Shown one piece after another: positions 1-64,000 of a stretch of DNA of 64,000 nt (position 1 is its first letter; each line of letters opens with the position of its first letter). Both the position numbers and the translations under genes were made by a program. This stretch comes from Hyphomicrobiales bacterium (GTDB lineage Bacteria > Pseudomonadota > Alphaproteobacteria > Rhizobiales > Rhizobiaceae): the NCBI GenBank assembly GCA_900474095.1, contig UCOA01000025.1:62001-126000 (forward strand). The letters run 5' to 3'. The notes under the pieces were generated by a model. That model saw nothing but the letters and a program-made list of their open reading frames with translations, was not told where the DNA came from and did not search any database.

Positions 1-1380
1 GCCGCCATCACCGCCGATAGCCGGCAGGTCGTCCCAGGCGCGCTTTTCGTGGCCCTTTCGGGAAGCAGGGCGGACGGCAAGGCCTTCATTGATGACGCAA
101 TTGCGCGCGGCGCCGCAGCCGTGGTTGCAGGCGCAAAACCCTCGGACGATGTTTCAGCGCCGGTTTTTGCCGCTTCGACACCCCGCCGTGTGCTTGCGCT
201 CGCAGCCGCAAACTTCTACGGGCGCCAGCCCCACACGATGGTGGCCGTAACAGGCACGGCCGGAAAGACTTCGGTTGCCTCGTTCACCCGCCAGATATGG
301 GCGCATTCCGGTTTCGCCGCTGCAATGATCGGCACGACCGGCGTCATCGCGCCGGGTCGCAACGATTATGGCTCGCTGACGACACCGGATCCGGTTTCGC
401 TGCACAAGCTGCTCGCTGAACTCACCGATGCCGGCGTCAGCCACGCGGCCATGGAGGCTTCCAGCCACGGGCTCGACCAGAGCCGGCTCGACGGTGTCCG
501 CCTTGCCGCCGCCGGTTTCACCAATCTCGGCCGCGATCATATGGATTACCACCCGACCGTCGAGGACTATCTGGCGGCCAAGATGCGGCTGTTCGAGGGG
601 GTGTTGCCGAAGGGGTCGCCGGCGGTGATCTTCGCCGACGACGCCTGGTCGGCGCCGGCGATCGCTGCAGCCCGAGCTACCGGTCACGAGGTTCTGACCG
701 TCGGGCGCAAGGGCGACTATCTGAGCCTCAAGCGCGTCGAACATTTCCGTCACAAGCAGATCGCCGAAGTTCATGTCGGTGACGAGATCTTCGAGGTGCA
801 CGTACCGCTGGCCGGCGACTTCCAGATTTCCAACGCACTGGTCGCGGCGGGCCTCGCCATGGCCACCGGCGTCAGCGCCAAAGCGGCGATGGCGGCGCTT
901 GAAAAGCTTCAGGGTGCTTCAGGTCGTCTCGAACTGGTCGGCCATACCACGGACGGTGCACTCGCCTATGTCGATTATGCGCACAAGCCGGATGCGCTGG
1001 AAAACGTCCTGACATCCGTGCGTCCCTTTACCACCGGCCGGATCATCGTGGTCTTCGGTTGTGGCGGTGATCGCGACAAGGGCAAGCGCCCGATCATGGG
1101 CGAGATCGCCACACGGCTTGCCGACGTGGTGATCGTGACCGACGACAATCCGCGCTCGGAAGTTCCCGAGACCATTCGCAGCGAGATCATGGCTGCTGCC
1201 AAGGGCGCGACCGAAATCGGCGACCGTGCGGAAGCGATCAAGGCTGCCGTCGCTCTGTTGAAATCCGGTGATACCCTGATCGTCGCTGGCAAGGGACACG
1301 AGGAGGGGCAGACGATCGGCTCCGTAACTTTGCCTTTCTCCGACCATGCCGAGCTCCGAAAAGCATTGGGAGGTCAATGA
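1..1380 (+). CDS. murE: UDP-N-acetylmuramoyl-tripeptide synthetase MurE (5'-truncated by window)
   Basis: Adds meso-diaminopimelate to UDP-MurNAc-L-Ala-D-Glu in the cytoplasm. The reading frame is open from base 1 (AAITADSRQ...), so the natural start lies upstream of the window; a GTG at 49 is internal. Visible Mur-ligase features are the ATP P-loop GTAGKTS, the MEASSHGL motif, a KMRLFEG lysine that is normally carbamylated, and the DNPR motif (in TDDNPRSE) that marks DAP-adding enzymes. It is the first gene of the dcw run in the window. The downstream murF start lies within a few bases of its stop, so the two are probably co-translated. Identity is secure; only the first few dozen residues are missing. 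Confidence 0.97.
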
Positions 1381-1381
1381 T

Positions 1382-2815
1382 TTGAGCGTTCTCTGGACAG
1401 TTAGCGACCTGATGGCGGCCATGCACGGGCGACCGATGGGAAACCTGCCTGAAGGCATTACCGGGATCTCGATCGACAGCCGCTCCATCGCCAAGGGCGA
1501 AGCATTCTTCGCGATCAAGGGCGACAGGGTCGATGGCCACGATTATGCCGGCATCGCGATTGCCAATGGCGCAGAACTGCTCGTCGTCAGCGAGGCGAAA
1601 CTGCCGGCGCTCGGGCGTCTGATCGCGCCGATGATCGTCGTCGACGACGTGCTGGAGGCCATGGTGCGGCTCGGCTGCGCCGCTCGAGACCGTAGTGCCG
1701 CGAGGATCATCGCGGTGACCGGTTCCGTCGGCAAGACCACCACGAAGGAGATGCTGCGCCACCTGTTGTCGCCGTCCGGCCGGGTGCATGCGTCGGTTGC
1801 CTCGTTCAATAATCATTGGGGCGTGCCGCTGACCCTGTCCCGCATGCCGGAAAACACTGATTTCGGCATCTTCGAGATCGGCATGAACCACCCCGACGAG
1901 ATTCGGCCGCTGGTCAGGATGGTTCGCCCGCATGTGGCTGTTATCACCACGATCGCCGCCGCTCATCTCGGCAATTTCAAGGATCTCGACGAAATCGCCG
2001 CTGCCAAGGCAGAGATCATGGAAGGGCTCGTCGATGATGGCCATGTGATCCTCAACCGCGATAACGAGCAGTTCGAGACGCTGGAAAAAACGGCAGCGGT
2101 GCTGGGCGTTGCCCATGTGCACAGCTTCGGCAGCAGCGCCAAGGCCGACTTCCGCATGGTGGAATTCGCTGGCGGCTCGGAAGGGGCCGTGCTCTGGGCG
2201 GCGATCGGCGGCAGGACGGTCGAAATCCAGATGGGTGCGCCGGGCCGTCACCTCGCCGAAAACGCGCTGGCCGCGCTCGGCGCCGCAAGCGTGGTCGGGG
2301 CGGACGTGGATGCCGCAGTTGCGGCCCTTGCGACGCTGCAGCCGGAGAAGGGGCGGGGCGCAAGGTACCGTCTGCCGATAGGCTCGGGTACCGTCGTTCT
2401 GATCGATGAAAGCTACAACGCCAATCCCGCATCGATGCGGGCGGCGATCGCGCTTCTCAAGGATTCCGAACTGCCGGAGGGCGGGCGGCGGATTGCCATT
2501 CTCGGCGATATGCTGGAGATGGGCGAACTCGCAGGCAAGGTCCATGCCGGGCTTTCGGCACCGCTAGTCGAAGCCGGTATCCGCGATGTCTGGCTCGCCG
2601 GACCGGAGATGGCGCATCTGCGCGATGCGCTGCCTGAGGATATCCGCGTCGAATATCGCGAAACTGTCGAGGACCTGAAGGAATTCGCCCTCGGATCGAT
2701 CGCGGCTGGAGATGTGGTGATGGTCAAGTCGTCCAAGGGGACCGGTTGCGGCAGGATCGTTGCGGCTTTGCTTCAGAAATATCCGCCTTCATCGGAAACG
2801 GGACGGGCCGAATAA
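1382..2815 (+). CDS. murF: UDP-N-acetylmuramoyl-tripeptide--D-alanyl-D-alanine ligase MurF
   Basis: Joins D-Ala-D-Ala to the UDP-MurNAc-tripeptide, the last cytoplasmic step of precursor synthesis. It has the Mur P-loop GSVGKTTTKEM and the SFNNHWGVPLTL and IDESYNANPASM signatures. I chose the TTG at 1382 (477 aa) because GGGAGG lies at 1367-1372 and the product then begins LSVLWTVSDLMAAM, as expected for rhizobial MurF. An in-frame ATG at 1346 would add 12 residues overlapping murE, with no better ribosome site. Start confidence is moderate; function is secure. Confidence 0.95.
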   Translation: MSVLWTVSDLMAAMHGRPMGNLPEGITGISIDSRSIAKGEAFFAIKGDRVDGHDYAGIAIANGAELLVVSEAKLPALGRLIAPMIVVDDVLEAMVRLGCAARDRSAARIIAVTGSVGKTTTKEMLRHLLSPSGRVHASVASFNNHWGVPLTLSRMPENTDFGIFEIGMNHPDEIRPLVRMVRPHVAVITTIAAAHLGNFKDLDEIAAAKAEIMEGLVDDGHVILNRDNEQFETLEKTAAVLGVAHVHSFGSSAKADFRMVEFAGGSEGAVLWAAIGGRTVEIQMGAPGRHLAENALAALGAASVVGADVDAAVAALATLQPEKGRGARYRLPIGSGTVVLIDESYNANPASMRAAIALLKDSELPEGGRRIAILGDMLEMGELAGKVHAGLSAPLVEAGIRDVWLAGPEMAHLRDALPEDIRVEYRETVEDLKEFALGSIAAGDVVMVKSSKGTGCGRIVAALLQKYPPSSETGRAE

Positions 2816-2938
2816 GGCTGGGACAAGGCTTTCATGGCCGAAGTTCGATGCTGACACTTTTGATACCACGCAGTTATTCTTCCATTCGGTGATTCTGATG
2901 GATGACACCTGCAACGAACCTTTGGGGAAAGGTCCCTT

Positions 2939-4039
2939 ATGCTCATCTGGCTTGTCGAACTGGCGGACCATTTTCAATTCTTCAACCTCTTCCGGTACAT
3001 CACTTTCCGTACCGGCGCCGCCCTGTTCACATCGGCAATCATCGTCTTCCTGTTCGGTCCGCGGATGATCTCGTCGCTGCGTGTCCGGCAGGGCCGTGGC
3101 CAGCCGATCCGCGCGGACGGGCCCCAGACCCATTTCAAGAAGGCCGGCACGCCGACCATGGGCGGGCTGATGATCCTTTCCGGTATTGTCGGCAGTTCGC
3201 TGCTCTGGGCCGATCTTTCCAGCGTCTATGTGGTTTCGACGTTGCTCGTGACGCTCGGTTTCGGCGCCATCGGCTTCTACGATGATTATCTCAAGGTGAC
3301 GAAACAGTCGGACAAGGGATTTTCCGGCAAGGCCCGCCTCGGGATCGAGTTCGTTATCGCCGCCATCGCGGTCTTTTTCATGATGCGGACCGCATTGTTG
3401 GCTGGAACGAACGGCTCGACGTTCGGCTCGTCGCTGACATTCCCCTTCCTCAAGGATTTCACTCTCAATCTCGGCTATTTCTTCATCCTGTTCGGCGGAT
3501 TCGTGATCGTCGGTGCCGGCAATGCCGTCAATCTCACCGATGGTCTCGACGGTCTTGCCATCGTCCCGGTGATGATTGCCGCCGCGTCCTTCGGCGTCAT
3601 CGCCTACCTCGCGGGTAACGCGGTGTTTGCGAACTACCTGCAGATTCATTTCGTGCCGGGCACCGGCGAGCTCGCGGTCATCCTCGGCGCCGTCATCGGC
3701 GCCGGCCTCGGTTTCCTCTGGTTCAACGCACCGCCGGCGGCGATCTTCATGGGCGACACCGGGTCGCTCGCTTTGGGAGGCCTGATCGGCACTGTTGCCG
3801 TTGCGACCAAGCACGAGATCGTCATGATCATCATTGGCGGCCTCTTCGTCATCGAAACCCTGTCGGTGATCATCCAGGTGTTCTGGTTCAAGCGCACCGG
3901 CAAGCGCGTCTTCCTGATGGCGCCGATCCATCACCACTTCGAGAAGAAGGGTTGGACCGAGAGCCAAGTCGTGATCCGCTTCTGGATCATAGCGGTCATC
4001 CTCGCCATGGTTGGCCTTTCGACCCTGAAGCTGCGGTAA
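2939..4039 (+). CDS. mraY: Phospho-N-acetylmuramoyl-pentapeptide-transferase MraY
   Basis: Integral inner-membrane enzyme that moves phospho-MurNAc-pentapeptide onto undecaprenyl phosphate to give lipid I. At 366 aa it has the usual length and about ten hydrophobic helices. Landmarks are GTPTMGGL near residue 70, the DDYLKV acidic motif, [10 protein letters not shown] and the [10 protein letters not shown] histidine motif near the C-terminus. GGGGAAAGG about 5 bases before the ATG gives a clear ribosome site. The 123 bp after murF contain no recognisable gene. Confidence 0.97.
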
Positions 4040-4043
4040 GCCG

Positions 4044-5432
4044 ATGATCGCGGTCACGACATTAAAGGATAAGCAGGTCGCGCTCTTCGGTCTCGGCGGC
4101 TCCGGTCTGGCGACGGCACAGGCGCTGGTTGCCGGGGGGGCTAGGGTGACGGCCTGGGACGACAATCCCGAGAGCGTCGCCAAGGCGGTTTCCGAGGGTA
4201 TCGGTACCGGTGATCTGCGACAGGCGGACTGGAGTGCCTTTTCCGCCTTCATTTTGTCGCCGGGCGTTCCGCTCACGCATCCGAAGCCACACTGGACCGT
4301 CGATCTTGCCCATGCAGCCGGTGTCGAGGTTATCGGCGATGTCGAACTTTTCGTCCGCGAGCGGCGGGCGCATGCACCGGATTGCGCCTTCATCGCCATT
4401 ACCGGCACCAACGGCAAATCCACGACGACGGCGCTGATCGCCCATATCCTCAAGACCAGCGGCTGCGATACGCAACTCGGGGGCAATATCGGCACGGCGG
4501 TACTGACGCTCGATCCTCCGAAGAATGGCCGCTTCTACGTCGTTGAATGCTCGTCCTATCAGATCGACCTTGCGCCGACGATCGACCCGTCCGCGGGCGT
4601 CCTGCTCAACCTGACGCCCGACCATCTCGACCGGCACGGCACCATGCAGCACTATGCTGATATCAAGGAACGTCTTGTCGCCGGTAGCCGCGTTGCCGTT
4701 GTCGGCGTCGATGACAGTTTTTCGAGCCTGATCGCGGATCGCGTCGAGCGCTCCGGCACCAAGGTCGTGCGGATTTCGCGGCGCCAGGTGCTGGCGGATG
4801 GCCTCTATGCCGACGGCAGCCGGATCGTGCAGGCCCGGGCCGGAGCAACCAGCCTGTTCGCCGAGCTCGATGGTATCCAGACCCTGCGCGGCGGCCACAA
4901 TGCCCAGAACGCGGCAGCGGCGATTGCCGCCTGCCTTGCGGTCGGCGTCTCGCAGACAGACATCGTCAAGGGACTCTCCTCCTTTCCCGGTTTGAAGCAC
5001 CGCATGCAGCCGGTCGGCCGCAAGGGGCAGGTGGTCTTCGTCAACGACAGCAAAGCGACCAACGCGGATGCGGCAGCGCCTGCTTTGTCAAGCTATGAGC
5101 GGATCTACTGGATCGCCGGTGGCCTGCCGAAGGAGGGTGGCATCACGACGCTGGCGCCATTCTTCCCCAAGATCGCCAAGGCTTTTCTGATCGGCGAGGC
5201 CGCGCCTGCTTTTGCCGCGACCTTGGGGGAGGCCGTGCCCTTCGAAATTTCCGGGACCTTGGCGCAGGCAGTTGCTCATGCCGCCGCCCATGCGGCGAAG
5301 GACACGGGGCCGTCGGCCGTGATGCTGTCCCCGGCTTGCGCAAGTTTCGACCAGTACAAGAATTTTGAAGTCAGGGGCGATGCCTTCGTCAGCCATGTTG
5401 CTGCGATCGAAGGCGTGACGATGCTGATATGA
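4044..5432 (+). CDS. murD: UDP-N-acetylmuramoylalanine--D-glutamate ligase MurD
   Basis: Adds D-glutamate to UDP-MurNAc-L-Ala. The 462-residue product has an N-terminal Rossmann-like segment ([14 protein letters not shown]), the Mur P-loop [25 protein letters not shown] and the C-terminal [11 protein letters not shown] motif. The ATG is 4 bases after the mraY stop with little Shine-Dalgarno sequence, so translation probably depends on termination of mraY. Length and motif order are standard. Confidence 0.97.
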
Positions 5433-5492
5433 AGGCCGGTGGCCTTGCGTTGATTTCCGGGCGCCGGACGCGCCGTTGAAGGGGACGAAGAG

Positions 5493-6647
5493 ATGGTAAG
5501 CCGTGCCGAGCGTGGCCCCGTGGCCGACTGGTTCTGGACGATCGACAGGTTCTTCCTGGCGACCTTCATTCTGTTGATGGGGATCGGCTTCATGCTGTCC
5601 TTCGCCGCAAGCCCGGCGGTCGCCGAGCGGCTCAATCTCGACAGCTTCCACTTCGTCAAGAGGCACGCCGCGTTCCTCTTGCCGTCGCTTGCGGTTATGG
5701 TCGGTATCTCGTTCCTCTCGCCGCGACAGGTGCGGCGAACCGCGGTGATCATGCTCCTCGTCTCGCTTGCGATGATGGTGCTGGTCCTGTTTTTCGGGCA
5801 GGAGGTGAAGGGCGGCAGGCGTTGGATTTCGCTGGCAGGTCTCTCCGTGCAGCCGTCCGAATTCATGAAGCCGGCCTTCGTAGTCGTTTGCGCCTGGCTG
5901 TTCTCCGAGCATGCCCGCCAGCCGGAAATTCCGGGGAATCTATTCGCCATTCTGTTCTACATCATCGTCGTCGCCTTGCTCGTGGCACAGCCGGACCTAG
6001 GCCAGACGATCCTGACGACCGCTGTCTGGGGTGGGATGTTCTTCATGGCCGGCATGCCCTGGTTGTGGATCATCGTGCTCGGCGGGGTAGCTGTCGGCGG
6101 CCTGGTGGGGGCCTATACGGTGCTGCCGCACGTGGCAGGCCGTATCGACCGGTTCCTGACCGGCGAGGGCGACACCTTCCAGGTCGATACCGCACGCGAG
6201 GCGATCATTCGCGGCGATTGGCTGGGGCAAGGCCCGGGCGAAGGCATCGTCAAGCGTATCATCCCGGATAGCCACACCGACTTCATCTTTTCGGTCGCTG
6301 CGGAAGAGTTCGGCATCATCTTTTGCATGGTCATCGTGCTGATCTTCGCCTTCGTCGTCATGCGCGGTCTTTCCCATGCCTTCCGCGAGCGCAACGACTT
6401 CACCCGCTTCGCCGTAGCCGGCCTCGTGCTGCAGATCGGCATTCAGTCGATGATCAATATCGGCGTCAACCTCGAGCTCCTTCCGGCCAAGGGCATGACC
6501 CTGCCGTTGATCTCCTATGGCGGTTCCTCCATGGTGGCGATCAGCGTGACGGCCGGTTTCATCCTGGCTCTGACCCGCCATCGTCCGGAAAAGCGCGCCG
6601 TCGAACGCAGCCTGTTCCGCTCAGGCATGGGCGTGCCAGCGGAATAG
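5493..6647 (+). CDS. ftsW: Septal peptidoglycan polymerase FtsW (SEDS family)
   Basis: Multi-spanning SEDS protein that polymerises lipid II at the septum together with the cognate class B PBP (FtsI). It has 384 aa and about ten membrane helices. Conserved pieces are GRRWISLAGLSVQPSEFMKPAFV, the large periplasmic loop with GPGEGIVKRIIPDSHTDFIFSVAAEEFG, and the C-terminal PLISYGGSSM. AAGGGGA about 12 bases upstream serves as ribosome site. It sits in the usual position between murD and murG. Confidence 0.96.
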   Translation: MVSRAERGPVADWFWTIDRFFLATFILLMGIGFMLSFAASPAVAERLNLDSFHFVKRHAAFLLPSLAVMVGISFLSPRQVRRTAVIMLLVSLAMMVLVLFFGQEVKGGRRWISLAGLSVQPSEFMKPAFVVVCAWLFSEHARQPEIPGNLFAILFYIIVVALLVAQPDLGQTILTTAVWGGMFFMAGMPWLWIIVLGGVAVGGLVGAYTVLPHVAGRIDRFLTGEGDTFQVDTAREAIIRGDWLGQGPGEGIVKRIIPDSHTDFIFSVAAEEFGIIFCMVIVLIFAFVVMRGLSHAFRERNDFTRFAVAGLVLQIGIQSMINIGVNLELLPAKGMTLPLISYGGSSMVAISVTAGFILALTRHRPEKRAVERSLFRSGMGVPAE

Positions 6648-6670
6648 GGCCGGCGTAACAAGGACTGATT

Positions 6671-7795
6671 ATGACCAAAGGCATCATCATGCTCGCCGCC
6701 GGCGGAACCGGCGGCCACCTGTTTCCGGCGGAAGCCTTGGCGCACGAATTGAAGGCGCTCGGTTATTCCGTCCACCTGGTGACGGACAGCAGGGCCGAGC
6801 GCTATGCGGAAAAATTTCCAGCGGATGAAATCCATGTCGTGCCGTCGGCAACCATCGGATCGAAGAACCCTTTGAAAGTAGCAGGCTCGCTGTGGACGCT
6901 CTGGTCCGGCATGCGTATCGCGCGCCGGTTGATGGTGAAGGTCCGGCCGAAGGTCGTCGTTGGCTTCGGTGGCTATCCGACCATTCCGCCACTGCTGGCC
7001 GCAACCGGCATGGGCATTCCCTCGATGATCCACGAGCAGAACGCCGTCATGGGCCGGGCGAACAAGGCGCTTGCCAAACGCGTCAAGGCTATCGCCGGCG
7101 GTTTTCTTCCAGAAACGAATGGTCCTTATGCCACAAAGACCGTCACGACGGGCAACCCCGTCCGTCCGGCGGTGTTGGAAGCCGCCAAGGTGCCATATCA
7201 GCCGTCTGGTGAAGGTGAAGATTTCCGCCTCGTCGTTTTCGGTGGCAGCCAGGGCGCGCAGTATTTCTCGAAGAGCGTGCCGACGGCAATCAGCCTGCTC
7301 GACGACAGCTTGCGGGCGCGCCTGCGCGTTACCCAGCAGGCCCGCGCCGAAGACCTGCCGATGGTCGAAGGCTGCATTGCCAAGCTTGAGATGAATGCGG
7401 ACATCGCGCCGTTCTTTACCGATATGGCGGAGCGTATCGCCAAGGCTCATCTGGTCATCTGCCGGTCTGGAGCCTCCACGGTGTCGGAGATCGCGGTGAT
7501 CGGCCGACCGGCGATCCTGGTGCCTTATCCTTACGCGCTCGATCATGATCAGGCCGCCAATGCAGCAGCACTTGCGGCGACCGGCGGGGCCAAGGTGATC
7601 GCCCAGGCCGAACTTTCGTCCGAGAAGCTGAGCCGGATCCTGACGGAGGCCATGAACAACCCCGCCAAGCTCGCCGGCATGGCCGCGGGCGCCAAACAGG
7701 CGGGCAAACCGGATGCGGCACGCTTGCTTGCCGCCATGGTTGAAGCTATTGCCAGCGGTTCGACGATTGCACAGTTCAAGGAAACACGCTCATGA
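6671..7795 (+). CDS. murG: UDP-GlcNAc--lipid I N-acetylglucosaminyltransferase MurG
   Basis: Peripheral inner-membrane GT28 glycosyltransferase that turns lipid I into lipid II. The 374-residue product shows the N-terminal [14 protein letters not shown] loop, [12 protein letters not shown], the FGGSQGA donor-site loop and the [13 protein letters not shown] motif. AAGGA precedes the ATG by about 6 bases. Its last four bases (ATGA) overlap the start of murC, indicating translational coupling. Confidence 0.97.
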
Positions 7796-9210
7796 AAATG
7801 CCGCAGACGATCGGCCTGGTTCATTTCATCGGTATCGGCGGTATCGGCATGAGCGGCATTGCCGAAGTGCTGCACAATCTCGGTCACCGGGTGCAGGGCT
7901 CCGACCAGTCCGACAGCGCCAACGTCCAGCGGCTACGTGACAAGGGCATCGAGGTTTTCGTCGGCCACAAGGCTGAGAATATTGGCGATGCCGAAGTCGT
8001 CGTTGTCTCGACCGCCATCAAGAAGACCAACCCGGAACTGATCGCCGCGCGTGAAAAGCTGCTGCCGGTGGTACGCCGCGCCGAAATGCTCGCCGAACTC
8101 ATGCGCTTCCGCAATGCGATCGCGATCGGCGGCACTCACGGCAAGACCACGACGACATCGATGGTCGCCTCGCTTCTCGAAGCCGGCGGGCTCGACCCGA
8201 CGGTGATCAATGGCGGCATCATCAATGCCTACGGCACCAATGCCCGCATGGGCGAGGGCGAGTGGATGGTGGTCGAGGCCGACGAATCGGACGGCACCTT
8301 CCTGAAACTCCCCGCCGACGTCGCCGTCGTCACCAATATCGATCCGGAGCATCTTGATCACTACGGCAATTTCGATGCGGTCCGCGCGGCCTTCCGCCAG
8401 TTCGTCGAGAACGTGCCCTTCTATGGCTTCGGCGTCATGTGCCTCGATCATCCCGAGGTGCAGACGATGGTTTCGAAGATCGAGGACCGCAAGGTCATCA
8501 CCTATGGCGAAAACCCGCAGGCGGATGTGCGCTATTCCAATATCCGCATGGATGGTGCGACGTCGGTCTTCGACGTCGAAATCCGCCGCCGCCGGACCGG
8601 CCAGATTATCAAGTTGCCGGATCTGCGGCTGCCGATGCCGGGCCGTCACAACGTCGCGAACGCGACGGCTGCGATCGCGGTTGCCCAACGGCTCGGCATC
8701 AAACCGGACGCCATCGCCAAGGGGCTGGCGGCGTTCAGTGGCGTCAAGAGACGCTTCACCCTCACCGGTGAGTGGAACGGTGCGCGCATCTATGACGACT
8801 ACGGTCATCATCCCGTCGAGATCAAGGCCGTGCTCAAGGCTGCGCGCGAAGCTTGCCAGGGCGGCCGCGTCATCGCCGTACACCAGCCGCACCGCTTCTC
8901 GCGGCTGCACAGCCTCTTCGAGGACTTTTCGGCCTGCTTCAATGATGCCGATACCGTTCTGCTGGCGCCGGTCTATTCAGCCGGCGAGGATCCGATCGAA
9001 GGCGTCAGTTCGCCGGAACTCGTCTCCCGCATCAAGGCCGGGGGGCACCGCGACGCGCGTTTCATCGACGGCCCGGAAGCGATCGTGCCGATCGTCTCCG
9101 CCATTGCGCAACCGGGTGACTTTGTGGTTTTCTTGGGGGCTGGCAGCATCACATACTGGGCGGCCGCCCTTCCGAAGGAACTCGCAGGCATTTCAGGAAA
9201 TTCCGCATGA
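7792..9210 (+). CDS. murC: UDP-N-acetylmuramate--L-alanine ligase MurC
   Basis: First amino-acid-adding enzyme of the pathway, charging UDP-MurNAc with L-alanine. It has 472 aa with [16 protein letters not shown] at the N-terminus, the P-loop [35 protein letters not shown] and [11 protein letters not shown]. It overlaps murG and murB by 4-base ATGA junctions, so murG-murC-murB look translationally chained. Confidence 0.98.
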
Positions 9211-10181
9211 AACAGGTTGATGGTACCAAGCTACTGGCCTCTCTCGGGGACGGCGTAAACCAACTGCGCGGGCGTCTGACGCCGGACGCGCCGATGGACC
9301 GCGTCACCTGGTTTCGTGCCGGCGGCCTTGCCGAACTGATGTTCCAGCCGCATGACGCCGACGATCTCGTTGCCTTCTTGAAGCTGGTGCCGGCCGAAGT
9401 GCCTGTCATGGTCGCAGGCGTCGGTTCGAACCTGCTCGTGCGCGACGGCGGCATTCCGGGTGTCGTCATCCGGCTTTCGGCCAAGGGGTTCGGCGATGTC
9501 GAGCTGGTTTCCGAGACCCGCGTCAAAGCCGGAGCGATCTGCCCGGACAAGAACCTTGCAGCGATGACGCTCGATCACGGCATCGGTGGATTTCATTTCT
9601 TCTATGGAATCCCCGGCTCGATCGGCGGCGCACTGCGTATGAACGCCGGCGCCAATGGCGGCGAGACGCGCGATCGTGTCGTCGAGGTTCACGCGGTCGA
9701 TCGCAAGGGCAACAAGCATGTGCTCACCAATGCCGATATGGGCTACACCTACCGGCATTCCTCTGCGCCAAATGACCTGATCTTCACGCATGCCCTCTTC
9801 GAGGGTTATCCGGAAGACAAAGCGAAGATCCGCGCCGATATGGATGCGGTGCGCCAGCATCGCGAGACGGTGCAGCCGATCCGCGAGAAGACCGGTGGTT
9901 CGACCTTCAAGAATCCCGACGGTCATTCCGCCTGGAAACTGATCGACGAGGCGGGCTGCCGCGGCCTGATGATCGGTAGTGCCCAGATGTCGCCGATGCA
10001 TTGCAACTTCATGATCAATGCCGGGCAGGCGAGCGGTTACGAGCTGGAATATCTTGGCGAAACCGTGCGCCAGCGGGTTTATGAAACCTCGGGCATCACG
10101 CTCGAATGGGAGATCAAGCGCATTGGCAATTTCATGCCCGGCTACGAGGTCAAGGAATTCCTCGGCCAGCTGACTGCCTGA
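9207..10181 (+). CDS. murB: UDP-N-acetylenolpyruvoylglucosamine reductase MurB
   Basis: FAD flavoprotein that reduces the enolpyruvyl group to make UDP-MurNAc. It has 324 aa with the FAD-binding stretch [15 protein letters not shown] and the [19 protein letters not shown] motif. The catalytic serine lies in GGSTFKNP and the C-terminal acid in TLEWEI. The start overlaps the murC stop (ATGA). A hairpin terminator follows 25 bases after the stop, closing the first dcw transcription unit before ddl. Confidence 0.97.
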
Positions 10182-10205
10182 TCCCTGAGAATTTATCGAC
10201 AATGA

Positions 10206-10240
10206 AAAGCCGCCGCGGAGCAACCCAAGGCGGCTTTTTT
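10206..10240 (+). terminator. Rho-independent terminator after murB
   Basis: Arms AAAGCCGCC (10206-10214) and GGCGGCTTT (10229-10237) form a 9-bp stem that ends in a run of six T. It is placed just after murB and separates the mur genes from ddl-ftsQAZ. Confidence 0.85.
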
Positions 10241-10262
10241 GCCTTCGCGCTACTGCATAGTT

Positions 10263-10357
10263 CCTTAAATCGGAATCGATTTAAGGATAAAATTATGCAG
10301 CAGATCAAAGTGTTACAGCGTTCTTTGCGCGTCGTGTTCGACGCGCGGCGCTGTAAC
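10263..10357. repeat. Composite palindromic intergenic repeat (RIME-like)
   Basis: Two palindromes lie back to back in the murB-ddl gap. The first is CCTTAAATCG / CGATTTAAGG around a GAAT loop (10263-10286). The second is an extended hairpin with outer arms GTTACAGCG (10312-10320) and CGCTGTAAC (10349-10357) and inner arms GCGCGTC (10327-10333) and GACGCGC (10340-10346). Size and two-palindrome layout recall rhizobial intergenic mosaic elements (RIME). Family membership is inferred and was not tested by comparison. Confidence 0.6.
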
Positions 10358-10502
10358 ATGCGAGACCTTTTGCCTTTATCGGCCCGCCATTTCTAAAAAT
10401 CAGTTGCATCGGATTTAACTCTCTGATTCCAAGAGATGAATCGAGCAGGCCGTTGATTCGATAGCAAATATTTCTCCATCCCCTGGATCGGATTAACCAA
10501 AG

Positions 10503-10518
10503 TAAACGGTTCATTAAC
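10503..10518 (+). promoter_or_regulatory. Possible CtrA-like box upstream of ddl-ftsQAZ
   Basis: TAAA, seven bases, then TTAAC resembles the alphaproteobacterial CtrA full site TTAA-N7-TTAAC with one mismatch in the left half. It is about 110 bases before the ddl start, in a locally AT-rich stretch, ahead of division genes that CtrA controls in Caulobacter. A short motif of this kind can occur by chance. Confidence 0.3.
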
Positions 10519-10625
10519 CATAATGCCGTTCTAGTGGAGTTGTGCCTGAGGGGTGCGACTCGTCAGCGTCAGCAAGCTGGGCGCAAGCGGGAATTTGTAG
10601 GACTGGCGTAATGTCGGGGATTTTT

Positions 10626-11552
10626 ATGAGTGGTAAGCACGTCGCTGTCCTGATGGGCGGATTTTCTTCGGAGCGGCCGGTCAGCCTGTCGTCCGGGGCT
10701 GCGTGCGCCGATGCTCTGGAGGCCGAAGGCTATCGCGTCACCCGCATCGACGTTGATCGCAACGTCGCCTCCGTCCTTGCGGATCTGCGTCCCGACGTCG
10801 CCTTCAACGCTCTGCACGGACCCTTCGGGGAAGACGGTACGATCCAGGGCATCCTGGAATATCTCGAAATCCCCTACACCCATTCAGGCGTTCTGGCGTC
10901 GGCGCTCGCCATGGACAAGGCGCAGGCGAAGCATGTCGCAAGTGCCGCTGGCATTCCGATAGCCGAGGCACGGATCATGGATCGCCACGATTTCGGCACG
11001 AAGCACCCAATGAAGCCCCCTTATGTCGTCAAACCGGTCCGCGAAGGCTCTAGCTTCGGCGTCGTCATCGTCAAGGAAGACCAGTCGCATCCGCCGCAGG
11101 TGATCACCTCCAGCGAGTGGCGCTACGGCGACCGGGTGATGGTCGAGCGCTATGTTTACGGGCGCGAACTGACCTGCGGCGTCATGGGTGACACGGCACT
11201 TGGCGTGACGGAGATCATTCCGCAGGGGCACGCCTTTTACGATTATGATTCAAAGTATGTAAAAGGCGGTTCAAAACACGTCATTCCGGCAGATATTTTA
11301 CCGAATATTTACCAAAAAATACAAACACTCGCAGTCAAGGCGCATCAGGCGATTGGATGCCGCGGCGTAAGCCGCTCCGACTTCCGCTTTGACGACCGTT
11401 TCTCTGAAGACGGAGAGCTCATCTGGTTGGAGGTCAACACTCAGCCCGGAATGACTCCAACCTCTCTGGTGCCTGAAATGGCGGCGCATGCCGGCCATAC
11501 ATTCGGTGAATTCCTCAGGTGGATGGTGGAGGACGCGTCGTGTTTGCGTTGA
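10626..11552 (+). CDS. ddl: D-alanine--D-alanine ligase
   Basis: Makes the D-Ala-D-Ala dipeptide used by MurF. The ATP-grasp protein has 308 aa from ATG 10626, chosen because GGGGA lies 5 bases upstream and the product starts [16 protein letters not shown] as in the family. The frame is open further up (ATG 10611 and beyond) but that extension looks non-coding. Landmarks are LHGPFGEDG, the [11 protein letters not shown] loop and the metal-binding end [15 protein letters not shown]. It overlaps ftsQ by 13 bases. Confidence 0.96.
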
Positions 11553-12472
11553 GAAGCAGGAAGGCAGCAAGGGTGCGTGCTCCGCTGGAGGCGGCTGATC
11601 TCGATGGTCAGCGCGTGCTGCCGCGGCCACTGCGCCGCGTCGTACGCTTCCTTATCAGCCTCGGAACCGGCCGCATCCATTTCGCACCGCACACCGGCAC
11701 TGCCTCGGCGCTGGCCTTCTTCGCTGCGACCGGCTTCTACGGCATGTCGCTCGGCGGCCACAGTCAGGACTTCGCGCAAACGACGACTACTGCTGTCGGT
11801 TTCGCGATCGAGGACGTCAAGGTCTCCGGCAATGACCAGACCTCGGAAATCGATATCCTCCAGCAGCTCGGCCTTGACGGCGCGACGTCGCTGGTGGCGC
11901 TCGACATCAATATCGCCCGCAAGCTGATCAGCGAGATGCCTTGGGTCGAGGACGTTGCCGTCCGCAAGGTTTATCCCGGTACGATCGAGGTCGGCCTCAA
12001 GGAGCGCAAGGCCTTCGGCATCTGGCAGCATGGCTCCGATCTTTCCCTGATCGAGGCGAGTGGCAGTGTGATCGCGCCGCTGCGCGACAACAAGTTCGCG
12101 GACCTGCCGTTGTTCGTCGGCCGCGACGCAGAGACGGCCGCCGCCGAGTTCTATCAGCGCTTTGCGCAGTGGCCGGAAATCTCAAAGCGCGTCAAAGCCT
12201 ATGTTCGCGTTGCCGGCCGCCGCTGGGACCTGATGCTCGATAACGGCATCACGATCAAGCTACCCGAACACGATATCGACCGCGCCATGCAGGTGCTGTC
12301 GACGATGGAGGAGGGGCAGCAGTTGCTGGAGCGCGATATCGCCGCGGTCGACCTGCGGCTCGAGGATCGCACCACGATACAGTTGACCCCCGAAGCCGCC
12401 GCCCGCCGGCAGGTGGTTCTGGAAGCGCGCACGAAGATGTTGAAGAAGCAGGAAAAGGAGAACCGTATATGA
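11540..12472 (+). CDS. ftsQ: Cell division protein FtsQ
   Basis: Bitopic inner-membrane division protein linking cytoplasmic and periplasmic divisome parts. It has a basic cytoplasmic N-terminus, one hydrophobic helix around residues 50-70, a POTRA domain ([25 protein letters not shown]) and the FtsQ beta domain. I chose GTG 11540 because GGAGGA sits at 11528-11533 and the product begins [11 protein letters not shown]; a GTG at 11519 would add 7 residues. Overlaps with ddl (13 bp) and ftsA (4 bp) point to coupled translation. Confidence 0.93.
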
Positions 12473-13800
12473 GTCTTTTCGGTTCTTCGAATTTTGGTCT
12501 GCCTCGCCTGAAGCCGCTTAATTCCAAGCGGTCGCATGTCGTTTCAGTGCTGGATATCGGTTCCACCAAGGTGGTCTGCATGATCGGACGGCTGACGCCG
12601 CGTGCCGAGAGCCAGATCCTGCCGGGTCGCACACATTCGATCGAGATTATCGGCATTGGCCATCACAAGTCCCGCGGCATGAAGAACGGCGTGATCGCCG
12701 ATCTCGACGCCGCCGAAAGCGTCGTTCGTCTCGCGGTCGATGCGGCAGAGCGCATGGCGGGCCTGACGATTGACAGCCTGATCGTCAACATCTCGGCGGG
12801 CCGGCTGCAGAGCGATATCTACACCGCTTCCATCGATCTCGGCGGACAGGAAGTCGACGCCGCTGACCTGAAAAAGGTTCTGGCCGCCGCTGGCCAGCAG
12901 TCGCTGCGCCAGGACCGCGTCATCCTGCATTCGCTGCCGACAGGCTTCTCGCTCGACGGCGAGCGCGGCATCCGCGATCCGCTGGCGATGTTTGGTGATT
13001 CGCTCGGTGTCGACATGCACGTGCTGACGGCCGAACGCGCCGCTCTGAAGAATCTCGAGCTCTGCATCAACCGCGCGCACCTGTCGGTCGAGGGCATTGT
13101 TGCAACCCCTTACGCAAGCGGTCTCGCAGCGCTGGTGGACGATGAAGTCGAACTCGGCTGCGCCGCCATCGACATGGGCGGCGGCACGACGACAATCTCC
13201 GTCTTTGCCGAAGGCAAGCTGGTGCACGCCGACGCCGTTTCGCTTGGCGGTCACCACGTCACGACCGATCTGGCGCGTGGCCTTTCGACCCGCATCGAGG
13301 ACGCAGAGCGTCTCAAGGTGGTGCATGGCTCGGCTCTGCCCAACAGCGCCGACGAACGCGACATCGTGTCGGTCGCGCCGATCGGCGAAGACGACCGCGA
13401 CCAGCCGACGCATGTGCCGCGCGCGCTGGTCTCGCGCATCGTACGCGCCCGCATCGAAGAGACGCTCGAACTCATCCGCGACCGTATCCAGCGTTCGGGC
13501 TTTTCGCCGATCGTCGGCAAGCGCGTCGTTTTGACGGGGGGCGCCAGCCAGCTGACAGGTCTGCCGGAAGCGGCGCGCCGCATCCTGGCCCGTAACGTCC
13601 GCATCGGCCGTCCGCTCGGCGTGTCGGGCTTGCCCGCAGCGGCCAAGGGCCCAGCCTTTTCGACGGCCGTCGGCCTGATGATCTATCCGCAGGTCGCAGA
13701 CATGGAAACGCACGCGACACAGGGCGGCCTGCTCTCGTCGCTCGCAGGAAACAACAGCCGTATCGCCCGGATGGGCCAATGGCTGAAAGAAAGCTTTTGA
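12469..13800 (+). CDS. ftsA: Cell division protein FtsA
   Basis: Actin-like ATPase that tethers FtsZ to the membrane and recruits later division proteins. It has 443 aa with LDIGSTKVVCMIGRL (phosphate 1), the AIDMGGGTTTISVF phosphate 2 loop and VVLTGGASQLTGL for the adenosine site. The C-terminal residues MGQWLKESF form the amphipathic membrane-targeting helix. It starts within the ftsQ stop (ATGA) and is followed by ftsZ after 92 bp. Confidence 0.97.
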   Translation: MSLFGSSNFGLPRLKPLNSKRSHVVSVLDIGSTKVVCMIGRLTPRAESQILPGRTHSIEIIGIGHHKSRGMKNGVIADLDAAESVVRLAVDAAERMAGLTIDSLIVNISAGRLQSDIYTASIDLGGQEVDAADLKKVLAAAGQQSLRQDRVILHSLPTGFSLDGERGIRDPLAMFGDSLGVDMHVLTAERAALKNLELCINRAHLSVEGIVATPYASGLAALVDDEVELGCAAIDMGGGTTTISVFAEGKLVHADAVSLGGHHVTTDLARGLSTRIEDAERLKVVHGSALPNSADERDIVSVAPIGEDDRDQPTHVPRALVSRIVRARIEETLELIRDRIQRSGFSPIVGKRVVLTGGASQLTGLPEAARRILARNVRIGRPLGVSGLPAAAKGPAFSTAVGLMIYPQVADMETHATQGGLLSSLAGNNSRIARMGQWLKESF

Positions 13801-13892
13801 GCCCTTCGGCTTCGGCTGACGGGATGCAATACGGGATTTAGTGATTTGGCCGGCTCGGCAAGGCGGCCAGAAACCAGGAAGGAACGGGTACA

Positions 13893-15692
13893 ATGACGAT
13901 CAACTTGCAAAAGCCGGATATCACCGAGCTGAAGCCTCGCATCACCGTCTTCGGTGTTGGCGGTGGCGGTGGCAACGCTGTCAACAACATGATCACGGCA
14001 GGGCTCGAAGGCGTCGATTTCGTCGTCGCCAACACCGATGCCCAGGCGCTGACCATGACCAAGGCCGAACGCATCATCCAGATGGGTGTTGCCGTGACCG
14101 AAGGCCTCGGCGCCGGCTCACAGCCGGAAGTCGGCCGTGCTGCCGCTGAAGAATGCATCGATGAAATCATCGATCACCTGAACGGCACACATATGTGCTT
14201 CGTCACCGCCGGCATGGGCGGCGGCACCGGCACCGGTGCTGCGCCGGTCGTTGCGCAGGCCGCCCGCAACAAGGGCATCCTGACAGTCGGCGTCGTTACC
14301 AAGCCGTTCCACTTCGAAGGCCAGCGCCGCATGCGTCTCGCCGATCAGGGCATCGCCGAACTGCAGAAGTCCGTCGACACGCTGATCGTCATTCCGAACC
14401 AGAACCTGTTCCGGATCGCCAATGACAAGACCACGTTTGCCGACGCGTTTGCGATGGCCGACCAGGTTCTCTATTCCGGCGTCGCCTGCATCACCGACCT
14501 GATGGTCAAGGAAGGCCTGATCAACCTCGACTTCGCCGACGTTCGTTCCGTGATGCGCGAGATGGGCCGCGCTATGATGGGTACTGGCGAAGCATCCGGC
14601 GAAGGCCGCGCAATGGCCGCCGCCGAAGCCGCGATCGCCAACCCGCTGCTCGACGAAACCTCGATGAAGGGCGCTCAAGGCCTGCTGATCTCGATCACCG
14701 GCGGCCGTGACCTGACGCTGTTCGAAGTCGATGAAGCTGCGACCCGCATCCGCGAGGAAGTGGATCCGGACGCCAACATCATCCTCGGCGCAACGTTCGA
14801 CGAAGAACTCGAAGGCCTCATCCGCGTGTCGGTCGTGGCAACGGGTATCGATCGCACGGCTGCGGAGGTCGCTGGTCGTTCTGCTGACTTTCGTCCGGTA
14901 GCAAGGCCGATCGTCCGTCCGTCCGCTGCGATCCCGGCGGCTCCGGTCCAGCAGGCCCCTGTCGCCGTTCAGCCGCAGCCGGCTCCGGTAGCCGCCCAGC
15001 CGGCGCCGGTCGCCCAGCAGTCGGTCGCCCAGCAGTCGATCGCCCCGCCGACCCAGTCGTCAGACGACATCGCTCGTGCGATCCGCGAAGCCGAATTGGA
15101 ACGCGAACTGTTCCTGTCGATGCCGCGCGGCGGTGTAACGCTTCCGGTTCAGCAGGCTCAGGAAGAGTTCCGTCCGCAGAGCAAGCTCTTCGCAGGCGCT
15201 GCTCCGATCGAGCATCCGGTCGTCCAGGCTGCCGCTCCGGTGCAGCGAACCGTTGAAACGGTGGCCTACCAGCCGCAGCCCGCCGTTCATGCCCAGGTTC
15301 GCCAGGAGCCGATTGCTCCGGTGATCCGCCAGCAGGCTGAGTCGGTCCGCATGCCGAAGGTGGAAGACTTTCCGCCGATGGTGAAGGCCGAAGCCGAGCA
15401 TCGTGCCCAGCCGGTGCCGCAGGAAGAACGCGGTCCGATGGGACTCCTGAAGCGAATCACCAGTTCGCTCGGTCGCCGCGACGAGGAAGACCACAATGTC
15501 ACCGCGGACATGACCGCCGGTGCGCCGAGCGGTGCCTCGCAACAGCGCCGCCCGCTGTCTCCCGAAGCAAGCGTCTACGCGCCGCGCCGGGCTGCTCCCC
15601 TTGACGACCGTGCCCGCGCCGCCTCGCAGCCGCGCGTGCATGAAGACGATCAGCTCGAAATCCCGGCGTTCCTGCGCCGCCAGTCGAACTGA
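13893..15692 (+). CDS. ftsZ: Cell division GTPase FtsZ (long-linker form)
   Basis: Tubulin-like GTPase that forms the Z-ring. The 599-residue protein has the GTP signature GGGTGTG at residues 109-115 and [11 protein letters not shown] in the T7 loop. After about residue 320 comes a linker of roughly 260 residues rich in Pro, Gln, Ala and Val with imperfect repeats ([20 protein letters not shown]). The C-terminus ends in the conserved peptide [13 protein letters not shown] that binds FtsA and other partners. The long linker is typical of rhizobial main FtsZ. AGGAACGGG precedes the ATG and a strong terminator follows the gene. Confidence 0.98.
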
Positions 15693-15720
15693 TTTTCCAC
15701 CCGCCTTCCACCTTGCCGAA

Positions 15721-15749
15721 ATGCCCGGGTTTGCGCCCGGGCATTTTTT
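15721..15749 (+). terminator. Rho-independent terminator after ftsZ
   Basis: Arms ATGCCCGGG (15721-15729) and CCCGGGCAT (15736-15744) are perfectly paired and followed by five T. This ends the ddl-ftsQAZ unit. The remaining bases up to lpxC (15750-16015) hold no recognisable gene and presumably its promoter and leader. Confidence 0.88.
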
Positions 15750-16015
15750 ATGAATTATCAAATGGTTTCAGTGGTTACCTTGCGTAACAAAGCGAAAGAA
15801 ACATTGATTTGGAATGACAGTCCGGTGCCCTTATCTTCACACTCGGGACTGACGGGGCTGAACCGCGATTAGATGCATCGCTGACGTGCAGGTTGAACCG
15901 GGTGGTGGCGTATGGCGCCGCTATCCGACTGTATGTCTTGCGGCGTTTGAAACGCGCAGCTCCGGTCCAGGAAAAATTCGGCGGCAACGCCAGGAAGCAT
16001 TTGAAGGCGGGAAGC

Positions 16016-16954
16016 ATGGGACTGGGAATTGGACTGCTTGGGTTTCAGACGACGATTGCAAACTCTGTAACTCTTAGCGGCACGGGCGTTCACTCAGGCG
16101 CCGAGGTAGCAATCACGTTCCATCCGGCGGAACCCGATAGCGGCATCGTTTTTCAGCGGGTTGACGGCGAACGGACGGTGAGCGAATTCAGGGCCGTATC
16201 CTCGCAGGTTGGCAACACCGATCTCTGCACCGTTCTCGGTTTTTCCTCGTCCACCTCGATCGCGACGATCGAGCATGTGATGGCGGCGATCTACGCACTC
16301 GGTCTCGACAATCTTCTTATCGAGGTGCAGGGCGCCGAAATGCCGATCATGGACGGCAGCTCGGCACCCTTCATCGAAGCGATCGAGCAGACGGGCATCG
16401 AGACGCTTGCCGTCAAACGCCGCTATATCCGCATCCTCAAGCCGGTTCGCATCGAATCAGGCCCGTCCTGGTCTGAATTTACGCCCTATGATGGCATGCG
16501 TTTCGAAGTGGAGATCGATTTCGATTGCCCGCTGATCGGCCGCCAGGCCTGGAAGGGCGACATCACGCCGTCTGTCTTTAAGACCGAGCTGTCGCGTGCC
16601 CGCACCTTCGGGTTTATGCGCGACGTCGAGCGCATGTGGGCGGCCGGCCGCGGTCTGGGCTCGTCGCTTGAGAATTCTGTCGTCATCGCTGACGATAACA
16701 CGGTGATCAACATCGAGGGCCTGCGCTACACGGACGAATTCGCTCGCCACAAGACACTGGACGCGGTGGGCGACCTGGCTCTGGCCGGCGCGCCGTTCAT
16801 CGGCTGCTACCGTTCCTATCGCGGTGGCCATAAGATGAACGCCAACGCGCTGAAGGCGCTGATGAGCGATCCGACGGCGTACGAAATCGTCGAGACCGCA
16901 ACGCGTCGCCAGCGCGTGACCCCTCGCGAGGTCATCGCCGTCAACGCTCCGTAA
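16016..16954 (+). CDS. lpxC: UDP-3-O-acyl-N-acetylglucosamine deacetylase LpxC
   Basis: Zinc enzyme for the committed step of lipid A synthesis. From ATG 16016 it has 312 aa, the family length, starting MGLGIGLLGFQTTIANSVTLSG; the frame stays open to 15893 but that stretch looks like leader. Zinc ligands are visible as H87 in TIEHVMA and H245/D249 in RHKTLDAVGD. MDGSSAPF and the GGHKMN loop are also conserved. It has its own terminator at 17002-17027 and probably its own promoter. Confidence 0.95.
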   Translation: MGLGIGLLGFQTTIANSVTLSGTGVHSGAEVAITFHPAEPDSGIVFQRVDGERTVSEFRAVSSQVGNTDLCTVLGFSSSTSIATIEHVMAAIYALGLDNLLIEVQGAEMPIMDGSSAPFIEAIEQTGIETLAVKRRYIRILKPVRIESGPSWSEFTPYDGMRFEVEIDFDCPLIGRQAWKGDITPSVFKTELSRARTFGFMRDVERMWAAGRGLGSSLENSVVIADDNTVINIEGLRYTDEFARHKTLDAVGDLALAGAPFIGCYRSYRGGHKMNANALKALMSDPTAYEIVETATRRQRVTPREVIAVNAP

Positions 16955-17001
16955 GTGATTTCAGCTCTTCCCTGAGAGCAAAATCCGATCTGATCTTAGC
17001 C

Positions 17002-17027
17002 AAAGCCGGTCTTTTGACCGGCTTTTT
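17002..17027 (+). terminator. Rho-independent terminator after lpxC
   Basis: Arms AAAGCCGGTC (17002-17011) and GACCGGC (17016-17022) around a TTTT loop, followed by five T. Confidence 0.88.
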
Positions 17028-17153
17028 CATGATCCCGCCGCCACAAAATTGCGTTAATCGATCATCATGACGTTGCGGTCTTGTTGCATCTTGATCTAAA
17101 ACGCGGTTCATAGGCGGCGGTATTCTTACCGCTGTGCGAGTTGGGATTTACGA

Positions 17154-18020
17154 ATGGTATTTGCAGGCCAGTTTGAATTGAAGAAGATGGCACGTATTGC
17201 CGTCATCGCGCTTGCGGCTTCCGCGACCAGTGTGCTCGTGAGCGCCTGCCAGAACGATCCCGACATCGATATCACCAAGCTGACCGCGGAAACGGATCCG
17301 CCGGAAGTCCTCTACAATCAGGGGCTTGCCAACCTGAATGCCGGCAAGACGACGGAAGCGGCGCGCAAGTTCGATGCGATCGACCAGCAGCATCCGTTCT
17401 CGGAATATGCCCGCAAGGCGCTGGTCATGAAATCTTTCGTCAACTACCGCAATGGCCAGTATCAGGACGCCATCAACGGCGCGAGCCGTTACCTCAATCT
17501 CTATCCTGAATCCGAAGACGCCGCCTATGCGCAGTACATTGTCGGCCTTGCCTATTCGAAGCAGATCCCGGCGGTGACGCAGGACCAGAAGCCTGCGATG
17601 AAGACGATCGAGGCGATGCAGGCTGTCGTTACCAGATATCCGGAGTCGGACTATGTCGAGGATGCCGAGGCCAAGATCCGGTTTGCCAAGGATCAGCTGG
17701 CCGGCAAGGAAATGCAGGTCGGCCGCTACTATCTCGAGCGCAAGGAATATCTTGCTGCGGTGACCCGTTTCCGCTCCGTCGTCGAACAATATCCAAACAC
17801 CAACCAGGTGGAAGAAGCCCTGTCGCGGCTGGTGGAAAGCTATTTCGCCATGGGTATCACCACCGAAGCGCAGACGGCAGCGGCGGTTCTCGGTCATAAC
17901 TATCCGGATAGCCAATGGTACGCTGATTCTTACAAGCTGCTGCAGACCGGCGGCCTTGAACCGCGCGAAAGCGGCAATTCGTGGATTTCGCGCGCGGGCA
18001 AGAAGCTTCTGGGCGCTTGA
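17154..18020 (+). CDS. bamD: Outer membrane assembly lipoprotein BamD (ComL)
   Basis: TPR lipoprotein of the BAM complex, which folds beta-barrel proteins into the outer membrane. It has 288 aa with a signal peptide ending in the lipobox LVSAC (Cys32) and five TPR-like units. The phrases [22 protein letters not shown] and [17 protein letters not shown] are typical. ATG 17154 is the likely start, although an in-frame ATG at 17187 would also leave a complete signal peptide. Placement between lpxC and recN is standard for the group. Confidence 0.95.
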
Positions 18021-18093
18021 TGCATGTCGCCCAAAAGTGTGCGACTACGACATGCATGAAAATAAAGACCTAGGCGAAGAGATCTGAAACAGG

Positions 18094-19767
18094 ATGCTTT
18101 CACAGATTTCGATCCGCGATATCGTCCTGATCGAACGGCTTGACCTGTCCTTCGACGCCGGCCTGTCCGTGTTGACCGGGGAAACCGGTGCCGGAAAATC
18201 GATCCTGCTCGACAGTCTCTCGCTCGCGCTTGGCGGGCGCGGCGACGGTTCTCTGGTCCGCCACGGCGGCGACAAGGGGCAGGTGACGGCGGTCTTCGAT
18301 GTCGGCATGAGCCATCCCGCCCGCATCATGATCCGCGAAAACGGCATCGATGACGACGGTGACCTGATTTTCCGCCGGGTGCAATCGGCTGATGGCCGCA
18401 CCAAGGCCTATGTCAACGATCAGCCCGTTTCAGTCCAATTGATGCGCCAGGCAGGGCAGCTGCTCGTCGAAATCCACGGACAGCACGACGACCGCGCTCT
18501 CGTCGATACCCATGCCCACCGCACGTTGCTTGATGCCTTTGGCGGCCTTGCCGACGAGGCGGAGAATGTGGCGGGGCTCTACCGCGTCTGGAAGGATGCC
18601 GAGCGGACGCTGAAGAAGCACCGGGAGAAGGTGGAGGCCGCCGCCCGCGAAGCCGACTATTTGCGGTCGTCAGTGGATGAGCTGGAGGCTCTTTCGCCGC
18701 AGGATGGCGAAGAGGACGATCTCGCCGAACGCCGCTCGCGGATGATGAAGGCCGAGCGCATCGCTGTCGATATCAACGAGGCGAGCGATTTCCTCAATGG
18801 CAACGCGTCGCCGGTTCCGCTGATCGCCTCGTTGGTGCGTCGGCTCGAGCGCAAGAGCCATGAGGCGCCGGGGCTTCTCGAAGAGACGGTCGAGTATCTC
18901 GATACCGCGCTCAATCACCTGTCGGACGCGCAGATGGCGGTAGAGGCGGCGCTTCGGAAAACCGAATACGATCCGAAGGAACTGGAGCGCGTCGAGGAGC
19001 GCCTGTTTGCACTCAGGGCCGCGGCGCGCAAATATTCCGTGCCGGTAACGGCGCTTCCGGCTCTGGCCGTGAAGATGATTTCCGACCTTGCCGATCTCGA
19101 TGCCGGCGAAGAGAAGCTGAAGCAGCTCGACGCGCAGCTTGGCCTCGCCAAGCGCGCCTTCGATGCCGCCGCCGCCGCACTCTCCACGAAGCGCCACAAT
19201 ACGGCGTTGGCTCTGTCCGAGGCTGTCCTGGCCGAACTCCCGGCCTTGAAACTGGAACGGGCGCGGTTCATGGTTCAGGTGACCTCCGATCCGGACGATG
19301 CCACGGCGAATGGTATTGATGTCGTTGAATTCCACGTTCAGACCAACCCGGGGACACGCCCGGGCCCGATCATGAAAGTGGCTTCGGGCGGCGAGCTTTC
19401 GCGTTTCCTCTTGGCGCTGAAGGTGGCGCTTGCCGATCGCGGGTCAGCGCCGACCCTGGTCTTCGATGAAATCGATACCGGCGTTGGCGGTGCTGTCGCG
19501 GATGCCATCGGCCAGCGGCTGAAGCGCTTGTCGAAGACGGTGCAAGTGCTCTCCGTGACCCACGCTCCGCAGGTGGCGGCCCGCGCTGCGACCCATCTGC
19601 TGATATCCAAGGGGCCATCGGCGGAAAAGTCCGAAACCATCGCCACCCGCGTTGCCCGCATGGACGACACCGCCCGTACCGAGGAAATCGCCCGTATGCT
19701 CGCCGGCGCTTCGGTCACGGAGGAGGCGAGGGCGGCGGCAGTGAGGCTGTTGGCCGGGAACGTGTAG
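18094..19767 (+). CDS. recN: DNA repair ATPase RecN
   Basis: SMC-like ATPase that acts early in double-strand break repair. The 557-residue protein has Walker A GETGAGKS at residues 29-36, a long helical middle region (about 150-360) expected to form the coiled coil, and an ABC signature and Walker B at the C-terminus (SGGELSRFLLALK, LVFDEIDTGVGG). No LexA-type operator was obvious to me in the 73-bp gap after bamD. Confidence 0.97.
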   Translation: MLSQISIRDIVLIERLDLSFDAGLSVLTGETGAGKSILLDSLSLALGGRGDGSLVRHGGDKGQVTAVFDVGMSHPARIMIRENGIDDDGDLIFRRVQSADGRTKAYVNDQPVSVQLMRQAGQLLVEIHGQHDDRALVDTHAHRTLLDAFGGLADEAENVAGLYRVWKDAERTLKKHREKVEAAAREADYLRSSVDELEALSPQDGEEDDLAERRSRMMKAERIAVDINEASDFLNGNASPVPLIASLVRRLERKSHEAPGLLEETVEYLDTALNHLSDAQMAVEAALRKTEYDPKELERVEERLFALRAAARKYSVPVTALPALAVKMISDLADLDAGEEKLKQLDAQLGLAKRAFDAAAAALSTKRHNTALALSEAVLAELPALKLERARFMVQVTSDPDDATANGIDVVEFHVQTNPGTRPGPIMKVASGGELSRFLLALKVALADRGSAPTLVFDEIDTGVGGAVADAIGQRLKRLSKTVQVLSVTHAPQVAARAATHLLISKGPSAEKSETIATRVARMDDTARTEEIARMLAGASVTEEARAAAVRLLAGNV

Positions 19768-19776
19768 TTTGCGCTT

Positions 19777-22112
<2,336 letters not shown>

Positions 22113-22403
22113 CCGTTACCGTAATGCATGTCGTGGTGGTAGCCCTGGTCGGCCTTGCAAGCGTGGTCGGCCTTGGGCCTGCCATATCGCCGCCCGCCGC
22201 TGGGCCTCGTTACGCTCCCACCGCCGACCATCAGGGCGAGATGTCCAGAACGGCAACGCGACATGAAAGCGCATTACCGTGACTGAATTTCCTTCTCAAC
22301 CCGTGGCGCAAATTCGACGCGACACCTGTCGTCAAATAGTGTCCTATGGGTGCAGGCGACCGTAGAGCCGCCGTTTTTGAACGGAACCGAGGAACACCCA
22401 TCC
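22113..22403. other. Intergenic stretch after ligA with small repeats, no confident gene
   Basis: About 290 bp. The 12-mer TGGTCGGCCTTG occurs twice (22146-22157 and 22164-22175), and CATGTCG (22127-22133) is mirrored by CGACATG (22259-22265). A 52-codon frame from ATG 22128 has no ribosome site and no recognisable homology. It may be the decayed remains of a small gene. Confidence 0.4.
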
Positions 22404-23159
22404 ATGAAGCTTGCTACTCTGAAGGATTCGACCCGCGACGGAAAACTCGTCGTGGTATCGCGGGATCTGACGCGCTGCTCGGAAGTCGGCCATATCGCGC
22501 GCACGCTGCAGGCGGCGTTGGACGACTGGGCCTATGTCTCGCCCCGGCTGCAACGGGTTGCGATCGGCATGGAGACCGGCTCCCAGCCGACCATGCGCTT
22601 CCACGAACATGATGCGGCTTCGCCCTTGCCGCGCGCCTTCTTCTGGGCCGGTGGCTCCGGCGGTTTTTCCGGACCGCGGGACAGTCTTCGAGTTGCAGAA
22701 GGCGCCTCCGATATCGCCGTGACGGCGCAGGTCGCTGTGATCACCGACGATGTCGAGGCGCAGGCGGCAAGCGCTGATGCGAAGGAAGCTGTACTGCTCG
22801 TGCTGCTCGCCAGCGATGTGTCGCTCGGCGGAGCGGGGGCCGCGTCGACGTTTTCTCCGGTCGCCGTCACACCGGACGAATTGGGTGAAGGCTGGAATAC
22901 GGGCGAACTGGCATTGCTCGTTCGGCGCAACAGCAAGGCTCTCGACGGCGGCGAGACTGGCAGGAAAGAGACGGCCGAGATTGTTGCACAACACGCCACG
23001 TCCCGTGCGCTCGTGGCAGGCAGCATCATCGGCACAGGTCTCTGCAAGACATCCTGCGCCCTTTCCGTCGGTGATACCATTCGCATCGAAATGAACGATC
23101 GGACCGGACATTCCATCTTCGGGGCGATCGAGCAGACGGTGGAAACAGGCGGCAAATGA
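22404..23159 (+). CDS. Compact FAH-family protein lacking catalytic residues
   Basis: The first ~75 residues (MKLATLKDSTRDGKLVVVSR...) and the last ~20 (DRTGHSIFGAIEQTVE), plus VTPDELGE in the middle, match bacterial fumarylacetoacetate-hydrolase-fold proteins with the extra N-terminal domain. Those are usually about 330-340 aa; this one is 251. The segments around the active site appear missing or altered. The metal-binding E-x-E before VAVIT reads T-A-Q, and the loop after DVSL is shortened. The frame is nevertheless intact with no stop, and codon use resembles the neighbours. It may be a degenerating paralogue or a non-catalytic FAH-fold protein. It lies between ligA and panC on the same strand. 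Confidence 0.7.
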   Translation: MKLATLKDSTRDGKLVVVSRDLTRCSEVGHIARTLQAALDDWAYVSPRLQRVAIGMETGSQPTMRFHEHDAASPLPRAFFWAGGSGGFSGPRDSLRVAEGASDIAVTAQVAVITDDVEAQAASADAKEAVLLVLLASDVSLGGAGAASTFSPVAVTPDELGEGWNTGELALLVRRNSKALDGGETGRKETAEIVAQHATSRALVAGSIIGTGLCKTSCALSVGDTIRIEMNDRTGHSIFGAIEQTVETGGK

Positions 23160-23283
23160 TTGTTACGGCACGCCGGGAACCGATTTCCGGGCAGGCAATT
23201 CTTGAATTGTCTTTTTGCACTGCACACGTTAGGGAAATCTCGCCGGATTTTGCGGGGAGCCTCATGAAATCCGGTAGGAGCCA

Positions 23284-23302
23284 GCCGCCACGCTAAGGCG
23301 GC
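23284..23302 (+). promoter_or_regulatory. Small hairpin in the panC 5' leader
   Basis: GCCGCC (23284-23289) and GGCGGC (23297-23302) pair across seven bases, 28 bases before the panC start. There is no T tract. Its role is unknown. Confidence 0.35.
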
Positions 23303-23329
23303 AGCCTTGACGGATTGGAGGATCCCGGG

Positions 23330-24205
23330 ATGGAAACGATTACCAGCATTGCAGACCTGCGCGCGAGCTTGGCGCACCATCGCCGGGCCGGAAAGACCAT
23401 CGGCCTGGTGCCGACCATGGGCTATCTGCATGTCGGCCATATGGAACTGGTCAGCCGCGCGAGGGCGGCGAACGACATCGTCGTCGTCAGCCTGTTCGTC
23501 AACCCCCTGCAATTCGGCGCCAATGAAGATCTCGCGAAATACCCGCGCGATCTCGGGCGCGATGAGGACTTGCTCATCAAAGGCGGCGCTGATTTCCTCT
23601 TCGCGCCTGGCGTTTCCGACATGTATCCACGTCCGATGGAAACGGTGGTCGACGTGCCGACGCTCGGCAGCGAACTCGAAGGCGCCGTCCGGCCCGGCCA
23701 TTTCGCCGGTGTCGCCACGGTCGTCACCAAGCTCTTCAACATCGTCCAGCCCGACCGCGCCTATTTCGGCGAGAAGGATTTCCAGCAATTGCAGATCATC
23801 CGCCGCATGGTCGAGGATCTGGCGCAGCCGGTCGAAGTGGTCGGCGTTGCGACGGTGCGGGAGGCCGACGGACTTGCCTGTTCGTCGCGCAACGTCTACC
23901 TGGCGCCAGCGGAACGTGTTGCCGCCGCGATCGTGCCGAAGGCGCTCGACGAGGCCGAAAGGCTGATCGCAGGGGGGCTGACGGATGTCGCAACACTCGA
24001 AAAGGCAGTCTCGGATTTCATCACGTCGGAGCCTCTGGCAAAGCCGGAAGTGGTTGCTATTCGTGATCCGGAAACCCTGCACACCGTGACAGAAATCGGC
24101 GAAAAACCGGTTCTTCTGTTGCTTTTTGTCCGTTTCGGGAGCACGAAGCTGCTCGATAACAGGGTTTTCACGCCGAAAACCGCAAAATTTGCAAAGGTGG
24201 CGTAA
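23330..24205 (+). CDS. panC: Pantoate--beta-alanine ligase PanC
   Basis: Last step of pantothenate synthesis, joining pantoate and beta-alanine with ATP. It has 291 aa from ATG 23330, with GGAGG at 23317-23321. The HIGH-like motif appears in [14 protein letters not shown], the substrate region in [11 protein letters not shown], and [15 protein letters not shown] and SSRNVYL are conserved. The panB ATG follows 2 bases after the stop, forming a two-gene operon. Confidence 0.96.
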
Positions 24206-24207
24206 GC

Positions 24208-25029
24208 ATGAGTGTACAGGCAATGAAGCGTCGCCTGAGCCCCGGCAACATCGAGGCGCTCAAGGGCGAGCGGCCGATCGTCAGCCTGACGGCCTATACC
24301 ACGCCAATCGCCCGGCTGCTTGATCCGCATGTCGATTTCATGCTGGTCGGCGATTCCCTCGGCATGGTGCTCTACGGCCTCGATTCGACCGTTGCTGTGA
24401 CCCTCGACATGATGATCGCCCATGGCCAGGCCGTTATGCGCGGCTCCGAAAAGGCCTGCGTCGTCGTCGATCTGCCATTCGGTTCCTATCAGGAATCGAA
24501 GGAGCAGGCCTTCGCCACCGCCGCCCGTGTCCTCAAGGAGACCGGCTGCAGCGCGGTGAAGCTCGAGGGCGGTGCCGAGATGGCAGAGACGGTCGATTTC
24601 CTTACGCAGCGTGGCATTCCCGTGCTCGGTCATGTCGGCCTGATGCCGCAGCTCGTCAATACCATGGGCGGCTACCGGTCGGTCGGCCGCAACGACAAGG
24701 AAGCGGCCAAGATCCGGCGCGACGCCAAGGCCATCGACGACGCCGGCGCTTTTGCCATTGTCGTCGAAGGAACGATAGAGCCTTTGGCGCGCGAAATTTC
24801 CGCGTCGCTCCGGGCACCCACCATCGGCATCGGCGCGTCGCCGGCCTGCGACGGGCAGATTCTCGTGTCGGACGACATGCTCGGCATCTTCAGCGATTTC
24901 AAGCCGCGCTTCGTCAAGCATTTCGCCGAGTTGGCGCCGCAGATTTCCGCGGCGTTCGAGGCCTATGCCGACGAGGTGAAGGCGCGGACGTTTCCCGGTA
25001 TCGAGCACACGTTTCAGGTGAAGCGCTGA
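24208..25029 (+). CDS. panB: 3-methyl-2-oxobutanoate hydroxymethyltransferase PanB
   Basis: Transfers a hydroxymethyl group to alpha-ketoisovalerate to give ketopantoate, the step before pantoate. It has 273 aa, a TIM barrel with [15 protein letters not shown], the metal-binding [30 protein letters not shown] and [15 protein letters not shown]. It lies directly behind panC, so both pantoate precursors and the ligase are co-expressed. Confidence 0.96.
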
Positions 25030-25205
25030 CCTGCGCTGCGGGCCGGGCGCCGTCCTGATCCGCTTCGATCAGAAATTCGGATCGCTGCATCAATCTTATT
25101 GAATTGTTCCCTGGCCGGCCCCGGCCTATCTGTGCGTTCCATCCCCGCACAGCTCGGGAAAACGTGGCTTGGCTTTGGTGCTTGCCGACCGGGAAAGTTT
25201 CCTTC

Positions 25206-25922
25206 ATGACCAAAGACGATTTCTGGCAAGGTGTTCGCGGGGGTTTTCCCGTCATGGTCTCCGCCGCGCCCTTCGGGGCGTTGTTCGGCGCGCTTGCGGT
25301 CGATAATGGCTTTTCGGTTTTCGACGCAGTGCTCATGAGTGCTACGCTTTATGCCGGCGCCAGTCAGATGGTGGGCATCGAGCTCTTCGGCCAGAAGGTC
25401 CAGCCGTGGCTGATCGTGCTCTCGATCTTCGCGGTCAATTTTCGCCATATCCTCTATTCGGCATCGATCGCCCGTCACATCCGGCATTTTTCCGGCCTAC
25501 AGAAATTCTTGACCTTCTTCCTGCTGGTTGATCCGCAATATGCCGAAACGGAGAAGCGGGCCGAGCGCGGCGAGCGGGTGACCTTCGTCTGGTATCTCGG
25601 CTTCGCCATGATCATCTATATTCCCTGGCAGGTCACGACGCTGCTTGGCGCCATCTTCGGCCAGATGATCGGCGATCCCCGCGCCATCGGCCTCGACGTG
25701 CTCCTGCCGATCTATTTCATGGGGCTGGTTCTCGGCTTCCGCAAGCGCGACAACTGGTTGCCGGTCGTCGCAGCCAGCTCGCTGGCATCGATCGCTGCGA
25801 TGCATTTCGTCGGTTCGCCCTGGCATGTGAGCATCGGTGCGATTGCCGGGATCCTGCTTGCTGCCTGCCTGCCGCTGCCGAAACGGCATGAAGAGCCGGT
25901 GACTTTGGAACACGAGGTCTGA
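25206..25922 (+). CDS. azlC: AzlC-family branched-chain amino acid exporter subunit
   Basis: Large subunit of the AzlCD (LIV-E) exporter in the inner membrane. The product has 238 aa from ATG 25206, with hydrophobic segments throughout. Family phrases are SAAPFGALFGALAVDNG, TLYAGASQMVG and NFRHILYSASIARHI. The frame extends upstream to 25104 but that region lacks coding character. AzlD follows immediately, consistent with the usual pair. Confidence 0.9.
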   Translation: MTKDDFWQGVRGGFPVMVSAAPFGALFGALAVDNGFSVFDAVLMSATLYAGASQMVGIELFGQKVQPWLIVLSIFAVNFRHILYSASIARHIRHFSGLQKFLTFFLLVDPQYAETEKRAERGERVTFVWYLGFAMIIYIPWQVTTLLGAIFGQMIGDPRAIGLDVLLPIYFMGLVLGFRKRDNWLPVVAASSLASIAAMHFVGSPWHVSIGAIAGILLAACLPLPKRHEEPVTLEHEV

Positions 25923-25924
25923 TC

Positions 25925-26236
25925 ATGGACAGCACGGAACACCTGCAGCTGATCTACATCATTCTTGCAGCGGCCGTCGCGACGTTCGTCACCCGCATCG
26001 GCGGCTATGTGATGATCACGCAGATGAAGCGCATCCCGCCGCGCATGGAAGCGGCGCTGAATTCGGTTCCCGCCGCCGTGCTCTCGACGCTGGTTGCACC
26101 CGCCTTCGTCCAAGGCGGCTGGGACGTGGCAGCATCCATGCTCGTCGGCTTCGCCGTCGGCCTGCGCTTCTCCTCGCTCTGGATGCTGCTCGCCGGCTGG
26201 CTCGCCGTCATGGCTCTCCGGCATTGGATGTTGTAG
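25925..26236 (+). CDS. azlD: AzlD-family small exporter subunit
   Basis: Partner of AzlC: 103 aa, nearly all hydrophobic with about three to four helices, and the family phrase TFVTRIGGYVMI near the start. Its ATG is 2 bases after the azlC stop. The substrate (branched-chain amino acids) is inferred from the family. Confidence 0.88.
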   Translation: MDSTEHLQLIYIILAAAVATFVTRIGGYVMITQMKRIPPRMEAALNSVPAAVLSTLVAPAFVQGGWDVAASMLVGFAVGLRFSSLWMLLAGWLAVMALRHWML

Positions 26237-26243
26237 TGACTTT

Positions 26244-26263
26244 CCCGCTCCGTCGGGAGCGGG
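26244..26263. terminator. Hairpin between convergent azlD and pepP
   Basis: CCCGCTCC (26244-26251) and GGAGCGGG (26256-26263) pair perfectly around GTCG in the 35-bp convergent gap. No clear T run follows on either side, so termination is inferred from position. Confidence 0.5.
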
Positions 26264-26271
26264 CTATTATC

Positions 26272-28107
26272 TCACCGCGTCAGCGTCGCCGTCGCGGCGT
26301 TCAACCACTCCAGCACTTTTTCGTCCGCGATCAGCGGCGACAGTTTTTCCCGCGTTTCGGCGTGATAGGCGTTGAGCCAGTCCAGTTCTTCGTCCGTCAG
26401 CAGGCCCGCGACGACGAGGCGGCGGTCGATCGGGCAGAAGGTGAGCGTTACGAAGCCGAGCATCGACAGGTCGCCGCCCTCGACCGGACTTGCTTCCAGC
26501 ACATGCACGAGATTCTCGATACGGATGCCGAAGGCGCCCGGTCGGTAATAGCCGGGCTCGTTTGAGAGGATCATGCCGGGCAGCAGTTCCTGCATCGACG
26601 CGCGGGAGATGCGCTGTGGACCTTCATGGACGGAAAGATAGGAGCCGACGCCGTGGCCGGTGCCATGGGCAAAGTCGGCGCCGGCTTTCCAGAGCGCGAT
26701 TCGCGCCAGCGGATCGAGGTCGATGCCGCGCGATCCTTTCGGGAAGCGGGCGAGGCTGATGGCGATCATGCCCTTGAGAACCAGCGTGAAGAAGCGTCGC
26801 TGCTCGTCCGGAACGGTGCCGATCGCAACGGTGCGGGTGATATCCGTGGTTCCGTTGATATATTGGCCGCCCGAATCGATCAGGAACATGGTGCCGTCGG
26901 CGATCGCCAGATCACTTTCGGTCGTGACGCGATAATGCATGATCGCTGCATGTTCGCCGGCGCCGGAAATCGTATCGAAGGAAATGTCCTTGAGCGGGTT
27001 CTGCATCCGCTCGCCGACGGCGGCGCGGATAGCTTCGAGCTTCTCGACGGCGCCGATCTCGGTGACCGTCCCAGGCTGCTTCTCATCTAGCCAGGCGAGA
27101 AACTCGACCATGGCGGCGCCGTCCTGCAGGTGGGCGCGGGCGGAGCCTTCTGTCTCGGCCGCGTTCTTGCGGGCGCGGGGCAGGCGGGCGGGATCGATCG
27201 CCTCGACAACGGTGCCGCCGCCGGCGCGGATGCGTTCGGCGAGCGCAAACGGTGCGTGCTCCGGATCGATCATGATCTTTGCGCCGGTCGCAGCGAGCGC
27301 TGCGACGTGATCGTCGAACGAGGCGGGAGCCTCGAGGCTCGAAAGCTGCGTCAGATAGGCTTCCTCCTCAATGCCGGTTTTGCGCTTGTCGAGGAACAAT
27401 TCGGCCCTGCCGTCGGCATGGACGATGGCGCGGGCGAGGGGATGCGGCGTGTGCGGTACGTCGCTGCCGCGGATGTTGAAGGTCCAGGCGATCGACGAGG
27501 GATCGGTCAGCACCACGGCATCAGCGCCTGCCTTGGAAATCTCCTGCGCCATTGTCGTGAGCTTGTCCCTCGCGAGCACGCCGGCGTGGTCGAGTGGCTG
27601 GATCTTGACGCGGCCGAGGGGTGCTGCGGGCCTGTCCGTCCATTGCCGGTCAAGCGGATTATGGTCGAGGAAGACAAGTGTGCCGCCTAGACCTTCGAGC
27701 GCCTTCTGGAGTTTGCGCACCTCGGCGCCGGTGTGCAGCCAGGGATCGATGCCGAGGCGGAAGCCCTTCTTGCCATGCCGCTCGAGCCAGAGATGCGGCG
27801 GCTCGCCGACAAGGTCACCGCCTTCGAAAACTGCGCCGTCAACCTGCTCCTTGAGCTGGGTGACGTAACGGCCGTCCACAAAGACAATCGCTTGACTGAC
27901 GGTGATGAGCGCGATGCCGGCGGACCCAGTGAAGCCAGAAAGCCACGACAGGCGCTCCGCCGAGGCAGGTACGTACTCGCCCTGGAATTCGTCGGCACGG
28001 GGAACGAGGAAGCCGTCGATGTTCAGGCCGGCGAAGGCGGCACGTAGCGCATTGACGCGGTCCTTGCCGAATTGCGGGGTCGAGGTGACTTCGAAAGACT
28101 GGAACAT
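26272..28107 (-). CDS. pepP: Xaa-Pro aminopeptidase (M24B)
   Basis: Dimetal peptidase that removes an N-terminal residue before proline. From the ATG at 28107 it has 611 aa (AGGA 8 bases upstream; product MFQSFEVTSTPQFGKDRV). Two creatinase-like N-terminal domains precede the catalytic M24 domain. The metal ligands are visible as the two Asp in LIDSGGQYINGTTDITRT, the His in FAHGTGHGVG, and the Glu in SNEPGYY and IRIENL. The large three-domain form is common in Rhizobiales and eukaryotes. Confidence 0.94.
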   Translation of the reverse strand: MFQSFEVTSTPQFGKDRVNALRAAFAGLNIDGFLVPRADEFQGEYVPASAERLSWLSGFTGSAGIALITVSQAIVFVDGRYVTQLKEQVDGAVFEGGDLVGEPPHLWLERHGKKGFRLGIDPWLHTGAEVRKLQKALEGLGGTLVFLDHNPLDRQWTDRPAAPLGRVKIQPLDHAGVLARDKLTTMAQEISKAGADAVVLTDPSSIAWTFNIRGSDVPHTPHPLARAIVHADGRAELFLDKRKTGIEEEAYLTQLSSLEAPASFDDHVAALAATGAKIMIDPEHAPFALAERIRAGGGTVVEAIDPARLPRARKNAAETEGSARAHLQDGAAMVEFLAWLDEKQPGTVTEIGAVEKLEAIRAAVGERMQNPLKDISFDTISGAGEHAAIMHYRVTTESDLAIADGTMFLIDSGGQYINGTTDITRTVAIGTVPDEQRRFFTLVLKGMIAISLARFPKGSRGIDLDPLARIALWKAGADFAHGTGHGVGSYLSVHEGPQRISRASMQELLPGMILSNEPGYYRPGAFGIRIENLVHVLEASPVEGGDLSMLGFVTLTFCPIDRRLVVAGLLTDEELDWLNAYHAETREKLSPLIADEKVLEWLNAATATLTR

Positions 28108-28344
28108 CTGATTTTCCTGCGAGGTCCAAGGTGGAGCCGGTTGGCCGGGATCGCGCCGCGACGGGCATTGTGATTCCTGAAGGGTTGTGGGCACTCTAGC
28201 TGAAACTGACGGAGCAGCGAAAGCCCGTGTTTCTTGCTCATCCGTGGACGAAGTTGAGGATGTCGTCGCGCCTCAGCCGCAGTCCTAACCGCCGCAATTG
28301 TCATACTTATGCGCCGTGCGCATGGCTCCTATGCTGCAACGCAC

Positions 28345-28372
28345 CTAGACCCGTTTCAAAAATAGTCTATAA
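28345..28372 (+). promoter_or_regulatory. Candidate sigma-70 promoter for the structured RNA
   Basis: CTAGAC (28345-28350), 16 bases, then CTATAA (28367-28372). Each hexamer differs by one base from the rhizobial housekeeping consensus CTTGAC / CTATAT. A start near 28379 is predicted on the plus strand, where no protein gene follows. Confidence 0.5.
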
Positions 28373-28378
28373 ACCCAC

Positions 28379-28627
28379 TCAACGAACACGGACGCAAATC
28401 TGCTGTTCACGCGAATGCCGAAAGGCAAGAGCTGCATGATCCGAGAATGGTTGGTCATCCTTCTCCTCCTCCCTCCGGGTGGCCGATTTTGGATCATGAA
28501 GAGTCCGCTTGAGCGCTCCTCCTCCTCAAGCTCGCGGACATGGCCGGCTTGCCGGTCAGCGGGCGGTGCTTCGGCATCGCCTTTGTTTCGAAAACCCGCT
28601 TGTCCTGACGGACAGGCGGGTTTTTCG
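28379..28627 (+). ncRNA. Candidate structured small RNA with two C-rich anti-Shine-Dalgarno loops
   Basis: No convincing protein gene lies on the plus strand here, but several hairpins do. Arms CATGATCC (28435-28442) and GGATCATG (28491-28498) enclose the CU run CTCCTCCTCCCTCC (28463-28476). GTCCGCTTGAG (28503-28513) pairs with CTCAA (28525-28529) and GCGGAC (28534-28539) around a loop containing CTCCTCCTC. GGCGGTGC/GCATCGCC (28562-28581) closes a TTCG tetraloop. A strong terminator ends the unit. CCUCC-type loops are known in rhizobial trans-acting RNAs such as the alpha-r14 family; membership here is only a suggestion. Confidence 0.5.
28591..28627. terminator. Bidirectional Rho-independent terminator between the candidate RNA and prmA
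   Basis: Eleven-base arms CCCGCTTGTCC (28595-28605) and GGACAGGCGGG (28610-28620) around TGAC, with four A before and five T after. It can stop transcripts from both sides: prmA on minus and the candidate RNA on plus. Confidence 0.9.
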
Positions 28628-28651
28628 TTTCCGGACTTGGAACGTCAATTT

Positions 28652-29530
28652 TCAGGGACGGTCGAGATGGATCGTCACCCAACCGTTGCGCCAGATGGTG
28701 CGGACATGGCGCAGATGCTGGCCGTTATAGGCGGACAGCACTTTCCAGCGTTGCGACGCCAAAATACCGGACAGGATCACCGAGCCGCCGGGCGCCAGAT
28801 GACTGGCAAGCTGCGGCGCCATCTTGATCAGCGGGCGGGCAAGGATGTTGGCGATAATCAGGTCGAACGGACCATGCGCGGCAAAGGCCGGCGAGTGAAA
28901 GCCGGCGGCAGTCACTGTGCTGATGCCGCTGGCGATGCCGTTGCGCTTGACATTCTCGGCTGCCACATGCGTTGCAATCGGGTCGATGTCGGTTGCAAGA
29001 ACAGGAACCGGCTTCAGTTTGCGCGCTGCAATCGCCAGGACGCCGCTACCGGTGCCGAGATCGAGCGCATTGCGAACCTTGCGGGCGCGCATGACGGTTT
29101 CGATGACTTCGAGGCAGCCTGCCGTCGTGCCGTGGTGGCCGGTGCCGAAAGCCTGGCCGGCATCGATCTCGATGGCGATGTCGTTCACACGAACCTTGTC
29201 GCGGTCATGCGAGCCGTGGACCAGGAAACGGCCGGCGCGCACCGGCGACAGCCCCTCCAGCGACTTGGCAATCCAGTCGACCTCCGGGATGACTTCTCGC
29301 TCGATCCTCGCATCCGGAAAATGTGGCGCGACGACCGCGGCGAAGCGTGCCCGCATCTCGTCTTCCTCGTCGAAATCGATGTAGAGCGACGCCTCCCAGA
29401 TGTCCTTCTTTTCGTCCATCTCCATGGTCGCAATGGCGTAGCCGTCATCCTCGAAAACATCGGTCATCAGATCCATGATGACTTCGGACTGTTTTTCGGT
29501 GGTGGTGATGAACAGGCGAAGGTCACTCAA
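28652..29530 (-). CDS. prmA: Ribosomal protein L11 methyltransferase PrmA
   Basis: SAM-dependent enzyme that methylates lysines and the N-terminus of L11. It has 292 aa with an N-terminal substrate-recognition region, then the Rossmann methyltransferase fold with DAGQAFGTGHHGTT, motif I LDLGTGSGVLAIAARK and the ANILARPL catalytic-loop motif. The gene ends about 25 bases before the bidirectional terminator. Confidence 0.93.
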   Translation of the reverse strand: MSDLRLFITTTEKQSEVIMDLMTDVFEDDGYAIATMEMDEKKDIWEASLYIDFDEEDEMRARFAAVVAPHFPDARIEREVIPEVDWIAKSLEGLSPVRAGRFLVHGSHDRDKVRVNDIAIEIDAGQAFGTGHHGTTAGCLEVIETVMRARKVRNALDLGTGSGVLAIAARKLKPVPVLATDIDPIATHVAAENVKRNGIASGISTVTAAGFHSPAFAAHGPFDLIIANILARPLIKMAPQLASHLAPGGSVILSGILASQRWKVLSAYNGQHLRHVRTIWRNGWVTIHLDRP

Positions 29531-29617
29531 TGTCTTTGTCCTTGGTCGGCGGGTGCTTGCCGGCGGGCGGCTTGCGCGGCTCTAGCATGCCCGCCGATCA
29601 AAGGTAAAGCGCAGCCC

Positions 29618-30748
29618 CTATCTGGCGTCGGGAATCCACGGCGGCGGCGGCGTGTCCTGGCCCGAAACATTGCGCAGCGCCGCCGCCGTGAAGCCGGGCA
29701 CATAGATCAACAGCGGCATCGACAGGGCGCGCAGGCCTGCGAGGAGAGGATTCCTGAGCGTAATGAAGGTCGTATTGCGCCGCGTATCTTTGAGCACCGT
29801 TTTGACGACAGGCAATCTCAGGTTGGAGTATTCCTGTTCCCGCTCTTCGGAAATCAGCCAGGCGAGCCAGCAGGCGTCTTCGATGCCGAGGTTCATGCCA
29901 CGGGCGCCAGCCGGTGAATGCACATGGGCGGCGTCACCGGCAAGAAAGACATTGCCGCGGCTCATCGTTTCGACATGGCGGAAACTGATGGTGAAGTCCG
30001 ATTTCCATGTCTGGTCCAATACCGTGGCCGGATGATCGATGCGCGTTTCGAAATCCTCGAACGTCGATACGTAACGCAGCGTATCTTCGCACACTGGCAG
30101 GCGCCCGAGCACGCCGGGATTGAGAAAATTCATTTGGACGAAGCTTGTATCGACCTGCTGGGCATAGCGGTAGTCGGCGAGGAAGAATTGGCTTTCGATC
30201 GCACCGCCCGGAAAAGCGAAACCACAGGCCTTGCGCACGGCGGAATGGGCTCCATCCGCACCGATCAGCAAGTCCGGCAGCACCGTCTCTGGGCGCCCGT
30301 CCATATGCGAGAGCGTGACGATCGGGTTCCGAGCATCGCCCGCCACCGTCTGAACGTGCGTCGACCACTCAGGCCTGATGCCGACAGCAGACAGACGCTG
30401 GAGCAGCAATCGTTCCGTTTCGCCCTGCGGCAGCGCATAGATCGGGCAATAGGGGCCGCGGAATTTTTCGGTGTCGATCGTCAGCAGCAACTTGCCTGCC
30501 GACGATATCTTGAATTTGGTCAGGCGCCGGGCCTCGGCCAGGATCAGGGCAGTGGCGCCGCAGGCCTCCAGAAGCGTCAGGGTTCTGGCGTTGATACCCA
30601 GCGCTCGGCTCTCGTTGATCGGTGCTGGCCCTGAGGCCCCTGAGACCAGACGCGGGCGAAAGCCGCGCCGCGTAAGTTCGAGCGCCAGAGCAAGTCCGGT
30701 AGGTCCCGCACCGGCAATCAGAATTGACCTTCCGGTGTGTTCCCCCAT
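29618..30748 (-). CDS. FAD-dependent aromatic-ring hydroxylase-type monooxygenase
   Basis: Group A flavin monooxygenase fold: GAGPTGLALALEL at the N-terminus (FAD ADP part), GADGAHSAVRKACG (DG motif) and GDAAHVHSPAGARGMNLGIEDACWL (second FAD motif). It has 376 aa, shorter than phenol hydroxylases that carry a C-terminal thioredoxin-like domain. The substrate cannot be told from the sequence; ubiquinone-biosynthesis or aromatic-compound hydroxylases are both possible. The downstream neighbour on the same strand is prmA; the upstream one is the SCO protein, 19 bp away. Confidence 0.85.
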   Translation of the reverse strand: MGEHTGRSILIAGAGPTGLALALELTRRGFRPRLVSGASGPAPINESRALGINARTLTLLEACGATALILAEARRLTKFKISSAGKLLLTIDTEKFRGPYCPIYALPQGETERLLLQRLSAVGIRPEWSTHVQTVAGDARNPIVTLSHMDGRPETVLPDLLIGADGAHSAVRKACGFAFPGGAIESQFFLADYRYAQQVDTSFVQMNFLNPGVLGRLPVCEDTLRYVSTFEDFETRIDHPATVLDQTWKSDFTISFRHVETMSRGNVFLAGDAAHVHSPAGARGMNLGIEDACWLAWLISEEREQEYSNLRLPVVKTVLKDTRRNTTFITLRNPLLAGLRALSMPLLIYVPGFTAAALRNVSGQDTPPPPWIPDAR

Positions 30749-30767
30749 CTGCTCCTCGCGGATATCC

Positions 30768-31367
30768 CTATGTCTTCAGCAGATTTTCCAGCTTCTTGAC
30801 CGCGGTGTCCGGATTTTCGCCGTAAGCGATCGTGCCGGTGAATTTGCCTTCGGAATCGAGAAGGAAAACGGAGGCGGTGTGGTCCATCGTATAATCGCCG
30901 TCCGGCTTCTTCTCGTCCAGCGGGATTTTCTTGGCGTATACCCGGAAACCCTTGACCATCTCCATCACCTTGTCCGGCTGACCGGAAATGCCGGTGATGC
31001 GCTTGGAAACGTTCGAGACATATTGGCCAAGAATTTCGGGCGTGTCGCGTTCGGGATCGACGCTGATGAAATAGGCCTGCAGCTTGGTGCCGTCCGGATC
31101 GACTTTTTCCAGCCAGCCGTTCAACTCGAACAGGGTCGTCGGGCAGACTTCCGGGCAGTGCGTGAAGCCGAAGAACAAGGCTGTCGGCTTGCCGGTGAAT
31201 GCCTTTTCCGAGATCGGCTGACCCGCCTGCGAGACGAGCTGGAACGGCACACCGAAGGGTCCGGCCGCCAGTTGATCCTTCGAAGTGCTCAGCGCGTAGG
31301 TCCCATAGCCAAGTATGGCCGCGGCTCCCGCAACGACTGCCCAAAGAACAATGCGAAGTGCTTTCAT
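30768..31367 (-). CDS. SCO1/SenC/PrrC copper-binding assembly protein
   Basis: Membrane-anchored thioredoxin-fold protein that helps assemble the CuA centre of cytochrome oxidase or acts as a thiol/copper redox factor. The 199-residue product has one N-terminal helix (about residues 5-25), the copper ligands Cys71 and Cys75 in HCPEVCPTTL and His163 in MDHTASVF. All three metal ligands are intact. The monooxygenase lies 19 bp downstream and a small membrane protein lies upstream on the same strand. Confidence 0.93.
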   Translation of the reverse strand: MKALRIVLWAVVAGAAAILGYGTYALSTSKDQLAAGPFGVPFQLVSQAGQPISEKAFTGKPTALFFGFTHCPEVCPTTLFELNGWLEKVDPDGTKLQAYFISVDPERDTPEILGQYVSNVSKRITGISGQPDKVMEMVKGFRVYAKKIPLDEKKPDGDYTMDHTASVFLLDSEGKFTGTIAYGENPDTAVKKLENLLKT

Positions 31368-31469
31368 GATAACGTCCGGTCCATCTAACCAATCCTGATG
31401 ACCAAATAGACCTTCGGGCCCGACGTTGCAAACGTTCGGCCTGTCAGCGTCAATTTGCGGCAGGCAGGA

Positions 31470-31628
31470 TCAGAAACACCAGGAAAGGCCGTTTTCGGCC
31501 ATGGCCAGGAAGATCTCCGGTCCCTGGACGATCCATCCGAGAAAAGCGGCAAGCAATAGAATGAGGCCGCCGACGCCAAGCGCGGTGATCATCAGGGTTT
31601 GCGGGTGCTTTTTCACAACGTCTTGCAT
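31470..31628 (-). CDS. Small single-pass membrane protein
   Basis: A 52-residue product from the ATG at 31628: MQDVVKKHPQTLMITALGVGG, a hydrophobic helix of about 25 residues, then a short acidic/aromatic tail ending LSWCF. No family is recognised. It precedes the SCO gene by 102 bp on the same strand, which may mean a role near cytochrome oxidase assembly (inference). Codon use looks ordinary. Confidence 0.5.
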   Translation of the reverse strand: MQDVVKKHPQTLMITALGVGGLILLLAAFLGWIVQGPEIFLAMAENGLSWCF

Positions 31629-31885
31629 GCCGTCATGATACCCGGCAGCGCTGGAGATTGAAAGGCGTGGCTGGCACGTTTCCATCGTGGTTCGAGGCAT
31701 TCGAATCGCGAGAATTCGACACTCATTTTAGCGAATGTTTAATTTGTGTTTGCCATGTTCTAAGCGCGTGGAGGGGTGCGAATCCCTTGCTGACATGACG
31801 TCACCGGCTTGCCTGAGCCCGTTTTCCCGCATCATCGCTCCCTTTCCTGCGCTCGCCGCCGCTCTTACCAACTGGATAACGCCGT

Positions 31886-33859
31886 ATGACGTCTGCAAAA
31901 CTCGACCGTAAACTTTCCGTCAGCCAGCGGCTCGGCACCTTGGGTTTCGCCGCATTCATTGGCATCGGTTCGATGCTGGCTGTCGGCTGGTATCAGAATT
32001 CTCATGTCGATCAGGCGCTCGACAAAGCCATCATCGCGCAGGATGCCATCAGGAACGCCGGCGTCATGCGGCTTGTCAGCGTCGAGCTGACCCTGGTGGC
32101 GATGGATACGATTGTCGATCGCGAGGAGCGCCAGGTCGCGCCGGAGCGGGTGAAGGCGATCGCCGACTTCATCTCGACACTGAATGCCGGAAAGCCGGCG
32201 GCAATTGAATTGGCCGCATCTCTTGGTAAGCCGGAGATCATGGCAACATTTGACACCGATCTCGCCGAGATAACCAAGGCAATTCAGGTGGATCTGAAGA
32301 AAATGGTGGAAGAGGGCGCCCCCGCGGACGCATACGGCGCTATCGACGATACGATTGACGGCGCCGGCGAGCGCATGACCGTAACGCTTGGGAAATTGTA
32401 TGAGGAGGCTGGCTTGGCGCTGGGTGCGCGCGTCGCCGATGCTACCGCGCGCTCGCGTGAATCCCTCCAGTTCCAGATCGCCGTTGGGCTCCTTGCCATG
32501 GCGTCGCTCATGGGAATGCTGTATTTCCATGGGAACATCCTTCGCCGTGGCGTTTTTGCCGTGCGCGACAGCATGCAGCGAATCCTGAAAGGCGACTACG
32601 AAACCGCAGTTGACGCGGTCAACCGCAGCGACGAGATCGGTGACATGGCGCGTTCCGTCGAGTTGTTCCGGACTGCCGCCGTTGAAAAACGCGATCTTGA
32701 AAGGTCGGCAGCGACAAGCCGCAGTGAAAATGAAGCCGAACGCGCGGCCAGTGAAGCAGCCCGCGCTGAAGAGGCGCGGCAGGTGCAGTCCGCAGTCACA
32801 GCACTTGGGCAGGGCCTGAACCGCCTCTCTGAAGGCAATCTGACTGCTACAATCGACCAGCCGTTCCGCAACGATCTCGAAACATTGCGCCAGGACTTCA
32901 ACCACACGGTCGAAAAGCTGCAGAGCGTGCTCTCCAGCGTCCGCGACAACAGCAGCTCGATCCAGTCCAACGGCCAGCAGATGCGCGGCGCTGCCGATGA
33001 TCTTGCCAAGCGCACCGAGCAGCAGGCTGCCTCTCTCGAGGAAACCTCGGCGGCGCTAGACCAGATCACTGTTACCGTGCGCACCGCCACCCAGCGTGCC
33101 GAGGAAGCAAGCCAGATGGTCGGCGAGACCCGCACAAATGCGGAAGAATCCGGCCGTATCGTTCGCGAAGCGGTCGAAGCCATGGCCCGGATCGAAAACG
33201 CGTCGTCCGAAATCGGCAAGATCATCAACGTGATCGACGAGATCGCCTTCCAGACCAACCTGCTTGCATTGAATGCCGGCGTCGAGGCTGCGCGTGCCGG
33301 TGAAGCCGGCAAGGGCTTTGCCGTCGTCGCTCAGGAGGTTCGCGAACTGGCGCAAAGGGCAGCGGGCGCTGCCAAGGACATCAAGGTCCTGGTCGGTCGC
33401 TCCAGCAACGAGGTCGGAACCGGCGTTCGCCTGGTGCAGGAAACCGGCGAGGCGCTCGGGCGCATCGGCTCGGATGTGGTGCGCATCAATGAGCACATGA
33501 CGTCGATCGTGATGGCCGCCCGCGAGCAATCGACCGGACTTCAAGAAATCAATACGGCCATCGGTCAGCTGGATCAGATGACCCAGCAAAATGCGGCTAT
33601 GGTCGAAGAAACCAATGCCGCCAGCCATACGCTGGCGCAGGATGCCGAAGGCTTGACCGCACTGATCGGCCAGTTCCAGCTCCGCGGAGCGTCCGCCCCG
33701 CCAATCCGTCAACCGGTCCGCGTCGCCACATCGGCCACCACGCGCCCCACGCCGTCTCCTGCCAAGGCCCTGATGGGCAAGCTGGCAGGCGCCTTTAGCA
33801 GCCCTGCGTCGTCCGTGCCGAAGGCATCGGGTTCCGCCGAAAACTGGGAAGAGTTCTGA
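31886..33859 (+). CDS. Methyl-accepting chemotaxis protein with CheR-binding tail
   Basis: A 657-residue receptor: TM1 (residues 15-36), a helical sensor region to about 190, TM2 (about 195-215), one HAMP followed by a second HAMP-like stretch (LGQGLNRLSEGNLTATI), then the signalling domain. The hairpin tip has EIAFQTNLLALNAGVEAARAGEAGKGFAVVA. The last five residues are NWEEF, close to the CheR/CheB docking pentapeptide NWETF, after a flexible Pro/Ala-rich linker. cheW follows 2 bp later. The ligand is unknown. Confidence 0.95.
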   Translation: MTSAKLDRKLSVSQRLGTLGFAAFIGIGSMLAVGWYQNSHVDQALDKAIIAQDAIRNAGVMRLVSVELTLVAMDTIVDREERQVAPERVKAIADFISTLNAGKPAAIELAASLGKPEIMATFDTDLAEITKAIQVDLKKMVEEGAPADAYGAIDDTIDGAGERMTVTLGKLYEEAGLALGARVADATARSRESLQFQIAVGLLAMASLMGMLYFHGNILRRGVFAVRDSMQRILKGDYETAVDAVNRSDEIGDMARSVELFRTAAVEKRDLERSAATSRSENEAERAASEAARAEEARQVQSAVTALGQGLNRLSEGNLTATIDQPFRNDLETLRQDFNHTVEKLQSVLSSVRDNSSSIQSNGQQMRGAADDLAKRTEQQAASLEETSAALDQITVTVRTATQRAEEASQMVGETRTNAEESGRIVREAVEAMARIENASSEIGKIINVIDEIAFQTNLLALNAGVEAARAGEAGKGFAVVAQEVRELAQRAAGAAKDIKVLVGRSSNEVGTGVRLVQETGEALGRIGSDVVRINEHMTSIVMAAREQSTGLQEINTAIGQLDQMTQQNAAMVEETNAASHTLAQDAEGLTALIGQFQLRGASAPPIRQPVRVATSATTRPTPSPAKALMGKLAGAFSSPASSVPKASGSAENWEEF

Positions 33860-33861
33860 TC

Positions 33862-34326
33862 ATGTCAAACGCAATCAAGCAGTCCGGTGCCTATCTCGAA
33901 ATCGTTTCGTTTCACCTGGGTGATCAGGAATTCTGCATCGACATCATGGCTATTCGCGAGATCCGTGGCTGGGCGCCGGTGACGCCGATGCCGCATACGC
34001 CGCCTTACGTTCTCGGCCTTATCAACCTGCGCGGCGCCGTCATCCCTGTCATCGACATGGCCTGCCGCCTCGGCATGAAGATGACCGAGCCGTCCGAGCG
34101 TTCGGCGATCATCGTCACCGATATCGCCGGCAAGCTTGTCGGCCTCCTGGTCGAGCAGGTCTCCGACATGATGACCATCAAGAGCGAAGACCTGCAGCCG
34201 GCGCCGGAGATCATTCCGGAGGCACAGCGCGCCTTCTGCCGCGGCATCGTCGCACTGGAAAAGACCATGGTCTGCTTCCTCAATCTCGACACAGTGATTG
34301 CGGACGAACTGACGCAAGCCGCGTAA
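33862..34326 (+). CDS. cheW: Chemotaxis coupling protein CheW
   Basis: Bridges chemoreceptors to the histidine kinase CheA. It has 154 aa in the CheW SH3-like fold with FCIDIMAIREI, LGLINLRGAVIPVIDM and GLLVEQVSDMM. The ATG is 2 bases after the receptor stop, so the two are made together. No cheA, cheY or cheR is nearby, so the pair must feed a signalling core encoded elsewhere. Confidence 0.95.
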   Translation: MSNAIKQSGAYLEIVSFHLGDQEFCIDIMAIREIRGWAPVTPMPHTPPYVLGLINLRGAVIPVIDMACRLGMKMTEPSERSAIIVTDIAGKLVGLLVEQVSDMMTIKSEDLQPAPEIIPEAQRAFCRGIVALEKTMVCFLNLDTVIADELTQAA

Positions 34327-34507
34327 GCTGATATCTGCAAATTGGCAAGAACCGCGCGGGAAACCGGGCGGTGTTTTGCCGTGTTCGTGGTAGATTGATC
34401 GTTGGCAGAAGCCTGCTGGCTTTTCCCGACACTCCGTTTATTGTGCGATGCGAGATGCGGGCGCCGTGCGCTGCCTGAACCTTTTGCACGAATGATAGGA
34501 GAGTGCC

Positions 34508-35137
34508 GTGCGATGCCTTCTGCTCGTTGATATCCAGAATGGCTTCTGCTCCGGCGGCAACCTTGCGGTACCGCATGGCGAAGATGTGGTGCCGGTCGCC
34601 AACCGGCTGATCGCCGAAGGCAAGTATGATCTCGTCGTCGCCTCGCAGGACTGGCATCCGGCCAATCACGGCAGCTTTGCCTCGCAGCATACCGGGAAGA
34701 AGCCTTTCGAGATGGGTACGCTAAGTGGCAAGCCACAGATGCTATGGCCCGATCATTGCGTCCAGGGGACCCGTGATGCCCAGTTTCATCCCGGTTTGAA
34801 TTTCGCCGGCATCGATCACGTTCAGCGCAAGGGGGAGAGCCGTGAGGTCGACAGTTATTCCGCCTTTCGCGACAACGATCACACCGCGGTGACAGGACTT
34901 TCGGGTTACCTGACCCGGGCACGCGTCGGCACTCTTGATATTTGCGGCCTTGCCACGGATTACTGCGTCAAGGCCTCGGCGCTTGACGCGAAGGCGATGA
35001 TGCCCGGCGTCAATGTCCGGTTTATTGTCGATGCAAGCCGCGGCATCGATCCCGCCGGCGTGCAGGCGGCAATTGCCGAAATGGCGGCGGCAGGCGTCCG
35101 CATCATTACTTCCAAGGATGTCTTGGCCGACCGGTAG
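34508..35137 (+). CDS. pncA: Nicotinamidase / pyrazinamidase
   Basis: Hydrolyses nicotinamide to nicotinate in NAD salvage. It has 209 aa from GTG 34508 (AGGAG 7 bases upstream). The cysteine-hydrolase triad is present as Asp8 (VDIQNGF), Lys108 and Cys153 (ATDYCVKA). Metal ligands appear in SQDWHPANHGS (Asp48, His50, His54). It faces creA with only 5 bp between stops and no terminator. Confidence 0.94.
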   Translation: MRCLLLVDIQNGFCSGGNLAVPHGEDVVPVANRLIAEGKYDLVVASQDWHPANHGSFASQHTGKKPFEMGTLSGKPQMLWPDHCVQGTRDAQFHPGLNFAGIDHVQRKGESREVDSYSAFRDNDHTAVTGLSGYLTRARVGTLDICGLATDYCVKASALDAKAMMPGVNVRFIVDASRGIDPAGVQAAIAEMAAAGVRIITSKDVLADR

Positions 35138-35142
35138 CGCGG

Positions 35143-35640
35143 CTAGTTCGGCGCACCGTTCGTCCAGGTCACCGGCTGGCCGAAGAGCGGAATGGTCGAG
35201 ATCGACATCTTGGCGGAGCCGTCGGTCAACTCGCGCGAATGGGCGAGATAGATCAAGGTATTGTTTTTCTTGTCGTAGATCCGGTTGACGACGAGTTTCT
35301 TCCAAATCAGCGAAAGCCCTTCGCGGAACACTTCCTCGCCTTCCTGGCTGAGCCCGATATCGCCGATCGTCACCGGCCCCGTCTGGCGGCAGGCGATCGA
35401 ATTGTTGGAGGGATCCTCGAACCAGTTGCCCTTTCTCAGGCGGTCGATGACGCTGCGGTCGAAGTAAGTGACGTGGCAGGTGACGCCGGCCACCTTCGGA
35501 TCGGTGACGGCATCGATCAGGATATCGTTGCCGAGCCAGTCGACGCCAACCTCGCCGACGGTTTCGGCCTGCGCGGGCATGGATGCGACGCTTGCGGCGA
35601 AAAGGGCACAAGCGCTGACAAGACGAAGGACGAGCGGCAT
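35143..35640 (-). CDS. creA: CreA-family periplasmic protein
   Basis: The 165-residue product has a cleavable signal peptide (MPLVLRLVSACALFAASVASMPAQA) and the CreA phrases VGVDWLGNDILIDAV, DPKVAGVTCHVTYFDR and LAHSRELTDGSAKMSISTIPL. Function in the family is unknown. The ATG at 35640 was chosen over one ten codons upstream because it begins directly with the signal peptide. Confidence 0.9.
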   Translation of the reverse strand: MPLVLRLVSACALFAASVASMPAQAETVGEVGVDWLGNDILIDAVTDPKVAGVTCHVTYFDRSVIDRLRKGNWFEDPSNNSIACRQTGPVTIGDIGLSQEGEEVFREGLSLIWKKLVVNRIYDKKNNTLIYLAHSRELTDGSAKMSISTIPLFGQPVTWTNGAPN

Positions 35641-35731
35641 TGATTGTTCTCCAGGGGCGGTATCCTTCACATAGGATGGCCGCTCGGCAATGCAAGCCGC
35701 GCGGTGGTCAGAACTGCTTGCCGCGTTAATC

Positions 35732-36988
35732 TCAGCTGGCCTTCGACAGCGGCTGACCTGAGGTCACCGCAATGGCAGTTGCCGCCCGCATCTGAGCCGC
35801 GGCGCCTGCAAGCGCCCGGGCGGCGCTGGCCGAAGAAGTGGCCTGAAGGCCATCGGCAATGCTCGACCGGTCGCGCCCCATCGCCTTGGCTTCGTAGAGC
35901 GCCATGTCTGCATGCACCATGACATCCGCCAGTGCGCCCCCGGGTTCGGCGATGGCGACACCGATGCTGACGGTCAGCGCGATATCCGCTCCGTCGAGGC
36001 CTCTGGCGGGTGTCGTCCTCACAGCGTCGCAGATCGCATCTGCGATCGCGCCTGCCTCCGGCCGCCCGATGCCTGCGATTGCGATACCGAATTCTTCGCC
36101 GCCAAGGCGCCCGAGAATACCGCGGCCGGCAAGCGTCGTGCGGACGGTCCTGGTGAAGTGTACAAGCGCCGCATCGCCGCCAGCGTGGCCATGCAGGTCG
36201 TTGATCTGCTTGAACCGGTCGAGATCGAGCAGCATCAACGTCGTTTGACGGCCCGATCCGGAGGCGACGTGGAACATCCGCTCATATTCAGACAGGAAGG
36301 CCCGGCGGGACAGGGCACCCGTCAGTTCGTCATGTGCGATCAAGTGACGAAGATTGGCAATCATCCATCCGTGCAACAACAAGATGACGCCGAGGAAAAA
36401 CAGCGGCATCATCAGCTGCCGGGCGGCCAAAAGCGCCGTCGTCCATAGCTGCGGTTCGGTGGCGGGACCGAAATCCGTCGCCGCGGCAATGACGCGAATG
36501 GCATGAAGGGCAGTGACCGCAAAGGCTGAAATGCAACAGAACAGCGTATAAGGGGCGACGGCGCGTTTCCGCGGCCAGTGGCGCAGGGTCGAGACACCGG
36601 TGAGGAAATAGATCATTCCCGCCACTCCCGCGCTCACGATGAGGCAGGCGTCCCGGTTTTCGAACATGTCACTGAGGGCGCCAAGCATCAGGACGGTGCA
36701 GGCAAGGGTTGCGACGAGCGGTCGCGATCCGAGTGGCTTTCGCCCTAGAAATTCGAGGAAACCGTTCAATATCATCACGCCCGCGGCGACCATCAGTGTC
36801 GATCCGATCACCGCGTGGATCCACGGGGGCGCAATCGCTGATGTGAGGCCCAATCCGGTGGAAAGCACCGAGAGAGCGCAGGCGAGGCAGAAGCTCGCAA
36901 TGCCCGGGACGCTGGTCTTGCGAAGCGATAGGAGCACGGGAAACATGACGGCGAGGGAAATGACTGCGATGGCGGAAAGAAAACTCAT
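35732..36988 (-). CDS. Membrane diguanylate cyclase (GGDEF)
   Basis: A 418-residue protein with about six to seven N-terminal membrane helices (residues 1-215) followed by a GGDEF domain making cyclic-di-GMP. The active-site loop is intact as GGEEF at residues 296-300, with the metal-binding LLDLDRFKQINDLHGHAGGD upstream. The inhibitory I-site RxxD expected five residues before the loop is absent: the positions read A and G in LAGRGILGRLGGEEF. No EAL domain. The start ATG 36988 directly precedes the first helix. Confidence 0.9.
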   Translation of the reverse strand: MSFLSAIAVISLAVMFPVLLSLRKTSVPGIASFCLACALSVLSTGLGLTSAIAPPWIHAVIGSTLMVAAGVMILNGFLEFLGRKPLGSRPLVATLACTVLMLGALSDMFENRDACLIVSAGVAGMIYFLTGVSTLRHWPRKRAVAPYTLFCCISAFAVTALHAIRVIAAATDFGPATEPQLWTTALLAARQLMMPLFFLGVILLLHGWMIANLRHLIAHDELTGALSRRAFLSEYERMFHVASGSGRQTTLMLLDLDRFKQINDLHGHAGGDAALVHFTRTVRTTLAGRGILGRLGGEEFGIAIAGIGRPEAGAIADAICDAVRTTPARGLDGADIALTVSIGVAIAEPGGALADVMVHADMALYEAKAMGRDRSSIADGLQATSSASAARALAGAAAQMRAATAIAVTSGQPLSKAS

Positions 36989-37765
36989 GGGTGCGAATTT
37001 CTGCCGGGCGGCGCTTAAAAAGATTTGGTCCGTTTGCGCGGATAAGCCACCGAATTCGTAGTGGCGGCGATTTAATTTTTTCGGCCGAAATTCGCTGCAA
37101 TTTTAGCCAAGCCGGTCACATCCCTGCGATTTCCACCGCTGTTCGCGGGGCGCCGGGCAATTATCGTTCTCTACCGCTGATTTAGGCATCGCAAGCTTGC
37201 AGGTGCGGCATTGGCGAGCGGCTCGGTTGGTGCCGCGGAGCCTCGCACGAACCGAGAGTGCGCTTGAGCGAACGCGAAACTCCGGACGCTGTCCCCTATG
37301 AAAGATCGGATCGGAAGGCATGTTGAACTGAGTGGAACGCTCGAAAGGCGCGATCGCGGAACGATACAGTAATGCCAAGAAAAAACCGGCCCATCTCTTC
37401 GCCTCCATAATATCGTCAAAAATTAAGGTTTTGAGACCGGACCCAGACGCAGGCTGCCGAGCCTCGGGCTCGATGCTTGCGCTGACGCATGCCACAAGTC
37501 CGTTGGACCAGGATGTCTCGGGCGGGGAGGGCACGGCCTTCTTCGCCTTTTTATATGCCGCAATGCTGTTCTTCCACCTGCCTCCTCCTCGAAATTTCGC
37601 GGAGCCCGCGTAAAGGAATTGGTTACCATACTTTGTCATTCTTCAGATCGATCGGCATGCCCAGGAACGCGCAGCAATTGGCGCCTCTCAAGCATTGGAC
37701 CGGCCTCCTCGGCAATGCGTTCCGTTGCCTTCGGATTGAGTAATGCGTTTCGGGTAACGAGTATC
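36989..37765. other. 777-bp intergenic region between GGDEF gene and DUF2778 gene
   Basis: Divergent promoter region. It is AT-rich near 37010-37110 (GGDEF promoter side). A hairpin with arms CTCGGTT (37222-37228) / AACCGAG (37250-37256) and inner arms GTGC / GCAC lies at 37222-37256, without a T run. Open frames on both strands (for example minus 37103-37639, 178 codons) have no ribosome site, no recognisable domains and mixed codon use, so I do not call a gene. Confidence 0.5.
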
Positions 37766-38914
37766 ATGGCGTTTGCGGAAGAAAAGTTCAGGCATGTTGG
37801 CTCATCGGGGAAATCGGAAGGCCGCTTGAAAAAAGCGCGTTCACTCGTCTCCGGTGCGACTGCTTTAGGCGTCGGCATCGCCGCGTCGATCTGGATGGTC
37901 GCGACCTTCGCGGCCATTCAAACCGTGGGGCCATCGCTACCGTCAGACAAGAATCCCCGCCTGGAGGCTTCCTTGGGACTTAATGCGATCATGCGCGCTG
38001 CCCCAAAGCAGCAGCGCGTGGTGCGGGTCGCCAAATTCTCGCGGCTGACCGTCCTGCCGCGCATCCATCTAGCCTCGAAGATTGTGCCGCAAAAGAACAT
38101 CGCGGCCGTTGCCCTGGTGAAACCCGCCGCCGACTTTATCGAAAAGACACAAGTCCTGGCGCTGGCGAAGGCGGCCGCGGCGAGGGGCGACGACGTGATC
38201 ACCGGCTCGATGCCCGTGGTGGCCAACGCGCTCGTCGAGAACGTCTCGCTCAAGGACGGTTTGGGCAAGCCCTTCAGTCTCGTGATGCACGAGCCGGCAT
38301 CGTCGCTGAACGGCATGCTGCCGGATTTGGGGCCGACGCCGCTTTCCAAGCCGCGGAGCCTCGCAGACAGCGGCGGCAAACCTGCCGACCGCAGCAGGCA
38401 GCCGGGGACCAAAGAACTTGCCTATGCCAAGCCGGATCTTCCCATGGACGATGATGACGAGGTTCGTCCGACTTTCCGCGGCCGCAAGGGCATTGCCTAC
38501 TACGATATCTCGGCCGGCGTGGTTTACATGCCGAACGGCGAGAAGCTCGAGGCGCATTCCGGCATCGGCAAGATGCGCGACAATCCCGCTTATGTCCATG
38601 TGAAGATGAAGGGGCCGACGCCGCCCGGTACCTACAAGGTGACGATGCGCGAGTCACTGTTCCACGGCGTGGCGGCCGTGCGCCTGACGCCGGTCAACGG
38701 CGTCGCGCCGCATGGTCGCGTCGGTCTGCTCGCCCACAGCTATCTCCTGCGCAACCGCGGCGACTCGCATGGGTGCGTCGCCTTCGAGGAGTATCCGCGC
38801 TTCCTGAAAGCCTTCAAGCGCGGGGAAATATCGCACATGGTCATCGTCAAGAGCATGAAGGGCTTGTCCGCCCCGAAACGCACGCTGGCCTCACTGTTTT
38901 CCAAGGGCGCGTAA
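37766..38914 (+). CDS. DUF2778 (Tlde1-like) L,D-transpeptidase-fold envelope protein
   Basis: 382 aa from ATG 37766: a basic N-terminus, one membrane anchor (about residues 30-55), a long low-complexity periplasmic region, and a C-terminal DUF2778 domain. The catalytic-looking motif is intact: His324 and the SHGC box at 334-337 (Cys337) in AHSYLLRNRGDSHGCVAF. DUF2778 includes the Tlde1 peptidoglycan-targeting proteins, which have L,D-carboxypeptidase/exchange activity. Here there is no type VI gene or immunity-like partner beside it, so a housekeeping role in cell-wall editing is more likely (inference). Confidence 0.85.
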   Translation: MAFAEEKFRHVGSSGKSEGRLKKARSLVSGATALGVGIAASIWMVATFAAIQTVGPSLPSDKNPRLEASLGLNAIMRAAPKQQRVVRVAKFSRLTVLPRIHLASKIVPQKNIAAVALVKPAADFIEKTQVLALAKAAAARGDDVITGSMPVVANALVENVSLKDGLGKPFSLVMHEPASSLNGMLPDLGPTPLSKPRSLADSGGKPADRSRQPGTKELAYAKPDLPMDDDDEVRPTFRGRKGIAYYDISAGVVYMPNGEKLEAHSGIGKMRDNPAYVHVKMKGPTPPGTYKVTMRESLFHGVAAVRLTPVNGVAPHGRVGLLAHSYLLRNRGDSHGCVAFEEYPRFLKAFKRGEISHMVIVKSMKGLSAPKRTLASLFSKGA

Positions 38915-39204
38915 TCCGTCGCCTTTGTTGGCGTGGGGCCGCTCCTGGCTTCCGCTTGGGTGGAGATGTCGTTTACCTGTCTTCCACAAGGCTGAGAGTG
39001 GTTCAGCGTCTGCCTCCGATACTTTCATTGCACGCGAAAAGACCGCCGTGTAGCGCAAGACGCGTGTCTTGAGGGTGGGCCGCAGCCCGTTTGGTCGGCA
39101 CACCCATCCTGCGCGGGCGCCTCTCGTGGCCGGATTGCCATACATGGATCGCGAGACAGCTAAATTATAGTATGCTAATGTTTCGCGTTTCGATGGAGGG
39201 GGAG
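38915..39204. other. Intergenic region before the FecR-domain gene
   Basis: About 290 bp. I see no coding sequence or strong terminator. Bases near 39160-39180 (AAATTATAGTATGCTAATG) are AT-rich and likely include the promoter of the next gene. Confidence 0.4.
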
Positions 39205-40230
39205 ATGTTTGCTCCAGATCGGGCGCTTGTCGTCGCGTTCAGTGTTCTGCTCTCCGCTGCAACGCCGTCAGTTGCTGCGGAATCGATCGGCAAGGCGGTT
39301 CACATCAAGACTACGGTGACGGGGGCGAGCGGTGAGCTCGCAGTCAACGACCCGGTGTTCCGGGACGAACGCATCCGCACGTCCCGCTCTGGGCTCGGCC
39401 AGTTTGTATTCCAGGATGGCACCAAGCTTGCCGTGGGGTGGGGCTCATCCGTGGTCATCGACAGGTTCGTCTTCGATGGCTCCCGTTCTGTGAAGAAGCT
39501 GACCGTCAAGGCGGCCAAGGGCACGTTTCGCTGGATAAGCGGGAACTCCAAACATGCCGCCTATGAGATCTTGACGCCAGCCGGCACGATCGGCGTGCGG
39601 GGGACCGTGTTCGATTTCTATATCGGCGCCGACGGCACGACCGCGGTCGTCCTGTTGGGCGGATCAGCCAGTTTTTGCGGCCCGGGCGGTTGCAGGGAAC
39701 TCACGCGGCGCTGCGACTGCGTGGTTGCCAGCCGCAATGGCGGCCTGACCGAAACCCGCAGGGTCGACCGTAGCATCTTCAAGACGCTCGGCAATACCAA
39801 GGCGCTGCCTTTTCTCTCGGGCAGCCAGAGGCTTTCGGCGCTTGGCGGCGGCGGATGCGGACTGACGAACGTCGTGGCATTGCCCGAAGACATTGCTCCC
39901 AAGGCGAAACGCGCAGTGCCAAGCAAGCCGGACAAGAGGGTGGACCCCGAGGACCCGCCCGATGACAAACCTGATAAACCGCGCGACGACAAGCCCGACA
40001 AGCCGCGCCATGAGGATGACAAACCCGATAAGCCGCGCAATGAGGATAAGCCAGACAAGCAACGTCATCACAACCATCATGATCGCGACGGCAACAGCGT
40101 CGACGACGGCAGCCAGCATCACGGCGATCACGACGACGGCTACCATCGCGGCCACGACAAGGACCGCACCGACAAGGACCGGACCGACAAGGGCAAGGAC
40201 CGCAACGGCAGAGGCAAGAACGGGAAATGA
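39205..40230 (+). CDS. Secreted FecR-domain protein with charged repeat/His-rich tail
   Basis: 341 aa from ATG 39205 (GGAGGGGG just upstream). A signal peptide ends in SVAAES; the FecR domain follows with LQ-type beta repeats and the conserved AYEILTPAGTIGVRGTVFDF. A cysteine group (FCGPGGC, RRCDC, GGGGCG) comes next. The last ~95 residues are KPDKPR-type repeats and a His/Asp-rich tail. In this group such proteins are not iron sensors but occur beside CHASE2 cyclases. Possible upstream starts at 39178 and 39193. Confidence 0.85.
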   Translation: MFAPDRALVVAFSVLLSAATPSVAAESIGKAVHIKTTVTGASGELAVNDPVFRDERIRTSRSGLGQFVFQDGTKLAVGWGSSVVIDRFVFDGSRSVKKLTVKAAKGTFRWISGNSKHAAYEILTPAGTIGVRGTVFDFYIGADGTTAVVLLGGSASFCGPGGCRELTRRCDCVVASRNGGLTETRRVDRSIFKTLGNTKALPFLSGSQRLSALGGGGCGLTNVVALPEDIAPKAKRAVPSKPDKRVDPEDPPDDKPDKPRDDKPDKPRHEDDKPDKPRNEDKPDKQRHHNHHDRDGNSVDDGSQHHGDHDDGYHRGHDKDRTDKDRTDKGKDRNGRGKNGK

Positions 40231-40289
40231 CAGGGGAGGCTAGCGGACGCCACGAACCAGCCCGGATCGGTCTGACGCTGCGTCAGGTG

Positions 40290-42476
40290 TTACGGTAACG
40301 TCTTCCTATCAGGAATGAAGGGCGGTGCTGCGGCGGGCCGCTGCAGGAAGTGGTCGGCCCTGCGCGAGATGCGGCGATAGAATTCCGCCAGTCCGACCGG
40401 CACTGCCGCCGCCTTGCGTTTTGCAACGCGCAGCAGGTCGCGGACAGCCGGCGATCGCGATGCCAGGGCTTCGATCAGTTGCTCGTGAACATGCTTCAGT
40501 GTGGCAAATTCGGCGGACATGGCGAGGCGCTTGTCGCCGATGACCGCAAATGTGCGGGTTCGCGTGCTCTTGCCCCTGAGCGTCAACGCCCCCGCCTCGA
40601 GCAGCGCATACTGCGGCGCCAGAGTAGCGGTGCTCTCCGACACCAGAATGTCGAAACAGACGTCCTTGCAGGCACTCTCGATGCGTGCGGTGACGTTGAC
40701 CGTGTCGCCCACGGCGGAATAATTGAAATGGGTCTCGGCGCCCATGTTTCCGACGCAGGCAAGGCCGGTATGGATGCCGATGCCGATGCCCACAGCCTGT
40801 CCATTTCCAAATCCGAACGCGTCGTCGGCATTGAGGCGGGCAAGCGTCTCGCGCATCGCCAACGCGGCATGAACCGCCTTGGCCGCATGGTCCTTTACGT
40901 CGACGGGCGCGTTCCAGAAGGCCATGATCGAATCCCCGATGAACTTGTCGAGGGTGCCTTCATTCTCGATGACATGGCGGCTCAGGGCGTCGAGAAAGGT
41001 ATTCAGGAATCCGACGACGGCGGTTGGTGCCAGGCGCTCGCTGATCTCGGTGAAGTTGCGGATATCGACGAACATCACCGTCAGTTCGCGGTCGTCGCCG
41101 CCGAGACGCAAGGCATCCCGGGTATGCTCGATGCGATAGAGCAGCGACGGCGAGAGATAGTGACCGAAAGCTGCGCGGACCTCCCGTCGTTCCCGGTCGA
41201 TCACCAGAAAGCGGAATGCGGTTGCTGCGAAATGCGTGATTGATCCGCTGATGATCGGCGCCAGGGGATCGATGAGAAGGCCGCCATAGAGGAAGGCGAA
41301 CCAGGAGGCGGCAAGCGCGAGCGCCGTGATCAGGAGCCCGCAGGCCAGCGCCATGGCGGGGCTGACGAATGTGGTGAGGACGACGAGCAGTGTACCCGCC
41401 ACCGCAATGGACAGGATTTCAAGGCCGTCGGCCCAGTCGGGACGTGAGAGAAAACGCCCGGACAGGATCTGCTCGACGGTCTGGGCCTGAAGCGAAACGC
41501 CGGGGACGTTCTGCCCGAGCGCTGTCGTTCGGATATCCTGGAGGCCCGCGGCCGACGTGCCGACGAAGACGATGCTGCCTTCGAGTGCTGAGCTTGTTTC
41601 GGGCGCCAGGCCTTTTTCCGCCAGTATCCGTCGCGCCGAAATATACCGGTCCGCCCTGTCGGGACTGACATAGAGCCAAAGCTCCCCCGCTGCCGTCACC
41701 GGGACGACGAAATCTCCAACCTTGATCAGGGTAATGGTATCCGGCACGTTGGGCGCATCGGCGAGCACGTAGGTCGAGGCATCCTGCGCGACGCGCAGCG
41801 CTTCGAGCGCAAGATTGGGATAGAGCTGTTCCCCGTCGCTCAGCAGCAGCGGTACGGTGCGCACTACCGCCGACGGGTCGCCGGGGCTGAGGCTGATATG
41901 GCCGATGCCCCTGGCATTGGCCTCAAGCTGCGGCCGCAGGGGTGTCGCGCTCGTGAGGCGGGGAGGCGCATGGAAGGGCGGTTCGCCCGTGAAGGCAAAG
42001 CCGGCCTTCACCTGGGGCCGATAGCTGCCCTCGTTGGAAAGCGCAAAACCGAGCACGACGGGCTTTTCGGCAATCGACCGCGCAAAAATTTCGTCGTTGT
42101 CCGGCAGCCGCTCAAGGATCGAGGGCTCGACCCCGACGACATCGCGCATGACCGTGCGCGGCGAAAGGCGGTCGGGTTCCGAGAAGAGGATGTCGAATGC
42201 GATCGCCGCCGCTCCAGCTTCCGAGAGCCTGTCCACCAGCTTGGCCATGCGGTCCCGTGGCCATGGCCACTGGCCGAATTCCTTCAGCGACGCTTCGTCT
42301 ATGTCGATCACGCGGACCGGCAAATCCTCGAATGCCCTCGGCGCGATGCGCTGATACTCGTCGAACGCCACCTCGCGGGCCAGCCGCATGAGTTGCGGGT
42401 CGCTGGCCCTCAGGATCGTGAGGATCGCGACGATTACCAGACCGACAATGACGCCAACTTGCTGCGCGCGTGTCAT
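40290..42476 (-). CDS. CHASE2-domain class III adenylate cyclase
   Basis: 728 aa from the ATG at 42476: TM1 at residues 5-22, a periplasmic CHASE2 sensor (about 25-330; FEDLPVRVIDIDEASLKEFGQWPWPR), three TM helices (about 335-410), then a class III cyclase domain. Metal aspartates are D471 (FVDIRNFT) and D515 (FIGDSIMAF). The ATP-selecting Lys511, the Asp in SAVGDTVN and the Asn/Arg of NVTARIES are also present, so it should be active and make cAMP. It converges on the FecR gene. An in-frame extension upstream to 42776 runs through repeat DNA and is rejected. Confidence 0.92.
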   Translation of the reverse strand: MTRAQQVGVIVGLVIVAILTILRASDPQLMRLAREVAFDEYQRIAPRAFEDLPVRVIDIDEASLKEFGQWPWPRDRMAKLVDRLSEAGAAAIAFDILFSEPDRLSPRTVMRDVVGVEPSILERLPDNDEIFARSIAEKPVVLGFALSNEGSYRPQVKAGFAFTGEPPFHAPPRLTSATPLRPQLEANARGIGHISLSPGDPSAVVRTVPLLLSDGEQLYPNLALEALRVAQDASTYVLADAPNVPDTITLIKVGDFVVPVTAAGELWLYVSPDRADRYISARRILAEKGLAPETSSALEGSIVFVGTSAAGLQDIRTTALGQNVPGVSLQAQTVEQILSGRFLSRPDWADGLEILSIAVAGTLLVVLTTFVSPAMALACGLLITALALAASWFAFLYGGLLIDPLAPIISGSITHFAATAFRFLVIDRERREVRAAFGHYLSPSLLYRIEHTRDALRLGGDDRELTVMFVDIRNFTEISERLAPTAVVGFLNTFLDALSRHVIENEGTLDKFIGDSIMAFWNAPVDVKDHAAKAVHAALAMRETLARLNADDAFGFGNGQAVGIGIGIHTGLACVGNMGAETHFNYSAVGDTVNVTARIESACKDVCFDILVSESTATLAPQYALLEAGALTLRGKSTRTRTFAVIGDKRLAMSAEFATLKHVHEQLIEALASRSPAVRDLLRVAKRKAAAVPVGLAEFYRRISRRADHFLQRPAAAPPFIPDRKTLP

Positions 42477-42556
42477 TCCTACGCCATCCGCCCCTCTGCA
42501 CAGGAGCCTAGCACAACCCGTGCCGATGGGGAAAATGGGGGTGGGGTCTTTCCTCG

Positions 42557-42645
42557 CCCTTGTGAGGAGGGTGGTCCAAAGGGCCGGCAGGGGTTTTTTC
42601 CTCCGCATCTGCGGCGTTACCCCTCCCCAACCCTCCCCACAAGGG
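42557..42645. repeat. Interspersed element with 15-bp terminal inverted repeats
   Basis: CCCTTGTGAGGAGGG (42557-42571) and CCCTCCCCACAAGGG (42631-42645) are reverse complements with one mismatch. Same design as the element at 19777-19880. Confidence 0.6.
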
Positions 42646-42733
42646 GGAGGGGTCGTCCGGCGTCTGCCGCCCCCCAAACTCTTCCATCCACGCGCGATAG
42701 GGTCGCCGTGGTTTGTCAAAGAGCCAAGTCGGA

Positions 42734-42790
42734 CGGGGCGCTGAAAGCTGCCTCGTAGAAATAGAATAGGTGACACCTCTCAGCGCCCCG
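42734..42790. repeat. Long inverted repeat
   Basis: CGGGGCGCTGA (42734-42744) and TCAGCGCCCCG (42780-42790) are exact reverse complements separated by 35 bases; TTCGGCGGTTTTT follows. It could act as a terminator or be another repeat unit. Confidence 0.5.
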
Positions 42791-42875
42791 TTCGGCGGTT
42801 TTTGCCCGCGACTTCGGTCCCTCTGAGGTGGCATGACCGGACGGCGTTTGCCGCCGGTTTCTCCGATGTCCTCGT

Positions 42876-42894
42876 CCTCGGGCTGAGCCCGAGG
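42876..42894. repeat. CCTCGGG palindrome, copy 1
   Basis: Arms CCTCGGGCT and AGCCCGAGG around one G, in a typical rhizobial intergenic repeat context (...CCGAGGATC). Confidence 0.7.
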
Positions 42895-43368
42895 ATCGGG
42901 CATCGGACGGACTTTGAACAGTCCGGCGAAACCATCCGGTCAGCCACCCTGTGTGCCGCACAGGCACGCCCGGCGCGCTCTTTCGGGCTTCAAGAGACGA
43001 GGGCTGGTCCGAAAACCCCGTCTCTCCCCGTGTCGCCGGAGGGAGGCCATTTTCCGCGAGCCCGGACCGTGAGGTTCTGCGTCTGCCCCTCACGCCCCGC
43101 GCCGATCCCGCCTCGCCGGCACGCCTGCCGGTGTATCCGTGGTGGGACGGGAGGAGTATGGCATGAGGGCGTCGGGCGGGGATGAACGGGGGTGTGGTAG
43201 AGATCGTGAAGATCCCCTTACCAACTAAATCTAACACTGAGCCTTTGGTTAAGATGTTGATTTTGCGTCCTCTCCCACTGGGGAGAAGTAGCGCGTGGCG
43301 CACTGTTCCCGCGCAACATCGTCCCGTTTCCAGGCGAGTTTTAAGGCGATGGGCGCGCTTGGGGATGG

Positions 43369-43391
43369 ATCCTCGGGTCCAGCCCGAGGAT
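43369..43391. repeat. CCTCGGG palindrome, copy 2
   Basis: AT-CCTCGGG-TCCAG-CCCGAGG-AT: seven-base arms plus flanking AT pairs. Confidence 0.7.
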
Positions 43392-43480
43392 GACGGCTTT
43401 GGGGAGGCGACGGGGGCATGCTCTGGTATTAAGGGTATGGCGTGATCTGTGTCGAGAGCTTTGGCAGGCCTGGGGGATAG

Positions 43481-43503
43481 ATCCTCGGGTCAAGCCCGAG
43501 GAT
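43481..43503. repeat. CCTCGGG palindrome, copy 3
   Basis: AT-CCTCGGG-TCAAG-CCCGAGG-AT, nearly identical to copy 2, preceded by GGGGGATAG and followed by GAT. Confidence 0.7.
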
Positions 43504-43582
43504 GATACAGGGGAGCGATGCTGTGGGGAAAAAGGCCGAGAGTGCTTGTATTTGCTACCTCCCCCAACGTCGTCATCCTCGT

Positions 43583-43601
43583 CCTCGGGTTAAACCCGAG
43601 G
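43583..43601. repeat. CCTCGGG palindrome, copy 4
   Basis: Arms CCTCGGGTT and AACCCGAGG around one A, nested in GTCATCCTCG / CGAGGATGAC. It is 29 bases from the uvrD stop and could serve as its terminator stem. Confidence 0.7.
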
Positions 43602-43629
43602 ATGACCCGAGGAGCCATGCACAGGTGTC

Positions 43630-46212
43630 TCACACCCGCTCGACAAACCCGTCCAGAACCCGCTTCTGCCCGGCCCGGTCAAAGTCGATCGTCAGCTTGT
43701 TCCCTTCGATCCCGGCAATATTGCCGTTGCCGAACTTGATGTGGAACACCCGGTCGCCGACCGAGAATTTCGAGGGTTCGTCGATCTTTGACTTGGCAAT
43801 GAGTTCGCCGTCGATGGTGCGGGCGCGGGGCCCGGATTCGCCGTAGCCGATGCGCTCGATCGAGACGCCGGAGCGGCTGCCCCAGTTGTCGCGGGTGGCG
43901 TCGGTCTTGTTGGCCTGGGCGCGTTTCCAGCCGGGGGTGGAATAGGAATTGGCAAACGGTTCCTGCTTGTCGAAGCGCGACTGGCCGTAGCCGCCGCGGT
44001 TGTAGCCGCCATAGGATTGGTCTGTCTCGGCGACGTCGACATGAGTGACCGGCAGTTCGTCGAGGAAGCGTGAGGGCAGCGTCGATTGCCAGAGGCCGTG
44101 GATGCGGCGGTTGGAGACGAACCAGATGTGACAGCGGCGTTTTGCCCGCGTCAGGCCGACATAGGCGAGGCGGCGTTCTTCCTCCAGCCCCGAGCGGCCC
44201 CCCTCGTCGAGCGCACGCTGGTGCGGGAAGAGCCCTTCCTCCCAGCCGGGCAGGAAGACGGTTTCGAATTCCAGGCCCTTGGCCGAATGCAGTGTCATGA
44301 TCGAGACGGCGTCGAGGTTTTCGTTCTGCTCGACATCCATTACCAGCGCTATATGTTCGAGGAAGCCGCGCATGCTCTCGAACGCTTCCATCGAGCGGAT
44401 GAGTTCCTTCAGGTTTTCCAGGCGCCCGGGGGCTTCGGCCGACTTGTCGTTCTTCCACATGTCCGTATAACCGGACTCTTCGAGAATGGTTTCGGCAAGC
44501 TCGGTGTGCGGCGTCGTCTCAAGCAAGCCTTGCCAGCGCTTGAACATGGTGACGACGTCGAACAGCGATTTGCGGGGCTTGGCCTTCATCTCGTCGGTTT
44601 CGATGATGTCGACGGTTGCCGCCAGCATCGGGATATCGCGCTTGCGGGCATAGTCGTGCAGGGCGCGCACCGTCGTATCGCCAAGGCCGCGCTTCGGGGT
44701 ATTGACGATGCGCTCGAAGGCGAGGTCGTCGGCGGGCTGGCAGACAAGGCGGAAGTAGGCGAGCGCATCGCGGATTTCCAAGCGCTCGTAGAAGCGCGGG
44801 CCGCCGATGACGCGGTAGTTCAGCCCAAGCGTGACGAAGCGGTCTTCGAACTCGCGCATCTGGAAGGAGGCGCGCACCAGGATCGCCATGTCGTTGAGTT
44901 CGTGCTTCTGGCGCTGGAGCTGCTCGATCTCCTCGCCGACAGCGCGGGCTTCCTCTTCGGAATCCCAGGCGGCATGGACCTGCACCTTGTCGTCGTCAGG
45001 ATTGGTGCGGTCGGTGAACAGCGTCTTGCCGAGCCGGCCTTCGTTATGGGCGATCAGATGGGCGGCGGCGCCGAGAATATGTTCGGTCGAGCGGTAGTTG
45101 CGCTCCAGCTTGATCACCTTGGCGCCGGGAAAATCCTTCTCGAAGCGCAGGATGTTGTCGACCTCGGCGCCGCGCCAGCCGTAAATCGACTGGTCGTCGT
45201 CGCCGACGCAGCAAATGTTGATTTGCTGCGTTTCCTTTGGGCTCACGCTGTCGCCGCTTTGCGGCTCGCTCCGCGAGGGTGCGCCATTAGTCGCGACGGC
45301 CGCCTGGCCTTGCCGGATGTCAGCCGGTGATCCTGCCCGACGCGACGGCTGAGACCGCTGGGCGAGCAGCCGCAGCCACATATATTGCGCGGTGTTGGTG
45401 TCCTGGTATTCGTCGACGAGAATATAGCGGAACTTGTCGTGATATTCCTTCAGCACATCCGGATGGGCGCGGAACATACGGATCGGGTGGAGCAACAGAT
45501 CGCCGAAATCGCAGGCGTTCAGCGTCATCAGCCGGGCCTGGTAGGCAGCGTAGAGCTCGCGGCCCTTGCCGTTGGCAAAGGAGCGGGCATCGCCTTCGGG
45601 GATGTCGGCAGGGCCGAAGCCCTTGTTCTTCCAGCCGTCGATCATCTGGGCGAATTGCTTGGCCGGCCAACGCTTGTCGTCGATGCCCTCGGCCTGGATG
45701 ATCTGCTTGATCAGCCGCACCACGTCGTCGGTGTCGAGAATGGTGAACGAGGACTTGAGGCCGACGAGCTCGGCATGGCGACGCAACAATTTGACGCCGA
45801 TCGAGTGGAAGGTGCCCATCCAGGGCATGCCCTCGACGGCCGCGCCGACCAGCACGCCGATGCGCTCCTTCATTTCGCGCGCGGCCTTGTTGGTGAAGGT
45901 GACGGCGAGGATCTGGCTCGGATAAGCACGGCCGGTCGACAGGATATGGGCGATGCGGGTGGTGAGCACGCGGGTCTTGCCGGTGCCGGCGCCGGCGAGC
46001 ACCAGAACCGGGCCGTCGAGGGTCTCGACGGCTTCGCGCTGTTCCGGGTTCAGGCCGGAGAGATAATCGGGTGCCCGATGCTGGTCACGCGCCGCCATGG
46101 CGCGGGCGGCGATGCCACCGGCAGCGGCGGGCGGTGCCGGCTGGTGCCCGCGCGCAGGACGCGGCGCCGGCTCCTCATCGAAGAAGGGAATATCGTCAAA
46201 TCCATTGCTCAT
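43630..46212 (-). CDS. uvrD: DNA helicase II UvrD/PcrA with an in-frame insertion
   Basis: SF1A 3'-5' helicase for nucleotide-excision and mismatch repair. From the ATG at 46212 it has 860 aa. Motifs seen are LAGAGTGKTRVL (I), TFTNKAAREM (Ia), VDEYQDTN (II), GDDDQSIYGWRGA (III), LERNYRST (IV), VSIMTLHSAKGLE (V) and VGLTRAK (VI). Between motif II and III about 44 residues (287-330, rich in Ser, Gln, Arg, Ala, Gly) interrupt an otherwise conserved stretch; they are encoded at 45223-45354 and carry small palindromes. The frame stays open and all motifs are intact. A TTG at 46221 would add three residues. Confidence 0.95.
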   Translation of the reverse strand: MSNGFDDIPFFDEEPAPRPARGHQPAPPAAAGGIAARAMAARDQHRAPDYLSGLNPEQREAVETLDGPVLVLAGAGTGKTRVLTTRIAHILSTGRAYPSQILAVTFTNKAAREMKERIGVLVGAAVEGMPWMGTFHSIGVKLLRRHAELVGLKSSFTILDTDDVVRLIKQIIQAEGIDDKRWPAKQFAQMIDGWKNKGFGPADIPEGDARSFANGKGRELYAAYQARLMTLNACDFGDLLLHPIRMFRAHPDVLKEYHDKFRYILVDEYQDTNTAQYMWLRLLAQRSQPSRRAGSPADIRQGQAAVATNGAPSRSEPQSGDSVSPKETQQINICCVGDDDQSIYGWRGAEVDNILRFEKDFPGAKVIKLERNYRSTEHILGAAAHLIAHNEGRLGKTLFTDRTNPDDDKVQVHAAWDSEEEARAVGEEIEQLQRQKHELNDMAILVRASFQMREFEDRFVTLGLNYRVIGGPRFYERLEIRDALAYFRLVCQPADDLAFERIVNTPKRGLGDTTVRALHDYARKRDIPMLAATVDIIETDEMKAKPRKSLFDVVTMFKRWQGLLETTPHTELAETILEESGYTDMWKNDKSAEAPGRLENLKELIRSMEAFESMRGFLEHIALVMDVEQNENLDAVSIMTLHSAKGLEFETVFLPGWEEGLFPHQRALDEGGRSGLEEERRLAYVGLTRAKRRCHIWFVSNRRIHGLWQSTLPSRFLDELPVTHVDVAETDQSYGGYNRGGYGQSRFDKQEPFANSYSTPGWKRAQANKTDATRDNWGSRSGVSIERIGYGESGPRARTIDGELIAKSKIDEPSKFSVGDRVFHIKFGNGNIAGIEGNKLTIDFDRAGQKRVLDGFVERV

Positions 46213-46315
46213 GCGGCTCAATGTAGTGATTCGGCGCCGAAAGGCCAGAATTCCGTTCTTCTTTTATTCCGTGAAGTCCAGCTTCTTTGCGCCAGCAACC
46301 GCTTTTGTGCCGCGA

Positions 46316-46726
46316 TCAGGGCCGATGATCGGCATCGAAGACGGGATCGACGGGAACCTGCAGCGCGGTTGCCAGTTGGTTGGTCTTGGCGGCGAGCGAA
46401 ATGACGCGCAGGAGATCGGCGTGCTGGTCGGCGGCCATGCCCTTGGCCTTTGCCGCGGCCGTATGCGAATGGGCGCAGTAGCCGCAGCCATTGGTGACCG
46501 AGACGGCGATATAGAGCATTTCCTTGGTCAGCGGATCGAGAGCCGACGGCGTTGCCATCACCGCCTTGACCTCGGCCCAGGTGTTTTCGAGCAGATCGGT
46601 ATCGAAGGCGAGATAGTGCCACATGTTGTTGATGAAATCTGACCTGCGAGTGGCGCGGATGTCGTCGAACACCGCCTTGACGCGGGCATTGGATTCCGGG
46701 TTCTGATTTTTGGCGATGGTGCTCAT
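46316..46726 (-). CDS. AhpD-like / carboxymuconolactone decarboxylase-family protein
   Basis: 136 aa from the ATG at 46726 (MSTIAKNQNPESNARVKAVFDDI). It is an all-helical CMD fold with the redox motif CGYCAHSH, i.e. the CxxC plus His found in alkylhydroperoxidases. It probably acts as a thiol peroxidase or hydroperoxide reductase; substrate unknown. The frame extends 30 codons upstream, but the ATG chosen lies 3 bases after GGAGG (GAGGCCCC). Confidence 0.88.
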   Translation of the reverse strand: MSTIAKNQNPESNARVKAVFDDIRATRRSDFINNMWHYLAFDTDLLENTWAEVKAVMATPSALDPLTKEMLYIAVSVTNGCGYCAHSHTAAAKAKGMAADQHADLLRVISLAAKTNQLATALQVPVDPVFDADHRP

Positions 46727-46912
46727 GGGGCCTCCGGGCTTCGTTTGATTGGAAAGCGGCCGCTCTGGACCGAAATTGGCTTTCATTACAAGTGCGTAAT
46801 GATGGTATTCTGGCATTGCCCGGGCTGCGGCAAAAGGGGATAGTTAGCGTTGTTGATGGACCCCGCGCGCCGTTGTGTGGCCGGGAGCCGTGGATTTCAA
46901 TGGAGTTCCTTG

Positions 46913-48133
46913 ATGCGGCTTTGGAAGCAGCTGTCGATCAGTCTGGTCATTCTTGCGGTGGCCCTGGGTATCTGGGTTCGCTTCGTGCCGGGCGCCGGCG
47001 CGATGCTTGCCAAGGCGGGCGTACCCGAGCAGCTGCTGGTTTTTGCCGCAAAGCCGGCGGATGGGGTGGGCGGCCAGGGACAAGGCCAAGGTTCGGGCCA
47101 AGATTCCGGCCGGCGCGGGCAGGGCGGCGGTGCGCCGCTCGTCGTCACGCAGCCGGTGGATAGCGCTGTCGTCAACGACAGGCTGAACGCCATCGGCAAT
47201 GGCGAGGCGATCTTGTCGGTCGCCGTGACGCCGCAGGCGACCGGCAATCTGACCGAGGTTCTGGTCCACTCCGGCGATCGGATCGAGAAGGGGCAGGTCA
47301 TTGCCCGTCTCGACAGCGATGAACAGAAGATCGCCGCCGCACAGGCCAAAGTCGCCGTCGACAGCGCCCGCGAAAAGGTCGAGCGCAACCGCAGGCTCGG
47401 CAATGCCGTCTCGGTTGCCGTGCTGCGCGAGGCGGAATTCGCCATGCAGGCCGCCGAACTCGCCTTGCAGACGGCCGAACTCGATCTCAAACGCCGCGAC
47501 ATCGTCGCGCCGTCCGGCGGCATCGTCGGCATCATCACCGTCAATCCGGGCGACTATGTCACGACCTCGACGCCGATCGCCGTCGTTGACGACCGCTCGC
47601 AGGTCCTCGTCGATTTCTGGGCGCCGGAGCGGTTTTCGACGAAGATCTCCGTCGGACAAGCGGTCACCGCATCGGCCATCGCCCTGCCGGGCTCGGAGTT
47701 TTCCGGTGCCATTCACGCCATCGACAACCGCATCGACCAGGCAAGCCGGACGCTGAGGGTCCGGGCGCGGATCGACAATCCCAACGATACGCTCAGGGCC
47801 GGCATGTCCTTCTCCGTTTCGGTCCGTTTCCCTGGCGACCAGTATCCGACGGTCAATCCGCTGGCGATCCAGTGGAGTGCGGACGGCTCCTATGTCTGGC
47901 GCGTCAAGCAGGAAAAATCGCAGAAGGTTCCGGTCAAGATCGTCCAGCGCAATTCTGACAAGGTGCTGGTCGAGGCGGAGCTTGCCAAGGGCGATGCCGT
48001 AGTCATGGAAGGCGTGCAGCGCCTGCGTGACGGCGGCACCGTGCGTGTGGTGAGCGACGAGAAGCCACGGCAACAGAAGCCGCAGCAGGGCGATCAGGAA
48101 CAGAAGGTCTCCGAAGCGGAGGCCACGAAATGA
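46913..48133 (+). CDS. RND efflux periplasmic adaptor (membrane fusion protein)
   Basis: 406 aa from ATG 46913 (GGAG about 8 bases upstream). An N-terminal membrane segment (residues 8-25) without a lipobox is followed by a Gly/Gln/Ser-rich stretch (about 52-72), then lipoyl and helical hairpin halves (VTPQATGNLTEVLVHSGDRIEKGQVIARLD; RRDIVAPSGGIVG) and beta-barrel domains. Starts of this kind belong to MdtA/MexE-like adaptors. The permease begins in its stop codon (ATGA). No outer-membrane factor or regulator is adjacent. Confidence 0.93.
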   Translation: MRLWKQLSISLVILAVALGIWVRFVPGAGAMLAKAGVPEQLLVFAAKPADGVGGQGQGQGSGQDSGRRGQGGGAPLVVTQPVDSAVVNDRLNAIGNGEAILSVAVTPQATGNLTEVLVHSGDRIEKGQVIARLDSDEQKIAAAQAKVAVDSAREKVERNRRLGNAVSVAVLREAEFAMQAAELALQTAELDLKRRDIVAPSGGIVGIITVNPGDYVTTSTPIAVVDDRSQVLVDFWAPERFSTKISVGQAVTASAIALPGSEFSGAIHAIDNRIDQASRTLRVRARIDNPNDTLRAGMSFSVSVRFPGDQYPTVNPLAIQWSADGSYVWRVKQEKSQKVPVKIVQRNSDKVLVEAELAKGDAVVMEGVQRLRDGGTVRVVSDEKPRQQKPQQGDQEQKVSEAEATK

Positions 48134-51100
48134 GTGGGGCGGGCGAGCATCACGAGGCAGGGCGAACGGCCGGTTTTACCGCACTGTTCATTCGCCGCCC
48201 GATTTTTGCGCTGGTCGTCAACACGCTGATCATCGTTGCCGGCCTCGCGGCCTTGAACGGCATCGAGATCCGCGAGCTTCCCCAGGTCGATCAGCCGGTG
48301 GTGTCGGTCAACACCCAGTTCGACGGCGCTTCGCCAGAGACCGTCGACCGCGAGCTGACCTCGGTGATCGAGGGCGCCGTCTCGCGCGTCCAGGGCATCA
48401 AGGATATTTCCTCGACCTCGCAATATGCCCAGAGCCGCGTCACGCTGCAATTTTCCGATACGACCGATATCGGCCAGGCCTCCAATGATATCCGCGACGC
48501 GCTCGGCCGGGTGGCGAACCAGCTGCCGGAGGATGCCGACGAGCCGCGTATCGTCAAGGCCGACGCCGACAGCCAGCCGATCCTTCGGTTGGCGCTGACG
48601 TCCGACACGCTGTCGATGGAAGACCTGACGTTGCTTGCCGAAAATGAGATCACCGATCGGCTCGCCGCCGTCGAGGGCGTCGCCGACGTGCAGATCAACG
48701 GCGACCAGGAGAAGATCTTCCGCATCGACGTCAATCAATCGAAGCTAGCCTCGCGCGGATTGACCGTCGCCAATCTGCGCGACGCGCTGGCAACTGCCTC
48801 GCTCGATGTGCCGGCGGGATCGCTGACCAGTGCCAACCAGGACATTTCGGTGCGCGCCACCGCGGGCCTGCAGACACCGGAGGAATTCGAGAACCTGATC
48901 CTCGGCGACAATGTGCGGCTTGGTGACATTGCGACGGTAACGCTTGGTCCTGATATCGGCACCTCGTCGCTCAGGTCTGACGGGCGTCAGGGCATCGGGC
49001 TTGGCATCATCCGACAGGCGCAGTCGAACACGCTCGACATTTCCGAGGGCGTGAAGAAAGCAGTGGCAACGATCGACGAAATATTGCCTGAGGGCACGCA
49101 GCTCAAGGTCACCAGCGACGATGCCGTGTTCATCGACGGCGCCATTCATGAGGTGGAGATTGCACTCGCCGCCTCCGTGATCATCGTCACCATCGTCATC
49201 TATCTCTTCCTGCTCGATTGGCGGGCGACGCTCATCCCGACGCTCACCATGCCAATCGCCCTTGTCGGCACCTGCGCGGCGATCTATCTCACCGGTTTCT
49301 CGATCAACATCCTGACGCTGCTGGCGATCGTGCTGGCGACCGGGCTGGTGGTGGATGACGCCATCGTCGTGCTCGAAAACATCGTACGGCGTCGCGGTGA
49401 AGGCATGGGACCGCGGGCCGCGGCCGTGCTTGGTACGCTCGAAGTGTTCTTCGCGGTCATTGCCACGACGGCAACGCTTGTGGCGGTCTTCGTGCCGCTG
49501 TCGTTCCTGCCGGGACAAACGGGCGGTCTGTTCCGGGAGTTCGGCTTCGTGCTTGCCTTCGCCATCCTGCTGTCGGCCTTCGTGTCGCTGACGCTCTGCC
49601 CGATGCTGGCCTCGCGCATGCTGAAACCGCATGGCGAGGAGCACGGCCATACGGGGTTCATGGCCAGGATCGGTGCTTTTGCCGCCGGTTTCTATCGACG
49701 GACGTTGCGGGCCTGCCTCAACTCGCCGCTGATCGTCTTCATGATCGCGGCGATGGTGACGGCGGCGGGCGCCGGCGCCTTCACGCTGCTGAAGTCGGAG
49801 CTGACGCCGACGGAGGACCGCGCCCGCATCATGCTGCGGATGCAGGCGCCGCAAGGCGTTTCGCTCGAATATACGCAGGCGCAGATGCGACGGGTCGAAG
49901 ACGGGCTGAAGCCGCTGGTCGACAGCGGCGAGATCGCCAATATCTTCTCCATTTCCGGCCAGGGCGGATCGGTCAACAGCGGCTTCATGGTGCTGACGCT
50001 GGCGCCCTGGAGCGACCGCGAGCGTACCCAGCAGCAGATTTCCGCCGACATCACCAAAATGACGACGAATATCCCGTCGATCCGGGTCTTCCCGATCCAG
50101 CCGAACAGCCTCGGCATCCGCGGCGCCGGCAATGGGCTGCAGGTGGCGCTGGTCGGCAACGACTATGCTAAACTCGGCGATGCCGCCGCAAAACTCGTCC
50201 GCCAGATGGAAGATAGCGGCCGTTTCGAAAATGTTCGCCTGAACTACGAGGAGAACCAGGCGCAGCTTTCGGTGACAATCGATCGCGAACGGGCATCCGA
50301 TCTCGGCATCGATATCAAGGGCCTGTCGTCGGCGCTGCAGGCGATGCTCGACGGCAACAGCGTGCTTGACGTCTATGTCGAAGGGGAGGCCTATCCGGTC
50401 AAGCTCCTGTCGACGACCAACCCGGTGAATGATCCGACCGACCTGCAGAATATCTTCCTGAAGACTGGCGACGGCAAGATCGTGCCGATGTCGTCGATCG
50501 CCACGGTCGAGGAAAAGGCCGTCGCGCCGCAGTTGGCGCGAGAATCGCAGCTGCGTTCCGTGTCGCTGTCCGCCAGTCTGACGTCCGGGTTGGCGCTCGG
50601 CGACGCGCTGACGATGGTGGAGGAGATGGCCGAGCCGCTCCTGCCGCCTGGCTCACGCGTCGTGCCGCTGGCCGAGGCGGCGACGCTCGATGAGAACGCC
50701 AATGGTATGTTCGTCACCTTCGGCTTTGCGCTCGTCATCATCTTCCTGGTGCTGGCCGCACAGTTCGAAAGCCTGGTCAGCGGCGTGATCATCATGTCGA
50801 CCGTGCCGCTCGGTCTTGCCTGCGCCGTCTTTGCAATGCTGATGACCGGCAACACGCTGAACATCTACAGCCAGATCGGGCTGGTGCTCCTGGTCGGCAT
50901 CATGGCGAAGAACGGTATCCTGATCGTCGAGTTCGCCAATCAGTTGCGCGACCGCGGCGAAGATCTTCGCTCCGCGATCGAGAACGCCGCGAATATTCGT
51001 CTGCGGCCGGTGATGATGACAATGATCGCCACCATCGTCGGCGCCGTGCCGCTGGTTCTGGCGAGCGGTGCCGGGGCCGAGGCCCGCATCGCGCTTGGCG

Positions 51101-51270
51101 GTGTGCTGGTCGGGGGGCTCGGGCTTGCGACGGTGGTGACGCTCTACCTGACGCCGGTCGCCTATCTGGTCATTGCCCGGTTCACCAAACCGCATGTCGA
51201 CGAAGAACGGCGGCTTCATCGTGAGCTGGAACAGGCCGAAGCGCTGCAACTGGCTGAAGCTGCGGAATGA
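48130..51270 (+). CDS. RND efflux permease (AcrB/MexF type)
   Basis: Proton-driven inner-membrane pump of 1046 aa with twelve membrane helices and two large periplasmic loops. It begins with FIRRPIFALVVNTLIIVAG. The proton-relay aspartates are present in GLVVDDAIVVLENIVRR in TM4, and the TM10-TM11 lysine region reads GIMAKNGILIVEFANQ. The translational overlap with the adaptor supports a two-gene pump operon. Substrate is not predictable; the outer-membrane channel must come from elsewhere. Confidence 0.95.
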   Translation: MSGAGEHHEAGRTAGFTALFIRRPIFALVVNTLIIVAGLAALNGIEIRELPQVDQPVVSVNTQFDGASPETVDRELTSVIEGAVSRVQGIKDISSTSQYAQSRVTLQFSDTTDIGQASNDIRDALGRVANQLPEDADEPRIVKADADSQPILRLALTSDTLSMEDLTLLAENEITDRLAAVEGVADVQINGDQEKIFRIDVNQSKLASRGLTVANLRDALATASLDVPAGSLTSANQDISVRATAGLQTPEEFENLILGDNVRLGDIATVTLGPDIGTSSLRSDGRQGIGLGIIRQAQSNTLDISEGVKKAVATIDEILPEGTQLKVTSDDAVFIDGAIHEVEIALAASVIIVTIVIYLFLLDWRATLIPTLTMPIALVGTCAAIYLTGFSINILTLLAIVLATGLVVDDAIVVLENIVRRRGEGMGPRAAAVLGTLEVFFAVIATTATLVAVFVPLSFLPGQTGGLFREFGFVLAFAILLSAFVSLTLCPMLASRMLKPHGEEHGHTGFMARIGAFAAGFYRRTLRACLNSPLIVFMIAAMVTAAGAGAFTLLKSELTPTEDRARIMLRMQAPQGVSLEYTQAQMRRVEDGLKPLVDSGEIANIFSISGQGGSVNSGFMVLTLAPWSDRERTQQQISADITKMTTNIPSIRVFPIQPNSLGIRGAGNGLQVALVGNDYAKLGDAAAKLVRQMEDSGRFENVRLNYEENQAQLSVTIDRERASDLGIDIKGLSSALQAMLDGNSVLDVYVEGEAYPVKLLSTTNPVNDPTDLQNIFLKTGDGKIVPMSSIATVEEKAVAPQLARESQLRSVSLSASLTSGLALGDALTMVEEMAEPLLPPGSRVVPLAEAATLDENANGMFVTFGFALVIIFLVLAAQFESLVSGVIIMSTVPLGLACAVFAMLMTGNTLNIYSQIGLVLLVGIMAKNGILIVEFANQLRDRGEDLRSAIENAANIRLRPVMMTMIATIVGAVPLVLASGAGAEARIALGGVLVGGLGLATVVTLYLTPVAYLVIARFTKPHVDEERRLHRELEQAEALQLAEAAE

Positions 51271-51484
51271 CACCGAGCAAGCGGTGTGGCGACCGCGCTA
51301 CCTTTCCGGTCGGTGATCCCAGGTTCTTTCTCCCGTGTGACCGGACTGTCTCACTTCGTCGTAATTGTCTGCTAAACCCGTGATGTTCAGGGCGAGGTTC
51401 TGGACAAAGTGATTCCGATTTGCACAGTAGCGCGTTGAAATCTAAGAATTTCCGCCATGTGCAGCGGCGGTTCGGGAGAGAGCG

Positions 51485-52894
51485 ATGGCGTTGAAGGCGA
51501 TCAGGGCGGGCATCCGCAACGAAACGGGCATAGCTGCCGCCGTACGGCTGATGAGCGAGCGGTTCGGCGATCGTTTCCAGACCGGCGAGGCCATCCGAGC
51601 GCAGCATGCCCACACGACGACCTACATTCCGGCGCAATTGCCTGACGGAGTCGTCTATCCGGACAGTGCGGCCGAGGTCGAGGCGATCGTCGCGATTGCC
51701 AGCGAGCACGGCGTTCCGTTGATCGCCTTCGGCACGGGGTCATCGCTCGAAGGCCATATCAACGCGCCGCATGGCGGCGTGAGCGTCGATATGAGCCGCA
51801 TGGACAAGGTGCTCGAGGTCAATGCCAGCGATTTCGATTGTACCGTCCAGCCGGGCATCACCCGGGAAGCGCTGAACATCCATCTGCGCGACACGGGCCT
51901 GTTCTTCCCGATCGATCCGGGCGCCAATGCCTCGATCGGCGGCATGGCATCGACGCGGGCTTCCGGTACGAATGCCGTGCGCTACGGCACGATGAAGGAC
52001 AATGTGCTCGCCCTGACGGCGGTGACGGCGGGCGGCAAGGAAATTCGCACGGCGCACCGCGCCAGGAAGTCGTCCGCGGGCTACGATCTCACCCGTCTTT
52101 TCGTGGGTGCCGAGGGCACGCTTGGCATCCTCACCTCGATCACTCTGCGGCTGCAGGGCATCCCGGACATGATCGCGGGCGGCGTCTGCTCGTTTCCGTC
52201 GGTGAGCGATGCCTGCAATACCGTGATCCTGACCATCCAGTTGGGCATTCCGGTGGCGCGGATCGAACTTTTGGACGCAGTCCAGATGCGGGCGAGCAAC
52301 GCCTATTCCGGATTGTCCTTCCCGGAAATGCCGACGCTGTTCGTCGAGTTTCACGGCAGTGCCGAAAGCGTGGCGCTGCAATCGAAGCAATTCGGCGAGA
52401 TCGCCGCCGAATTCGGCAGTTCCGAATTCCTCTGGACGGCCAATACCGAGGATCGCAACGCACTGTGGAAGGCGCGGCACAATGCCTATTGGGCGCAGAA
52501 GAGCCTGGCGCCCGGGCTGGCTATACTCTCCACCGATGTCTGCGTGCCGATCTCGCGGCTCGCCGATTGCGTCGAGGCGACGCATGAGGATATTCTCGCC
52601 AATGGCCTGATTGCCCCGATCGTCGGGCATGCGGGTGACGGGAACTTTCACGTCGGCCTTCTGTTTGATGACAAGAACAACGCCGAGATTGCGAAGGCGG
52701 AGGCGTTCGTCGCCCGCCTCAACGAGCGGGCGCTGGCGATGGATGGCACCTGCACCGGCGAGCACGGCATCGGACAGGGCAAGATGCCGTTCCTGGAGGC
52801 CGAGCTTGGTGACGCGCTCGATCTGATGCGGCAGGTGAAGCGGGCGCTGGATCCGGGCAACATCTTCAATCCCGGCAAGATTTTTGCCATGTGA
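51485..52894 (+). CDS. FAD-linked D-lactate/glycolate-type dehydrogenase
   Basis: PCMH-type FAD oxidase of 469 aa: FAD domain with VPLIAFGTGSSLEGH and NASIGGMASTRASGTNAVRYGTMKDNV, then the FAD-oxidase C domain with GHAGDGNFHVG and GTCTGEHGIGQGKM, ending DPGNIFNPGKIF. Likely a quinone- or cytochrome-linked D-lactate dehydrogenase (Dld/LDHD); GlcD-like glycolate oxidase is the alternative, but glcE and glcF are not nearby. GGGAGAG precedes the ATG by about 6 bases. The 214-bp gap behind the pump holds nothing recognisable. Confidence 0.88.
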   Translation: MALKAIRAGIRNETGIAAAVRLMSERFGDRFQTGEAIRAQHAHTTTYIPAQLPDGVVYPDSAAEVEAIVAIASEHGVPLIAFGTGSSLEGHINAPHGGVSVDMSRMDKVLEVNASDFDCTVQPGITREALNIHLRDTGLFFPIDPGANASIGGMASTRASGTNAVRYGTMKDNVLALTAVTAGGKEIRTAHRARKSSAGYDLTRLFVGAEGTLGILTSITLRLQGIPDMIAGGVCSFPSVSDACNTVILTIQLGIPVARIELLDAVQMRASNAYSGLSFPEMPTLFVEFHGSAESVALQSKQFGEIAAEFGSSEFLWTANTEDRNALWKARHNAYWAQKSLAPGLAILSTDVCVPISRLADCVEATHEDILANGLIAPIVGHAGDGNFHVGLLFDDKNNAEIAKAEAFVARLNERALAMDGTCTGEHGIGQGKMPFLEAELGDALDLMRQVKRALDPGNIFNPGKIFAM

Positions 52895-52988
52895 AAAGCC
52901 TGAAGCGGTGTTAATACCAATTATCGATGACAGGATGCGCGCTGAAGGGCGCCATCGTCCGCAGCAAACGGGTTAGGACTTTCAACTG

Positions 52989-55900
52989 GTGCTTTCGCGA
53001 ATTCTGGTTTTCGTCGGCGGTCTTCTGGTCGTGGCTCTATTTGCCGCGCTGATTGCCCCACTGTTCGTGGACTGGACCGATTTTCGCAAGGATTTTGAGC
53101 GCGAGGCCAGCCGGATCATGGGAAAGCCCGTGGTCGTGCATGGTAGCGTCGATGCGCGGCTGATCCCATTCCCTTCGGTCACCCTCAACGATGTGCGTGT
53201 TGGTCAGTCCGAGAGCGGGGAGCCGCTGATCCAGGTTGCGCGTTTTTCGATGGATGCGGAGCTTGCTCCGTTCCTTTCCGGCGAAGCGCTGATCTTCGAC
53301 ATGCGGCTGGAACAGCCGAAGGCGAAGGTACGGCTCCTGCCGGATGGTACGCTTGACTGGGCGCGCGGACGCAAGGCATCCATTCCGGCCAAGATCGTAA
53401 TCCTCGAAAACGTTGCGATCACGGGTGGCCAGATCGACTTCATCGACGAGCAGACCGGGCGGACCCGCCGGATCACCGGGCTCGAAGCCGATCTCTCTGC
53501 CCGTTCGCTTGCCGGGCCGTGGAAGATGGAAGGCCGCGCGGCGTTGGACGGCGAGGCGGGGCGCTTCGCCTTTTCCAGCAGCGAGGCCGATGACGAGGCC
53601 GGAACGCTTGGCATGCGGGCGCGATTGACCCCGGACAAGCGCCCGTTTGGCGTGGAATTGGACGGTGATCTGAAGATCGTCGATTTCAAGCCGGTTTACC
53701 AGGGCAAGTTCACGCTGACCGAAAACAAGCCCGCCGAGGCGCAGCCGGTGTCCGATCAATCCGGTGCCTTGCGGGTGACGGGTGGCTTCGAGCTGACCAA
53801 TGAGCGTATCCGCGTGCCCGAATACCGGCTCGAGATCGGCCCGAAGGACGATCCCTATCTGGTAACAGGCGAGGCGACGCTCGATACCGGCAAGGAACAG
53901 GAATTCCTGCTTCTGGCCGATGGCCAGCAGATCGACGTCAGCCGTATCGGCAACACCGGCGAGGCGGGCAAGACCGGTCGCGACCCGGCCGTCTCGATCC
54001 GCCAGAGGCTTGCGGCGATGATGGCGATCGCGGCGGATATTCCGATCCCGCAGGTGCCGGGCCGGGCGAGTTTGAAGCTGCCGGCAATTGTGATCGGCGA
54101 TACGACGGTGCGCGATGTCCGCCTTGACCTGAGGCCGGACGGCGCCGGCTGGATGGTCGACAATGCGGTGGCGCAGCTTCCTGGCCGCACACAGTTCGAG
54201 GCCAAGGGCAGGCTGCAACTGAGCGGCCAGCGCGCTTTTCGCGGCGACATGCTCGTCGCTTCCAACCAGCCGTCGGGCCTTGCGGCCTGGGTTGCCGGGT
54301 CGGTCGATCCGGCTATCCGCAAGCTGAAGACCGCCGGTTTTTCGGCCACCGTCAATCTTACCGATACGCTGCAGCAGTTCGAGCGCCTTGAAGTCGCAGC
54401 CGGGCCTGCTGTATTGCGCGGCCGGATCGAGCGGCAGGCGCTTGACGGCGTCTCGCCGAACCTGTCGCTGCAGCTCAAAGGAAACCGCATCGATCTTGAA
54501 GCGTTGCAGGCATTGGCGGGGCTTGTGGCGGGCGACGCCTCGAATGAAACGGTGCTTTCCCACACAATCGCCGCCGATCTTTCGGCCGAGCATTTCTCCG
54601 CTTTCAATGAGGATGCCAGCGACGTGCAACTGGTGGCGACCTTGAAAAATGGCCAGTTGCAGGCTGAGCGCGTCTCCATCGGAAACCTCGCCGGAACACA
54701 ACTGGCCTTGTCAGGGCGCATGAGCGGCGACCTGTCGGCACCGGTGGTTTCGACCAAGATGAAGCTGGCTTCGGCGGATCCGACACCTTTTCTGAAGATG
54801 ATCGCGCGTCACGCCGCCGCCCATCCGGCGCTGGAGCGGCTGGTGAAAAGCGGCCCCTACTACTCGGACGCGGCACTCGACGTGACCGTGACCTCAGGCG
54901 GCCAGGACGGCAAGGCGCCGGTGACTTTCGGTATCATCGGCACCGCGAACGGCACGAAGATCGCCGCCAATTACCAAGCGCCGAACGTCGCGCAGGCGCT
55001 TATCGGGCAGGGTATCCTCTTGGAGGCGACGATGGAGAATCCCTCGACGCCCGTGCTGCTCGGTCAGCTCGGTTTTGATCCGCTGCCGTTCGACGCCGAT
55101 GCCAATGCGATTTTCTCGGTCAAGCTGCAGGGCGCCGACGGCCAGAAGGCCAACGGCTCGCTCACCTTGACCACGGAGCAGACGTCGCTATCGGCCAATG
55201 GCGATATCGATCTGTCGCGCGAGAATTTCCTTTCCGGCCAGTCGAAGATCACGCTCGAAAGCCGCGACTTCGAGCCGTTCCTGCTCTTGCAGGGGATTGG
55301 CCTGCCGCAGATGGGAACAGGTCTGCCGCTGGCGCTGAAGGCCGATATCGCAACGACGCCGGAAGCGGTGACGCTCTCGGCCATCGAGGGCAGGGCCGAC
55401 AGCAACGCCTTTTCAGGATCCATCGCCATCGACCGGGCGAACGCCGGCAAGACGACGGGGCAGATTGCGCTCGATACGCTCGATCTTGCGTGGGTCGGCG
55501 AAGGCATTGTCGGACCCGTCCAGGATACGGCGAGCGGCGATCTGTCGACGTCGCCCGTCATCCGTCCGGCATGGAGCGGGCTCGATGTCGCTCTTGATTT
55601 TTCCACCAAGCGGTTCTGGCCGGGTGTCTACGGAGCGGTGTCGGACATGACCGGCAAGCTTGTCTGGAAGGGCGACCAGATCGCGTTCGACACGCTGTCC
55701 GGCAATTGGCTGGGCGGCAAGGTCGAGGGCCGCATGTTGCTCGGCAGTGGCGACGGCTCCGGCTTCTTCCAGACGCGCCTTGATCTCAAGGATGCGGACC
55801 TTGCCACGACGGCCTGGACAACGCGCGGCGCGGCGGTCGTAGAGGGCAAGGCCGATCTGACGATTGCGATGGAGGCCTCCGGCAAGACGGTACGGGCGAT

Positions 55901-56804
55901 GGTTGAATCGACCAGCGGATCCGGTACGGCCACACTTAAGGATACCGTCGTTCACGGCCTCAATACGGCGGCGCTGCCTGATATCCTGGCGGCGGCCGAT
56001 CGGTTGGAGGGGAACATTACGCCGGATTCGGTCAAGCCCATCGCCGAGAAGCACGTGCTGGCGGGGCAGGCGGTGCTTGGCGCGGTGACGGTGCCCTTCA
56101 ACATTGCCGGCGGTACTCTGCGGGCGCAGAACGTGACGGCGGGCGATGCCGCTGCCAGTCTCTCTGCCGAGGCAGAAATCAGCTTTCCCGACGAACGGAT
56201 GAACGCGGGCCTAACGATCCAATTCGCCCCAGGCGAGGAAGCGTTGACCGGTGCCGAGGCGAAGGTGAAGCTGGAATATGCGGGCCTGCTTCAATCGCCC
56301 GGTCTGACGCTGGATGCCACCGACCTGTCGAATTTCCTCTCGCTCAGGGCCTTCGAGCGGGAACGCCGGCGCGTCGAGACGCTGCAGGCGAATGTGCTGG
56401 AAAAACAGCGGCTGCGGCGGGAGGTGGCGCTCTACAAGGCCAATGCTGCCGAGCGGGAGGCAGCGCGGCTGCGAGCCATCGAAGAAGAGCGGCGCCGCCA
56501 ACTTGCCGTGGAAGCGGCAGCGCGGCAGAAGACGGAAGCCGAGGCGAGGGCGCTTGCCGAGAAGAAGGCTGCCGCGGAAGCCGCTGCGGCCAAAGCCGCT
56601 GAGGAAGCTGCGCGCAAAGCCGAGGAACAGAAAAACTTGAACCTTCTGCCGTTCGATCCGACCGGCGGCGCGCTACGGGGCGGCGAGCTGCCTGCGCCGC
56701 CAGATGGCGGGACGACGCAGAACCCAGCCGGAGAGCAGCCGACGGTCCAGACACCGCCGCAGGGGCTGGACTTCAATACGCTGCCCGGCGTTACGCAGCA
56801 GTAA
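52989..56804 (+). CDS. Large AsmA-family envelope protein
   Basis: 1271 aa. One N-terminal membrane helix (residues 4-24), then the AsmA start (LFVDWTDFRKDFEREASRIMGKPVVVHGSVDARLIPFPSVTLNDVRVG), a very long beta-rich periplasmic body of the kind proposed to form lipid-transfer grooves, and AsmA_2 features near the C-terminus. The last ~150 residues switch to a charged Ala/Glu/Arg coiled coil (about 1120-1220) and a Pro/Gly-rich end. AsmA-like proteins are linked to phospholipid transport to the outer membrane; the exact role here is unproven. Confidence 0.9.
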   Translation: MLSRILVFVGGLLVVALFAALIAPLFVDWTDFRKDFEREASRIMGKPVVVHGSVDARLIPFPSVTLNDVRVGQSESGEPLIQVARFSMDAELAPFLSGEALIFDMRLEQPKAKVRLLPDGTLDWARGRKASIPAKIVILENVAITGGQIDFIDEQTGRTRRITGLEADLSARSLAGPWKMEGRAALDGEAGRFAFSSSEADDEAGTLGMRARLTPDKRPFGVELDGDLKIVDFKPVYQGKFTLTENKPAEAQPVSDQSGALRVTGGFELTNERIRVPEYRLEIGPKDDPYLVTGEATLDTGKEQEFLLLADGQQIDVSRIGNTGEAGKTGRDPAVSIRQRLAAMMAIAADIPIPQVPGRASLKLPAIVIGDTTVRDVRLDLRPDGAGWMVDNAVAQLPGRTQFEAKGRLQLSGQRAFRGDMLVASNQPSGLAAWVAGSVDPAIRKLKTAGFSATVNLTDTLQQFERLEVAAGPAVLRGRIERQALDGVSPNLSLQLKGNRIDLEALQALAGLVAGDASNETVLSHTIAADLSAEHFSAFNEDASDVQLVATLKNGQLQAERVSIGNLAGTQLALSGRMSGDLSAPVVSTKMKLASADPTPFLKMIARHAAAHPALERLVKSGPYYSDAALDVTVTSGGQDGKAPVTFGIIGTANGTKIAANYQAPNVAQALIGQGILLEATMENPSTPVLLGQLGFDPLPFDADANAIFSVKLQGADGQKANGSLTLTTEQTSLSANGDIDLSRENFLSGQSKITLESRDFEPFLLLQGIGLPQMGTGLPLALKADIATTPEAVTLSAIEGRADSNAFSGSIAIDRANAGKTTGQIALDTLDLAWVGEGIVGPVQDTASGDLSTSPVIRPAWSGLDVALDFSTKRFWPGVYGAVSDMTGKLVWKGDQIAFDTLSGNWLGGKVEGRMLLGSGDGSGFFQTRLDLKDADLATTAWTTRGAAVVEGKADLTIAMEASGKTVRAMVESTSGSGTATLKDTVVHGLNTAALPDILAAADRLEGNITPDSVKPIAEKHVLAGQAVLGAVTVPFNIAGGTLRAQNVTAGDAAASLSAEAEISFPDERMNAGLTIQFAPGEEALTGAEAKVKLEYAGLLQSPGLTLDATDLSNFLSLRAFERERRRVETLQANVLEKQRLRREVALYKANAAEREAARLRAIEEERRRQLAVEAAARQKTEAEARALAEKKAAAEAAAAKAAEEAARKAEEQKNLNLLPFDPTGGALRGGELPAPPDGGTTQNPAGEQPTVQTPPQGLDFNTLPGVTQQ

Positions 56805-56868
56805 GGCGTCGATGGCCCCGCAGAGGCTGCGGTCCGAATGGCAGGCCCTGCGCGAAATCTGTCCGGCT

Positions 56869-57084
56869 TCAAGCCCGCTGGCTCTTGATCCAGTCCAGCA
56901 CATGGACCCGGAGCGCCGAAGAGAGATTGCTGTCGGCCAGGCGTCCATCGTCAATTTCGGCGATCAGCTGTGCAAGCGCGATTTTCCGGGTGTCGGCGAT
57001 CGTCTTCAATTCCAGCCAGAAGGGCTCTTCCAGCGAGAAGCTGGTCCGGTGGCCATGCAGTGTCGCGGAATGCTTGCGGATCAA
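56869..57084 (-). CDS. Ribbon-helix-helix domain protein
   Basis: 71 aa from a TTG at 57084 (GAGG about 9 bases upstream), starting LIRKHSATLHGHRTSFSLEEPFW. The RHH pattern (a short strand then two helices, LKTIADTRKIALAQLIAEID) and the end NLSSALRVHVLDW match a family widespread in alphaproteobacteria. A longer form from TTG 57177 (102 aa) is possible but adds residues unlike the family. Probably a small DNA-binding protein; target unknown. Confidence 0.8.
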   Translation of the reverse strand: MIRKHSATLHGHRTSFSLEEPFWLELKTIADTRKIALAQLIAEIDDGRLADSNLSSALRVHVLDWIKSQRA

Positions 57085-57192
57085 CGATCGTGCCTCAGGA
57101 AATGAATCAGGTCGTTTGGGGTTTGATTCCGGCGGGCTCTTTAACTCATTGATCCGGTTTGCAAATAGAGACTTCAATTAGCCCCGGAAGGC

Positions 57193-57399
57193 CTATGTCT
57201 GATCGTCGGTCTGATCCGGCGCTGTTTCTCGCCGGCCTTGCTCATGAAACTTTTCAGCCCTGTCGTTCAGCGACCTGGTCAGCTTTTTCTCGGCCTTGGT
57301 CCGGCCAAAGGAAATGCGATTCTGCTCGGCGATCTTGTCCTTTTCCGTCCGCGCCTTCTGCTTGCGGAATTGACGGAGATTGACGACGTCGCCGGTCAT
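57193..57399 (-). CDS. DUF4169 small protein
   Basis: 68 aa, highly charged: MTGDVVNLRQFRKQKART followed by a Lys/Arg/Glu-rich helix. It matches the short DUF4169 family of alphaproteobacteria; no function is known. It lies between sspB (27 bp) and the RHH gene (108 bp) on the same strand, so the three are likely co-transcribed. Confidence 0.85.
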   Translation of the reverse strand: MTGDVVNLRQFRKQKARTEKDKIAEQNRISFGRTKAEKKLTRSLNDRAEKFHEQGRRETAPDQTDDQT

Positions 57400-57426
57400 G
57401 TGGGGACCTATCTTAAGGAATGGGCT

Positions 57427-57945
57427 TCAGTTCTTCTTGCGGAAGGAATCGAGCGAGATGACGGAGCCGCTCTCCTTCTTGCCGTCATCGCCGGACGTCA
57501 CCGTCGCGTCAGCCTCGGAATCGGTAGTCTTCTCGGTCTGGGCGATCGGATAGGCGGTTATTTCGGCGCCCTCATCCTCCTCGGCCGCAGCGACATCGAA
57601 CTCCAGTTCGAAATTGACGGAGGGATCATAGAAGCCGCGAATTGCATTGAACGGGATGACCAGCTTTTCCGGTGTATCGGAGAAGGACAGGCCGATTTCG
57701 AACAATGTCTCGGTGACCTTCAAGTCCCAGAACTGATGCTGGACGACGATCGTCATCTGCTCGGCATATTTGGCTTTGAGATGCTGGGAGATGCGCACGC
57801 CCGGAGCACCGGTGAGGAACGTGATGAAGAAGTGGTGATCGCCGGGAAGGTGACCTGTGGCTGCGACTTCGGTCAAGACCTTGCGAATGACGCTGCGAAG
57901 GGCGTCCTGCGCGAGAATGTCGTAGCGGATATGGTCTTGGCCCAT
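57427..57945 (-). CDS. sspB: ClpXP adaptor SspB (alpha type)
   Basis: 172 aa from the ATG at 57945, beginning MGQDHIRYDILAQDALR. The N-terminal ~120 residues form the SspB fold that binds ssrA-tagged proteins (HHFFITFLTGAPGVRIS, VVQHQFWDLKV, FSDTPEKLVIPFNAIRGFYDPSVNFEL). A flexible acidic linker follows, ending in the XB-like tail SVISLDSFRKK that docks on ClpX. An in-frame ATG 12 codons upstream is less typical. The tmRNA gene that encodes the tag lies about 120 bp upstream on the same strand. Confidence 0.93.
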   Translation of the reverse strand: MGQDHIRYDILAQDALRSVIRKVLTEVAATGHLPGDHHFFITFLTGAPGVRISQHLKAKYAEQMTIVVQHQFWDLKVTETLFEIGLSFSDTPEKLVIPFNAIRGFYDPSVNFELEFDVAAAEEDEGAEITAYPIAQTEKTTDSEADATVTSGDDGKKESGSVISLDSFRKKN

Positions 57946-58062
57946 AAGATCCCCGTCTTTCTTGTAACTCAACTCTGTCACACTCTATGCCGTCTGCTCT
58001 CTTAGCAGGAAAGTCCTCGCATACGAGTCAGTTGCATCATCTATAGACCATTTCAAGGCAGG

Positions 58063-58410
58063 GGAGAAGGTGAAGGCTTCTGTTGCCAGGTGCCTTCGGA
58101 CCCCGCCTAAGAGTGCGACCCCTTAGGACTTGATTTGAAGTGTCACACCGCGATTAAGCAGCGAGACGAGCTTCCGCATAGTTGTCGTTTGCAACTACAA
58201 TTTTAGCCCGATAACGGTGGTACAATGCCGAGCGAAAAGTCGATCTTTACACCCTTGTCGATCCTATTTCGCCCCCATCAAAAGCCGGTCGGCTATTCTT
58301 GACCTGTAAGTCATTGCCGACCGGTTTTTGGTGGAGGCGCCGGGTACCGCCCCCGGGTCCAATAGGTTTATTTCACCGCCTGTTTATCGCCATAGCCGCC
58401 CGAAGACGGC
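58063..58410 (-). ncRNA. ssrA: Circularly permuted two-piece tmRNA
   Basis: Read on minus. The acceptor piece runs from about 58410 to the encoded CCA end (58329-58331). It is followed by an intervening hairpin spacer (arms CCGGTCGGC / GCCGACCGG) and the coding piece from 58276 (GGGGGCG, which pairs with the CGCCTCC before the CCA). The tag reading frame is at 58157-58192, ANDNYAEARLAA, with stop TAA at 58154-58156. Ends are estimated from geometry: about 82 nt for the acceptor piece and about 214 nt for the coding piece. This permuted form is the alphaproteobacterial one. The RNA rescues stalled ribosomes with SmpB, which is not encoded in this window. Confidence 0.93.
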
Positions 58411-58417
58411 AATTAAC

Positions 58418-58423
58418 ATATAG
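58418..58423 (-). promoter_or_regulatory. Probable -10 element of ssrA
   Basis: On minus the hexamer CTATAT (58418-58423) matches the rhizobial -10 consensus and sits about 8 bases before the expected acceptor-piece 5' end near 58410. The -35 is not clear. Confidence 0.5.
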
Positions 58424-58774
58424 GTCTTAAATAGTTCCAAGAAAAGGGGGCTTCCGGAAAATACAGTGTATGCTTGTTGCCAGCCGCGCGCCGGATTGGC
58501 CTTGACCGGTTCGCCAAGCGAGAAAAAATCCTGTTGCGTGCGTTCGCCCAGGGAAGGATCGGATTGCCCAATGAGGACTCCTTGCCAGGACCATGGCGGC
58601 GACCGGTCGAAGTGTGACGTTCAATTATCTGGTGGCAAAACAACTCGATCGCGTCTCGCAACACTCTGATCGGGAGTGCCGGTCACGACGGCCCTGGGGA
58701 AACCCGGCATTTACCGATTGGTTCGCCGCTGACTTGCGCCTATTTTACCCGTAAAACGAATCGGCGGCGGATCC
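58424..58774. other. Intergenic region between ssrA and thyA
   Basis: About 350 bp separating divergent transcripts. Short frames on both strands lack ribosome sites and homology. It must contain the thyA promoter; no further feature could be supported. Confidence 0.5.
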
Positions 58775-59569
58775 ATGCAACAATATCTCGATCTTCTGCG
58801 TCATGTGATGGAGACCGGTTCCGATCGCGGCGACCGGACGGGAACGGGCACGCGCTCTGTCTTCGGCTATCAGATGCGCTTTGACCTGTCTGCGGGCTTC
58901 CCGGTCCTGACGACCAAGAAGCTGCATCTGAAATCCATCATCCACGAACTGCTCTGGTTCCTGAAGGGCGACACCAACATCGCCTACCTCAAGGAAAACG
59001 GCGTCAATATCTGGGATGAATGGGCGGACGAGAGCGGCGACCTCGGTCCGGTCTACGGTTACCAATGGCGATCCTGGCCGACCCATGACGGACGCCATCT
59101 CGACCAGATCACGGCCCTCGTCGAGGGGCTGAAAAAGAACCCGAATTCCCGCCGTCATATTGTCTCCGCCTGGAACCCGGCGCTGGTGGACGAGATGGCG
59201 CTGCCGCCCTGTCACTGCCTGTTCCAGTTCTATGTTTCGGACGGCAAGCTGTCCTGCCAGCTCTACCAGCGCTCTGGAGACATTTTTCTCGGTGTGCCCT
59301 TCAACATAGCCTCCTATGCGCTGCTGACGCTTATGGTGGCGCAGGTTTGCGGCCTTCAACCCGGGGATTTCGTCCACACGTTCGGGGACGCCCATATCTA
59401 CCACAACCACTTCGATCAGGTGCGCGAGCAGCTGACCAGAACGCCGAAACCTTTACCGAAGATGCACTTGAACGCGGATGTGACGGATCTATTTTCCTTT
59501 AAATTCGAAGACTTTGAGCTGACCGGCTACGTTGCTGATTCACATATCAAAGCGCCGGTTGCAGTCTGA
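58775..59569 (+). CDS. thyA: Thymidylate synthase ThyA
   Basis: Methylates dUMP to dTMP with methylene-tetrahydrofolate. It has 264 aa, the standard length, with [41 protein letters not shown] (catalytic Cys in PPCHC), [17 protein letters not shown] and [12 protein letters not shown]. folA is encoded nearby on the same strand, regenerating the folate it oxidises. Confidence 0.97.
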
Positions 59570-59629
59570 CGCGGACAAGTGGGGCGGCGTGATGACGTCG
59601 CCGGCGTCCGGATGGTTTGGGAGGACCAC

Positions 59630-60235
59630 ATGCTAACACTGATCCATGCGCCCCTGTCGCGCTCTGGTCGAATCCTGTGGCTGCTGGAAGAGCTCGGGGC
59701 GGAGTACGAGGTTCGTTATGTTTCGATCCGCCGCTGGGATGGTTCGGGCGGACCGGACGACAACAATCCGCATCCGCACAAGCAGGTTCCCGCCCTGTTG
59801 CACAATGGCTCGTTGGTCACTGAATCAACGGCGATCACACAGTATCTGACGGAACTGTTTCCGGATTCCGAGATGGGACGGCCGCCTGGTCATCCGGAGC
59901 GGGGTGCCTATCTGTCCTGGCTTGCCTACTATGCCGGCGTGATCGAACCCGTGGGAACCGCCTTCATCAGCGGCCTGACGCAGACCAGTCCGGACCTTGC
60001 GAAGGGCTATCAGGATATGTGCGCGCACGTCGTCGCGACGCTTGACAGGCAGCCCTATTTGCTCGGCGCACAGATCAGCGCGGCCGATCTCATGCTGGGC
60101 GGCGCGCTTGCCTGGATGCGCAAGCTGCTGCCGGAAAGCATAAGCGTCGATCGTTACGTGAAAACATTGACATCGCGCCCCGCGCTTGCCCGCGCCCGCG
60201 AAATCGACAGCAAGCCGGACGGATTTCATGAGTGA
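59630..60235 (+). CDS. Glutathione S-transferase family protein
   Basis: 201 aa from ATG 59630 (GGGAGG about 9 bases upstream). The N-terminal thioredoxin fold contains SRSGRILWLLEELGAEYEV, HKQVPALLHNG and the glutathione-site TESTAITQYL; an all-helical C-terminal domain follows (LSAADL-like ISAADLMLGGAL). Substrate unknown. It lies between thyA and folA and its end overlaps the folA start by 8 bases, so it is co-translated with the folate genes. Confidence 0.9.
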   Translation: MLTLIHAPLSRSGRILWLLEELGAEYEVRYVSIRRWDGSGGPDDNNPHPHKQVPALLHNGSLVTESTAITQYLTELFPDSEMGRPPGHPERGAYLSWLAYYAGVIEPVGTAFISGLTQTSPDLAKGYQDMCAHVVATLDRQPYLLGAQISAADLMLGGALAWMRKLLPESISVDRYVKTLTSRPALARAREIDSKPDGFHE

Positions 60236-60743
60236 GCCGAAAGTTACCATCGTCGTTGCCGTCTCATCAAACGGTGTGATAGGCCGTGACGGCGGGTTGC
60301 CCTGGCATTTGCCGACCGATCTCAAGCGCTTCAAGGCGCTGACGCTTGGAAAACCGGTGATCATGGGGCGTAAGACCTGGGCGTCGATCGGAAGGCCCTT
60401 GCCGGGGCGGCCCAACATCGTCATCAGCCGCGATCCGGATTTTCGTGCCGAAGGTGCGACAGGCGTCCGTTCATTGGAAGAAGCCGTAACGTTGGCACGG
60501 CAGCAGGCAAGAGCCCTCGGCGTCGATGAGGTCTGTGTCATCGGGGGCGGCGAAATCTACCGCCAGGCCATTGGCGCTGCCGACATCCTGCACATAACCG
60601 AAGTGTCCGCCGAGGTCGATGGTGACACACGCTTTCCGCTGATCGATCCCGGCGTTTTCGAAAAGATCGTCAATGAGCCGCTGCCGCAGGGCGAAAAGGA
60701 CAGCCATGCCATGCGATTCTCGACCTGGCGTCGCAAAAGCTAA
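60228..60743 (+). CDS. folA: Dihydrofolate reductase
   Basis: Reduces dihydrofolate made by ThyA. It has 171 aa from ATG 60228 with VVAVSSNGVIGRDGGLPWHLPTDLKRFKALT (active-site acid Asp in LPTDLK), GKPVIMGRKTW, RPNIVISR and the VIGGGEIY NADPH motif. An upstream in-frame start at 60186 would lie inside the GST gene and is unlikely. Confidence 0.96.
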   Translation: MSEPKVTIVVAVSSNGVIGRDGGLPWHLPTDLKRFKALTLGKPVIMGRKTWASIGRPLPGRPNIVISRDPDFRAEGATGVRSLEEAVTLARQQARALGVDEVCVIGGGEIYRQAIGAADILHITEVSAEVDGDTRFPLIDPGVFEKIVNEPLPQGEKDSHAMRFSTWRRKS

Positions 60744-60893
60744 GCAAAGATAACTATTTTGCCGGATTTACGGTGAAGTTGGATGCGCTGCGTTGAAAGC
60801 CGTTCTGGAGATACCTATAACGGGTTCACATCACGGCCCGCGGCGTATCCGCTGGTTGTCGATCCCAGAATTTTTTGAGTGGAAGAGGTTTGA

Positions 60894-61997
60894 ATGCCCT
60901 GGAGCAATCAGAACGGCGGCGGCGGCGGTCCTTGGGGCGGCGGCGGCGGAAACAAGGGACCCTGGGGCCAGGGGCCGAACCGCCCGCGCGGTGGCCGTGG
61001 CAATGGCGGTCCGCCGGATCTCGAGGAAATCTTCCGCCGGGGGCAGGATCAGCTGAAGAACGTTGTGCCGGGCGGTTTCAACGGCGGCGTTGCCGCGATC
61101 ATCGGCCTTCTTGTTGTCGGCTTCGTGCTGATCAATTCGATCTATACCGTCCAGCCCGACGAGCGCGGTGTCGAAATGCGGTTCGGCAAGCCCAAGGAAG
61201 AAATTTCCATGCCGGGCCTGCATTACCATTTCTGGCCGCTTGAAAAGGTGGAACTGGTCAAGATCACCGAGCAGCAGCAGAATATCGGCAGCAAATCGGG
61301 CCTCGGCAACCAGTCGTCAGCCGGCCTGATGCTGTCCGGCGACCAGAACATCGTCAACGTCCAGTTCTCCGTGCTGTTTTCCGTGACCGACCCGAAGGCT
61401 TATCTCTTCAATGTCGAGAACCCGGCCGAGACACTGCAGCAGGTTGCCGAAAGCGCCATGCGCGAGGTGGTCGGACGCCGTCCGGCGCAGGACATTTTCC
61501 GCGATAACCGTCAGGCAATCGCGGCCGACGTGAAGACGACGATCCAGGCGACGATGGATACCTACGGCGCGGGCATTTCCGTTAATACGGTTGCCATCGA
61601 AGACGCCGCACCGCCGCGCGAAGTGGCCGATGCCTTCGACGAAGTGCAACGCGCAGAACAGGACGAAGACCGGTTTGTCGAAGAGGCGAACCAGTATTCC
61701 AACCAGGTGCTCGGCAAGGCGCGTGGTCAGGCTGCCCAGATCCGCGAAGAGGCTGCGGCCTACAAGGGCCGCGTCGTCAAGGAAGCACAGGGTGAGGCAC
61801 AGCGCTTCATCTCGGTTTACGACGCCTATGCCAAGGCGCCCGACGTGACGCGCAAGCGCCTCTATCTCGAAACGATGCAGAATGTTCTCGGCAAGTCCAA
61901 GAAGGTCATTCTCGACGAGAAGAACGGGCAGGGCGTGCTGCCTTATCTTCCGCTCAATGAAATCGGCAAGCCCGCACAGTCGGGAGGGGCCCAGTAA
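60894..61997 (+). CDS. hflK: FtsH modulator HflK
   Basis: SPFH/prohibitin-family membrane protein that forms a cage with HflC around the FtsH protease. It has 367 aa with a Gly/Trp/Asn-rich N-terminus (residues 1-40), one membrane helix (about 63-85) and the SPFH domain (QPDERGVEMRFGKPKEE... ALQQVAESAMREVVGRR-like). A long helix follows (VEEANQYSNQVLGKARGQAAQIREEA). Its stop shares one base with the hflC start. Confidence 0.95.
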   Translation: MPWSNQNGGGGGPWGGGGGNKGPWGQGPNRPRGGRGNGGPPDLEEIFRRGQDQLKNVVPGGFNGGVAAIIGLLVVGFVLINSIYTVQPDERGVEMRFGKPKEEISMPGLHYHFWPLEKVELVKITEQQQNIGSKSGLGNQSSAGLMLSGDQNIVNVQFSVLFSVTDPKAYLFNVENPAETLQQVAESAMREVVGRRPAQDIFRDNRQAIAADVKTTIQATMDTYGAGISVNTVAIEDAAPPREVADAFDEVQRAEQDEDRFVEEANQYSNQVLGKARGQAAQIREEAAAYKGRVVKEAQGEAQRFISVYDAYAKAPDVTRKRLYLETMQNVLGKSKKVILDEKNGQGVLPYLPLNEIGKPAQSGGAQ

Positions 61998-62914
61998 TGA
62001 ACAACCGTCTCCCTTATATTCTGATCGCCCTCGCGCTTGTCCTGATGACGGCCTATTCCTCCATCTTCATCGTCAACCAGCGTCAGCAGGCGATCGTCGT
62101 TCGTTTCGGCGAGATCAGGGACGTCAAGAGCGAGCCGGGCCTCTATTTCAAGCTTCCCTTTGCCTTCATGGATGCAGACCGCGTGCAGTATGTCGAGAAG
62201 CAGGCGCTGCGCTTCGATCTTGACAACATCCGCGTCCAGGTCTCCGGCGGCAAGTTCTACGAGGTCGATGCGTTCGTTGTCTACAAGATCGCCGATGCCC
62301 GCCGCTTCCGCGAAACGGTTTCCGGCGATCGGGAATCGGCCGAATCGCGGCTGCGCACCCGCCTCGACGCCTCGCTGCGCCGGGTTTACGGTCTTCGCGG
62401 TTTTGAATCCGCCCTGTCCGAAGAGCGGGCATCGATGATGCGCGAAGTGCGCGCAGATCTGAAGACCGATGCCGAATCGCTCGGCCTCAACATCGAGGAC
62501 GTCCGCATTCGCCGCACCGACCTGACGCAGGAAGTGTCTCAACAGACGTTCGAACGCATGAAGGCCGAGCGTCTTGCTGAAGCCGAACTGATCAGAGCTC
62601 GCGGCAACGAGAAAGGTCAAACGCGCAGAGCGGTTGCCGACCGCCAAGTGGTCGAGTTCGTCGCCGAAGCGCAGCGCGATTCGGAAATCCTGCGCGGCCA
62701 GGGCGAAGCCGAGCGGACCGCCGTCTTTGCCGATGCCTTTGCGCGCGATCCGCAGTTCTTCGAGTTCTATCGCTCAATGGCGGCCTACGGCACGGCGATC
62801 GGCAGCCCGGATACGATGCTTGTCCTGTCGCCGGACTCGGAGTTCTTCCGCTATTTCAATAGCTCGGAAGGGGCCGCTGTTCCGCCCACCGCTCTGCCCG
62901 CGACAGGAAACTGA
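61997..62914 (+). CDS. hflC: FtsH modulator HflC
   Basis: Partner of HflK: 305 aa, an N-terminal helix (residues 6-26), SPFH domain starting VNQRQQAIVVRFGEIRDV, then EDVRIRRTDLTQEVSQQTFERMKAERLAEAELIRARGNE. The junction TAATG with hflK implies translational coupling. Confidence 0.95.
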   Translation: MNNRLPYILIALALVLMTAYSSIFIVNQRQQAIVVRFGEIRDVKSEPGLYFKLPFAFMDADRVQYVEKQALRFDLDNIRVQVSGGKFYEVDAFVVYKIADARRFRETVSGDRESAESRLRTRLDASLRRVYGLRGFESALSEERASMMREVRADLKTDAESLGLNIEDVRIRRTDLTQEVSQQTFERMKAERLAEAELIRARGNEKGQTRRAVADRQVVEFVAEAQRDSEILRGQGEAERTAVFADAFARDPQFFEFYRSMAAYGTAIGSPDTMLVLSPDSEFFRYFNSSEGAAVPPTALPATGN

Positions 62915-62922
62915 TCGGCGCA

Positions 62923-63108
62923 ATGGGTGATTTTCTGACGGGAATCGCATTTTTCCTGATCATCGAGGGGCTGGTGTACGCACTGGCCCCTTTGGTTTTG
63001 GTGGAAATGGCGAAACGATTGCCCCATATTCCGGAGCAACAGTTGCGGCTGTTCGGACTTGTCTCCGTTGCCATCGGCGTGGCACTTGTCTGGATGGTTC
63101 GAGGATAA
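62923..63108 (+). CDS. DUF2065 small membrane protein
   Basis: 61 aa with two hydrophobic helices (GDFLTGIAFFLIIEGLVYAL and LRLFGLVSVAIGVALVWMV). It matches DUF2065, commonly found just behind hflKC. Probably associated with the FtsH-HflKC complex, but no function is demonstrated. Confidence 0.88.
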   Translation: MGDFLTGIAFFLIIEGLVYALAPLVLVEMAKRLPHIPEQQLRLFGLVSVAIGVALVWMVRG

Positions 63109-63111
63109 AAA

Positions 63112-63498
63112 ATGACCCATAAACTGCTGATCCGCCTGGTGGACGCCGAATATGCGATCACGAGGCTCAACATCGGGACGCCGCTGCCGGAATGGCTGAT
63201 GGGGCCGGGGTTCTGGACCGTATCGAGTTCGCGCGAGGAGATGACGCTGGTCTGCCGCGCCACCCGTATTCCCTCCAACGTCCAGTCATCCGGCGGCTGG
63301 CGCTGTCTGCGCATCGAGCAGCATTTCAGCTTCGATGTTCCGGGCGTGCTCGCCTCCGTGCTCAACCCTCTGACGGAGGCGGGCGTCGGCATCTTCGCCA
63401 ATTCGACCTTCAGCACCGACTATGTGTTCATCATCGGCTCGGACCTCGACAAGGCCGTTGTGGCGTTGAAGGCCCATGGCCACGAGATCATGACCTGA
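63112..63498 (+). CDS. ACT-domain (CASTOR-like) protein
   Basis: 128 aa with two ACT-like halves; the second half (RIEQHFSFDVPGVLASVLNPLTEAGVGIFANSTFSTDYVFI) fits the ACT_7/CASTOR fold that binds amino acids. The start is 3 bases after the DUF2065 stop. No catalytic domain, so a small ligand-sensing or regulatory protein is likely. Position between DUF2065 and the DegP-type protease suggests co-transcription. Confidence 0.75.
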   Translation: MTHKLLIRLVDAEYAITRLNIGTPLPEWLMGPGFWTVSSSREEMTLVCRATRIPSNVQSSGGWRCLRIEQHFSFDVPGVLASVLNPLTEAGVGIFANSTFSTDYVFIIGSDLDKAVVALKAHGHEIMT

Positions 63499-63710
63499 GC
63501 AGGCTCTGTCCAGATCATCGTTTTCCCGCTAACGAAAAGATGACTGGACGCGTCCCAAATCCGCCTTATCTTCAAACAGATTCTAGGCCACATTGCGCGG
63601 CAGAAAAGACTGGCGGAGACACGATCCCGCAGCCGCGGCGCCGGCACGACGAAACCAATTTCTGCCGGTCCGTCTTTCTCCGGCGTGCCATCCCCAATCG
63701 AGAGGACCCC

Positions 63711-64000
63711 ATGGGCTTGTCCAAACGCGCTTCCTTCTTCCGCACCGCAACGCTGACGGCAGGCGCCGCGCTCATGATGAATTCAGTGTCGCTGCCATCG
63801 TTCGCCGAACCCCAGACAATGGCGCCGGTGACGACGCAGCACGGCCCGGACTCGGTTGCCGACCTGGCGGCCGGTTTGCTCGATGCCGTCGTCAACATAT
63901 CGACCTCGCAGAATGTCAAGAATGATGATCAAGCGCCCATGCCGCAGGTGCCGGAGGGTTCGCCATTCCAGGACTTCTTCGACGAGTTCTTCAAGGGCCA
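63711..64000 (+). CDS. DegP/DegQ-family periplasmic serine protease (3'-truncated by window)
   Basis: The frame from ATG 63711 runs open past the window end (96 codons visible). It starts with a signal peptide (MGLSKRASFFRTATLTAGAALM...PSFAEP) and continues SVADLAAGLLDAVVNISTSQNVK and SPFQDFFDEFFKG, the typical N-terminus and LA loop of rhizobial Do-type proteases (DegP). The catalytic triad and PDZ domains lie beyond the window. It follows hflKC, as in many alphaproteobacteria. Confidence 0.9.
   Translation, partial: MGLSKRASFFRTATLTAGAALMMNSVSLPSFAEPQTMAPVTTQHGPDSVADLAAGLLDAVVNISTSQNVKNDDQAPMPQVPEGSPFQDFFDEFFKG

Follow-up and report, generated by a model that had tools for sequence, protein, structure and literature searches.

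What kind of gene, if any, occupies the gap between pepP and prmA in a member of the Rhizobiaceae, and where did it come from? We asked this of a window of 64,000 nucleotides, by which we mean the whole stretch of DNA that was analysed, and of the corresponding loci in related genomes. The gap holds a conserved, single-copy, strongly structured RNA gene. To judge from comparison of homologues and from predicted folds, it looks like a non-coding small RNA (sRNA) of the trans-acting type that exposes two anti-Shine-Dalgarno (anti-SD) loops. The reading that we prefer, and to which we assign a probability of roughly 0.7, is that of a stand-alone trans-acting anti-SD sRNA that derives from a bicistron of the cuckoo/CIN1 type and is perhaps controlled by LsrB.

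Read along the plus strand, the gap contains a promoter, a pair of hairpins whose loops are CU-rich, then one more hairpin, a hairpin with a UUCG loop followed by UUUGUUU, and a second terminator (Table 1). The preliminary description had named the promoter, the two hairpins with loops of the CUCCUCC type and the UUCG hairpin, and each of these stands, with the boundaries of loops and UUCG hairpin recounted. It had also named one terminator. That terminator is present as terminator 2, and it has to share the role with the UUCG hairpin, which together with its UUUGUUU tail is the more widely conserved terminator of the two. For this reason the main transcript is probably ~210 nt long, with a form of ~249 nt arising by read-through. 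Terminator 2 is probably shared with the convergent prmA. When positions 28379-28627 were folded, the free energy was -116.8 kcal/mol, compared with -88.4 +/- 5.0 kcal/mol for 200 shuffled sequences (z = -5.6), none of which folded as well. The RNA of the window has two CU loops in total; the motif CCUCCUCCC occurs in loop 1 alone, and the terminator loop reads UUCG.

Table 1. Features in and around the pepP-prmA gap, in coordinates of the window.
Feature	Position	Strand	Basis and remarks
pepP	26272-28107	-	ORF (start is a chosen ATG) and translated search across loci; divergent neighbour on the promoter side
LysR-type operator-like element	28309-28333	+	Dyad ATGCGCCGTGCGCAT (28309-28323) overlaps box GCATGGCTCCTATG (28320-28333); box at ~-59 to -46 from the predicted start
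Promoter	28345-28372	+	-35 CTAGAC (28345-28350), N16, -10 CTATAA (28367-28372); the -10 keeps a fixed spacing to the box
sRNA, probable main form, ~210 nt	28379-28588	+	Predicted start to terminator 1; fold, conservation, S. meliloti lengths
sRNA, probable read-through form, ~249 nt	28379-28627	+	Predicted start to terminator 2; S. meliloti lengths
Two weaker hairpins	28384-28408, 28411-28432	+	Single-sequence fold
Hairpin 1	28435-28498	+	Loop 28461-28476, UUCUCCUCCUCCCUCC, contains CCUCCUCCC; fold and covariation
Hairpin 2	28503-28539	+	Loop 28515-28529, GCUCCUCCUCCUCAA; stem GUCCGC/GCGGAC plus invariant GAGC/GCUC; fold and covariation
Hairpin 3	28541-28558	+	Without CU loop; two-sided changes in 4 of 6 consensus pairs
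Terminator 1	28561-28588	+	Hairpin 28561-28582, UUCG loop, then UUUGUUU; two-sided changes in 5 of 10 consensus pairs
Terminator 2	28590-28626		Hairpin 28590-28625, near-symmetric; homologues also match the reverse strand
prmA	28652-29530	-	ORF and translated search across loci; convergent neighbour

How widely is this element conserved? A search with nhmmer found it in 109 of 110 loci (92 distinct sequences among the 109), a sample that contains many duplicates and 30 loci selected by likeness to the RNA itself. Among the loci selected by PrmA alone, which were the best 80 of 305 and close relatives, 79 carry the element; in the other, L091, it was not found although the DNA behind prmA is present. 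Counted by genome, the element is present in all 26 genomes searched from the window's genus, its own included, and in 29 of 61 genomes searched overall. We infer this genus to be Pararhizobium. With the covariance model R1, the genome of the window yields a single copy. Under strict filters, which lose weak matches, R1 reaches at least 72 of 297 genomes and 28 of 109 genera in the family, some of them by weak matches. At the level of the order, equally under strict filters, it reaches at least 8 of 297 genomes, of which 5 belong to the family and 3 match weakly (E > 1e-4).

The preliminary description had looked to compensatory changes in the stems and to retention of the CU loops in relatives, and both are found. 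A MAFFT alignment of 89 distinct RNA cores (L029, which has no terminator match, was left out) contains two-sided changes in 18 of 32 pairs, compared with a mean of 10.2 and no value as high as 18 in 500 shuffles, which do not keep relatedness. Paired cells amount to 98.7% of this alignment, against 93.6% after shuffling and 32-43% in the slid control, which is biased towards the consensus since the consensus was drawn from the same alignment. Folded one at a time, all 89 distinct sequences have minimum free energy structures with exactly two CU-bearing hairpin loops. The mean unpaired probability is 0.94 for the first CU run (89 sequences) and 0.97 for the second (the 85 sequences where it was found). 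CUCCUCC is present in 88 of 89 distinct homologues in the region of hairpin 1 and likewise in 88 of 89 in that of hairpin 2, and the exact CCUCCUCCC motif in 76 and 6 of the 89, respectively. Stems vary and loops are kept, with the exception of 6 of the 10 consensus pairs of hairpin 2, including GAGC/GCUC, which are invariant.

Is the transcript new? The preliminary description had allowed for a new family. The locus itself is not new: it very probably corresponds to S. meliloti Sm26/SmelC531, a transcript that has been reported before. Over 89% of a query of 301 bases, the S. meliloti match is 75% identical in DNA sequence. In strain Ak57 (CP090106.1) the homologue adjoins an aminopeptidase P gene; the tmRNA gene is ~28 kb away and on the other strand. 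The predicted Ak57 transcript measures 199 nt if it ends at terminator 1 and 241 nt if it ends at terminator 2. In the accessible parts of two papers on strain 1021, Sm26/SmelC531 is placed at 2321050-2321287 on the minus strand, between SMc04453 and SMc01885, with the tmRNA fragment SmelC525 (plus strand) at a distance of ~30 kb; Sm26 gave a Northern doublet of ~200 and ~135 nt, and the sequencing contig of SmelC531 measures 238 nt (PMC2573895, PMC2873474). The Ak57 lengths come close to the published ~200 and 238 nt, and the ~135-nt Sm26 band is unexplained. The distance to the tmRNA gene differs by ~2 kb between the two strains. From gene order and locus numbering, SMc01885 is presumably pepP.

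The 2008 paper predicts ~390 nt for Sm26 and has alignments with R. etli and R. leguminosarum in its supplements, and the 2010 paper places SmelC531 in a class of the cis-antisense type (type 2) (PMC2573895, PMC2873474). The accessible text of these two papers states no function for Sm26/SmelC531, nor does that of the cited literature assign the RNA to a kind or family. Microarray signals have been reported under acidic, cold, oxidative and saline stress with a probe at 2321429-2321478; this probe lies upstream of SmelC531, and another transcript may be the source of its signal. Other published RNAs were considered and rejected. As the S. meliloti counterpart, SmelC549, SmelC500 and SmelC507 are unfit by position or strand. 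EcpR1 and GspR have other published neighbours, and the published description confines PmaR to Agrobacterium and a single strain of Rhizobium.

Several of the records have features of their own. The Ak57 record (L112) is labelled pSymB, yet at 3.7 Mb and with ftsZ, ftsA, lpxC and tmRNA it looks chromosomal; three extra small genes, one for a Phd/YefM antitoxin, lie there between the sRNA and prmA. The window itself has an alphaproteobacterial tmRNA gene at 58069-58449 on the minus strand, ~30 kb from the sRNA. The record of R. leguminosarum pSK03 (L227, NZ_CP022567.1, 408 kb), which is named as a plasmid, begins with part of the RNA, followed by prmA, SCO, cheW and creA, and this start is either a housekeeping segment on the replicon or an assembly fragment.

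What drives expression of the RNA? A generic sigma-70 scan (TTGACA/TATAAT) reported no promoter in the pepP-prmA gap; the alphaproteobacterial promoter form is given as CTTGAC-N17-CTATAT in the accessible part of PMC8844928. The box upstream, in the form GCATRGCWCCYATG, occurs in every one of the 89 distinct loci (without mismatch in 74, with one mismatch in 5 and with two in 10), the pattern having been derived from the same 89 loci that were scored, and the reversed pattern matches 2 of the 89, at 3 mismatches. Between the box and a loosely defined -10, whose pattern tolerates one mismatch, the gap is 33 nt in 63 loci, 34 nt in 22 and 42 nt in 4. A TGC-N7-GCA dyad of the LysR type (T-N11-A) is found in 84 of the 89. 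Across the 27 loci displayed, this promoter module stands before ORF-bearing and ORF-less forms of the locus alike; L072, L088 and L103 are exceptions, with a module that is weak or was not detected. The window's own assembly has a single exact copy of the box, at the sRNA locus. One-mismatch matches elsewhere in that genome number 19 (20 with the exact copy), compared with 11 for the control, and do not define a regulon.

The published consensus for LsrB is GCAT-N3-TG-N3-T, and LsrB drives S. meliloti abcR1 from a site at -61 to -49 (PMC8844928, accessible part). The box in the window is at the right position for LsrB but has TC in place of the consensus TG, and the DNA upstream of the RNA holds no exact match to the consensus, which occurs 14 times in the 64-kb window. 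Because of this TC, we advance LsrB control of the promoter tentatively, at somewhat less than even odds. A palindrome, GCATGGCAGCCATGC, was also seen on G000 contig 234 (L148, ~31826), ~140 bases before an ATG frame that is peroxiredoxin-like by eye.

The preliminary description had stated that no protein gene follows the RNA, which is correct, and the statement needs an amendment on the other side: many relatives have a small ORF in front of it. This ORF lies just upstream of the RNA in 58 of 109 loci (56 distinct sequences) and measures 46-58 codons in the examples aligned. The 38 distinct full-length ORFs end in AF, VF or IF before the stop, and this end overlaps hairpin 1, with the stop codon in its 5' arm in folds such as that of L053. 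Median dN/dS is 0.35 (660 of 703 pairs of the 38 full-length ORFs, with dS 0.1-2) and third positions are the most variable; by these substitution patterns, the small ORF is under protein-level constraint. At the window locus there is no such ORF, and a profile search of the window's own genome found no clear homologue. The set-rule scripts also class as ORF-less, among others, the rest of the window's genus, Sinorhizobium, the Mycoplana group, L099, L189/L190, L197, L199 and L202.

What might the small ORF encode? No Pfam or NCBIfam family, DUF1127 included, matched it above cut-off; the seven entries of one such search included a piece of unprocessed locus DNA in place of a clean ORF. When the ORF profile was compared with four hand-picked DUF1127 proteins of the window's own genome, the probability was 85.5% (E 5.7e-6, a single comparison); with an earlier set it was 65%. 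Within the genome of the window, the highest-ranking hit of the ORF profile (E 0.0076) coincides in part with a DUF1127 match. On such profile likeness, we regard the ORF as distantly DUF1127-like. Two loci, L193 and L207, have a different small ORF (start MTS[PQ]IRT, by eye) between a box of the same kind and a shortened RNA. In L027, the small ORF stops early in frame and the stem of hairpin 1 behind it is kept, a possible intermediate of ORF loss.

Could the CU loops serve mainly as a protein-binding platform that titrates an RNA-binding protein, such as a CcaF1-type DUF1127 protein encoded elsewhere? CcaF1, a DUF1127 protein co-transcribed with CcsR, has a reported role in CcsR maturation and RNA turnover in Rhodobacter (PMC10253847, accessible part). 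The genome of the window has 6 DUF1127 matches over the Pfam cut-off, and GAGC/GCUC of hairpin 2 is invariant among the 89 cores, as a protein site might be. However, the loops are anti-SD-like in 88 of 89 while the stems vary, and the three anti-SD motifs of NfeR1 are reported to regulate their targets redundantly and by base pairing (PMC7143759, PMC10746234, accessible parts). We consider a protein platform unlikely.

Does the RNA belong to a known family? At the gathering level, Rfam has no match at the sRNA locus. The preliminary description had suggested a relative of alpha-r14, and this is borne out in part: the anti-SD loops are kept in relatives, and two of the distant loci, L189 and L190, pass the cut-off of Rfam ar14 (RF02344), but the window RNA itself scores 16 bits, below the gathering score of 58.8, and by the model is not a member. 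Sub-threshold rows, among them weak matches to RNAI, P37, Bp2_287 and sX5, were set aside; these four rest largely on terminator hairpins. Alpha-r14 RNAs are described as having three hairpins, each with CCUCCUCCC in its loop (PMC10746234, accessible part). The UUCG loop of terminator 1 stands where ar14-like relatives have their third CCUCCUCCC loop.

Distant loci suggest where the window RNA may have originated. We hand-chose 20 places from the 72 family genomes with an R1 match, and five loci (L188, L189, L190, L198 and L206) have prmA nearby and three copies of CCUCCUCCC, the third in the terminator loop. Their ar14 scores are 60.0 bits for L189, 59.0 for L190, 52.8 for L188, 49.9 for L206 and 39.3 for L198. 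None of the seven other loci of the same search, and none of 13 further loci, exceeds the cut-off, the best score among the 13 being 29.0 (L197). L189 is also the only locus reached by the CcsR1 model (29.5 of 65.3 bits), and neither L189 nor L190 has a pepP match beside the locus. L198 combines a hairpin 2 of the window type, CCCGCUUGAGC, with the three-loop plan, and by carrying both features it links the two types. Near another locus (L195:1940-2008, minus strand) there is a sub-threshold match to the Brucella sRNA CI27 (29.2 of 59.8 bits).

These likenesses extend to the promoters. Of the 5 ar14 copies in the window's own genome, 3 have a similar box whose distance to a loosely defined -10 is 33-34 nt, and two of these fit the LsrB consensus. 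Likeness was judged here by the box pattern; for alpha-r14, a conserved promoter element of 29 nt upstream of the -35 has been published. By these patterns the box was not found at the ar14 copies L125 and L127, nor at the ar15 copy L229. The genome also has two ar15 (AbcR-type) copies, one of which carries ACATGGCTGTCATG at -61, a site one base off the LsrB consensus. The box at three own ar14 copies and the scores of L189 and L190 are what one would expect if the RNA were merely a diverged alpha-r14 (NfeR1-type) RNA, unrelated to the upstream small ORFs. We hold this to be quite improbable, as the window RNA reaches 16 of 58.8 bits, is single-copy and has hairpin 3 and a UUCG terminator loop, and as the ORF shares the promoter of the RNA and, when full-length, ends inside hairpin 1. 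A tandem ar14 pair over the cut-off was also observed in the window's own genome at G000 contig 100:11350-12917 (L153). Two DUF1127 genes follow the pair closely in the same orientation, a CIN1-like arrangement; three of the one-mismatch box sites lie in this cluster within 705 bases, two of them on the strand opposite to its genes.

Did the RNA lose an ORF, or did relatives gain one? The first prmA tree has 88 rows, 58 of them with the ORF (L009, whose prmA matched in pieces, was left out, and L029 has no prmA row). On this tree 4 changes are required for the ORF (bootstrap 3-4). Well-supported branches force every one of them, but 3 of the 4 involve rows flagged for long branches (L027, L028, L031 and L099). 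A wider tree has 45 rows, namely 30 of the earlier ones and the 15 of the 20 newly fetched loci that have prmA; here the ORF needs 6 changes (bootstrap 6-7), of which well-supported branches force 2. The trees alone give no direction. Losses seem more probable than gains, given that the ORFs resemble one another from clade to clade and occupy the same slot, and the absence of the ORF from Pararhizobium, Sinorhizobium and Mycoplana probably reflects more than one loss.

We lean, by a little, towards a broader form of this reading. An mRNA for a DUF1127-like ORF, with an anti-SD RNA as its 3' UTR, would have become a pure regulatory RNA repeatedly within the Rhizobiaceae. In this process the LysR-type promoter and the hairpins would persist and the ORF would disappear, except that its last codons would survive as the 5' arm of hairpin 1. 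The odds that we give to such repeated conversion of an mRNA into an sRNA are weakened by the long-branch flags on the prmA tree. If it is true, the locus would preserve in nature the successive stages by which an mRNA gives rise to a stand-alone sRNA.

Could the element instead do no more than end transcripts? The locus might hold convergent prmA terminators and a spurious transcript without any function in trans, and terminator 2 is indeed near-symmetric and faces prmA. Such a view is very hard to sustain, because the promoter box, the two CU hairpins and hairpin 3 are conserved, the stems covary, and Northern signals have been published for the S. meliloti homologue. That the RNA encodes a small peptide is barely credible, since the 9-codon ATG frame (MPKGKSCMV-like) seen in many loci of the window's genus is absent or different in L003, L006, L020, L022-L026 and L031 and in the window runs on through the RNA.

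How would a stand-alone anti-SD sRNA work? We envisage that the box at ~-60 would be bound by an activator of the LysR type, possibly LsrB/VtlR, which would switch on a weak sigma-70 promoter. Transcription would then stop at terminator 1 or read through to terminator 2, as fits the lengths published for S. meliloti. The hairpins of the RNA are predicted, from covariation and single-sequence folding, to hold the two CU-rich loops open. These loops may pair with Shine-Dalgarno sequences of the GGAGG type in several mRNAs and so block ribosome entry and promote decay, as reported for NfeR1. As for descent, the RNA would come from a locus of the cuckoo/CIN1 type: in many relatives a promoter of the same kind appears to drive the DUF1127-like ORF, with the RNA as its 3' UTR, and in Pararhizobium and several other lineages the ORF is missing while promoter and RNA appear to have been kept.

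The model draws on conservation, structure, loop exposure in predicted folds and the promoter module; transcription in this species, the regulator, the pairing and the targets are its inferred steps. Perfect Shine-Dalgarno complements before an ATG were found at 7 sites (reversed control 0), and a second search gave 9 sites (control 5). Of these 16 rows, two show the complement of the RNA itself and one is a double count. Among the 13 remaining sites, 8 have open frames of at least 100 codons (L211, L214, L215, L217 and L219-L222) and 5 have frames of 35 codons at most. By eye, L219 resembles a sugar ABC transporter ATPase and L221 an alcohol dehydrogenase; we claim no target.

Why does this locus matter? 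Sm26/SmelC531, published and, as far as the accessible literature goes, apparently unexplained, can now be given a likely family, together with a candidate regulator and a mechanism open to test. Set against that literature, what appears to be new is the ORF-less, two-loop, UUCG-terminated form and its link to the ar14 and cuckoo RNAs. Forms with ORF and RNA, with a damaged ORF and with RNA only stand at one syntenic place behind a promoter of the same kind. This series poses two questions: is it the small protein or the RNA that is selected, and how do sRNAs in 3' UTRs become independent genes?

Where does the RNA stand among known systems? With Sm26/SmelC531 it shares the intergenic region, the strand and the predicted transcript length, the comparison being made through Ak57. 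It resembles alpha-r14/NfeR1 in its CU-rich anti-SD loops and through the two distant loci at prmA that pass the ar14 cut-off; it differs in having two anti-SD loops instead of three, an extra hairpin 3, a UUCG terminator loop and one copy. AbcR1/AbcR2 (alpha-r15) have anti-SD motifs too, with a box of the LsrB type at ~-60, and they are separate tandem loci in the same genome. Cuckoo/CIN1 loci contain two to four adjacent hairpins with CCUCCUCCC loops (compare PMC3927594, accessible part). In Rhodobacter the DUF1127 gene ccaF1 is reported to be transcribed together with the CcsR RNAs, associations of this sort being termed CIN1 loci (PMC10253847, accessible part). The relatives of the window RNA share with cuckoo/CIN1 and CcsR1-4/ccaF1 (RF02791) the CCUCCUCCC-type loops behind a DUF1127-type ORF and the single promoter; in contrast, the window form has no ORF, and the ORF of the relatives appears to be only distant kin of DUF1127. 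Krieger et al. 2022 report an sRNA that evolved from a peroxidase mRNA. Such an sRNA, OxyS, would have kept the regulated promoter and the 3' part of the mRNA. That case concerns different bacteria and a different regulator, whereas here ORF-bearing and ORF-less forms coexist in one family.
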